Of a stretch of DNA of 34,823 nucleotides, positions 1 to 34,823 are shown piece by piece. A program made the translations under genes and the position numbers. Under the pieces are notes generated by a model, which made no database searches, was not told the origin of the DNA, and was given only the letters and a program-made list of their open reading frames with translations. Source of the stretch: Actinomycetota bacterium (GTDB lineage: Bacteria > Actinomycetota > Actinomycetes > Nanopelagicales > Nanopelagicaceae). The stretch covers positions 103,487 through 138,309 of the forward strand of contig PLXJ01000047.1 in assembly GCA_003151395.1 (NCBI GenBank), written 5' to 3'. Position 1 is the first letter of the stretch. Every line of letters begins with the position of its first letter.

Positions 1-689
1 ATATCCAATAATTCACGGAGCCGACGTTCCACTTCGAAACAGCGAGGAGCAGAAATATCTTCAAGGTTAATTCCACCGTATACCGGAGCGATAATTTGAA
101 CGGTCCGAATGATCTCATCGACATCCTGAGTGTCTAAGCAGACGGGCCATGCATCCACATCTGCAAAACGTTTAAAGAGTGCGGCTTTCCCCTCCATCAC
201 CGGGAGAGCAGCTTCTGGGCCAATATTCCCAAGTCCAAGAACGGCCGATCCGTCCGTTACAACAGCGACGGTATTTCTCTTAATCGTTAGACGCCTGGCG
301 TCTGAAGGATCGGCCGCTATTGCTTGAGAGATGCGAGCAACTCCAGGTGTGTAAGCCCTGGATAAATCATCTCGAGTTTTGAGTGGCACCTTGGAAGTGA
401 CTTCAATCTTTCCACCGAGATGTAATAAGAAGGTACGATCGCTTACTTTACGAACAGTAAGTAATGGATTTTCGGAGATCGCAGCTGTGATTCGTTCCGC
501 ATGTTCACCATCATGCGCATCGCATGAAACGTCTACAGTTACGCGATCTATAAAGGATTCAACAACATCAAGCGCGGTAATAGATGCACCTGCGGCTGAG
601 ATGGCAGCAGTTATCTCAGCGACAGGTTGCGCAGAGGGTGGTCCTTCCACGCGAATTGTTATGGAGTAACCGGGACTAGTCGATGCCAT
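1..689 (-). CDS. NAD-dependent malic enzyme with N-terminal ACT domain (partial, C-terminus off window)
   Basis: This gene runs off the left edge; about 229 N-terminal codons are visible. Malic enzymes oxidatively decarboxylate malate to pyruvate in the cytoplasm, linking the TCA cycle to glycolysis or gluconeogenesis. Residues about 7-80 look like an ACT regulatory domain ([16 protein letters not shown] start). The malic-enzyme N-terminal domain follows, with the conserved YTPGVARI segment, TDGSAVLGLGNIGP, and the EGKAALFKRFADVDAWP stretch that carries the catalytic lysine region. The NAD-binding domain would lie beyond the edge. The ATG (687-689) overlaps the upp stop by one base (TAATG), so the two genes are probably translationally coupled. 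The ACT domain suggests allosteric control by a small ligand, which cannot be named from sequence. Choice of NAD over NADP is inferred from the ACT-malic architecture only. Confidence 0.9.
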   Translation of the reverse strand, partial: MASTSPGYSITIRVEGPPSAQPVAEITAAISAAGASITALDVVESFIDRVTVDVSCDAHDGEHAERITAAISENPLLTVRKVSDRTFLLHLGGKIEVTSKVPLKTRDDLSRAYTPGVARISQAIAADPSDARRLTIKRNTVAVVTDGSAVLGLGNIGPEAALPVMEGKAALFKRFADVDAWPVCLDTQDVDEIIRTVQIIAPVYGGINLEDISAPRCFEVERRLRELLD

Positions 690-1354
690 TACACAACTCC
701 ATACAATCGGTCTCCAGCGTCGCCGAGTCCAGGGACTATGTAGCCCTTCTCATTTAATTTTTCGTCAAGCGCGGCAGTGACTAAGGTGAGTCTGGCTGGT
801 GAATTCTCGAACTCTTTTTCCAAGGCGGCAACTCCTTCGGGTGAAGCGAGAACGCAGATCATCGTGATATCCATTGCACCAAGGTCAATTAGATAATGAA
901 TCGCCGAAATTAAGGTTCCACCCGTGGCTAACATAGGATCGAGAACAAAACACTCGTGGTTGTTGAGATCCTGGGGAAGGCGGTTTGCGTAGGTTTTTGC
1001 TTGCAAAGTGTGTTCATCACGGACCATTCCTAGAAATCCAACTTGAACAGAAGGCATCAAACGCACCATACCTTCGAGCATTCCAAGCCCAGCTCGCAAA
1101 ATCGGGATAACGACCGCGTCAGGCTTTGCCATTACCGCTCCTTGGGCCAGCGCCACAGGAGTCTGTACCGTTACGGGGACGGTCTTCACATCGCGGGTGG
1201 CTTCATAGGCCAAGAGGGTGACTATCTCGCCGATTAATTCCCGAAAGATTGAAGAGGGAGTTTCCTGGTTTCGTAGAATTGTTACTTTATGGGTTATAAG
1301 TGGATGTTGCGCGACATGGACTTTCACAAGTCCGACTTTACCCGTGGAAATCAT
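689..1354 (-). CDS. upp: Uracil phosphoribosyltransferase
   Basis: Upp makes UMP from uracil and PRPP in pyrimidine salvage in the cytoplasm. Visible family motifs are TYEATRD-like [12 protein letters not shown], the [12 protein letters not shown] segment, the PRPP-binding loop [11 protein letters not shown], and the C-terminal [16 protein letters not shown]. The frame stays open upstream to 1504, but family homology begins near [13 protein letters not shown] therefore chose the ATG at 1352-1354 ([10 protein letters not shown]); a GTG at 1325-1327 is an alternative. AAGG lies directly against the ATG, so the ribosome site is poor and the start is uncertain by about nine codons. The gene overlaps the malic enzyme start by one base and is divergent from the gene at 1392, with only 37 bases between them. 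Confidence 0.93.
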
Positions 1355-1391
1355 CCTTGTCGCCTGTCTCTTTCGGTGGAACGATGTAGGG

Positions 1392-1871
1392 ATGACGGAC
1401 CATTCAGAGTTTAACGACGATGACTTTGGCGTAATCGCGTGGCGCGAGGATGGATTATGGCGCGCCTCACGTCTGGCAAATACCCGCGACTTTGGTTCCA
1501 TCATGGATCAACTCAAAGCGCAACAAGGGGAGAACGGTTCGATCGTTCTTATCGCAATAGATGAAGAATTTTTCTTGGTTGCCCGCTGCGTTGGTCATTC
1601 AATGCAGATGATGCTCAGCGACGTGACGTATGCATCCGAATATGAAATTGCCGCAGATCTCATAGACGCTCTGGATTTGCCGTTTCCTGAGGATGAAGAT
1701 GAGCCGCAACCTGGAGGAGATGTCGACCTACTGGCGGATTTTGGGATTAACGCGATGGAACTCGAAGTTATGAGCGATGACTTGGAAATGTATCCCGAGG
1801 AACAGATCTCCACGCTTTCTCACAGATTGGGTTTTGGCGAACAATTTGATCAACTCTATGATCGCAATTAA
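1392..1871 (+). CDS. tRNA adenosine deaminase-associated protein
   Basis: A conserved actinobacterial protein of unknown biochemical function that is almost always encoded just upstream of tadA. The visible protein has 159 residues, is acidic, and starts [20 protein letters not shown]. It has the family's [12 protein letters not shown] opening and an Asp/Glu-rich centre (about residues 96-108, [12 protein letters not shown]). No catalytic motif or membrane segment is seen. The frame is open upstream to 1218, but that part is antisense to upp and does not look like protein, so I chose the ATG at 1392 with AGGG just before it. Its stop overlaps the tadA start by one base (TAATG), supporting co-translation. 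A role with TadA is inferred from neighbourhood only. Confidence 0.85.
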
Positions 1872-2323
1872 TGGTTGATTCGATACCCCTCATGCGCGAG
1901 GCGTTAACAATCGCTCGTAGAGCGTTGAGTACTGGTGACGTACCCGTTGGGGCGCTAGTAGTTGATTCGACTGGCGCCATTGTTGGCCGCGGCAACAATT
2001 TGCGGGAATTTGATAATGATCCAACTTCGCATGCCGAAATTGTTGCACTGCGTGAGGCAGCAGCGGTGGCGGGAAGCTGGAGACTTGATGATCACACCTT
2101 AGTTGTCACTTTAGAACCATGTCCTATGTGTGCCGGTGCTATAGCGCAGTCAAGAATCAAGAGAGTTGTATTCGGCGCGTGGGATGAAAAGGCGGGTGCC
2201 GTTGGATCAGTCTGGGACATTTTGCGAGATCCAAGGGCTCCTTATCAAGTCGAGGTGATCGCTGGAGTTCTCGAAGCGGATTGTGTTGAATTACTGCAAG
2301 AGTTTTTTAAAGATAAGCGTTAA
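1871..2323 (+). CDS. tadA: tRNA-specific adenosine deaminase (A34 to inosine)
   Basis: TadA deaminates the wobble adenosine of tRNA-Arg(ACG) to inosine, so that one tRNA reads several arginine codons. The 150-residue protein has the cytidine/deoxycytidylate deaminase zinc fold: the HAE motif (TSHAEIVAL), where His binds zinc and Glu is the proton shuttle, and PCPMCAGA, which supplies the two zinc cysteines. Length matches the family. The start overlaps the preceding stop by one base. The tRNA-Ser(CGA) gene follows 17 bases after the stop, a common actinobacterial arrangement. A paralogous nucleoside deaminase cannot be fully excluded, but the neighbour and the motifs favour TadA. Confidence 0.95.
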   Translation: MVDSIPLMREALTIARRALSTGDVPVGALVVDSTGAIVGRGNNLREFDNDPTSHAEIVALREAAAVAGSWRLDDHTLVVTLEPCPMCAGAIAQSRIKRVVFGAWDEKAGAVGSVWDILRDPRAPYQVEVIAGVLEADCVELLQEFFKDKR

Positions 2324-2340
2324 GGCGTATCCTCACCTCT

Positions 2341-2430
2341 GGTGGCGTGTCTGAGTGGCCTAAAGAGCACGTCTCGAAAGCGTGTGTTGGGGAGACTCAA
2401 CCGTGGGTTCAAATCCCACCGCCACCGCCA
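2341..2430 (+). tRNA. tRNA-Ser (anticodon CGA)
   Basis: Class II tRNA with a long variable arm. The acceptor GGTGGCG pairs with CGCCACC, the discriminator is G, and the 3' CCA is encoded at 2428-2430. The anticodon stem CACGT/GCGTG encloses CTCGAAA, giving anticodon CGA. The T-arm contains GGTTCAAATCC. It reads UCG. Confidence 0.97.
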
Positions 2431-2464
2431 ATTTCATTTTGTTATCCACTTCGTTGCCTAATTG

Positions 2465-4813
2465 CTACATAAAGATTTCGTACGAGGGATTTAAGATAAC
2501 TAAGTTTCCATCGGTTTCTCCGACCATACCTTCGGCGCAGATTGTTGAACCAACCTCGACTCCCGTTATTTCGCGACGTCCAATAAATTGCAGGGTAATT
2601 CCCCCCGTTTCATCCCAGACCTCTATGTCAACATGTGGCGAAGAGTTGGCCGGAGCATTTCGAATATTGGTAACGTGCCCTTTAACGTGCGCACGATGAC
2701 GCCACTGCGCAGCAGCGATGGGGTGGATATCTTCGGCAAAATGTCTAGTTTCATCTGCAGAAATCGGAGCGTCTTCTAATCTCCGGGTTTGCGCGATTGG
2801 CTGAATTGATTCGACTATATCTGTTGAATGTTCTTCGTGATAATGAATAGGTCGACCCGAAATAATTTTCTCTACATCGAAAGGAATAATTGTTGCAACA
2901 ACGCGAGGAAGTTGAGAGATAGGCGCTGAAATTGCCTCCGCCGTGCGATCGTGCAATATCCGTCCCAGAAGGCCCGAGTATGCACGTCGTGGCAGCAGGA
3001 GTGTCAGTTCAACATCAGGCGAGAGCGTCATACGAATCGCGTAATCCACTGTCGCATTTGCCAATCGGCGATCGGGGCAATCAATAAATTCAATCGAGAC
3101 ATCTGCGAGGGCGGGATTGTTACGCCATGCTTCCTTGATTACTTCAGCGCGCTGATCATCAATAACAAAATGCACGGCGGCGAGCACATGAGGATTGAGT
3201 GAACGTGCGTACCGAACTGCCCCCACCGTTGCAATATCAACTGCATCAATTAAAACCGTCACATCATGCCTCGTGATGTTGGTCGCTCGAGATTGATTCT
3301 GGTTAATTCTAAGAGCTTGCTGCTCTTTCCGATATTGTCGGTTTAATCGGATCAAAGCCATGGTTGCAACTGGGAAGATTAAAACAATTAACCATGCTCC
3401 TTCGGAGAACTTAACAACGGCAAAGATGATTACAACAGCAAATGAAACAGATCCTGACAAGAAGTTGATAAAGAAGCGGCCCCGCCATCCAGCCTCACGC
3501 CTAGTCCAATTTCGTTTGGCCATACCGAATCCAGCCATGGTAAAACCTGTGAATACTCCGATTGCGTAGAAGGCGATTAATTTCGCGACATTGGAGCCAA
3601 CCACCGCAACCAACGTTGCAGAGGCAATCGTTAAAAAGATGATCCCATTTGAGAACACCAGGCGATGTCCGCGTTTTGTAAGTTGACGAGGCAAAAATCC
3701 GTCTTCTGCAATGAAGTTCATCAAGAAGGGAAATCCGCTAAAGGGAGTATTAGCGCCAGTGTAAAGAATTAACATAGTGGAAAATTGGACAAAGAGATAG
3801 AAGATATGGCCCAGAGCTCCATGCCCAAATACGACATCTGCGATCTGTGAGACCACCGTTGGTGTTCCACTTGTGTATGGGAGGGCATGAGTTGCTTTGG
3901 CAAAGAATGAAATGCCAAGCACCATACAACCCAAAATGCTAGCCATAATTACCGTCGTACGCCGAGCATTATTTCCTTCCGGAGATTTGAAAAGTGAAAC
4001 TCCGTTTGAAATAGCTTCAAGCCCCGTCAGCGAAGAGCCTCCATTTGCAAAAGCTTTCAGAAGAATAAAAATGGATGCAAATGTTATGAGTTGCTGAGAG
4101 TGGCCGTATCCAACATTTCCAGCGTTAACTGCAACATGGTGCAAAGTGTGATGGAATTCGCGCCAGGTTCCTGCCGCAATGATCGCCAACACGGCTGTAA
4201 TGAATAGGTATGTTGGTGCGGCAAAAAGACGTCCGGCTTCTTTAACACCCTTGAGATTTCCGTAAAACAGGAAAGCGATTACGCCTAGGGTGATTAACTT
4301 CTGAGTAGACGTTGAAGAGAGGGCTGGGAAGGCAGAAGCGAGTGCCGACGTCCCCGCAGCTGTCTGAACTGCGACAGTCACTATGTAATCCAACATCAGT
4401 GCGACTGCTGCGATCTGAGCAATGACGACACCAAAGTTATCTCGGGCAACTACGTAGGAGCCACCAGTCTTTGTATAAGCCATCACAACTTCGCGATAAG
4501 AGAGCGTGACAATAAGTAGAACGGCTATGACAACTAAAGTCATAGGCATCAGGATGTTGTATCCAGATAATCCAAACGCGGGAAGGAGATATATAAGAAT
4601 ATTTTCTGTTCCATAAGCTGCGGAAGAGATGCAATCCGAAGACAAAACGCCGAGTGCAAATACTTTACTCAACCGTTGGTGTGAGAGCGTATGTCGGTTA
4701 AGAGGTTTTCCCAGAAATGCCTTTTTAATTTTGTAAGAAAGTGGGTCTTTTAGGTGAGCATGTTCCTGTAAGACCATTGGCTGCGGAGCATCATCTATCC
4801 AAGCTTTTGGCAC
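2465..4813 (-). CDS. APC-superfamily permease fused to a C-terminal OB-fold domain
   Basis: This is a 782-residue protein. Residues about 50-490 form a many-pass membrane transporter of the amino acid-polyamine-organocation type, with hallmarks SSDCISSAAYGTENIL and TKTGGSYVVARDN. Residues about 515-645 form a soluble alpha/beta region (HDVTVLIDAVDIATVGAVRYARSL) like the cytoplasmic tail of actinobacterial APC permeases. Residues about 700-782 (HVKGHVTNIRNAP, VWDETGGITLQFIGRREI, LVILNPSYEIF) resemble the small OB-fold protein that many actinobacteria encode as a separate gene near such permeases. The start is GTG at 4811-4813 with AAGAAGAAGG five bases upstream. The substrate is unknown; amino acid or cation transport is a family-level guess. 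The OB-fold fusion is unusual (see findings). Confidence 0.85.
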   Translation of the reverse strand: MPKAWIDDAPQPMVLQEHAHLKDPLSYKIKKAFLGKPLNRHTLSHQRLSKVFALGVLSSDCISSAAYGTENILIYLLPAFGLSGYNILMPMTLVVIAVLLIVTLSYREVVMAYTKTGGSYVVARDNFGVVIAQIAAVALMLDYIVTVAVQTAAGTSALASAFPALSSTSTQKLITLGVIAFLFYGNLKGVKEAGRLFAAPTYLFITAVLAIIAAGTWREFHHTLHHVAVNAGNVGYGHSQQLITFASIFILLKAFANGGSSLTGLEAISNGVSLFKSPEGNNARRTTVIMASILGCMVLGISFFAKATHALPYTSGTPTVVSQIADVVFGHGALGHIFYLFVQFSTMLILYTGANTPFSGFPFLMNFIAEDGFLPRQLTKRGHRLVFSNGIIFLTIASATLVAVVGSNVAKLIAFYAIGVFTGFTMAGFGMAKRNWTRREAGWRGRFFINFLSGSVSFAVVIIFAVVKFSEGAWLIVLIFPVATMALIRLNRQYRKEQQALRINQNQSRATNITRHDVTVLIDAVDIATVGAVRYARSLNPHVLAAVHFVIDDQRAEVIKEAWRNNPALADVSIEFIDCPDRRLANATVDYAIRMTLSPDVELTLLLPRRAYSGLLGRILHDRTAEAISAPISQLPRVVATIIPFDVEKIISGRPIHYHEEHSTDIVESIQPIAQTRRLEDAPISADETRHFAEDIHPIAAAQWRHRAHVKGHVTNIRNAPANSSPHVDIEVWDETGGITLQFIGRREITGVEVGSTICAEGMVGETDGNLVILNPSYEIFM

Positions 4814-4935
4814 GATTACCTTCTTCTTTATTAAGACCCGAACAATAAATCAGGAACAGTCCATTATTTTAGGGTGGAAAACCGCCAAAGAGTTATTACA
4901 AGTCGGAAAAAGACCAATTTTATCTTAATATGACC

Positions 4936-6015
4936 CTAGTTATCCGAATAAACCTTTATCTGTCCAGAATAGCAAGCAACCCAGACATTATTGGTCGGAG
5001 AATCGTAAGAAACTCCTATCGGGTCTTTGCAAGCTGAAATTGTTTGTAGGACTTTCATATCACTAGTACGAACCTTTGACATTGTTCCACTTTCAAAATT
5101 TACGACGAATAGCGAAGTGCCATCAGAGGAGATTGCGAGGCTACGGGCCGCCTTTCCGGTTTTAACGGTGACCCCTGCTTTATGCTTCGTCAAATTCCAA
5201 GATGTAACTCGACCAGATAAATTTAGAGTCGCATATAACATTGAATTATCTGGTGATAAAACTATTGCTCGCGGATTGCTTCCGATTGGAATATATGTGA
5301 CAGCGAAGTTATTGAGATTGATGACGTGGATTCTATTTCCACCCATTTCAGCCACATATGCGGTTGTGGAATCTTTCGAAATCGTAATCCCGCGCGGGTA
5401 AGCTCCGATATAAATATTCTTAACTACCTTCTGAGCGGCGATCGATATCACATTGAGAGTGTATGAACACCAATCCGTTACCAATATATATTTGTTGTCT
5501 GGAGTAACTTCAACAACTTTTGGGACCGAGCCAACGGGATAAACAGCATCTATCGTGTAGTTACTTCGATTGATGCGATAGACAAAACTCTTATCAAAAC
5601 CAGACGCCGGTGAACACGTGTCGTGTCCCTCCTTGTTATACCCCTTGCCATACATCGAATAGTTAGTGACGTATAAATACTTACCATCTGGTGAAAATGA
5701 TCCCTCCACAGGAGCGCCTTTGTAGATACCGGCAGTTGTTGAATAGCCAAAATCTTTTAGTGAAACGGAATCCGGGATGGTTTTTAGTAGCGCGAAAGTT
5801 TTTGCATCATAAATCGTAATCGAGTGACGATACATCATGTTTTGCGCGCTCACCACGCCATCTTCCGATGAGCGAACAGATTTTGGCGAGATATTTCCGT
5901 TGATTGTCTTTATCAATTTCATGGTGGTTTGGCTGGCGACGACGGCGCCGGGGGCCATCGTGGTAACTGCAGTGAGCGAAACAGTTAAAAGAAAGATTCC
6001 CAGACGCATCCGCAT
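4936..6015 (-). CDS. Secreted YVTN-type beta-propeller protein
   Basis: A 359-residue protein with an N-terminal signal peptide (MRMRLGIFLLTVSLTAVTT then APGAVVAS, likely cleaved near residue 28), so it probably acts outside the membrane. The mature part is built of repeated beta-propeller blades about 40-45 residues apart, each with a core like SPDGKYLYVTNYS, TPDNKYILVTDWC, SKDSTTAYVAEMGGN, SPDNSMLYATLN or SSDGTSLFVVNFESG. This is the YVTN/NHL-like propeller pattern. No catalytic site is recognised; such proteins usually bind ligands or partners. The ATG at 6013-6015 gives MRMR; an ATG six bases downstream would also work. It reads toward the permease with about 120 bases between, and lies within the block bounded by two tRNA-Ser genes. 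Confidence 0.82.
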   Translation of the reverse strand: MRMRLGIFLLTVSLTAVTTMAPGAVVASQTTMKLIKTINGNISPKSVRSSEDGVVSAQNMMYRHSITIYDAKTFALLKTIPDSVSLKDFGYSTTAGIYKGAPVEGSFSPDGKYLYVTNYSMYGKGYNKEGHDTCSPASGFDKSFVYRINRSNYTIDAVYPVGSVPKVVEVTPDNKYILVTDWCSYTLNVISIAAQKVVKNIYIGAYPRGITISKDSTTAYVAEMGGNRIHVINLNNFAVTYIPIGSNPRAIVLSPDNSMLYATLNLSGRVTSWNLTKHKAGVTVKTGKAARSLAISSDGTSLFVVNFESGTMSKVRTSDMKVLQTISACKDPIGVSYDSPTNNVWVACYSGQIKVYSDN

Positions 6016-6110
6016 CTGTTGACTCTAATCGGATTTCGAACCTTCAAAAAACACCTTATTGCTCGAGTTTGGCGCATGGCCAACTTTGGAAGGAAGTGCC
6101 GAGGCGGGAG

Positions 6111-6195
6111 CGGAGGATGAGGGATTTGAACCCTCGAAAGGTTGCCCTTTACACGCTTTCCAAGCGTGCGCACTCGGCCACTATGCGAATCCTCC
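6111..6195 (-). tRNA. tRNA-Ser (anticodon GGA)
   Basis: Read on the minus strand, the acceptor GGAGGAT pairs with ATCCTCC, the discriminator is G and CCA is not encoded. The anticodon stem CACGC/GCGTG encloses TTGGAAA, giving GGA. A long variable arm confirms class II Ser. It reads UCC/UCU. It faces away from the SRP RNA and dnaX. Confidence 0.96.
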
Positions 6196-6255
6196 ATGGC
6201 TCGTGATTACGGGCCAGGGGAGAAGGGTATCGGTCTTAGAAACTATGATTACCCA

Positions 6256-6348
6256 CAGATCCTCCGTGCGGCGTTACCGTACTGAACTCCCCCAGGACCG
6301 GAAGGTAGCAAGGGTAGGTGCGCTCTGGCGGGTGTGCGGAGGGTCCCT
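6256..6348 (+). ncRNA. ffs: Small bacterial signal recognition particle RNA (4.5S type)
   Basis: The apical hairpin has the conserved SRP domain IV pattern: CCAGGACCGGAAGGTAGCA with the GGAA tetraloop and the asymmetric internal loop that binds Ffh. The downstream strand (GCTCTGGCGGGTG) is typical of actinobacterial small SRP RNAs. The ends pair: GATCCTCCG at 6258-6266 with CGGAGGGTC at 6337-6345 (one G-U). Exact ends are uncertain by a few bases. Its place between tRNA-Ser and dnaX is the usual one in this phylum. It works with Ffh and FtsY in co-translational membrane targeting. Confidence 0.92.
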
Positions 6349-6383
6349 CAATTAGCAGTTACAAACAGTTACGAAGGAGAACG

Positions 6384-8057
6384 GTGTCTCTCGCTCTATA
6401 TAGGAAATATCGCCCCTCGACCTTCGCTGAGGTTATTGGGCAAGAGCATGTGACCCAACCGCTTTCCAATGCTTTGGCTGCTGGCAAAATTCATCATGCA
6501 TACCTCTTTAGTGGACCACGCGGATGTGGCAAAACATCTAGCGCTCGCATCATGGCCCGCTCCCTCAATTGTGAAAATGGTCCAACTCCTATTCCTTGTG
6601 GAGTCTGTCAATCTTGTACTGATCTTGTTGCAAACGGACCCGGCTCTATTGATGTGATGGAATTGGATGCCGCCACCCATGGGCTCGTCGATGATGCCCG
6701 CGATCTTCGAGACAAAGCCTTCTTCGCCCCAGTCCAGTCTCGCTACAAGATTTATATTATTGATGAAGCGCATCAACTTGGACCCGGCGCCGCAAACGCA
6801 CTACTCAAAGTCGTTGAAGAGCCGCCACCTCATGTCATCTTTATATTCGCCACAACAGAGCCAGATAAATTAATTTCAACAATTCGATCTCGGACGCACC
6901 ATTATCCATTTCGGTTAGTGCCCCCTGGAATTCTTAGCGCGCATCTAGAAAAGATTTGTGAGCTTGAAGGAATCAAAGTCGCTAAGGGTGTCATTCCGCT
7001 GGTGGTGCGCTCAAGTGGCGGATCAGTTCGAGACGCGCTCTCGGTTTTAGGTCAACTTTTGGCCGGTGCAGGTGCCGATGGAGTCACATACGAGATTGCC
7101 ATTCAACTTCTAGGATTCACTGATGGAGCGCTCTTAGATGAGGCAGTCGACGCGCTTGCCGCAAGAGATAGCACCACAATTTTTAATACGATAGATAAAG
7201 TTATTGAATCGGGTTTGGACCCGAGGCGTTTTACTCAGGACTTTTTGGAGCGGCTACGCGACTTAATTATTGTCGGTGCAGTGAAAGACAACGTCGGACA
7301 TGTGCTCCGTGATTTTCCCGATGATCAACTCGATCGAATGCGAACACAAGCGAACTTAATCGGTGCCGCAACTTTGATTCGTGCCGCAGATATAACTTCC
7401 TTAGGTTTGACAGAAATGCGAGGCGCAACGGCGCCACGATTGATCCTTGAGCTCATTTGTGGTCGTATTTTGTTACCCACGGGTGATGACGCGGCGCTGG
7501 TTGCTCGAGTAGAACGGTTAGAACGCGGCGTTAATCTCGTTTCGCAAACACCCATCGTTACACAAACACTTCCCATATTAGAACCTAAAACCGTGACGGA
7601 TGTAGCGTCGACAGTTCCAATAGTTAAGAAGCCAATTCGAGCAGCAGCCCCGGAACCATCAACAACTCAGCCCGTGGGTCCTATCGACATTGCAGCACTC
7701 CGGCGCTTGTGGCCCGATGTCATCGAGAACGTAAAAAAGCGTCGACGCCTGACCTGGTCATTGCTTTCTGCAAGCGCGCAAGTATTGGCGGTTGATGACG
7801 CCGCAATCACTATAGGAATTGTTAATGCTGGTGCGCGCGATTCTTTTGTGCGCAGCGGTAGCGAAGAAATTCTTGCAGCGGCATTTCAAGATGTAACAGG
7901 ACTTGTCCGTAAGATGGATCTTGTTGTGGATCCCTCTATTAGCGCGCCGCAATATGAACGAACCACAGAAGAGGCGACGGATGAAGATCAACTTTCGGGT
8001 ACCGCGCTACTTGCCCGAGAACTTGGCGCCCAAGTGATTAAGGAATTTGAACGTTGA
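6384..8057 (+). CDS. dnaX: DNA polymerase III subunit gamma/tau
   Basis: DnaX is the clamp-loader ATPase that organises the replicative polymerase. The 557-residue protein has the AAA+ core: Walker A GPRGCGKT at residues 44-51, the zinc-binding cysteines [16 protein letters not shown] at about 63-78, Walker B IIDEAH, sensor I TTEP and the SRT arginine-finger region (STIRSRTHH). A linker around residues 375-430 precedes a C-terminal domain beginning [13 protein letters not shown] chose GTG at 6384 ([10 protein letters not shown], the normal DnaX N-terminus) because GAAGGAG lies at the right distance; the open frame further upstream overlaps the SRP RNA. The codons GTA AAA AAG at 7731-7739 form a textbook A AAA AAG slippery heptamer (see findings). 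The stop overlaps the recR ATG (TGATG). Confidence 0.96.
7733..7739 (+). promoter_or_regulatory. Candidate -1 ribosomal frameshift heptamer (A AAA AAG) in dnaX
   Basis: The heptamer is in exact X XXY YYZ phase in the dnaX frame: base 7733 is the third base of codon 450, followed by AAA and AAG. A -1 slip would add 18 residues and stop at TGA 7793-7795, giving a product of about 470 residues instead of 557. Immediately downstream is the palindrome GCGTCGACGC (7739-7748). This is the heptamer used by E. coli dnaX to make gamma. No strong upstream Shine-Dalgarno-like stimulator is evident. Confidence 0.4.
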
Positions 8058-8653
8058 TGTATGAGGGAGCGATTCAGGATTTGATCGATGAACTCGGGCG
8101 CCTACCGGGAATCGGACCTAAGTCAGCGCAGCGCATCGCCTTTCACATTATTCAGTCCGAGCGGGTTGACGTTTCGCGTCTTGCCGACGTCCTTCGAACC
8201 GTAAAAGAGCGCGTTAAGTTCTGCATCGAATGCGGCAATATTTCGGAAGAAGATTTATGTCGCATCTGCCGCGACCCGAGACGAGATAATTCTTTGATTT
8301 GCGTCGTTGAAGAGAGCAAAGATGTGATGGCCATCGAAAAAACTCGCGAATTTCGTGGCAAGTACCACGTCCTCGGAGGAGCTATCTCGCCCATTGATGG
8401 TATTGGTCCAGAGAACTTACGGATCAGGGAGTTGATGGCGCGCCTGGCAGATACTGATATTCAAGAGTTAATCATTGCCACAGACCCCAACTTGGAGGGT
8501 GAGGCGACGGCTTCGTACCTGATTCGCCAGATTAAACCGCTAGGGATCAAAGTAAGTCGACTGGCTTCAGGTCTACCTGTTGGCGGAGATCTCGAATACG
8601 CCGACGAAGTAACCCTAGGGCGCGCCTTTGAAGGGCGAAGGACGGTTGAGTAG
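8057..8653 (+). CDS. recR: Recombination mediator protein RecR
   Basis: RecR acts with RecO (and RecF) to load RecA at gaps during recombinational repair. The 198-residue protein has all landmarks: the helix-hairpin-helix [16 protein letters not shown] near the start, a zinc finger ([16 protein letters not shown]), and the Toprim domain with [14 protein letters not shown] and the [12 protein letters not shown] segment, ending in the typical [14 protein letters not shown]. The ATG at 8057 ([14 protein letters not shown]) matches the actinobacterial N-terminus and overlaps the dnaX stop by one base; a TTG one codon earlier is possible but unlikely. The dnaX-recR pairing is widely conserved. Confidence 0.97.
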
Positions 8654-8683
8654 GAATTATCTCAATATTTAAGATGTTTGAGC

Positions 8684-8700
8684 GTCTTATATATTAAGAC
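8684..8700. repeat. Inverted repeat in recR-lysC intergenic region
   Basis: GTCTTATATATTAAGAC has perfect 6-base arms (GTCTTA/TAAGAC) around TATAT. It lies 39 bases upstream of the lysC ATG and 31 bases after recR. There is no T-run behind it and the arms are AT-rich, so a DNA operator is more likely than a terminator. The protein that would bind is unknown. Confidence 0.4.
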
Positions 8701-8739
8701 AAATCTCATGCAGCACTCTTTCTATGTCAAAGTTCTCGC

Positions 8740-10011
8740 ATGGGTTTAATTGTCCAGAAATATGGTGGCTCCTCCGTTGCCGATGCCGAAGGCCTGAAAC
8801 GGGTCGCGGGTCGCATCGTGGCTACGAAAAAAGCTGGACATCAAGTAGTGGTGGTTGTTTCTGCAATGGGAGACACCACGGATGAGTTAATTGAACTCGC
8901 AAATCAAGTGACCCCCATGCCTTCTGGCCGTGAGTTAGATATGTTGCTGACCGCTGGAGAGCGCATTTCGATGGCGTTGCTCGCTATGGCAATTGGAAAT
9001 CTAGGACATGAGGCGATGTCATTTACCGGTTCACAAGCTGGTGTAATTACTGACTCCACTCACGGCAAAGCCCGCATTATCGATGTCGCTCCGGGTCGGA
9101 TTAGAGAAGCTCTCGAAGGTGGGCACATTGCAATCGTCGCTGGATTCCAAGGAGTTTCGCAAGATACCAATGACGTGACAACTCTCGGTCGCGGTGGTTC
9201 AGACACCACAGCTGTTGCGCTCGCAGCAGCGCTCGATGCAGATGTATGTGAGATTTATACCGACGTCGATGGCGTCTATTCTGCTGATCCGCGCGTTGTA
9301 CCAACTGCGCGCAAACTCACAACCGTTACTTACGAAGAAATGCTCGAGCTCGCCGCGAGCGGCGCCAAGGTTTTGCACTTGCGATGCGTTGAGTATGCAC
9401 GTCGTTTCAACCTTCCCATTCACGTTCGTTCATCGTTTTCAAATTTAGAAGGTACCTGGATCGTTAAGGATCACCCCGAGGGAGCAGAGGATATGGAACA
9501 AGCAATCATTAGTGGAATAGCCCACGACAAGACCGAAGCGAAGATCACTATTGTCGGTGTTCCTGATCGCACTGGAGTTGCGGCACGAATATTCCAGGCA
9601 ATCGCGGATGCCGCTATCAATATCGATATGATCGTTCAGAATGTGTCGGCCGCGGCGACCGGATTAACTGATATTTCATTCACACTACCCAAGAGTGATG
9701 GTGCAGAAGCGACCGTGTTGCTCAAAGAGATTCAAGGAGAGATCGGTTTTGCCCAACTCTTATACGATGACCAAGTCGGCAAACTTTCACTCGTCGGTGC
9801 TGGAATGCGCTCGCACCCTGGTGTTACCGCCACCTTCTTTGCCTGTCTTGCCGATGCGGGCCTAAATATTGAAATGATTTCGACCTCAGAAATCCGTATC
9901 TCTGTCATAGTTCGCGACACCGATCTTGAAAAGGGCGTTAAAGCCGCCCACTCAGCTTTTGAACTAGACACTACCGACGAAGCGGTTGTATATGGAGGGA
10001 CTGGACGATGA
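8740..10011 (+). CDS. lysC: Aspartate kinase (alpha subunit; internal beta start inside)
   Basis: Aspartokinase phosphorylates aspartate, the first step toward lysine/diaminopimelate, threonine and methionine. The 423-residue protein has the kinase domain ([11 protein letters not shown] at the start, then [19 protein letters not shown], and the [16 protein letters not shown] nucleotide region) and a C-terminal pair of ACT domains (about residues 265-410, with [27 protein letters not shown]). The ACT pair is the site of lysine/threonine feedback in relatives. The ATG at 8740 gives the usual N-terminus. An internal ATG at codon 252 has a good ribosome site, as in actinobacterial alpha2beta2 enzymes. 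The stop overlaps the asd start (ATGA), a conserved lysC-asd pair. Confidence 0.97.
9478..9495 (+). promoter_or_regulatory. Probable internal translation start for aspartokinase beta subunit
   Basis: GAGGGAG (9478-9484) lies eight bases before an in-frame ATG at 9493-9495, codon 252 of lysC. Translation from here would give a 172-residue protein starting [17 protein letters not shown], matching where the beta subunit starts in Corynebacterium-type aspartokinases. It would hold only the ACT regulatory domains. Confidence 0.7.
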
Positions 10012-11060
10012 GTAAGAAACCATCACTTGCAGTAGTTGGCGCCACCGGCGCTGTTGGAACCGTCATGCTCGATATCTTGAGTAAACGTCCTAATGTCTAC
10101 GGCGAAATCCGTTTGATTGCCTCCGCTCGTAGCGCTGGTAAAAAGCTAATGTGTCGGGGAGAAGAACTGACAGTGGTGCCAATTTCACCTGAAGCCTTTG
10201 ATGGCATTGATATTGCTATGTTTGATACGCCTGATGAAATTGCTGGTGAATGGGCTCCGATCGCTGTTGCGCGCGGAGCAGTGGTCGTGGATAACTCAAC
10301 ATATTTCCGGATGGACGACCAAGTCCCGCTAGTCGTAGTCGAAATCAATCCAGAAGCGATCAAGGATCGCCCCAAGGGCATCATCTCAAATCCAAATTGC
10401 ACCACCATGACGATGATCGTCGCCATGGGCGCTCTGCATAAGGAATACGGCCTCAAGGAGATATTTGTGTCTTCCTACCAGGCCGTTTCAGGTATGGGTG
10501 TTACGGGTCCAGAAACGCTACGAAATCAGATTTCGGCAGTTGCTGGAACTCATCTTGGCGAGCAACCAGGTGACCTTCGTACGGTTATAAAAGATTTCGG
10601 TGTCTTTCCCGCACCACTCGCCCTCAACGTTATTCCTTGGGCTGGATCGCTGAAGGCCGATGGTTATTCATCTGAGGAAACGAAGGTTCGTTTCGAGTCC
10701 CGCAAGATTTTAGGACTTCCCAATCTCAAAGTTGCAGTGACGTGTGTGCGAGTTCCAGTAATTACAACTCACTCGTTGGCTGTGCATGCAGTATTTGAAA
10801 CTGAAGTAACTCGTGCAGGTGCGCAAGCCTTACTGAAAAATTCAGCCGGAATCGAGTTGCTTGATGACCCAGAGAATGGCATCTGGCCAACGCCTGCAGA
10901 TGTTGTCAACACAGATCCCACATGGGTAGGACGTGTTCGCCGTTCATTTGATGATGATCATGCCCTTGATCTCTTTATGTGTGGCGACAACCTTCGTAAG
11001 GGTGCTGCACTAAATACTGCGCAGATCGCAGAGTTAGTCGCGGCTGAATTCAGTAATTAA
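10008..11060 (+). CDS. asd: Aspartate-semialdehyde dehydrogenase
   Basis: Asd reduces aspartyl phosphate with NADPH to aspartate semialdehyde, the branch-point of the aspartate family and diaminopimelate. The 350-residue protein starts with a nucleotide-binding fold ([16 protein letters not shown]). It carries the catalytic cysteine in [10 protein letters not shown], the substrate region [10 protein letters not shown], and the C-terminal [13 protein letters not shown] with the active-site histidine. Length fits the family. The start overlaps the lysC stop by four bases, with GGAGGG ahead of it. The stop overlaps the next gene by one base. Confidence 0.97.
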
Positions 11061-11746
11061 TGTCGGAACATACCTCTGATTTAGTAACGGCCCGACGTTG
11101 GGCCCGTGAGATTTTGGGTGGCCAAAATCCCGCAAAGTACTATTTGGCCCCACAGAATTTTGTAGCAGCATACAGAAGCGACAAATCTTTTTCATTTTTG
11201 ATTGATGGGGATAATTTTTATAGTCAGATGTACGGTCCAAACCCTCATTTCGATGAAAGATGTATCTGGTTATCTGTTACAGGTAGCGAGCCGGATCTCT
11301 CGGGGAAGATGGTTAGCGGACGGGGTTTCCAATTCTGGGAAGCGCCAACTTCTCAGCGAGCCTCGCACATCGAACTTCTCACAAATGGGGATGAGATTAA
11401 TGCAATCATCGCAGAACACGCGCCAGATTCCTCGGTTCATCCCGGAGATCCCGAGGAGGTGTTTTGGGGTGGCGTTAGAAACGAAGAGAAAGAATTGGTA
11501 GCCCTTGCGGGCTTGGTTAAATGGCAATCTGGTTTTCATGTGATGGTTTCTGTTGTAACTCGATTGCAAGATCGGGGCAAAGGTTACGCAACTCTTCTTG
11601 CTGAAGGAATGATTTCGGAAGCACATTCATCCGGGATCGCTGAAATTGGTCTTGGAGTACGAACGACAAACACTGCGGCGCAGCGGGTTTATGAAAAAGC
11701 AGGTTTCAAGAATTTAGCTGACTTTACAAACTACGGTCGAGAGTAA
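11060..11746 (+). CDS. GNAT-family N-acetyltransferase
   Basis: A 228-residue protein. The C-terminal half (about residues 150-220) is a GNAT domain: VVTRLQDRGKGYATLLAEGMI is the acetyl-CoA-binding motif A (R/Q-x-x-G-x-G/A type, here QDRGKGYA), and VRTTNTAAQRVYEKAGFK is motif B. The N-terminal ~130 residues show no domain I recognise. The target is unknown; a protein, amine or small molecule are all possible. It overlaps asd by one base (TAATG) and so is likely co-transcribed with lysC-asd. Its last 23 bases overlap the convergent metallophosphoesterase gene. Confidence 0.82.
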   Translation: MSEHTSDLVTARRWAREILGGQNPAKYYLAPQNFVAAYRSDKSFSFLIDGDNFYSQMYGPNPHFDERCIWLSVTGSEPDLSGKMVSGRGFQFWEAPTSQRASHIELLTNGDEINAIIAEHAPDSSVHPGDPEEVFWGGVRNEEKELVALAGLVKWQSGFHVMVSVVTRLQDRGKGYATLLAEGMISEAHSSGIAEIGLGVRTTNTAAQRVYEKAGFKNLADFTNYGRE

Positions 11747-12545
11747 TCAGTGATACTTCAGGAGGAGACGCCACGCGAATTCGTGCAAATGGTGAGGTAC
11801 CCATACCAGCGGAAACATTGAGCCATGGCTCGTCTCCAACTTTTGAGACCCCTCTAGCTCGAGAATTTGGGAGATCGCAATTTGTAGTGAGCGCCTTGGA
11901 ACCGCCAAACCAAGGAAGTCTGACCTGACCACCGTGTGTGTGTCCCGCAAAAATCACGTCGAGTTGGTCGGCGGACATCGCCTCCAGAATTCGAAGATAC
12001 GGAGCGTGTGTAACACCAACTGCTAAATCACAATCTGCAGGCTCTCCAGCGACTAAAGAATAGTTATCGAGTTCGAGATGAGCATCATCTGTACCGCGAA
12101 ACTCGATTGTGGTGCCCTTAATTGTCAAGAGAGATCTCTGGTGGTTGAGGTCCTTCCATCCATATTTAATTAATCCGCCTCGAAGATCTTCAAAAGGCAA
12201 TTGATCTCCGAGGATGCGCTTCCCGTGATCTTTGAATAGATAGGAGAATGGGTTCTTTATCTGAGGCTCGTAATAGTCGTTGGATCCAAATACGAAGACC
12301 CCGGGCAGTTTTAGGAGTTCGCCCAGTGCATCCAAGACGGCTGGAACAGCGGCCTTATCTGCCAAGAAATCACCAGTGCTTATAACAAGGTCGGGTTTGA
12401 GTGATGCAAGACTTTTAATATCTGCAATCTCTTTGCGCCTAGTCGGGGTCAAATGCAGATCAGAAAAGTGCAGAATTCGAATTGCGGAGTGACCCAGTGG
12501 GAGCACAGGCAAAGTTGCTTCGCGTAGTCGGTAACTCATAGGCAT
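11724..12545 (-). CDS. Metallophosphoesterase (calcineurin-like)
   Basis: A 273-residue protein with the five-block metallophosphatase signature: FSDLHL (D-x-H), STGDF (GD), FGSNDYY (the GNH/D block, with Asp in place of His as in YkuE-like enzymes), the H of GVTHAPY, and GHTHGGQ. These residues hold two metal ions. Actinobacterial relatives next to yqeY are annotated only as metallophosphoesterases; the substrate is unknown. There is no clear signal peptide, although YkuE-type relatives are often exported or membrane-linked. The ATG at 12545 has AGGGG nine bases ahead; an ATG at 12539 is an alternative. It is divergent from yqeY with 14 bases between, and its 3' end overlaps the GNAT gene by 23 bases. 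Confidence 0.88.
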   Translation of the reverse strand: MPMSYRLREATLPVLPLGHSAIRILHFSDLHLTPTRRKEIADIKSLASLKPDLVISTGDFLADKAAVPAVLDALGELLKLPGVFVFGSNDYYEPQIKNPFSYLFKDHGKRILGDQLPFEDLRGGLIKYGWKDLNHQRSLLTIKGTTIEFRGTDDAHLELDNYSLVAGEPADCDLAVGVTHAPYLRILEAMSADQLDVIFAGHTHGGQVRLPWFGGSKALTTNCDLPNSRARGVSKVGDEPWLNVSAGMGTSPFARIRVASPPEVSLITLDRSL

Positions 12546-12559
12546 GAGAAGATACCCCT

Positions 12560-13018
12560 ATGGGACTCAAAGAGGTACTTCAGGGCGATCTCACTGAGGC
12601 AATTCGCTCCCGCGATGAGCTCAAATCTGGGACCATCCGAATGGTTTTGACTGCGATCACTAATGAGGAAGTCTCTGGCAAGACGGCGCGAACGCTCACC
12701 GAGCCCGAGATCATCACCGTTCTATCCCGTGAGTCAAAGAAGCGTCGTGAAGCGGCGGAGGCATTTGCGGATGGAGGGCGGCCAGATCGGGCGGAACGCG
12801 AAAAACTTGAAGGTGAATTCATCGTCACCTATTTGCCAACCCAGTTATCTGAAGAGGAAATCAAAAAGTTGATTCAATCGGCAATTGCGGAATCAGGCGC
12901 GTCAGGTCCGACCGGAATGGGCCAAGTTATGAAAATCGTTTCACCCAAAATTGCTGGAAAGGCCGACGGAGGCACCGTTTCTGCGCTGGTCAAGGCCGCG
13001 CTTACAGGAGGTAATTAA
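12560..13018 (+). CDS. GatB/YqeY domain-containing protein
   Basis: A 152-residue YqeY-like protein, related to the tail domain of the GatB amidotransferase subunit that contacts tRNA. Family features are the start LKEVLQGDLTEAIRSRDELK, the IRMVLTAITNEEV segment, KKRREAAEAFADGGRPD, and the C-terminal GPTGMGQVMKIVSPKIAGKADG. The free-standing protein has no established function; a tRNA-linked role is inferred from the domain. The start lies 14 bases from the divergent metallophosphoesterase, a neighbour pair common in actinobacteria. Its stop overlaps the next start by one base, after AGGAGGTAATT. Confidence 0.93.
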   Translation: MGLKEVLQGDLTEAIRSRDELKSGTIRMVLTAITNEEVSGKTARTLTEPEIITVLSRESKKRREAAEAFADGGRPDRAEREKLEGEFIVTYLPTQLSEEEIKKLIQSAIAESGASGPTGMGQVMKIVSPKIAGKADGGTVSALVKAALTGGN

Positions 13019-13185
13019 TGTCATCAATCACGAAATTTGAATACGTCACGGTCCCACTACTGACTCATGCGACGAAGCAAATTTTGGATAATTGGGGCTC
13101 CGAAGGTTGGGAACTCGTCCAAGTCATTCCCGCTCCGGGCGGCGGAGATAATTTAGTTGCCTATATGAAAAGGGTGGTTGCGTAA
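13018..13185 (+). CDS. Small DUF4177-like protein
   Basis: A 55-residue ORF (MSSITKFEYVTVPLLTHATK then QILDNWGSEGWELVQVIPAP, ending YMKRVVA). The pattern FEYVTVPL...ILDNWGSEGWELVQV is typical of DUF4177 proteins, which are short, soluble and of unknown function. AGGAGG lies a few bases ahead of the ATG, whose A is the last base of the yqeY stop. The ridA ATG follows its TAA directly with no gap. Small genes of this family sit upstream of ridA in other actinobacteria. Being this short, it is easily missed by automatic calling. Confidence 0.85.
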   Translation: MSSITKFEYVTVPLLTHATKQILDNWGSEGWELVQVIPAPGGGDNLVAYMKRVVA

Positions 13186-13644
13186 ATGGATGTTCGTGCC
13201 AAGTTAGCCGAGTTAAATCTCAAACTTCCAATTGCGGCGCTTCCTGTAGCCGCATATGTACCTGCCGTGCGAACTGGCAATTTAGTTTTTACTGCAGGTC
13301 AACTTCCGTTGGTAGATGGAAAAATTCCATTTACTGGAAAGGTGGGTGGCCCAGTCACTCCCGAGCAGGCCAAAGAGATGGCTGAGGTCTGCATACTCAA
13401 TGCACTCGCAGCCGTCGAACTAGTTGCCCCAGTGGATTCAATCGTGAAGGTCGTACGGGTGGTGGGGTATGTGAATGGAGTTCCGGGATTTATTGCCGCA
13501 CCCGGGGTAGTCAACGGAGCCTCTGAAGTTCTCATCCATATCTTTGGGGATGCGAATGGTAAACATGCCCGAAGCGCATTTGGTGTTGCTGAACTTCCCT
13601 TGGACGCCCCGGTAGAGATCGAACTCACAGTCGAAGTGGCTTAA
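13186..13644 (+). CDS. RidA family (YjgF/YER057c/UK114) protein
   Basis: A 152-residue protein of the Rid superfamily. Canonical RidA hydrolyses reactive enamine/imine intermediates released by PLP enzymes, protecting the cell from 2-aminoacrylate. Visible features are VRTGNLVFTAGQLPLVDGK, NALAAVE, VVRVVGYVNGVPGF, and the C-terminal HARSAFGVAELPLDAPVEIE, which carries the conserved arginine needed for deaminase activity. The subgroup is longer than E. coli RidA (about 130) and has the actinobacterial N-terminal LAELNLKLP. The ATG abuts the DUF4177 stop, so the three genes form one unit. Substrate choice within the superfamily is not determined. Confidence 0.88.
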   Translation: MDVRAKLAELNLKLPIAALPVAAYVPAVRTGNLVFTAGQLPLVDGKIPFTGKVGGPVTPEQAKEMAEVCILNALAAVELVAPVDSIVKVVRVVGYVNGVPGFIAAPGVVNGASEVLIHIFGDANGKHARSAFGVAELPLDAPVEIELTVEVA

Positions 13645-13769
13645 CCCGAGTTTGCTGACACTCCCGGTGGGGGCCGTCTGTAAAATGTGTAAAGAAATAT
13701 CTTGTGAATAGTTAACTTTTCTTGAGTGAACCTCTATCTTTACTTGAGAGTATTAATTAAAGTGCTTTC

Positions 13770-14915
13770 ATGAATATTCGTCGCGCCTTAATAATCGTCT
13801 CTTCACTTGCCATCACCGCCAATTTGACTGCTGCTGTTTACGCCGATCAATCCTCATCTCAATCAGCAGGCAGTCATACTTTCCAATATGTAGGTTTCCG
13901 TTCAGATGGATTCCCAGTTCTCGATTCACAGCAACAGGGAAATTTCAATAACGACAACGGTGGAAACGGCAATGGGAACTTGTCCGATGGCCAATCGTCA
14001 CAAGGCAACTCCCAAGGTGGAGATCAAGGTAATTTAGCTAACTTTGCTTCAAATTTAAGCAACACATTTAGAAAGGGATTTAGCCTCCCCGTCGGCTCTC
14101 CGGCACCGAGTCCGATTTATTGCCACGGTACTTGCACAACTTTAACTGGAACTATTTCTCTGATTCCAGTGTTTGTTGGCGGATGGTCCGGTACCGACGT
14201 CACAACATGGAATTCGGTCCTAGGCAATATTGTTACCTCACTCGGAAGTGGATCGGCAAATTCAGTTGCGCTCGCTGGTCATGTATTTAATACGACCAGC
14301 CTTTATTACACGAGCCAAGGATTGACGCCACCTTCGTTGCAGTGGGTAGCTAACACAACCGTCACAGATCCGACGGTTACTAATGTGAGTGACTCCGGCG
14401 TTGCAACAGAGATCAATACATTTATTGCAGCAAACCCGGCGATCGTTCCAACCGGGACGACCCCGGTTTATATCTATATTGGTGCCAAGACCACGCTACT
14501 TACTAGTGGATTCGGAACTAGTTATTGCGGATGGCACTCATATGGACTTGGATCAGGATCCAGTGTGCCATTCATTGCCTTCCAGGATTTCACTTCAACT
14601 TACTACCATACATGCGCCGCTCAAACATCCACACCAAATGGAAATGTCGGATTGGACTCTATGGCAAGTGTTTTGGTTCATGAAGTTGATGAGACCCTTA
14701 CCGATCCATACTTCTCCGGTTGGCTTGACTCTTCGGGCTACGAAAGCGCAGATAAGTGTGCATGGATATGGGGGCCACTTCAGAAGATCGGATCAGCTCG
14801 CTACGACATTACGCTCGGTTCTCTGAACTATCTCATCCAGACCAATTGGCTAGAAAATAATCTAGTCACCGTAAGTGGATCAGGTACCGGAAAGGCCTGC
14901 TCAATCGCTGGCTAA
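13770..14915 (+). CDS. Secreted EXORDIUM/PHI-1-like protein
   Basis: A 381-residue exported protein. The signal peptide is MNIRRALIIVSSLAITANLT with AAVYA just before a likely cleavage site near residue 25. Residues about 55-95 are low complexity rich in Asn, Gly, Gln and Ser. From about residue 110 the protein resembles the plant EXORDIUM / phosphate-induced protein 1 family: TGTISLIPVFVGGW, TPVYIYIGAKT, CGWHSY, then GNVGLDSMASVLVHEVDETLTDPYFSG in two consecutive stretches, and a closing YLIQTNWLENN with a final Cys. H304, E305 and E308 (HEVDE) look like a metal-binding cluster. Plant members affect growth and the cell wall; no bacterial activity is established. It is convergent with crp, 21 bases apart, with a 125-base leader. 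The assignment is by remembered family pattern, not alignment. Confidence 0.68.
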   Translation: MNIRRALIIVSSLAITANLTAAVYADQSSSQSAGSHTFQYVGFRSDGFPVLDSQQQGNFNNDNGGNGNGNLSDGQSSQGNSQGGDQGNLANFASNLSNTFRKGFSLPVGSPAPSPIYCHGTCTTLTGTISLIPVFVGGWSGTDVTTWNSVLGNIVTSLGSGSANSVALAGHVFNTTSLYYTSQGLTPPSLQWVANTTVTDPTVTNVSDSGVATEINTFIAANPAIVPTGTTPVYIYIGAKTTLLTSGFGTSYCGWHSYGLGSGSSVPFIAFQDFTSTYYHTCAAQTSTPNGNVGLDSMASVLVHEVDETLTDPYFSGWLDSSGYESADKCAWIWGPLQKIGSARYDITLGSLNYLIQTNWLENNLVTVSGSGTGKACSIAG

Positions 14916-14936
14916 TTACTCACTATCAAAAAAATA

Positions 14937-15626
14937 TTAACGTCCGCGCTTTGAAACGCGCTCGACGTCGATTACTAGTACGGCGCGCGGCTCGAGCTTT
15001 ACCCAGCCGCGTGCCGCGAAATCTGCGAGCGCTTTATTGACGGTTTCTCGGGACGCTCCAACTAATTGTGCAAGTTCCTCTTGGGTGAGGTCGTGATTGA
15101 CGTGCAGGCCGTCCTCTTTCTGAATACCAAATCGTTCCCCCAAATCAATGATTGCTTTTGCAACTCGGCCGGGGACATCGGCAAAAACCAGGTCAGCCAA
15201 AATTTCGTTTGATTTGCGTAACCGTTGAGCCAAGCGGCGAAGAAGTTCGAGTGAAGTTTGTGGATTGGAGGTGACAAGTCCGATAACTGCCTCATGAGCG
15301 AGTGAAACCAACCGAGCATCTGTTACTGCGGTTGCGGTGGAAGTGCGAGGTTCTGGATCAAAAAGTGAGAGTTCGCCGAACATTTCTCCTGGCCCGAGTA
15401 TTGAAAGCAAATTTTCGCGGCCATCGCCGCTCGTTGTTCCAAGTTTGATCTTGCCATGAACGACTACATAGAGTCGATCACCCTCTTGACCCTCTTTAAA
15501 AAGAACCTGACCCTTATTAAGTTTCACTGCCACCATGGATTGGCGGAGTTCGTGCGCAGCTATGTCGTCTAGTGCGCTGAAGAGCGGTGCTTTACGAATA
15601 ATGAGTTCGTCATCTTTATTAGTCAC
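14937..15626 (-). CDS. crp: Crp/Fnr-family cAMP receptor-type regulator (GlxR-like)
   Basis: A 229-residue transcription factor. The N-terminal cyclic-nucleotide domain has EGDRLYVVVHGKIKLG and the phosphate-binding cassette GELSLFDPEPRTSTAT, the actinobacterial GlxR/Crp form that binds cAMP. The C-terminal winged helix has LTQEELAQLVGASRETVNKA, whose recognition helix (ASRETVNKAL) reads TGTGA-type sites. The start is GTG at 15624-15626. It is divergent from nth, the standard actinobacterial neighbourhood. The operator at 19988-20003 in this window fits this protein. Its own upstream region (15627-15697) shows no clear Crp site. Confidence 0.94.
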   Translation of the reverse strand: MTNKDDELIIRKAPLFSALDDIAAHELRQSMVAVKLNKGQVLFKEGQEGDRLYVVVHGKIKLGTTSGDGRENLLSILGPGEMFGELSLFDPEPRTSTATAVTDARLVSLAHEAVIGLVTSNPQTSLELLRRLAQRLRKSNEILADLVFADVPGRVAKAIIDLGERFGIQKEDGLHVNHDLTQEELAQLVGASRETVNKALADFAARGWVKLEPRAVLVIDVERVSKRGR

Positions 15627-15697
15627 GGTCAGACCCTACAGCCAGACCCCACCTCGCTCCAACAGACGAGTCATGGGCAATCCTCTAGGCTTATAAA

Positions 15698-16417
15698 GTG
15701 CACGCGATTAATGTGGATCACGAATCCTTCCCCGAGAAGAGACGCCGTGCTCAAAGAATGTACCGGGTGCTGACCAAGCGCTATCCCGATGTGAAGTGCG
15801 AGTTAGATTTCCAGACCCCCTTTCAACTTTTAGTAGCGACGGTTCTCTCCGCACAATGCACCGACAAACGCGTCAATCAAGTGACCCCCGCTCTATATAA
15901 AAGGTATGGCTCGCCTCGAAAAATGGCGGCGGCTCCAATTCTTGAGCTAGAGGAGTTAATTCACTCTGTCGGTTTTTTTCACACCAAGGCGCAGAACATA
16001 AAGGGACTAAGCCAACTATTGATAACTGAATATGGTTCCAAGGTTCCAGAAACCCTCGAAAAATTAATCACCCTTCCTGGAGTGGGTCGGAAAACAGCAA
16101 ATGTCGTTTTAGGTCACGCCTTTGGCATTCCTGGCATCACGGTAGATACCCATTTCGGTCGTTTGAGTCGAATGTTTGGTTGGAGTAATTCATTAGACCC
16201 AGTCAAGGTTGAGCATGAAGTGGGAGCCTTAATTCCGCAATCTGAGTGGACCGAACTTTCACAGCGAATGATCTGGCACGGTCGACGTATCTGTCATTCT
16301 CGAAAACCTGCGTGTGGCGCCTGTCCGTTGGCGACTCTCTGTCCTTCTTATGGAATTGGTGAAGTCGATAAGATCAAGGCGTTAGCACTAGTCAAGAAAG
16401 ATGAGGCCTTTAGATGA
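15698..16417 (+). CDS. nth: Endonuclease III
   Basis: Nth is a DNA glycosylase/AP lyase that removes oxidised pyrimidines in base-excision repair. The 239-residue protein has the helix-hairpin-helix LPGVGRKTANVVLG with the catalytic lysine before it (SAQCTDKRVN), the catalytic Asp in VDTHFGR, and the [4Fe-4S] pattern C-x6-C-x2-C-x5-C (CHSRKPACGACPLATLC). The GTG at 15698 is used here; a second in-frame GTG lies 15 bases downstream, and neither has a good ribosome site. TTATAAA just before 15698 could be a -10 element for a near-leaderless transcript. The stop overlaps the next ATG (ATGA). Confidence 0.95.
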   Translation: MHAINVDHESFPEKRRRAQRMYRVLTKRYPDVKCELDFQTPFQLLVATVLSAQCTDKRVNQVTPALYKRYGSPRKMAAAPILELEELIHSVGFFHTKAQNIKGLSQLLITEYGSKVPETLEKLITLPGVGRKTANVVLGHAFGIPGITVDTHFGRLSRMFGWSNSLDPVKVEHEVGALIPQSEWTELSQRMIWHGRRICHSRKPACGACPLATLCPSYGIGEVDKIKALALVKKDEAFR

Positions 16418-16929
16418 AACGAATTCTGCTCTTGGCACTTATTCTTTCCAGTGTTCCATTTACCGCGCAGGCAAGCACAGGGGTGGTCGCCGGTTGTCAA
16501 ACAATTGCGGTTGCCAAAAGCGCGACCAAAGGAATTTCTTTGCCTTGTTTAGATAACAAGTCACACATTACTTACCAAGAGATCCGAGGTCCCGTTGTCG
16601 TCAACGTCTTTGGTTCTTGGTGCGAACCATGTAATCAGGAGATCCCGCACTTTCTACAACTTCAAGCGCTCCACAAGGTCGCCATTGTTGGAATTGATGT
16701 CGAAGAAACCAATATGCAAGCCGGTCGCAATTTTGTTATCAAAAAGGGCATCACTTGGCCGATTCTTTACGATACGACTAGCGTAACCCGCGGAATTTTT
16801 GGTTTGGGGGTTCCGGTCACCTGGTTTATCGATGCGAAAGGTAAAGTCACTTACAAACAGATCGGTGTGATCACCTCAACGGCGGAGTTAAAGTCAGAGG
16901 TCACGAAGTATTTGAAGATCAAATTATGA
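16414..16929 (+). CDS. TlpA-like exported thioredoxin/redoxin
   Basis: A 171-residue protein with a signal peptide (MKRILLLALILSSVPFTAQA, cleavage near residue 20) and a thioredoxin fold. The redox motif is WCEPC within NVFGSWCEPCNQEIP, the cis-Pro loop is GVPVTWFID, and the helix after the CxxC is typical of TlpA/ResA. It likely reduces disulfides on extracytoplasmic proteins or serves cytochrome c maturation. It overlaps nth by four bases and the next gene by four bases. Actinobacteria commonly encode nth, this redoxin, a NUDIX hydrolase and MarP in a row; the NUDIX gene is absent here. Confidence 0.9.
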   Translation: MKRILLLALILSSVPFTAQASTGVVAGCQTIAVAKSATKGISLPCLDNKSHITYQEIRGPVVVNVFGSWCEPCNQEIPHFLQLQALHKVAIVGIDVEETNMQAGRNFVIKKGITWPILYDTTSVTRGIFGLGVPVTWFIDAKGKVTYKQIGVITSTAELKSEVTKYLKIKL

Positions 16930-17405
16930 AGAATTGGGTGGATGCGGTCTTTATCGTGGCCACAATCATCTCCTTTTACCGTGGCTGGAAGGCTGGACTC
17001 GTATCGACGCTCTTGACCTTTATCGGTTATATCGGCGGGGGCCTTCTCGGGCTAATTTTTGGACTAGATCACTTTCACTCTCACGGTGTATCAAAGTTCT
17101 TATTTCTCTTTTTCGCAGTCACGGTCGGCTCCGCACTCGGAGAGGTGATATTTAGAAATTTTGGAAAGTTATTCCATGACAAGATCCTCTTTGCCCCGTT
17201 GACTTGGATTGATTCAGTCTTAGGCGCCGCTTTCTCGATACTTCGGACGCTGATCATGTTGGTAATTCTGGGACACCTGCTATTAATAACTCCTTGGAAC
17301 TGGGTTCATGATATTCCGAAAAGTGAGATCTATGGGAAACTTAACGCTCGGGCGCCGGCAATCATCTCTGATATCACTAAGCGTGCACAGGCCGAAATTC
17401 ACTAA
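16926..17405 (+). CDS. CvpA-type membrane protein; MarP-like N-terminal domain without the serine protease
   Basis: A 159-residue protein with four likely membrane segments (about residues 5-22, 25-50, 57-80 and 95-125). The order and motifs (WVDAVFIVATIISFYRGWKAG, then LFFAVTVGSALGE and TWIDSVLGAAF) match the N-terminal CvpA-like domain of MarP, the acid-resistance periplasmic protease of mycobacteria. MarP normally continues into a trypsin-like domain to about 400 residues. Here the reading frame ends after PAIISDITKRAQAEIH with an ordinary stop, and no protease sequence follows before the next gene at 17461. It overlaps the TlpA-like gene by four bases. A free-standing CvpA role or a true protease loss are both possible. 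Confidence 0.78.
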   Translation: MKNWVDAVFIVATIISFYRGWKAGLVSTLLTFIGYIGGGLLGLIFGLDHFHSHGVSKFLFLFFAVTVGSALGEVIFRNFGKLFHDKILFAPLTWIDSVLGAAFSILRTLIMLVILGHLLLITPWNWVHDIPKSEIYGKLNARAPAIISDITKRAQAEIH

Positions 17406-17460
17406 CAAGTCACAGGTATTCACCAGAGCTATCTAAGTTACGACGCCTACTATCTGGCAC

Positions 17461-17946
17461 ATGATAAAAAAATCTCTTGCCAGCGCGTTGGCCACAGTTG
17501 TTATCGCTTCAATCTCGGTGGCAGGTGCACAAGCCGCTACCTCCACTAATACTCCGAACGGACTTTGCACTAAGTCTGGCGCCGTAACCACAATCAGCGG
17601 CAAATCATATATTTGTACCAAAGTTCTGAGCGGCAAACTTGTTTGGATAACCGGCTCTGCATCACCGTCGGTTGGTGGTGGCAAGCCACAGATTAGTGGC
17701 GGCGCTAACGGTGAAGGTGGTTCCGAAGGTGTTGGCAATCAAGGGGAAGAGCAAGGTTCGGAAGGAGGCGCTCGCCAAGCTGGGTTGATCAAGTACAACG
17801 CCTGTCTTGTTGCTCATGGAGGAACTGCACTCGTTAGATTAGGAAAGGCTTCTGGCGTAAAACCAGCGAACAGCGCAATTCAAACCAAAGCTATCGCGGC
17901 CTGCACTTCCCTTGCGCCAAAGTTGCGCCCACGAGGAGATAACTAG
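17461..17946 (+). CDS. Small secreted protein with paired-cysteine motif
   Basis: A 161-residue exported protein of unknown function. The signal peptide is MIKKSLASALATVVIASISV with AGAQAA before the mature end. The first module (residues about 35-68) reads LCTKSGAVTTISGKSYICTK then VLSGKLVWITG: two cysteines about 16 apart flanking a GK-x-Y-x-C core and ending in LVW. A Gly/Glu/Gln-rich linker (about 70-105) follows. The C-terminal part has YNACLVAHGG and IAACTSLAPKL, another cysteine pair. I recall similar short Cys modules in other secreted proteins of this lineage, but no named domain. Its stop lies two bases from the convergent acs stop, leaving no room for a terminator between them. Confidence 0.75.
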   Translation: MIKKSLASALATVVIASISVAGAQAATSTNTPNGLCTKSGAVTTISGKSYICTKVLSGKLVWITGSASPSVGGGKPQISGGANGEGGSEGVGNQGEEQGSEGGARQAGLIKYNACLVAHGGTALVRLGKASGVKPANSAIQTKAIAACTSLAPKLRPRGDN

Positions 17947-17948
17947 TT

Positions 17949-19904
17949 TTAATCTTCAGACTTACCGCTCTTTAACCCTTCGCCGATCAGTTTCATAATA
18001 TTTGGATCGGCAAGGGTCGTTGAGTCTCCGACGCTCCGATTTTCGGCGACATCGCGAAGTAAACGTCGCATAATTTTTCCGCTGCGAGTTTTCGGAAGTT
18101 CGTTAACAACGAGGATCTGCTTAGGACGTGCAATCGCACCAATTTCTTTAGTGACATGTGCTTTTAGATCCTTGATTAACTCATCGCCCCCAACACTTGG
18201 AACACCTCCGCGCAAGATAACAAAGGCAACAATTGCTTGTCCGGTCATCTCATCATTTGCTCCAACAACCGCCGCCTCGGCAACATTGTGATGAGACACT
18301 AACGAAGACTCAACTTCTGTTGTGGAGATGCGGTGGCCTGAAACATTCATGACATCATCAACTCGACCCAATAACCAGATCGCTCCATCTTCATCTAGCT
18401 TTGCGCCATCACCAGCAAAATATAATCCTGGAAAACGGGACCAATACGTCTCTTGATAACGTTCTGGCTCTCCCCAAATTCCACGCAACATTGATGGCCA
18501 GGGTTCCGTAAGTACTAAGTATCCGCCTTTACCGTTTTCAACTTCATGGCCCTCATCATCAACAACTTTGGCAACGATTCCGGGAAGCGCAGCCATTGCA
18601 GATCCAGGTTTGGTAACTGTCACTCCGGGTAGTGGCGAAATCATTAAGCCACCAGTTTCTGTCTGCCACCAGGTATCAACTATCGGACAGTGGTTTTCAC
18701 CAATAACTTGCCGGTACCACATCCAGGCCTCTGGATTAATCGGTTCGCCGACAGAGCCCAAAAGACGGATGGAAGTTAAGTCACTATCTGCAGGAAATTC
18801 TTCTCCCCATTTCATCCAGGTACGAATCAGAGTTGGCGCAGTATAAAGAATTGAAACTTTATATTTTTCGATGAGTTGAAAAAGTCGATGCTTCGTTGGA
18901 GTATCTGGAGTTCCCTCATACATCACCTGAGTTGCCCCATTAATCATCGGCCCGTAAACGACATATGAGTGTCCGGTAATCCAGCCGATGTCGGCAGTAC
19001 ACCAATAGACATCACTCTCTGCTTTTAAATCGAAGACCGCGCGGTGTGTATATGCCGTTTGAGTTAAGTATCCGCCCGTTGTGTGAAAAATCCCTTTAGG
19101 TTTGGCGGTCGTTCCCGATGTGTAAAGAATAAAAAGGACATGTTCTGAGTCAAAGTTTTCAGCAACATGCTCTGGTTTTTGACGATCCACAATTTCATGC
19201 CACCAGATATCTCGACCTGTTGTCCACTCGGTTTCTTGGCCAGTTCGTTTCACTACTAAAACATTCTTCACATTGTGATTTGGACGGCTTAGCGCCTCAT
19301 CAACAACAGGCTTCAGCGGAAAGGGCGAACCTTTTCGAAATCCACCGTCAGATGTAATAACTAACGTGGCATCCGCATCTTGAATCCGGCTTATAAGAGC
19401 ATCAGCGCTGAACCCGCCAAAGACAACTGAATGAGCAGCCCCAATTCGTGCGCACGCCAACATTGCTACGGCTGCCTCCGGAATCATTGGCATGTAAATT
19501 GCCACCCGGTCTCCGGCTTTAATACCTAGTTCAAGGAGCGCGTTTGCTGCTTTCTTAACATCATGAAGCATCTCTGCATAGGTAATTGTTCGGGTATCGC
19601 CAGGTTCACCTTCGAAATAAAAGGCGACGCGATCTCCACGGCCTGCTAGGACGTGAACATCTAGGCAGTTATAGGAGGCATTGATTTTTCCGCCCACGAA
19701 CCATTTGGCGTCGGGGACCTCCCATTCCAAGACTTGCTCCCATTTCTTAGCCCAGTGCAAGTTCTCGGCTTCTTTGGCCCAGAAGGCTAAGCGATCACTC
19801 GCCGCCTCAACATAGAGCGCAGCGGACGCGTTTGCCTGGGCTGCGAATTCAGGGCTAGGTGGAAATGTCCGATTTTCGTGCGAGAGGTTTTCCAATGAGC
19901 TCAT
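17949..19904 (-). CDS. acs: Acetyl-CoA synthetase
   Basis: Acs activates acetate with ATP and CoA to acetyl-CoA in two steps via acetyl-AMP. The 651-residue protein is full length: the N-terminal acetyl-CoA synthetase region, the P-loop-like YTSGTTAKPKGIFHTTGGY, the acyl-pocket tryptophans in DTWWQTETGG, the hinge-region WLLGRVDDVMNVSGHRI, and the C-terminal PKTRSGKIMRRLLRD with the catalytic lysine that is acetylated in relatives. The ATG at 19902-19904 is used; GAGGT lies rather far upstream inside the palindrome GAGGTTACCTC (19911-19921, plus strand). It is divergent from satP, 178 bases apart, with a Crp-type operator between them. Confidence 0.97.
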   Translation of the reverse strand: MSSLENLSHENRTFPPSPEFAAQANASAALYVEAASDRLAFWAKEAENLHWAKKWEQVLEWEVPDAKWFVGGKINASYNCLDVHVLAGRGDRVAFYFEGEPGDTRTITYAEMLHDVKKAANALLELGIKAGDRVAIYMPMIPEAAVAMLACARIGAAHSVVFGGFSADALISRIQDADATLVITSDGGFRKGSPFPLKPVVDEALSRPNHNVKNVLVVKRTGQETEWTTGRDIWWHEIVDRQKPEHVAENFDSEHVLFILYTSGTTAKPKGIFHTTGGYLTQTAYTHRAVFDLKAESDVYWCTADIGWITGHSYVVYGPMINGATQVMYEGTPDTPTKHRLFQLIEKYKVSILYTAPTLIRTWMKWGEEFPADSDLTSIRLLGSVGEPINPEAWMWYRQVIGENHCPIVDTWWQTETGGLMISPLPGVTVTKPGSAMAALPGIVAKVVDDEGHEVENGKGGYLVLTEPWPSMLRGIWGEPERYQETYWSRFPGLYFAGDGAKLDEDGAIWLLGRVDDVMNVSGHRISTTEVESSLVSHHNVAEAAVVGANDEMTGQAIVAFVILRGGVPSVGGDELIKDLKAHVTKEIGAIARPKQILVVNELPKTRSGKIMRRLLRDVAENRSVGDSTTLADPNIMKLIGEGLKSGKSED

Positions 19905-19987
19905 ATCGGTGAGGTTACCTCGGCGCTTGCGCTCTCACAAGGAAGCCTCCACTAAAAATTGCGATGATAAAAAATCTGTGATTTTCC

Positions 19988-20003
19988 TGTGACGCATCCC
20001 ACA
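19988..20003. promoter_or_regulatory. Crp/GlxR-type operator between acs and satP
   Basis: TGTGACGCATCCCACA matches the TGTGA-N6-TCACA consensus at nine of ten arm bases. Its centre (19995.5) is about 41 bases upstream of the start point expected from a -10-like TACTAT at 20024-20029 in front of satP, the spacing of a class II activator site. Additional half-sites lie at 19977-19981 (TGTGA) and 19935-19939 (TCACA). Confidence 0.65.
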
Positions 20004-20082
20004 TTTTGCGAAGCGGGCGAGCATACTATTTCTGGGCCGTCAGAGTCGATGGCTGCACGTTATTCAATAGGGAGAATCAGAT

Positions 20083-20631
20083 ATGGCAAATGATCGCATG
20101 GTTGCTAATCCAGCACCGTTAGGCCTAGCCGCATTCGGTATCACAACCTTCTTGCTGAGTAGTTCAAATGCCGGGTTATGGCACGGTGTTGGCGGCGTTG
20201 CGGTAATGGGAACGGCGCTCTTTTATGGCGGAATTGTCGGATTGATAGTCTCCATTATGGAGTTCATCCGTGGAGATGCCATTGGGGCAACATTTTTCGG
20301 CTCGTTTGGGGCTTTTTGGCTCTCACTTTGGTATTGGATGAGCCACCCAGCCAGTCAAGCACCCGGATCGCTAGGAGTTTTCATCATGTGCTTTGCCTTC
20401 GGCGCCTTCGTAATGTGGATGGCGGTCATGAAGCGGAGCATGCATCACAACCTCTTTGGTTTCCTACTCACGCTGACCCTCATCTTCTTGGCCTACGGTG
20501 ATTGGGCTGGGGGCCATTCAGGTTCGGTCAAGATAGGCGGATGGCTTGGAATCCTTACCGCCGTCGTCGCGCTATATATGGCCGCGAAGGCGCTCATCAA
20601 TGAAGAGTATGGAAGAGAGTTACTTCCTTAA
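20083..20631 (+). CDS. satP: Acetate/succinate transporter, SatP (GPR1/FUN34/YaaH) family
   Basis: A 182-residue membrane protein with six likely transmembrane segments. The family signature NPAPLGLAAFGITTFLLS opens the first helix, and SMEFIRGDAIGATFF-like and FGAFWLSLWYW segments follow. SatP-type proteins carry acetate (and succinate) across the inner membrane with protons. The ATG at 20083 has GGGAG eight bases ahead. It is divergent from acs, which would activate the imported acetate, and both can be served by the Crp-type site at 19988-20003. A GC-rich hairpin at 20656-20681 follows the stop. Substrate range is by family. Confidence 0.9.
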   Translation: MANDRMVANPAPLGLAAFGITTFLLSSSNAGLWHGVGGVAVMGTALFYGGIVGLIVSIMEFIRGDAIGATFFGSFGAFWLSLWYWMSHPASQAPGSLGVFIMCFAFGAFVMWMAVMKRSMHHNLFGFLLTLTLIFLAYGDWAGGHSGSVKIGGWLGILTAVVALYMAAKALINEEYGRELLP

Positions 20632-20655
20632 ACCAATAACAGTATCCACAACCGG

Positions 20656-20681
20656 GCCGACTCCACACAGTGGGGGTCGGC
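20656..20681 (+). terminator. Probable terminator hairpin after satP
   Basis: GCCGACTCC pairs with GGGGTCGGC (one T-G pair) around a short loop, 25 bases after the satP stop. The trailing sequence is only moderately T-rich (TTCGGTTGTATTG), so intrinsic termination is likely but not certain. Confidence 0.6.
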
Positions 20682-20730
20682 TTCGGTTGTATTGTCCTGA
20701 ATTCACGTAATTTCACCGACCTAAAGCAAA

Positions 20731-20754
20731 GCTGCCTCAGAGATCTGAAGCAGC
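20731..20754 (+). other. Leader hairpin upstream of candidate small ORF
   Basis: GCTGC-C-TCAG pairs with CTGA-A-GCAGC around AGAT, with one C/A mismatch. It ends 19 bases before the GTG of the small ORF and about 10 bases before its ribosome site. It could be a leader structure or part of a small RNA. Confidence 0.45.
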
Positions 20755-20773
20755 GAAAGACAAAGGGGGCAAC

Positions 20774-20932
20774 GTGTTTTCAATACTCAATGGCGCTTTT
20801 AAGGTCATCGCACATCTACATACTCTTGAGATCGCAGGACGCTGGCTATTGCGAGGGGGTCACGCTATGGCGCACTCAAACTTCGGTTTATTGGGAATCG
20901 ACCGAATATTGAGCCATTTTGGAATTAATTAG
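20774..20932 (+). CDS. Candidate small protein, 52 residues (hypothetical)
   Basis: I do not recognise this ORF; it is offered because the 461-base gap between satP and the aldolase has no other gene. It starts at GTG 20774 with AAAGGGGG just before it, and ends at TAG 20930-20932. The protein begins VFSILNGAFKVIAHLHTLEI and ends RILSHFGIN. It is His-rich (five His), with an amphipathic look but no clear membrane segment. A leader hairpin precedes it (20731-20754) and another hairpin starts four bases after the stop (20936-20964). A competing ORF in another frame (20670-20912) lacks a ribosome site. It could equally be a non-coding RNA region or chance. Confidence 0.3.
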   Translation: MFSILNGAFKVIAHLHTLEIAGRWLLRGGHAMAHSNFGLLGIDRILSHFGIN

Positions 20933-20935
20933 CTC

Positions 20936-20964
20936 GGAAGAACCGAATTCCCCGCGGGTTTTCC
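20936..20964 (+). other. Hairpin after the candidate small ORF
   Basis: GGAAGAACC pairs with GGGTTTTCC in eight of nine positions around an 11-base loop. The T-run lies inside the 3' arm rather than after it, so it may be a weak terminator or simply an RNA structure. The rest of the gap to 21092 shows only the aldolase ribosome site region (CAGGAG). Confidence 0.35.
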
Positions 20965-21092
20965 AATCCGCCCCGAAATGTGGTGGGATTAGCCGTAAGC
21001 AAGACAGCCTGACCCAGCGTTGAGCCAGTGGCGTCGCACTTACTGCCATTCATGACATCACCGCCCACTACATCATCAGGAGAACATCACAC

Positions 21093-22127
21093 ATGCCAAT
21101 CGCAACCCCGGAAATTTATGCACAAATGTTGGACCGCGCGAAGGCCGGCGCCTTTGCCTACCCAGCGATTAACGTCTCGTCATCTCAGACGCTCATTGGT
21201 GCGATCCGCGGATTCGCTGAAGCAGAATCAGATGGAATCATCCAGATCTCTTGGGGCGGAGCGGAATACCTATCTGGATCTACTGTAAAGAATATGGTGG
21301 ACGGTGCAGTAGCACTTGCCGAGTTTGCGCATATTGTTGCAAAGAATTACAACGTCAATATTGGAATTCACACCGATCATTGCCCTGCCGAAAAACTCGA
21401 TGGTTTTATGCGCCCGCTCCTAGCGTTTGGTGCGGACCGAGTTAAGTCGGGTAAAGCTCCACTTTTTAATTCTCATATGTGGGATGGCTCGGCCGTGTCG
21501 ATGACGGAAAACATGACCATTGCAAAAGAGTTGTTAGAAAAGTCCAAAGCAGCAAACACAATTCTCGAAATTGAAATTGGCGTTGTTGGTGGTGAAGAAG
21601 ATGGAATTGAAGCGAAACATGATGCAAAATTGTACTCAACTCCTGATGATGCGCTCTTGACCATCCAAACGCTTGGTAGCGATCCCCAGGCGCGATACAT
21701 GGTAGCGGCAACATTTGGAAACGTTCATGGAGTTTATAAGCCAGGCAATGTCGTACTTCAACCCAAGATTTTGCAGACCCTTCAAGATGCGGTCGCGGCA
21801 AAGCTTGGATTACCTGCCGGATCAAAGCCAATGGATCTCGTATTCCATGGTGGTTCTGGTTCTTTACTCTCGGAAATTCGCGAATCACTTGACTATGGTG
21901 TGGTGAAGATGAATATTGACACTGATACTCAGTATGCATTCACTCGCCCGATCGCGGACCATATCTTGAAAAACTACGATGGCGTTCTAAAGGTTGACGG
22001 TGAAGTCGGAAACAAGAAGGCTTACGATCCTCGTGCATGGGGTAAGGCCGGGGAAGCCGGACTTGCAAAACGCGTAGTTGAAGGATGCGAGGATCTGCGT
22101 TCGGCAGGAACATCCCTCAAGAAATAG
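21093..22127 (+). CDS. fba: Class II fructose-bisphosphate aldolase
   Basis: This zinc enzyme splits or forms fructose 1,6-bisphosphate in glycolysis and gluconeogenesis. The 344-residue protein has the class II markers: AINVSSSQTL near the start, HTDHC with the catalytic Asp and zinc His, the EIEIGVVGGEEDG glutamate region, FGNVHGVYKPGNV with a zinc His, the phosphate-binding FHGGSGS, and VVKMNIDTDTQ. It is of the long type found in actinobacteria and fungi. The ATG has CAGGAG ten bases ahead. It reads toward purA with 67 bases between; aldolase next to purA is common in the phylum. Confidence 0.96.
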   Translation: MPIATPEIYAQMLDRAKAGAFAYPAINVSSSQTLIGAIRGFAEAESDGIIQISWGGAEYLSGSTVKNMVDGAVALAEFAHIVAKNYNVNIGIHTDHCPAEKLDGFMRPLLAFGADRVKSGKAPLFNSHMWDGSAVSMTENMTIAKELLEKSKAANTILEIEIGVVGGEEDGIEAKHDAKLYSTPDDALLTIQTLGSDPQARYMVAATFGNVHGVYKPGNVVLQPKILQTLQDAVAAKLGLPAGSKPMDLVFHGGSGSLLSEIRESLDYGVVKMNIDTDTQYAFTRPIADHILKNYDGVLKVDGEVGNKKAYDPRAWGKAGEAGLAKRVVEGCEDLRSAGTSLKK

Positions 22128-22194
22128 TTGTAAATTTAGACCGATATGGTTTTAAAAATTAATCGTGCTTCAACTGAGATAAAGGTTGGGATAA

Positions 22195-24728
<2,534 letters not shown>

Positions 24729-24731
24729 CCC

Positions 24732-26135
24732 ATGAGCGTTTTAGCTGATCGTTATTCATCGGCCGAGATGCGCTCCATTTGGTCCCCTGAGTCCAAGATT
24801 ATTCAAGAACGCAGACTGTGGGTCGCAGTAATGCGAGCCCAATCTGGGCTGGGTCACCCGATTGCAGATTCCGTGGTCGCCGACTACGAAAAGGTGATAG
24901 CTGACGTTGATCTTGAATCAATTGATGCCCGCGAAAAATTAACACGTCATGACGTCAAAGCTCGCATCGAAGAATTCAATGCACTTGCTGGGCATGAGTC
25001 AATCCATGCCGGCATGACCTCGCGCGATCTCACCGAAAACGTTGAAGCAATGCAGATTCGTGATGGGTTGCTTCTGGTCCGGGATCGAGTAGTAGCAACA
25101 CTTGCAATGCTGGCCGATCGGGCTGGTCAATATATCGATCAACCAATAACGGGTCGCTCGCATAATGTTGCAGCCCAAGTTACTACGTTGGGTAAACGTT
25201 TTGCCTCCGCTGCCGAAGAATTGCTATTTGCCTTTGAGCGATTAGAAAATCTGATTTTGCGCTATCCGATTCGTGGAATCAAAGGGCCTGTTGGTACAGC
25301 GCAAGATTCCGTGGATTTGTTAGGAAGTTCCGCCGCCCATTACGAGCTTGAGCAGCAGATTGCAAAGCACTTAGATTTTGATCGAGTTTTGGATTCAACC
25401 GGGCAGATCTATCCACGCTCTTTCGATTTTGATGTTGTAACCACTCTCGTTCAAATTGCTGCTGGCCCATCCTCTCTTGCCACTTCGATACGACTCATGG
25501 CAGGCGCCGAACTTGTAACAGAAGGATTTAAGGCAGGTCAGGTCGGATCTAGTGCAATGCCACATAAGATGAATACTCGATCGTGCGAACGAGTTAATGG
25601 ATTGTCCGTGGTTTTGCGCGGTTTCTCCTCGATGGTTGGCGAAATAAGTGGTGATCAGTGGAATGAAGGCGACGTCTCCTGCAGTGTTGTACGCCGAATC
25701 GCACTTCCAGATGCTTTTTACGCGTTGGATGGATTACTCGAAACTTTCATGACAGTTATCAGCGAATTTGGTGCCTTCCCAGAAGTTATTAACGCGGAAC
25801 TCACGCGGTACTTACCTTTTCTTGCGACAACCAAGATTCTAGTTGCCGCAGTAAAAGCAGGCGTCGGCCGCGAAACCGCTCACGAAGTGATTAAGGAACA
25901 CGCCATTTCCGCAGCACTCGGAATTCGACAAGGCTTACCCAACACCATGATTGATTCAATTGCTGCTGATCCGCGCATTCCACTCGATAAAGCTCAACTT
26001 GAAGCCCTGCTCTCATCTCCACTGGAATTCACGGGTGATGCTAGGGCGCAAACGACCAGAGTAATAAATCGCATCGTGGCGATTGCATCAACGCACGCTA
26101 CGGCGGCAAAGTATCGCCCCGCCAGTATCCGGTGA
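24732..26135 (+). CDS. purB: Adenylosuccinate lyase
   Basis: PurB cleaves SAICAR to AICAR and adenylosuccinate to AMP, acting twice in the pathway. The 467-residue fumarase-superfamily protein has MTSRDLTENVEAMQI near residue 100, the catalytic-loop signature VGSSAMPHKMNTRSCERV with the catalytic serine, and QWNEGDVSCSVVRRIALPDA. It is the longer actinobacterial form. The ATG follows the purD stop by three bases. The stop overlaps the purC GTG (GTGA). Confidence 0.95.
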   Translation: MSVLADRYSSAEMRSIWSPESKIIQERRLWVAVMRAQSGLGHPIADSVVADYEKVIADVDLESIDAREKLTRHDVKARIEEFNALAGHESIHAGMTSRDLTENVEAMQIRDGLLLVRDRVVATLAMLADRAGQYIDQPITGRSHNVAAQVTTLGKRFASAAEELLFAFERLENLILRYPIRGIKGPVGTAQDSVDLLGSSAAHYELEQQIAKHLDFDRVLDSTGQIYPRSFDFDVVTTLVQIAAGPSSLATSIRLMAGAELVTEGFKAGQVGSSAMPHKMNTRSCERVNGLSVVLRGFSSMVGEISGDQWNEGDVSCSVVRRIALPDAFYALDGLLETFMTVISEFGAFPEVINAELTRYLPFLATTKILVAAVKAGVGRETAHEVIKEHAISAALGIRQGLPNTMIDSIAADPRIPLDKAQLEALLSSPLEFTGDARAQTTRVINRIVAIASTHATAAKYRPASIR

Positions 26136-26983
26136 GTATTCTGATCGATGGTTGGAACCATCTACGCAGCGGAAAAGTTCGGGACCTGTATACAAATTCG
26201 CAAGGCCAATTATTGATTGTGGCTAGCGATCGAATTTCTGCATTTGATTACATATTGCCTACCCCAATTCCGGGTAAAGGCAAGTTGCTCACCCAGCTCT
26301 CGCTTTTTTGGTTCGAGATGTTCTCAGATTTAGTACCCAACCATTTAATTTCCACGGATGTTCCGGAAGTTGTGCAGGGTCGAGCAGTAATCGTCAAGCC
26401 GCTAGATATGTTTCCACTTGAATGTGTTGCGCGTGGATACTTAACGGGCTCCGGCTGGATCGAATATCAACAGTCGCAGTCCGTCACCGAAATTCCGCTT
26501 CCAGTTGGATTACTTGACGGCTCTAAATTACCTACTAACATTTTTACCCCGGCCACAAAAGCTGAAATGGGCGATCATGACGAGAACATTTCTTTTGAGC
26601 GGGCGGTTTCAATAGTCGGGGAATCCGATGCAGAAGCGCTGCGAAAATTAACTTTAGAACTCTATTCCACGGCCGAGGAGTACGCCGCAACGCGCGGGAT
26701 TATTCTTGCGGACACTAAATTTGAATTCGGAAGAGATCGCGAGGGTAAGATCTGTTTAGGCGACGAGGCCCTAACTCCAGATTCTTCCCGTTTTTGGTCT
26801 GCTGATTCTTGGAAGCCGGGCGGCGCACAACCCTCATTCGATAAGCAATATGTTCGCGATTGGTTGCTCACCTCTGGCTGGGATCGCAAGAGCCCACCCC
26901 CAGAACTGCCCGCCGAAGTCGTTGAGAAGACTCTTGAACGCTACGAATCCGCTTTCACACTCCTGACCGGAAGGAAAATCTAA
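26132..26983 (+). CDS. purC: Phosphoribosylaminoimidazole-succinocarboxamide synthase (SAICAR synthetase)
   Basis: PurC couples CAIR and aspartate with ATP. The 283-residue protein has the start SGKVRDLY, IVASDRISAFDYILPTPIPG, the ECVARGYLTGSGW segment, LADTKFEFG, GDEALTPDSSRFW and KQYVRDWL. It is of the longer type (about 290) found in actinobacteria. The start is GTG at 26132, four-base overlap with purB. The stop overlaps purS by one base. Confidence 0.97.
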   Translation: MSILIDGWNHLRSGKVRDLYTNSQGQLLIVASDRISAFDYILPTPIPGKGKLLTQLSLFWFEMFSDLVPNHLISTDVPEVVQGRAVIVKPLDMFPLECVARGYLTGSGWIEYQQSQSVTEIPLPVGLLDGSKLPTNIFTPATKAEMGDHDENISFERAVSIVGESDAEALRKLTLELYSTAEEYAATRGIILADTKFEFGRDREGKICLGDEALTPDSSRFWSADSWKPGGAQPSFDKQYVRDWLLTSGWDRKSPPPELPAEVVEKTLERYESAFTLLTGRKI

Positions 26984-27228
26984 TGGCCACCATCGTCGTG
27001 GAAGTTATGTTGAAACCCGAAATTTTGGATCCCCAAGGCCAGGCGGTGGCGGCGGCGCTGCCACGGCTTGGGTTCACCTTCGCCAAAGCGGTGAGGCAAG
27101 GTAAGTGCTTTGAGATTGAGGTAGATGGAACTCCTTCGGCGGAACAACTTTCGGATATTGAACGTGCCGCAGAAACCCTGCTTTCCAATCCCGTGATCGA
27201 AACTTATGTCGTCAGGGTTGGGGCCTAA
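26983..27228 (+). CDS. purS: FGAM synthase subunit PurS
   Basis: PurS is the small bridging subunit of the three-part FGAM synthase (PurS, PurQ, small PurL). The 81-residue protein has the usual pattern [18 protein letters not shown] then LPRLGF and [11 protein letters not shown]. It carries no catalytic residues; it holds PurQ and PurL together for ammonia transfer. It overlaps both neighbours by one base (TAATG at each end), consistent with equal production of the three subunits. Confidence 0.96.
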
Positions 27229-27899
27229 TGCGCATTGGAGTAGTTACCTTTCCAGGCTCTCTCGACGACTCATCTGCGCTGCGCGCAATTCGTTTGGCGG
27301 GCGGAACACCAGTCCCACTCTTTCACGCGAGTGATGACCTGATGGAAGTTGAGGCAGTGGTACTGCCAGGCGGTTTTTCCTATGGCGACTATTTGCGTTG
27401 TGGCGCGATATCACGCTTCGCTCCAATAATGTCTTCCATCATCATTGCTGCGGAACATGGGTTCCCAGTCCTTGGAATCTGTAATGGATTTCAGATCCTT
27501 TGTGAATCGCATTTGCTCCCCGGAGCCTTAACGCGAAACCAAGGCTTGCACTTTGTCTGCACCGACCAGCCATTGACTGTCGAAAATATTTCGACCCCCT
27601 GGACTTCTGGATACGCACTGGGCCAGCGGTTAGTAATTCCGATTAAAAATGGCGAGGGATCATTTCAAGCGAGCGCTGAAACTTTGATCGAACTTGAATC
27701 TGAGGGGCGGGTGGCATTGCGCTACGCCGATAAAAACCCGAATGGTTCAAAAAATGAGATCGCTGGGATCACTAACGCCCGGGGAAATGTTGTTGGAGTG
27801 ATGCCGCATCCAGAGCAAGCCGTCGAATCCCTTACCGGTCCAAGTACTGATGGACTCGCCTTCTTCACTTCTATATTACAAAGTCTGGTTGGCCGCTAA
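27228..27899 (+). CDS. purQ: FGAM synthase glutaminase subunit PurQ
   Basis: PurQ hydrolyses glutamine and passes ammonia to PurL. The 223-residue class I glutaminase has [11 protein letters not shown] at the start, [16 protein letters not shown], the catalytic Cys in GICNGFQIL, and the His/Glu pair in MPHPEQAVE. Start and stop overlap purS and purL by one base each. Confidence 0.97.
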
Positions 27900-30136
27900 T
27901 GGCCCTAGACACCGTAGCAATTGCGTCTGAGCAACCGAATACTCTGCAACCTTGGCGCGAGCTTGGATTAAAAGAGGACGAGTACTCCCGAATCAAAGAG
28001 ATTTTGGGCCGTCGTCCAACGGCTTCAGAACTCGCCATGTATTCCGTGATGTGGTCTGAGCACTGCTCTTACAAATCTTCCAAAGTGCACCTAAAACAGT
28101 TCGGAGAGAAGGCTCCGCACTCCGATGCACTCCTCGTTGGTATTGGCGAGAACGCGGGTGTCGTTGATATAGGTCAAGGTTATGCGGTCACCTTTAAAAT
28201 CGAATCGCATAACCACCCTTCTTTTGTTGAGCCCTATCAAGGGGCCGCCACCGGTGTCGGTGGGATCGTTCGCGATATTTTGACGATGGGCGCGCGTCCA
28301 ATTGCCGTCATGGATCCGCTCCGCTTTGGCCTCGCCGATGCGCCCGATACTCGCCGGGTTTTGCCGGGAATTGTCGCCGGCGTCGGGGGATACGGAAATT
28401 GTCTGGGTTTGCCAAACATTGGCGGCGAAGTCGTCTTTGATGAAACTTACGCCGGGAATCCATTAGTGAATGCGCTCTGCGTCGGTGTCATGCGCCATGA
28501 AGATATAAAACTTGCCACCGCTCACGGAACTGGAAATTTGGTCGTCCTTTTTGGAGCAAAGACTGGTGGAGATGGGATTGGTGGCGTCTCAGTCTTAGCT
28601 TCCGAAACTTTTGCATCTGGTAAAGCTGCAAAGCGGCCGTCTGTTCAGGTGGGAGATCCCTTCGCTGAAAAAGTATTGATCGAATGCTCACTTGAAATAT
28701 TTGCTGAAGATTTGGTAATTGGAATCCAAGATTTAGGTGGAGCGGGATTATCCTGCGCAACTAGCGAACTAGCTTCGGCGGGTTCCGGCGGGATGTCGAT
28801 TCAGCTAGATAAAGTTCCCCTCCGCGATCCCTCTCTATCGCCCGAAGAAATTTTAATGTCTGAGTCGCAAGAACGAATGTGCGCAATTATCGAACCCGCA
28901 AAACTTTCGCGCTTCATGAAGATCTGCAAAAAGTGGGATGTCACGGCAACAGTTATCGGAGAAGTCACCGCTGGAAAACATTTAGAAATTACATTTAATG
29001 GCGAGCTAATTGTTGATGTTCCGCCGCGCACGGTTGCTCATGATGGACCGGTGTACAACCGCCCGATAGCAAAGCCCGCATATTTGGATTCCTTGGTTCC
29101 AACAGAATTGCCGACCCTTGACACCCCCGATGCGATTAAAGCCGAACTTTTGTCGCTTATTGCCGCGCCGAATATCGCCGATAAATCTTGGGTTACCGAT
29201 CAATACGATCGTTATGTTCAAGGTAACTCTGTTTTAGCGCAACCAGAGGATTCTGGAATGGTTCGCATTGACGAGCAAACTCACCTCGGGGTGGCTATTT
29301 CTACCGATGCCAATGCACGCTGGTCGTATCTAGATCCCTATAACGGCGCAAAACTTGCCTTGCTTGAATCCTGTCGAAACATCGCGACGACCGGGGCAAA
29401 ACCACTTGCAGTCACTAATTGCCTAAATTTTGGATCTCCTGAGGATCCTGGCGTCATGTGGCAATTCGCTGAAACCGTCCGAGGTTTGGCAGATATTTGT
29501 TTAGAGATGGGTCTCCCCGTTACCGGTGGAAATGTCTCTTTTTATAATCAGACCGGGGCCGTGGCAATATTGCCAACCCCCGTCATTGGAGTGCTTGGAG
29601 TTATTCAGGATGTTCGTGCTCGCACAAAAATGGGCATCCCATCCGCAGGATTGCAATTGATCCAAATTGGTAATACTGGCGACAACTTCAGTGGATCAGA
29701 ATGGGCGCATTTGCACGGTCAGATGGGTGATCACGCACCGACGCCTGATGTTGGTACCGAGGTTCGACTCATTGAACTTTTGCTCGAAGCGCAACCGCTC
29801 TTCGAATCAGCTCACGACTTGAGTGACGGAGGCCTGGCCGCGGCACTCACCGAGGCCACATTGCGCAACAACATCGGTGCAACAATCGGATTACCTGGTG
29901 AATTTATACCCGGTGGAGTTGCTGCGGCACTTTTCGCCGAAACCCCTGGCAGAGTTCTCATTGCGGTTGATCCAATAAATCTCTCTGCGCTGGAAGTTCT
30001 CGCAGCCAAATACGAAATTCCACTCCACGCACTTGGTAGCACTGGTGGTGATGCGTTGGTCATTAATCACGCTTCAATTTCACTAACAGAACTTCGCGCG
30101 GCCTACACCGAAACTCTTCCGAGACTTTTTGGATAG
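27899..30136 (+). CDS. purL: FGAM synthase subunit PurL (small type)
   Basis: PurL converts FGAR to FGAM with ATP and ammonia. At 745 residues it is the small type that needs PurQ and PurS. Visible motifs are [12 protein letters not shown], the substrate loop [22 protein letters not shown], the [15 protein letters not shown] segment, the second half's ISTDANARW and [22 protein letters not shown], and [14 protein letters not shown] near the C-terminus. ATG overlaps the purQ stop. The next gene has a candidate GTG directly after the stop and an ATG nine bases later. Confidence 0.97.
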
Positions 30137-30145
30137 GTGAGGACA

Positions 30146-30460
30146 ATGGCGCGCGATCCCCTCGTACTCTCGCAGGTTAAAGCGCTCCTCGATCAAATCA
30201 ACCAGTTAGCTCCGGGGCACGCTGTCGAACTTAGAATCCCACCGTATGCCGCGATTCAATGTTGCACTGGACCAAAACATACGAGGGGTACGCCTCCGAA
30301 CGTTGTTGAAATGGGTGCAGATCAACTTTTTGGGCTCATAGATGGCTCTCTCCTCTGGAGTGAGGGTCTGGCCGATGGTCGGATTACTGCTAGCGGGGAG
30401 CGTTCAGACCTCTCGGAATTGTTTCAGCGGGTTGCCCGGACAATTAGGATTACAGAGTGA
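30146..30460 (+). CDS. Sterol-carrier-family-like protein embedded in the pur operon
   Basis: A 104-residue protein with no recognised catalytic motif. The core VELRIPPYAAIQCCTGPKHT followed by RGTPPNVVEMGADQLFGLI and LADGRITASGERSDLSEL matches a small actinobacterial family annotated as sterol carrier (SCP2-like), regularly found between purL and purF. That annotation rests on fold similarity; a lipid or sterol role is doubtful and its link to purines is unknown. I chose the ATG at 30146 because AGGTGAGG precedes it; a GTG three codons earlier is open. The stop overlaps the purF GTG by three bases (GTGA). Confidence 0.72.
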   Translation: MARDPLVLSQVKALLDQINQLAPGHAVELRIPPYAAIQCCTGPKHTRGTPPNVVEMGADQLFGLIDGSLLWSEGLADGRITASGERSDLSELFQRVARTIRITE

Positions 30461-31926
30461 CCAGACGCCCAGACGGAAAGCTGACTTTTGAGACTTCCGG
30501 TGTCGAAAAAGGTCCACAAGATGAATGTGGTGTATTTGGGGTTTGGGCCCCTGATGAAGAGGTAGCAAAACTAACATTTTACGGGCTTTATGCCTTGCAA
30601 CACCGTGGTCAGGAATCCGCGGGCATCGCTACATCTGATGGTAAGCGAATCGTCGTTTACAAGGATATGGGACTGGTCTCTCAAGTCTTTACTGAAAATG
30701 ATCTCGCGACTCTCACTGGCAAATTAGCTATTGGGCATTGTCGTTATTCAACAACTGGATCATCCACTTGGGCAAATGCGCAACCAACTTTGCGATCCAC
30801 TAATCACGGAACTCTTGCGCTCGCTCACAACGGGAACTTAACAAATACCGGAGATCTGGCCGAAACACTTGCGAGAATTACGCCAAAAAATGACGACGGT
30901 ATGCATGCTACAACTGACACTGAAATCATGACCGCCTTAATAGCCGCCCAAGAAGGAAAGAATTTCGAAAGTTCTGCTCTTGCAGTTCTTCCGTTACTTA
31001 AAGGCGCCTTCTCACTGGTCTTTATGGATGAAAACACTCTCTATGCGGCTCGAGATCGAAATGGAGTCAGACCACTTGTTATCGGCAAACTAGATCATGG
31101 TTGGGTTGTTGCATCTGAAACTGCTGCCTTGGATATAGTCGGCGCATCTTTTATCCGTGAAGTTGAATGCGGAGAATTTATTGCGATCGATGAAAATGGA
31201 TTGCGGTCAACGCGCTGGGCCACACCAGAACCAAAGGGTTGCGTCTTTGAATATGTTTATTTAGCCCGCCCTGATACTTCTATAGCGGGTCGCAACGTGC
31301 ATACAACGCGGGTCGCACTTGGCGCACAACTAGCAAAAGAACATCCAGTCCAAGCAGATTTAGTTATTCCCGTTCCCGAGTCGGGAACTCCGGCCGCCGT
31401 TGGATATGCTCGCGAGTCTGGAATTCCATACGGAACAGGTTTAGTTAAGAATTCATATGTTGGTAGAACCTTTATTCAGCCAAGCCAGACGATTCGCCAA
31501 TTGGGGATTCGGCTGAAGCTAAATCCGCTTCGTGATGTTATTGAGGGTAAGCGGATCGTCGTCGTTGATGACTCGATCGTTCGCGGTAACACCCAGCGTG
31601 CATTAGTTCGTATGTTGCGCGAAGCTGGTGCGCTTGAAATTCACGTTCGCATATCCTCTCCGCCTGTTAAGTGGCCCTGTTACTACGGCATTGATTTTGC
31701 CTCTCGTGCAGAGTTAATCGCCGCGGGACTCGAAGTCGAGGAGATTCGGCGTTCGATAGGCGCGGACTCCTTGGGCTACGTTTCGATGGAGGGGATGATC
31801 GCAGCAACGACAATCGCTGAATCTAATTTATGCTCCGCTTGTTTTACTGGTCAATACCCGATCGACATTCCAACTGACTTATCTGCTGGCAAGAACTTGC
31901 TGGAGATTGTGAATCGCTACGAATGA
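30457..31926 (+). CDS. purF: Amidophosphoribosyltransferase
   Basis: PurF catalyses the first committed purine step, PRPP plus glutamine to phosphoribosylamine. The 489-residue protein has a propeptide ending at E23, so that C24 (ECGVFG) becomes the N-terminal nucleophile after self-cleavage. The glutaminase domain continues with LQHRGQESAGI and GHCRYST; the PRTase domain has the PRPP loop VVVDDSIVRGNT. Cysteines in GCVFEYVYL, PCYYGIDF and NLCSACFTG fit the [4Fe-4S] ligands of Bacillus-type enzymes. Start GTG overlaps the preceding stop; the stop overlaps purM (ATGA). Confidence 0.97.
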   Translation: MTRRPDGKLTFETSGVEKGPQDECGVFGVWAPDEEVAKLTFYGLYALQHRGQESAGIATSDGKRIVVYKDMGLVSQVFTENDLATLTGKLAIGHCRYSTTGSSTWANAQPTLRSTNHGTLALAHNGNLTNTGDLAETLARITPKNDDGMHATTDTEIMTALIAAQEGKNFESSALAVLPLLKGAFSLVFMDENTLYAARDRNGVRPLVIGKLDHGWVVASETAALDIVGASFIREVECGEFIAIDENGLRSTRWATPEPKGCVFEYVYLARPDTSIAGRNVHTTRVALGAQLAKEHPVQADLVIPVPESGTPAAVGYARESGIPYGTGLVKNSYVGRTFIQPSQTIRQLGIRLKLNPLRDVIEGKRIVVVDDSIVRGNTQRALVRMLREAGALEIHVRISSPPVKWPCYYGIDFASRAELIAAGLEVEEIRRSIGADSLGYVSMEGMIAATTIAESNLCSACFTGQYPIDIPTDLSAGKNLLEIVNRYE

Positions 31927-32993
31927 CCTCTCCTAACTCAACAACATATGCGGCCGCTGGCGTAGATATTGTTGCTGGGGATCGGGCCGTTGAATTAATG
32001 AAGGCGCATCTCGCAAAAGCTCGTCGCCCAGAAGTTTTGGGAGATATTGGTGGCTTTGCAGGTCTCTTCGATGTTTCTGCTTTAAAGAAATTCAATCGAC
32101 CGTTGCTTGCAACTTCCACTGATGGCGTCGGAACAAAAACCGAAATCGCTCGGGCGATGTCAAAATTCGACACCATTGGTGAAGATTTAGTTGCGATGGT
32201 TGTGGATGACTTGGTCGTCTGCGGGGCCGAGCCACTTTTTATGACTGATTACATTGCAGTTGGAAAAGTTTTTCCCGAACGTATTGCAGAAATCGTTCGT
32301 GGTATTGCAATTGGTTGCCAAAAAGCAGGAACCGCACTTATCGGTGGTGAAACTGCCGAACATCCGGGGCTACTTGCGGAGGATGAATTTGATATTGCAG
32401 GAGCGGCGACCGGGGCAGTTGACCATGAAAATTTATTGGGTGAGCATCTAGTTCGTGCCGGGGATGTCATTATTGCGATGCCAGCTTCGGGATTGCACGC
32501 CAATGGGTACTCACTTGTTCGCCACATCTTAAAAACAAAAAACTTATTGCTAGAAAATTATCTTGAAGAATTTGGAAAGACCCTTGGCGAAGTTCTTTTG
32601 ACTCCAACAGAGATTTACTCTCTTGATTGCCTTGCCCTCCACAAAGGTCTAAAGGGCGCACTTCATGGGTTTGCGCACATTACTGGTGGTGGAATTGCAG
32701 CTAATACCTCGCGAGTTATTCCAGCCGACCTCGTGGCAACCTTTGATCGGGCGACCTGGTCCCTTCCTGTCGAAATGGAGTATTTGGCCCAGGTGGGAGG
32801 GGTGCCTCAGCGCGATATGGAGCGAACCTGGAACTGTGGCATCGGTATGGTCGCTTTGGTGGACCCCCAAATCGCCGATTTGGCGATTCGAAGCCTTGCA
32901 GCCAGGGGTATGAAGGCCTGGGCCTGTGGGGTAATTGAGCGTAAAACCGCCGAAAAAGAGTCTGCGTTGGTGGGTAACTACCAAGCGCGATAA
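31923..32993 (+). CDS. purM: Phosphoribosylformylglycinamidine cyclo-ligase (AIR synthetase)
   Basis: PurM closes the imidazole ring, FGAM to AIR, with ATP. The 356-residue protein has YAAAGVDIVAGDRAVELMK, the STDGVGTKTEIA motif, DDLVVCGAEPLFMTDYIAVG, IGGETAEHPG, the ATP-loop GLHANGYSLVR, and HITGGGIAANTSRVIP. It closes the purine run. Overlap with purF is four bases; 56 bases follow before the DUF3073 gene. Confidence 0.97.
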   Translation: MTSPNSTTYAAAGVDIVAGDRAVELMKAHLAKARRPEVLGDIGGFAGLFDVSALKKFNRPLLATSTDGVGTKTEIARAMSKFDTIGEDLVAMVVDDLVVCGAEPLFMTDYIAVGKVFPERIAEIVRGIAIGCQKAGTALIGGETAEHPGLLAEDEFDIAGAATGAVDHENLLGEHLVRAGDVIIAMPASGLHANGYSLVRHILKTKNLLLENYLEEFGKTLGEVLLTPTEIYSLDCLALHKGLKGALHGFAHITGGGIAANTSRVIPADLVATFDRATWSLPVEMEYLAQVGGVPQRDMERTWNCGIGMVALVDPQIADLAIRSLAARGMKAWACGVIERKTAEKESALVGNYQAR

Positions 32994-33049
32994 CCTTCGC
33001 TCCTGACGAAATTAAACAAGATTGATACATAGAAGAAGGAGGTCTCGCT

Positions 33050-33256
33050 ATGGGGCGTGGCCGACAGAAAGCTAAGGCGACACGAGTCGCTCGCGATCTT
33101 AAATATTCTGGTCCAGATATGGATTTAGAGCGTTTGGCAAAAGAACTCCACGGAGAAGCACCGGCTAGCACAGCTAGCAGAATGGTCACCGATGAGAGCG
33201 ATGAAGAGCCTTACTTAAACGATAATGAAGATGGCAATTACGCCAAGCGCGCGTAA
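33050..33256 (+). CDS. DUF3073 family protein
   Basis: A 68-residue protein found across actinobacteria, usually between purM and bldC. It opens MGRGRQKAKATRVARDLKYS, a basic stretch, then turns acidic (DESDEEPYLNDNED). It is probably soluble and partly disordered; the basic N-terminus could bind nucleic acid, but the function is unknown. A near-perfect ribosome site AGAAGGAGGT sits ahead of the ATG, stronger than at most genes here, which suggests high expression. Confidence 0.93.
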   Translation: MGRGRQKAKATRVARDLKYSGPDMDLERLAKELHGEAPASTASRMVTDESDEEPYLNDNEDGNYAKRA

Positions 33257-33295
33257 TTTATTTTGCATCGTTAGCCATCGGTAACTAGTGAACTG

Positions 33296-34111
33296 ATGCT
33301 CCCAACTCCTTATGTTGCATCCCTGCGGGTGTATGAGCCAATGGATGCATTTGAACCGGCAGAGCGGTTGCGCTGGGAAGCAATCCCAATTACTTCGACT
33401 ACTGGGCTCGACGAGCAAATCCGTGCGCTCCGCAGGTTAATTTCATCCGAACCTCCGGCGCTCAGTGCAGATGGTGCCCATATCTTGGAATTTGAAGGAA
33501 AGCGTTATGTAGCACCCTGGTCCACCGCTGCAAGGTCATGGGCGGCGCTTTCAAAATTTAAAGAATCAATGCCACTCAATGTCGCCAGATTTTTTGTTCC
33601 TGCAAATGTTGAAGAAGCTATTTTGATTAATTCCGAAACCGTTGAAGACAAAGTCCCACATATCCTCACCGAAACCTGGGTGATTCCACCACGTTGGTTT
33701 TCGCTCTTCGAACCAGGCGACCGAATTCGTGGCAATAATGAAGATGGACCGTTCACTATTCTTCGAACTTCAATCTCAAATGCCAAGAAACGTTGCATGT
33801 TCACACACCAGAGCGTTGTTGAGGCATTTGGCAACGGTCCAATTGAAGAAGACATTGCCGACCTCTTGGAGTGGCTCAACATGTTTCACGCGCAATCGTT
33901 GGTTGAGCTGGATTATGGTGGGTTGGCTCAGTATTTAGAGCAGACGCTGAAGGAAGATGGTTTTGACGGTTTATCGGCCGACACCTCCATTGAGGATATT
34001 CAACTCTCGTTAGGGGGCCTTTCCGCCGGAGATGGCGCAAAAGCCGGTTTGGGGTATGAACGTTTAGTCTCTAGGTGGCGCAAAGTAGCCGCACTAGAGC
34101 AGGCCACCTGA
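33296..34111 (+). CDS. Conserved actinobacterial hypothetical protein upstream of bldC
   Basis: A 271-residue soluble protein I do not assign to a function. It begins MLPTPYVASLRVYEPMDAF. Conserved-looking pieces are KRYVAPWSTAARSWAALSKFK, ETWVIPPRWFSLFEPGDR and YGGLAQYLEQTL. I recall homologues with YVA-LRVYEP, PW-T-RSW-AL and W-IP--WF-LFEP at this same place next to bldC in Streptomyces and relatives. No catalytic motif, signal peptide or membrane segment is seen. The start at ATG 33296 has no clear ribosome site. The context (DUF3073, this gene, bldC) is a conserved neighbourhood. Confidence 0.75.
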   Translation: MLPTPYVASLRVYEPMDAFEPAERLRWEAIPITSTTGLDEQIRALRRLISSEPPALSADGAHILEFEGKRYVAPWSTAARSWAALSKFKESMPLNVARFFVPANVEEAILINSETVEDKVPHILTETWVIPPRWFSLFEPGDRIRGNNEDGPFTILRTSISNAKKRCMFTHQSVVEAFGNGPIEEDIADLLEWLNMFHAQSLVELDYGGLAQYLEQTLKEDGFDGLSADTSIEDIQLSLGGLSAGDGAKAGLGYERLVSRWRKVAALEQAT

Positions 34112-34114
34112 TCT

Positions 34115-34126
34115 GAGAAATTTCTC
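34115..34126. repeat. 12-base palindrome upstream of bldC
   Basis: GAGAAATTTCTC is a perfect palindrome with no loop, so it is a protein-binding candidate rather than an RNA hairpin. It ends 10 bases before the -35-like TTGTCA at 34137. Confidence 0.4.
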
Positions 34127-34136
34127 CCCAAACCCC

Positions 34137-34166
34137 TTGTCATAACGGTCTGATAACGGGAATACT
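34137..34166 (+). promoter_or_regulatory. Possible bldC promoter
   Basis: TTGTCA (34137-34142) and AATACT (34161-34166) are separated by 18 bases, resembling -35 and -10 hexamers at five and four of six positions. The expected start would be near 34173, giving a leader of about 48 bases that includes the hairpin at 34181-34198. Read by eye only. Confidence 0.35.
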
Positions 34167-34180
34167 GCACCCATATCGGT

Positions 34181-34198
34181 GCGAAATGGACATTTCGC
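34181..34198 (+). other. Leader hairpin of bldC
   Basis: GCGAAAT pairs perfectly with ATTTCGC around GGAC, 22 bases before the bldC ATG and just ahead of its ribosome site (CGGGGGCG). It may tune translation or mRNA stability. Confidence 0.45.
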
Positions 34199-34220
34199 CA
34201 ATTCACCAACGGGGGCGACG

Positions 34221-34415
34221 ATGAGCGAACAAGAGACCTTGCTGACGCCATCAGAAGTTGCTGCGTTGTTTCGAGTGGACCCTAAGACCGTAACCAGATG
34301 GGCGAAGGCCGGAAAGTTAACAAGCATTCGTACGCTTGGTGGGCATCGTCGATACAAAGAATCCGAAGTGACTGCACTTTTAAATTCGGTTCCAGGAAAT
34401 TCTTCCGCTCGCTAA
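34221..34415 (+). CDS. bldC: MerR-like developmental regulator BldC
   Basis: BldC is a small DNA-binding protein that in Streptomyces delays development by binding AT-rich direct repeats. The 64-residue protein has the highly conserved core LLTPSEVAALFRVDPKTVTR and WAKAGKLTSIRTLGGHRRY, a winged-helix MerR-type domain with no effector domain. The frame is open upstream to 34179, but conservation starts at SEQETLLTP, and GGGGGCGACG precedes the ATG at 34221. This organism is not expected to form hyphae, so the target genes here must differ. AT-rich direct repeats lie just past its stop. Confidence 0.95.
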   Translation: MSEQETLLTPSEVAALFRVDPKTVTRWAKAGKLTSIRTLGGHRRYKESEVTALLNSVPGNSSAR

Positions 34416-34439
34416 ATAATCAAAGGCAAATAGTTAGGC

Positions 34440-34456
34440 AATAGTTAATAACTATT
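34440..34456. repeat. AT-rich inverted repeat after bldC
   Basis: AATAGTTA-A-TAACTATT has perfect 8-base arms. A further direct copy of AATAGTTA lies at 34429-34436, 11 bases upstream start-to-start. Outer arms GCTAAATA (34411-34418) and TATTTAGC (34453-34460) also match. Confidence 0.55.
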
Positions 34457-34483
34457 TAGCAAAGAGTAAATTTTGGAGAAATA

Positions 34484-34531
34484 AAAGCAATATCAGTCGA
34501 AAGCAATATCAATCGAAAGCAATAACAATCA
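34484..34531. repeat. Three tandem 16-base repeats between bldC and tRNA-Phe
   Basis: Copies at 34484-34499, 34500-34515 and 34516-34531 follow AAAGCAATATCARTCG, the third with a few changes (AATAACAATCA at its end). They abut the encoded CCA of tRNA-Phe on its 3' side. Both flanking genes end here (convergent), so a promoter role is not expected. Confidence 0.75.
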
Positions 34532-34532
34532 A

Positions 34533-34609
34533 TGGTGGCTCGGGACAGGATCGAACTGTCGACCTCACGATTTTCAGTCGCGCGCTCGTACCAACTGAGC
34601 TACCGAGCC
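34533..34609 (-). tRNA. tRNA-Phe (anticodon GAA)
   Basis: On the minus strand GGCTCGG pairs with CCGAGCC, the discriminator is A and CCA is encoded. The anticodon stem CGCGA/TCGTG encloses CTGAAAA, giving GAA. The D-arm reads GCTCAGTTGGTA and the T-loop GTTCGATCC. Confidence 0.97.
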
Positions 34610-34628
34610 AATAATTTAGATGTCCTAG

Positions 34629-34702
34629 CGACCCAGACGGGACTTGAACCCGCGACCTCCGCCGTGACAGGGCGGCGCGCTAACCAACTGCGCTACTGGG
34701 CC
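34629..34702 (-). tRNA. tRNA-Asp (anticodon GTC)
   Basis: On the minus strand GGCCCAG pairs with CTGGGTC (one G-T), the discriminator is G and CCA is not encoded. The anticodon stem CCGCC/GGCGG encloses CTGTCAC, giving GTC. A hairpin-like AACTTAT-TTTC-ATAAGTT (34704-34721) separates it from the upstream tRNA-Glu. Confidence 0.97.
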
Positions 34703-34782
34703 AAACTTATTTTCATAAGTTAGCTTTTCGTAAATTTACTGCAACCACTTCAACTCATCCAACCGTTCCCAGTTGGTGAGAG

Positions 34783-34823
34783 TGCCCCCAACGGGGTTCG
34801 AACCCGTGTTACCGCCGTGAAAG
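34783..34823 (-). tRNA. tRNA-Glu (anticodon TTC), partial
   Basis: Only the 3' half is in the window. On the minus strand it shows the anticodon loop CTTTCAC (TTC), the stem strand GGCGG, a T-arm with GGTTCGAACCC, and the acceptor strand TGGGGGC with discriminator A; CCA is not encoded. The 5' half lies past the right edge. The Glu-Asp-Phe order is a common actinobacterial tRNA cluster. Confidence 0.9.

Follow-up and report, generated by a model that had tools for sequence, protein, structure and literature searches.

A bacterial PHI-1/EXORDIUM-family protein with an invariant HExxE cluster, a candidate secreted zincin-like hydrolase, encoded in an exchangeable slot between ridA and crp

The window analysed here, a 34,823-nucleotide stretch of the Nanopelagicaceae contig PLXJ01000047.1, carries at 13770..14915 on the forward strand a gene of the PHI-1/EXORDIUM family. 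On balance, with a confidence only a little above even, we take its product to be a secreted, zincin-like, metal-dependent hydrolase of the HExxE type, most likely a peptidase, encoded in an exchangeable cassette. Family membership, residue invariance, the predicted fold class, the domain partners and the exchange of the cassette come directly from the analysis; from them we infer metal binding, catalysis, the substrate and the exact localization. The new observation is a single slot between ridA and crp in this genus that holds a type A member of the family, a very different type B member or nothing. Small freshwater actinobacterial genomes thus retain a site at which a fast-evolving secreted protein can be exchanged. 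Moreover, the bacterial proteins, in which a putative active site is absolutely conserved and the predicted fold is protease-like, lend themselves to a concrete assay with point mutants, and offer a direct test of whether plant EXO is a pseudoenzyme.

The type A gene begins with ATG and encodes 381 residues, among which we found VYIYIGAKT, GNVGLDSM, HEVDE (residues 304–308), TDPYFSGW and the late Cys. From these the initial annotation had proposed a bacterial EXORDIUM/PHI-1-like protein with a metal site; the observation is confirmed and its interpretation partly supported. The protein opens with a signal-peptide-like N-terminus (residues 1–25; 13770..13844, forward strand), read in the sequence as an n-region with NIRR, a hydrophobic core and VYA followed by DQ. 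The predicted cleavage context is MNIRRALIIVSSLAITANLTAAVYA before DQ, with A25 kept in 17 of 20 homologues. It is followed by a variable Gly/Asn/Gln-rich linker (about residues 26–115, with the Gly/Asn/Gln-rich part at about residues 55–90; 13845..14114, forward strand), the length and repeat content of which differ between relatives in an alignment of 16 actinobacterial proteins (A1). The suggestion of a secreted protein with such a linker stands; no anchor was seen, and the protein may be released rather than surface-exposed. The remainder is the zincin-like Phi_1 domain (about residues 116–381; 14115..14915, forward strand), as indicated by AlphaFold2 models and Foldseek. Scans for sigma-70 promoters and terminators near the gene gave no more signals than shuffled sequences.

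The family assignment, proposed at first from motifs, was borne out by a Pfam-A search: PF04674 (Phi_1) is the sole family matched, scoring 34 bits where the cut-off is 25 (E 2.6e-8) over residues 124–335. This match spans profile positions 8–229 of 276, i.e., most of the domain; a canonical bacterial member (L024) covers positions 1–267 with 125.5 bits. NCBIfam holds nothing covering the Phi_1 domain. The host genome (1.85 Mb, 54 contigs) has a single PF04674 copy. Among relatives that have a named record, the closest is 75% identical and stems from an uncultured actinobacterium (AlinenLipids bins). PF04674 is present in 14 of 60 close relatives, the host genome counted, and in 11 of 395 members of the class, while a wider-family profile finds matches in 19 of 396 members of the phylum, with up to five per genome. 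One Gemmatimonadota megaplasmid (Gemmatirosa), the only plasmid found, carries a member, and about 20 distinct homologues lie on IMG/VR contigs. The bacterial family is therefore patchy, yet not rare. That it is rarely discussed in bacteria holds to the extent that the 2009 EXO paper (PMC2661892) knew of a single bacterial homologue, that of Solibacter usitatus; rarity itself does not. The IMG/VR contigs hint at a phage origin, an idea we dropped since named phages yielded no homologue.

Several members depart from the common pattern. Five of those on IMG/VR contigs (L033, L035, L036, L037 and L063) have no obvious signal peptide and some contain Pro-rich stretches; the domain is possibly put to another use in them. 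Two divergent members stand in tandem in one actinobacterial genome (L077/L090; G629:C289), and two members of the phylum (G436 and G715) have about five each. At L110/L191 (G025:C88) a TAA splits the family match between two gene parts, which could mean either gene decay or a misassembly.

The proposed functional centre is marked by the conservation of a cluster of residues. Among 51 bacterial homologues that were found by HMM and re-aligned, thus avoiding motif-based selection, although the profile behind this alignment (A6) was built partly from motif-found sequences, H256, H304, E305, E308, E325, D328, C253, C282 and C330 are each present in 51/51; D312 is kept in 50/51 and W318 in 52/52. 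On the forward strand, H256 of the CxxH motif lies at 14535..14537, HEVDE at 14679..14693, D312 of TDP at 14703..14705 and the E325-xx-D328-x-C330 motif at 14742..14759. The 16 actinobacterial proteins of A1 share as invariant, among others, H256, H304, E305, E308, D312, P313, W318, D320, E325 and D328, together with the Cys columns C253, C282 and C330. In a set of 24 sequences (A5), whose columns average 19% identity, invariance is confined to H256, H304, E305, E308 and D312, joined after trimming by D328. Mean column identity across the homologue alignments is about 19–24%. Because the HExxE cluster is kept in 51/51 homologues picked by HMM and not by motif, it is not a product of chance, and the objection that HE..E might not be conserved among bacterial members falls away. 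We propose H304 and E308 as putative metal ligands and E305 as the candidate catalytic residue.

AlphaFold2 models were obtained for the window domain with 23 homologues (pLDDT 77, pTM 0.84) and for L024 with the same family (pLDDT 94.5, pTM 0.93). Both place HExxE inside a 19-residue helix ending just before D312 (residues 194–212 of the window model). When searched with Foldseek against 350,542 PDB chains, the window model returned metzincins at all of ranks 1–12 (best E 7.4e-3), and the best 50 matches listed for L024 were all metzincins (best E 1.7e-3, probability up to 1.00), including ADAMTS4, snake venom enzymes, ADAM8/10/17/22 and archaemetzincin. Neither model had a match with E < 1e-3, and TM-scores for L024 reached at most about 0.4. 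The comparison with zinc peptidases suggested by the initial annotation thus yields an HExxE helix and metzincin-like fold matches, none of them at E < 1e-3. Profile alignment by hhalign to 14 actinobacterial reprolysin-like domains covered an octapeptide around HE only and was not significant (P 0.034). The metzincin motif HExxHxxGxxH/D is absent, with HExxE in its stead and D at +8 in 50/51 homologues, and A1 and A5 contain no invariant or near-invariant Met downstream of the motif that could mark a Met-turn. Membership of the metzincins fails for want of HExxHxxGxxH and of a significant profile match; in view of the Foldseek E-values and the octapeptide-only alignment, we use "zincin-like" and not "metzincin". 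No work joining EXORDIUM with a zincin or metzincin was found among the literature matches listed, and the publications containing both EXORDIUM and "metalloprotease" are, going by their titles, plant expression, proteome or genome studies.

In the mechanism we envisage, the central helix of a zincin-like fold would carry HExxE in place of HExxH, and one zinc-like ion would be held by H304 and E308 together with a single further residue (D312, H256 or D328). E305 would then polarise the water that attacks an extracellular substrate, with the other invariant acids shaping the site and Cys253, Cys282 and Cys330 forming structural disulfides. Modules added to the domain in homologues, as seen in Pfam scans, comprise TIG, He_PIG Ig-like, ricin-type lectin (in L034) and FG-GAP; the window protein has a linker beside its Phi_1 domain and no added module. 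Such modules are common in secreted enzymes acting on polymers or surfaces. A hydrolase is supported by the 51/51 invariance, the HExxE helix, the metzincin matches, the precedent of CLCA1 (see below) and the added modules. It is weakened by Foldseek E-values above 1e-3, TM-scores of at most about 0.4, the hhalign P of 0.034 and the fact that no solved structure related by sequence was found; the departure of HExxE from the zincin consensus also counts against it.

EXO mediates plant cell expansion, and we know of no biochemical function for the EXORDIUM family. Plant EXO motif strings were not found in the open literature, and plant residues were probed only via the Pfam model, using two C-half fragments that serve as leads only: one taken as EXO-type, NLASLLAGTVTNP, and one taken as EXL-type, VIAHELAELSSNP. 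Against PF04674 the former scores 176.7 and the latter 136.8 bits, and both are therefore sequences of this family. Exchange of HELAE and ASLLAG, or any single H/E/E change, shifted the score of these fragments by less than 2 bits, and the D328 column is flat (0.1 bit in the longer fragment). Positive controls in the longer fragment were costlier: 3.7 bits were lost for the H of CGTH and 5.5 for the preceding C, 3.1 for the N of PNG, 4.1 and 5.5 for the N and P of TNP, 2.8 for the Glu aligned with E325 and 6.7 for the late Cys. Set against these costs, the flat HExxE and D328 columns indicate that the Pfam model conserves scaffold columns and not H304, E305, E308 and D328.

EXO/PHI-1 proper is not known to carry HExxE, and its loss would make classical EXO a pseudoenzyme; some EXL proteins retain the motif. 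With HExxE and D328 flat in a model that conserves the scaffold, plant EXO may indeed be a pseudoenzyme. An enzyme-like centre that is kept in a bacterium and not conserved by a plant-based model suggests an enzymatic ancestry for EXORDIUM. The contrast between bacteria and plants would then probably go beyond a mere absence of assays, the plant EXO type having lost these residues. The broader proposal that the PHI-1 family comprises unrecognised HExxE zincin-like metallohydrolases, with active bacterial members and plant EXO/PHI-1 as derived, scaffold-keeping pseudoenzymes, is one we advance tentatively, considering it plausible but somewhat less probable than not.

Plant EXO is often imagined as acting by binding, and the bacterial protein might similarly have no catalytic role and, once secreted, serve in binding or adhesion, acting through attachment to a wall polymer or a partner, with the His/Glu/Asp cluster holding a structural metal ion. 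Consistent with this, activity is known for no family member (PMC2661892), homologues bear the adhesive TIG, Ig-like and FG-GAP modules, and the Pfam model, plant proteins included, tolerates the loss of HExxE. However, full invariance of the Glu beside the His in the helix, across very diverged members, exceeds the usual demand of a structural ion, and the fold matches are proteases; we regard a purely binding role as unlikely. Distinctly less probable is a metal-dependent or acid-pair enzyme that acts through E305/E308 and flanking acids on glycans or peptidoglycan and not on peptide bonds. Plant members do act at the cell wall (PMC2661892) and L034 has its lectin module, but this possibility is ranked low because the fold matches are proteases, with no glycosidase or amidase fold among the Foldseek matches listed, and no carbohydrate-enzyme family emerged from the Pfam scans.

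The genomic setting of the putative hydrolase is itself variable. In the window the gene order is calcineurin-like phosphoesterase, yqeY, ridA, PHI-1, a crp/fnr-type regulator, an endonuclease III-like gene and a redoxin. The slot (13645..14936, unstranded), recognised by its holding type A, type B or nothing across the genus (loci L101–L108 and L146–L149), extends between the stops of ridA (YjgF/L-PSP family, PF01042 and PF14588; 13186..13644, forward strand) and the convergent crp/fnr-type gene (PF00027 and PF13545; 14937..15626, reverse strand). Nine genomes of the genus have a PHI-1 gene between ridA and crp, and in sixteen the two genes adjoin without it; these genomes are drafts, with both flanks on the same contig as the PHI-1 gene in G007 and G031. 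For the empty slots of G019, G011 and G018, the stop-to-stop gap measures 7, -4 and 8 bp, respectively. Type A occupies seven slots with 54–62% identity to the window protein (G020, the nearest, reaches 81%), whereas ridA and crp of the same genomes are 93–97% and 92–94% identical to those of the window. Type B, in G007 and G031, is 31–32% identical to the window protein and has an insertion of roughly 150–200 aa ahead of the final strands.

A tree built from five flanking genes places G007 as sister to G014 (support 92; with G005, 100) and G031 with G027/G029 (99); unlike this, the PHI-1 tree pairs G007 with G031 (100). Nucleotide identity between G007 and G014 is about 90% on either side of the slot, ending at the ridA stop and resuming at the crp stop, and the intervening DNA does not align. 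The swap of type A and type B is a gene-for-gene exchange with its borders at the two stop codons, in near-identical backgrounds, and presumably came about through recombination in the flanking DNA. G010 (L147) has between ridA and crp a 70-bp stub, GCTTGTTCTGTAACTGGCTGA, that resembles the type A 3' end (closest to G024 by eye). The stub is a deletion scar, so that at least one slot was emptied by deletion. Separately, G014 and G005 (L101 and L102) contain an inverted repeat between ridA and the PHI-1 start (GAGTAGAT and ATCTACTC, 5 nucleotides apart), with TTACTTGTAAGTAA at the matching place in G020; it is a candidate operator or hairpin.

Compared with the window gene, other type A genes show a dN of 0.32–0.42 (0.145 for the nearest relative), against 0.02–0.17 for neighbouring genes; dS is saturated between genomes and hence we make no dN/dS claim. 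This divergence, and the swap in near-identical backgrounds, could point to a surface factor of antagonism or defence (against phage, predators or competitors) with the swapped alleles as the main point and any enzymatic chemistry secondary, but the adjoining genes are housekeeping genes with no immunity or defence gene among them, the active-site columns are invariant while the rest varies, and secreted proteins commonly diverge fast in any case, making this the least probable of the explanations.

Taken as a secreted zincin-like hydrolase, the bacterial protein can be placed beside three known systems. With the plant EXO/EXL proteins (PF04674) it shares secretion and the CxxH, PNG, T(D/N)P, E325 and late-Cys columns; it differs in that HExxE and D328, to which the plant-based Pfam model is near-indifferent, are invariant in bacterial members, several of which bear extra binding modules. 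The metzincins (ADAM/ADAMTS, snake venom enzymes and archaemetzincin) provide the best fold matches of both models and likewise have HE on the central helix, whereas the bacterial family has HExxE, no invariant Met after the motif and no significant profile similarity to them. Finally, CLCA1 is described as having a protease domain that depends on zinc and in which a conserved HEXXE motif stands in an ADAM-like arrangement (PMC6851300). While CLCA proteases have a Cys-rich region and a VWA domain, and the window protein and ten relatives had no Pfam match to CLCA, VWA or Cys-rich domain families, the HEXXE motif itself is common to CLCA1 and the window protein.
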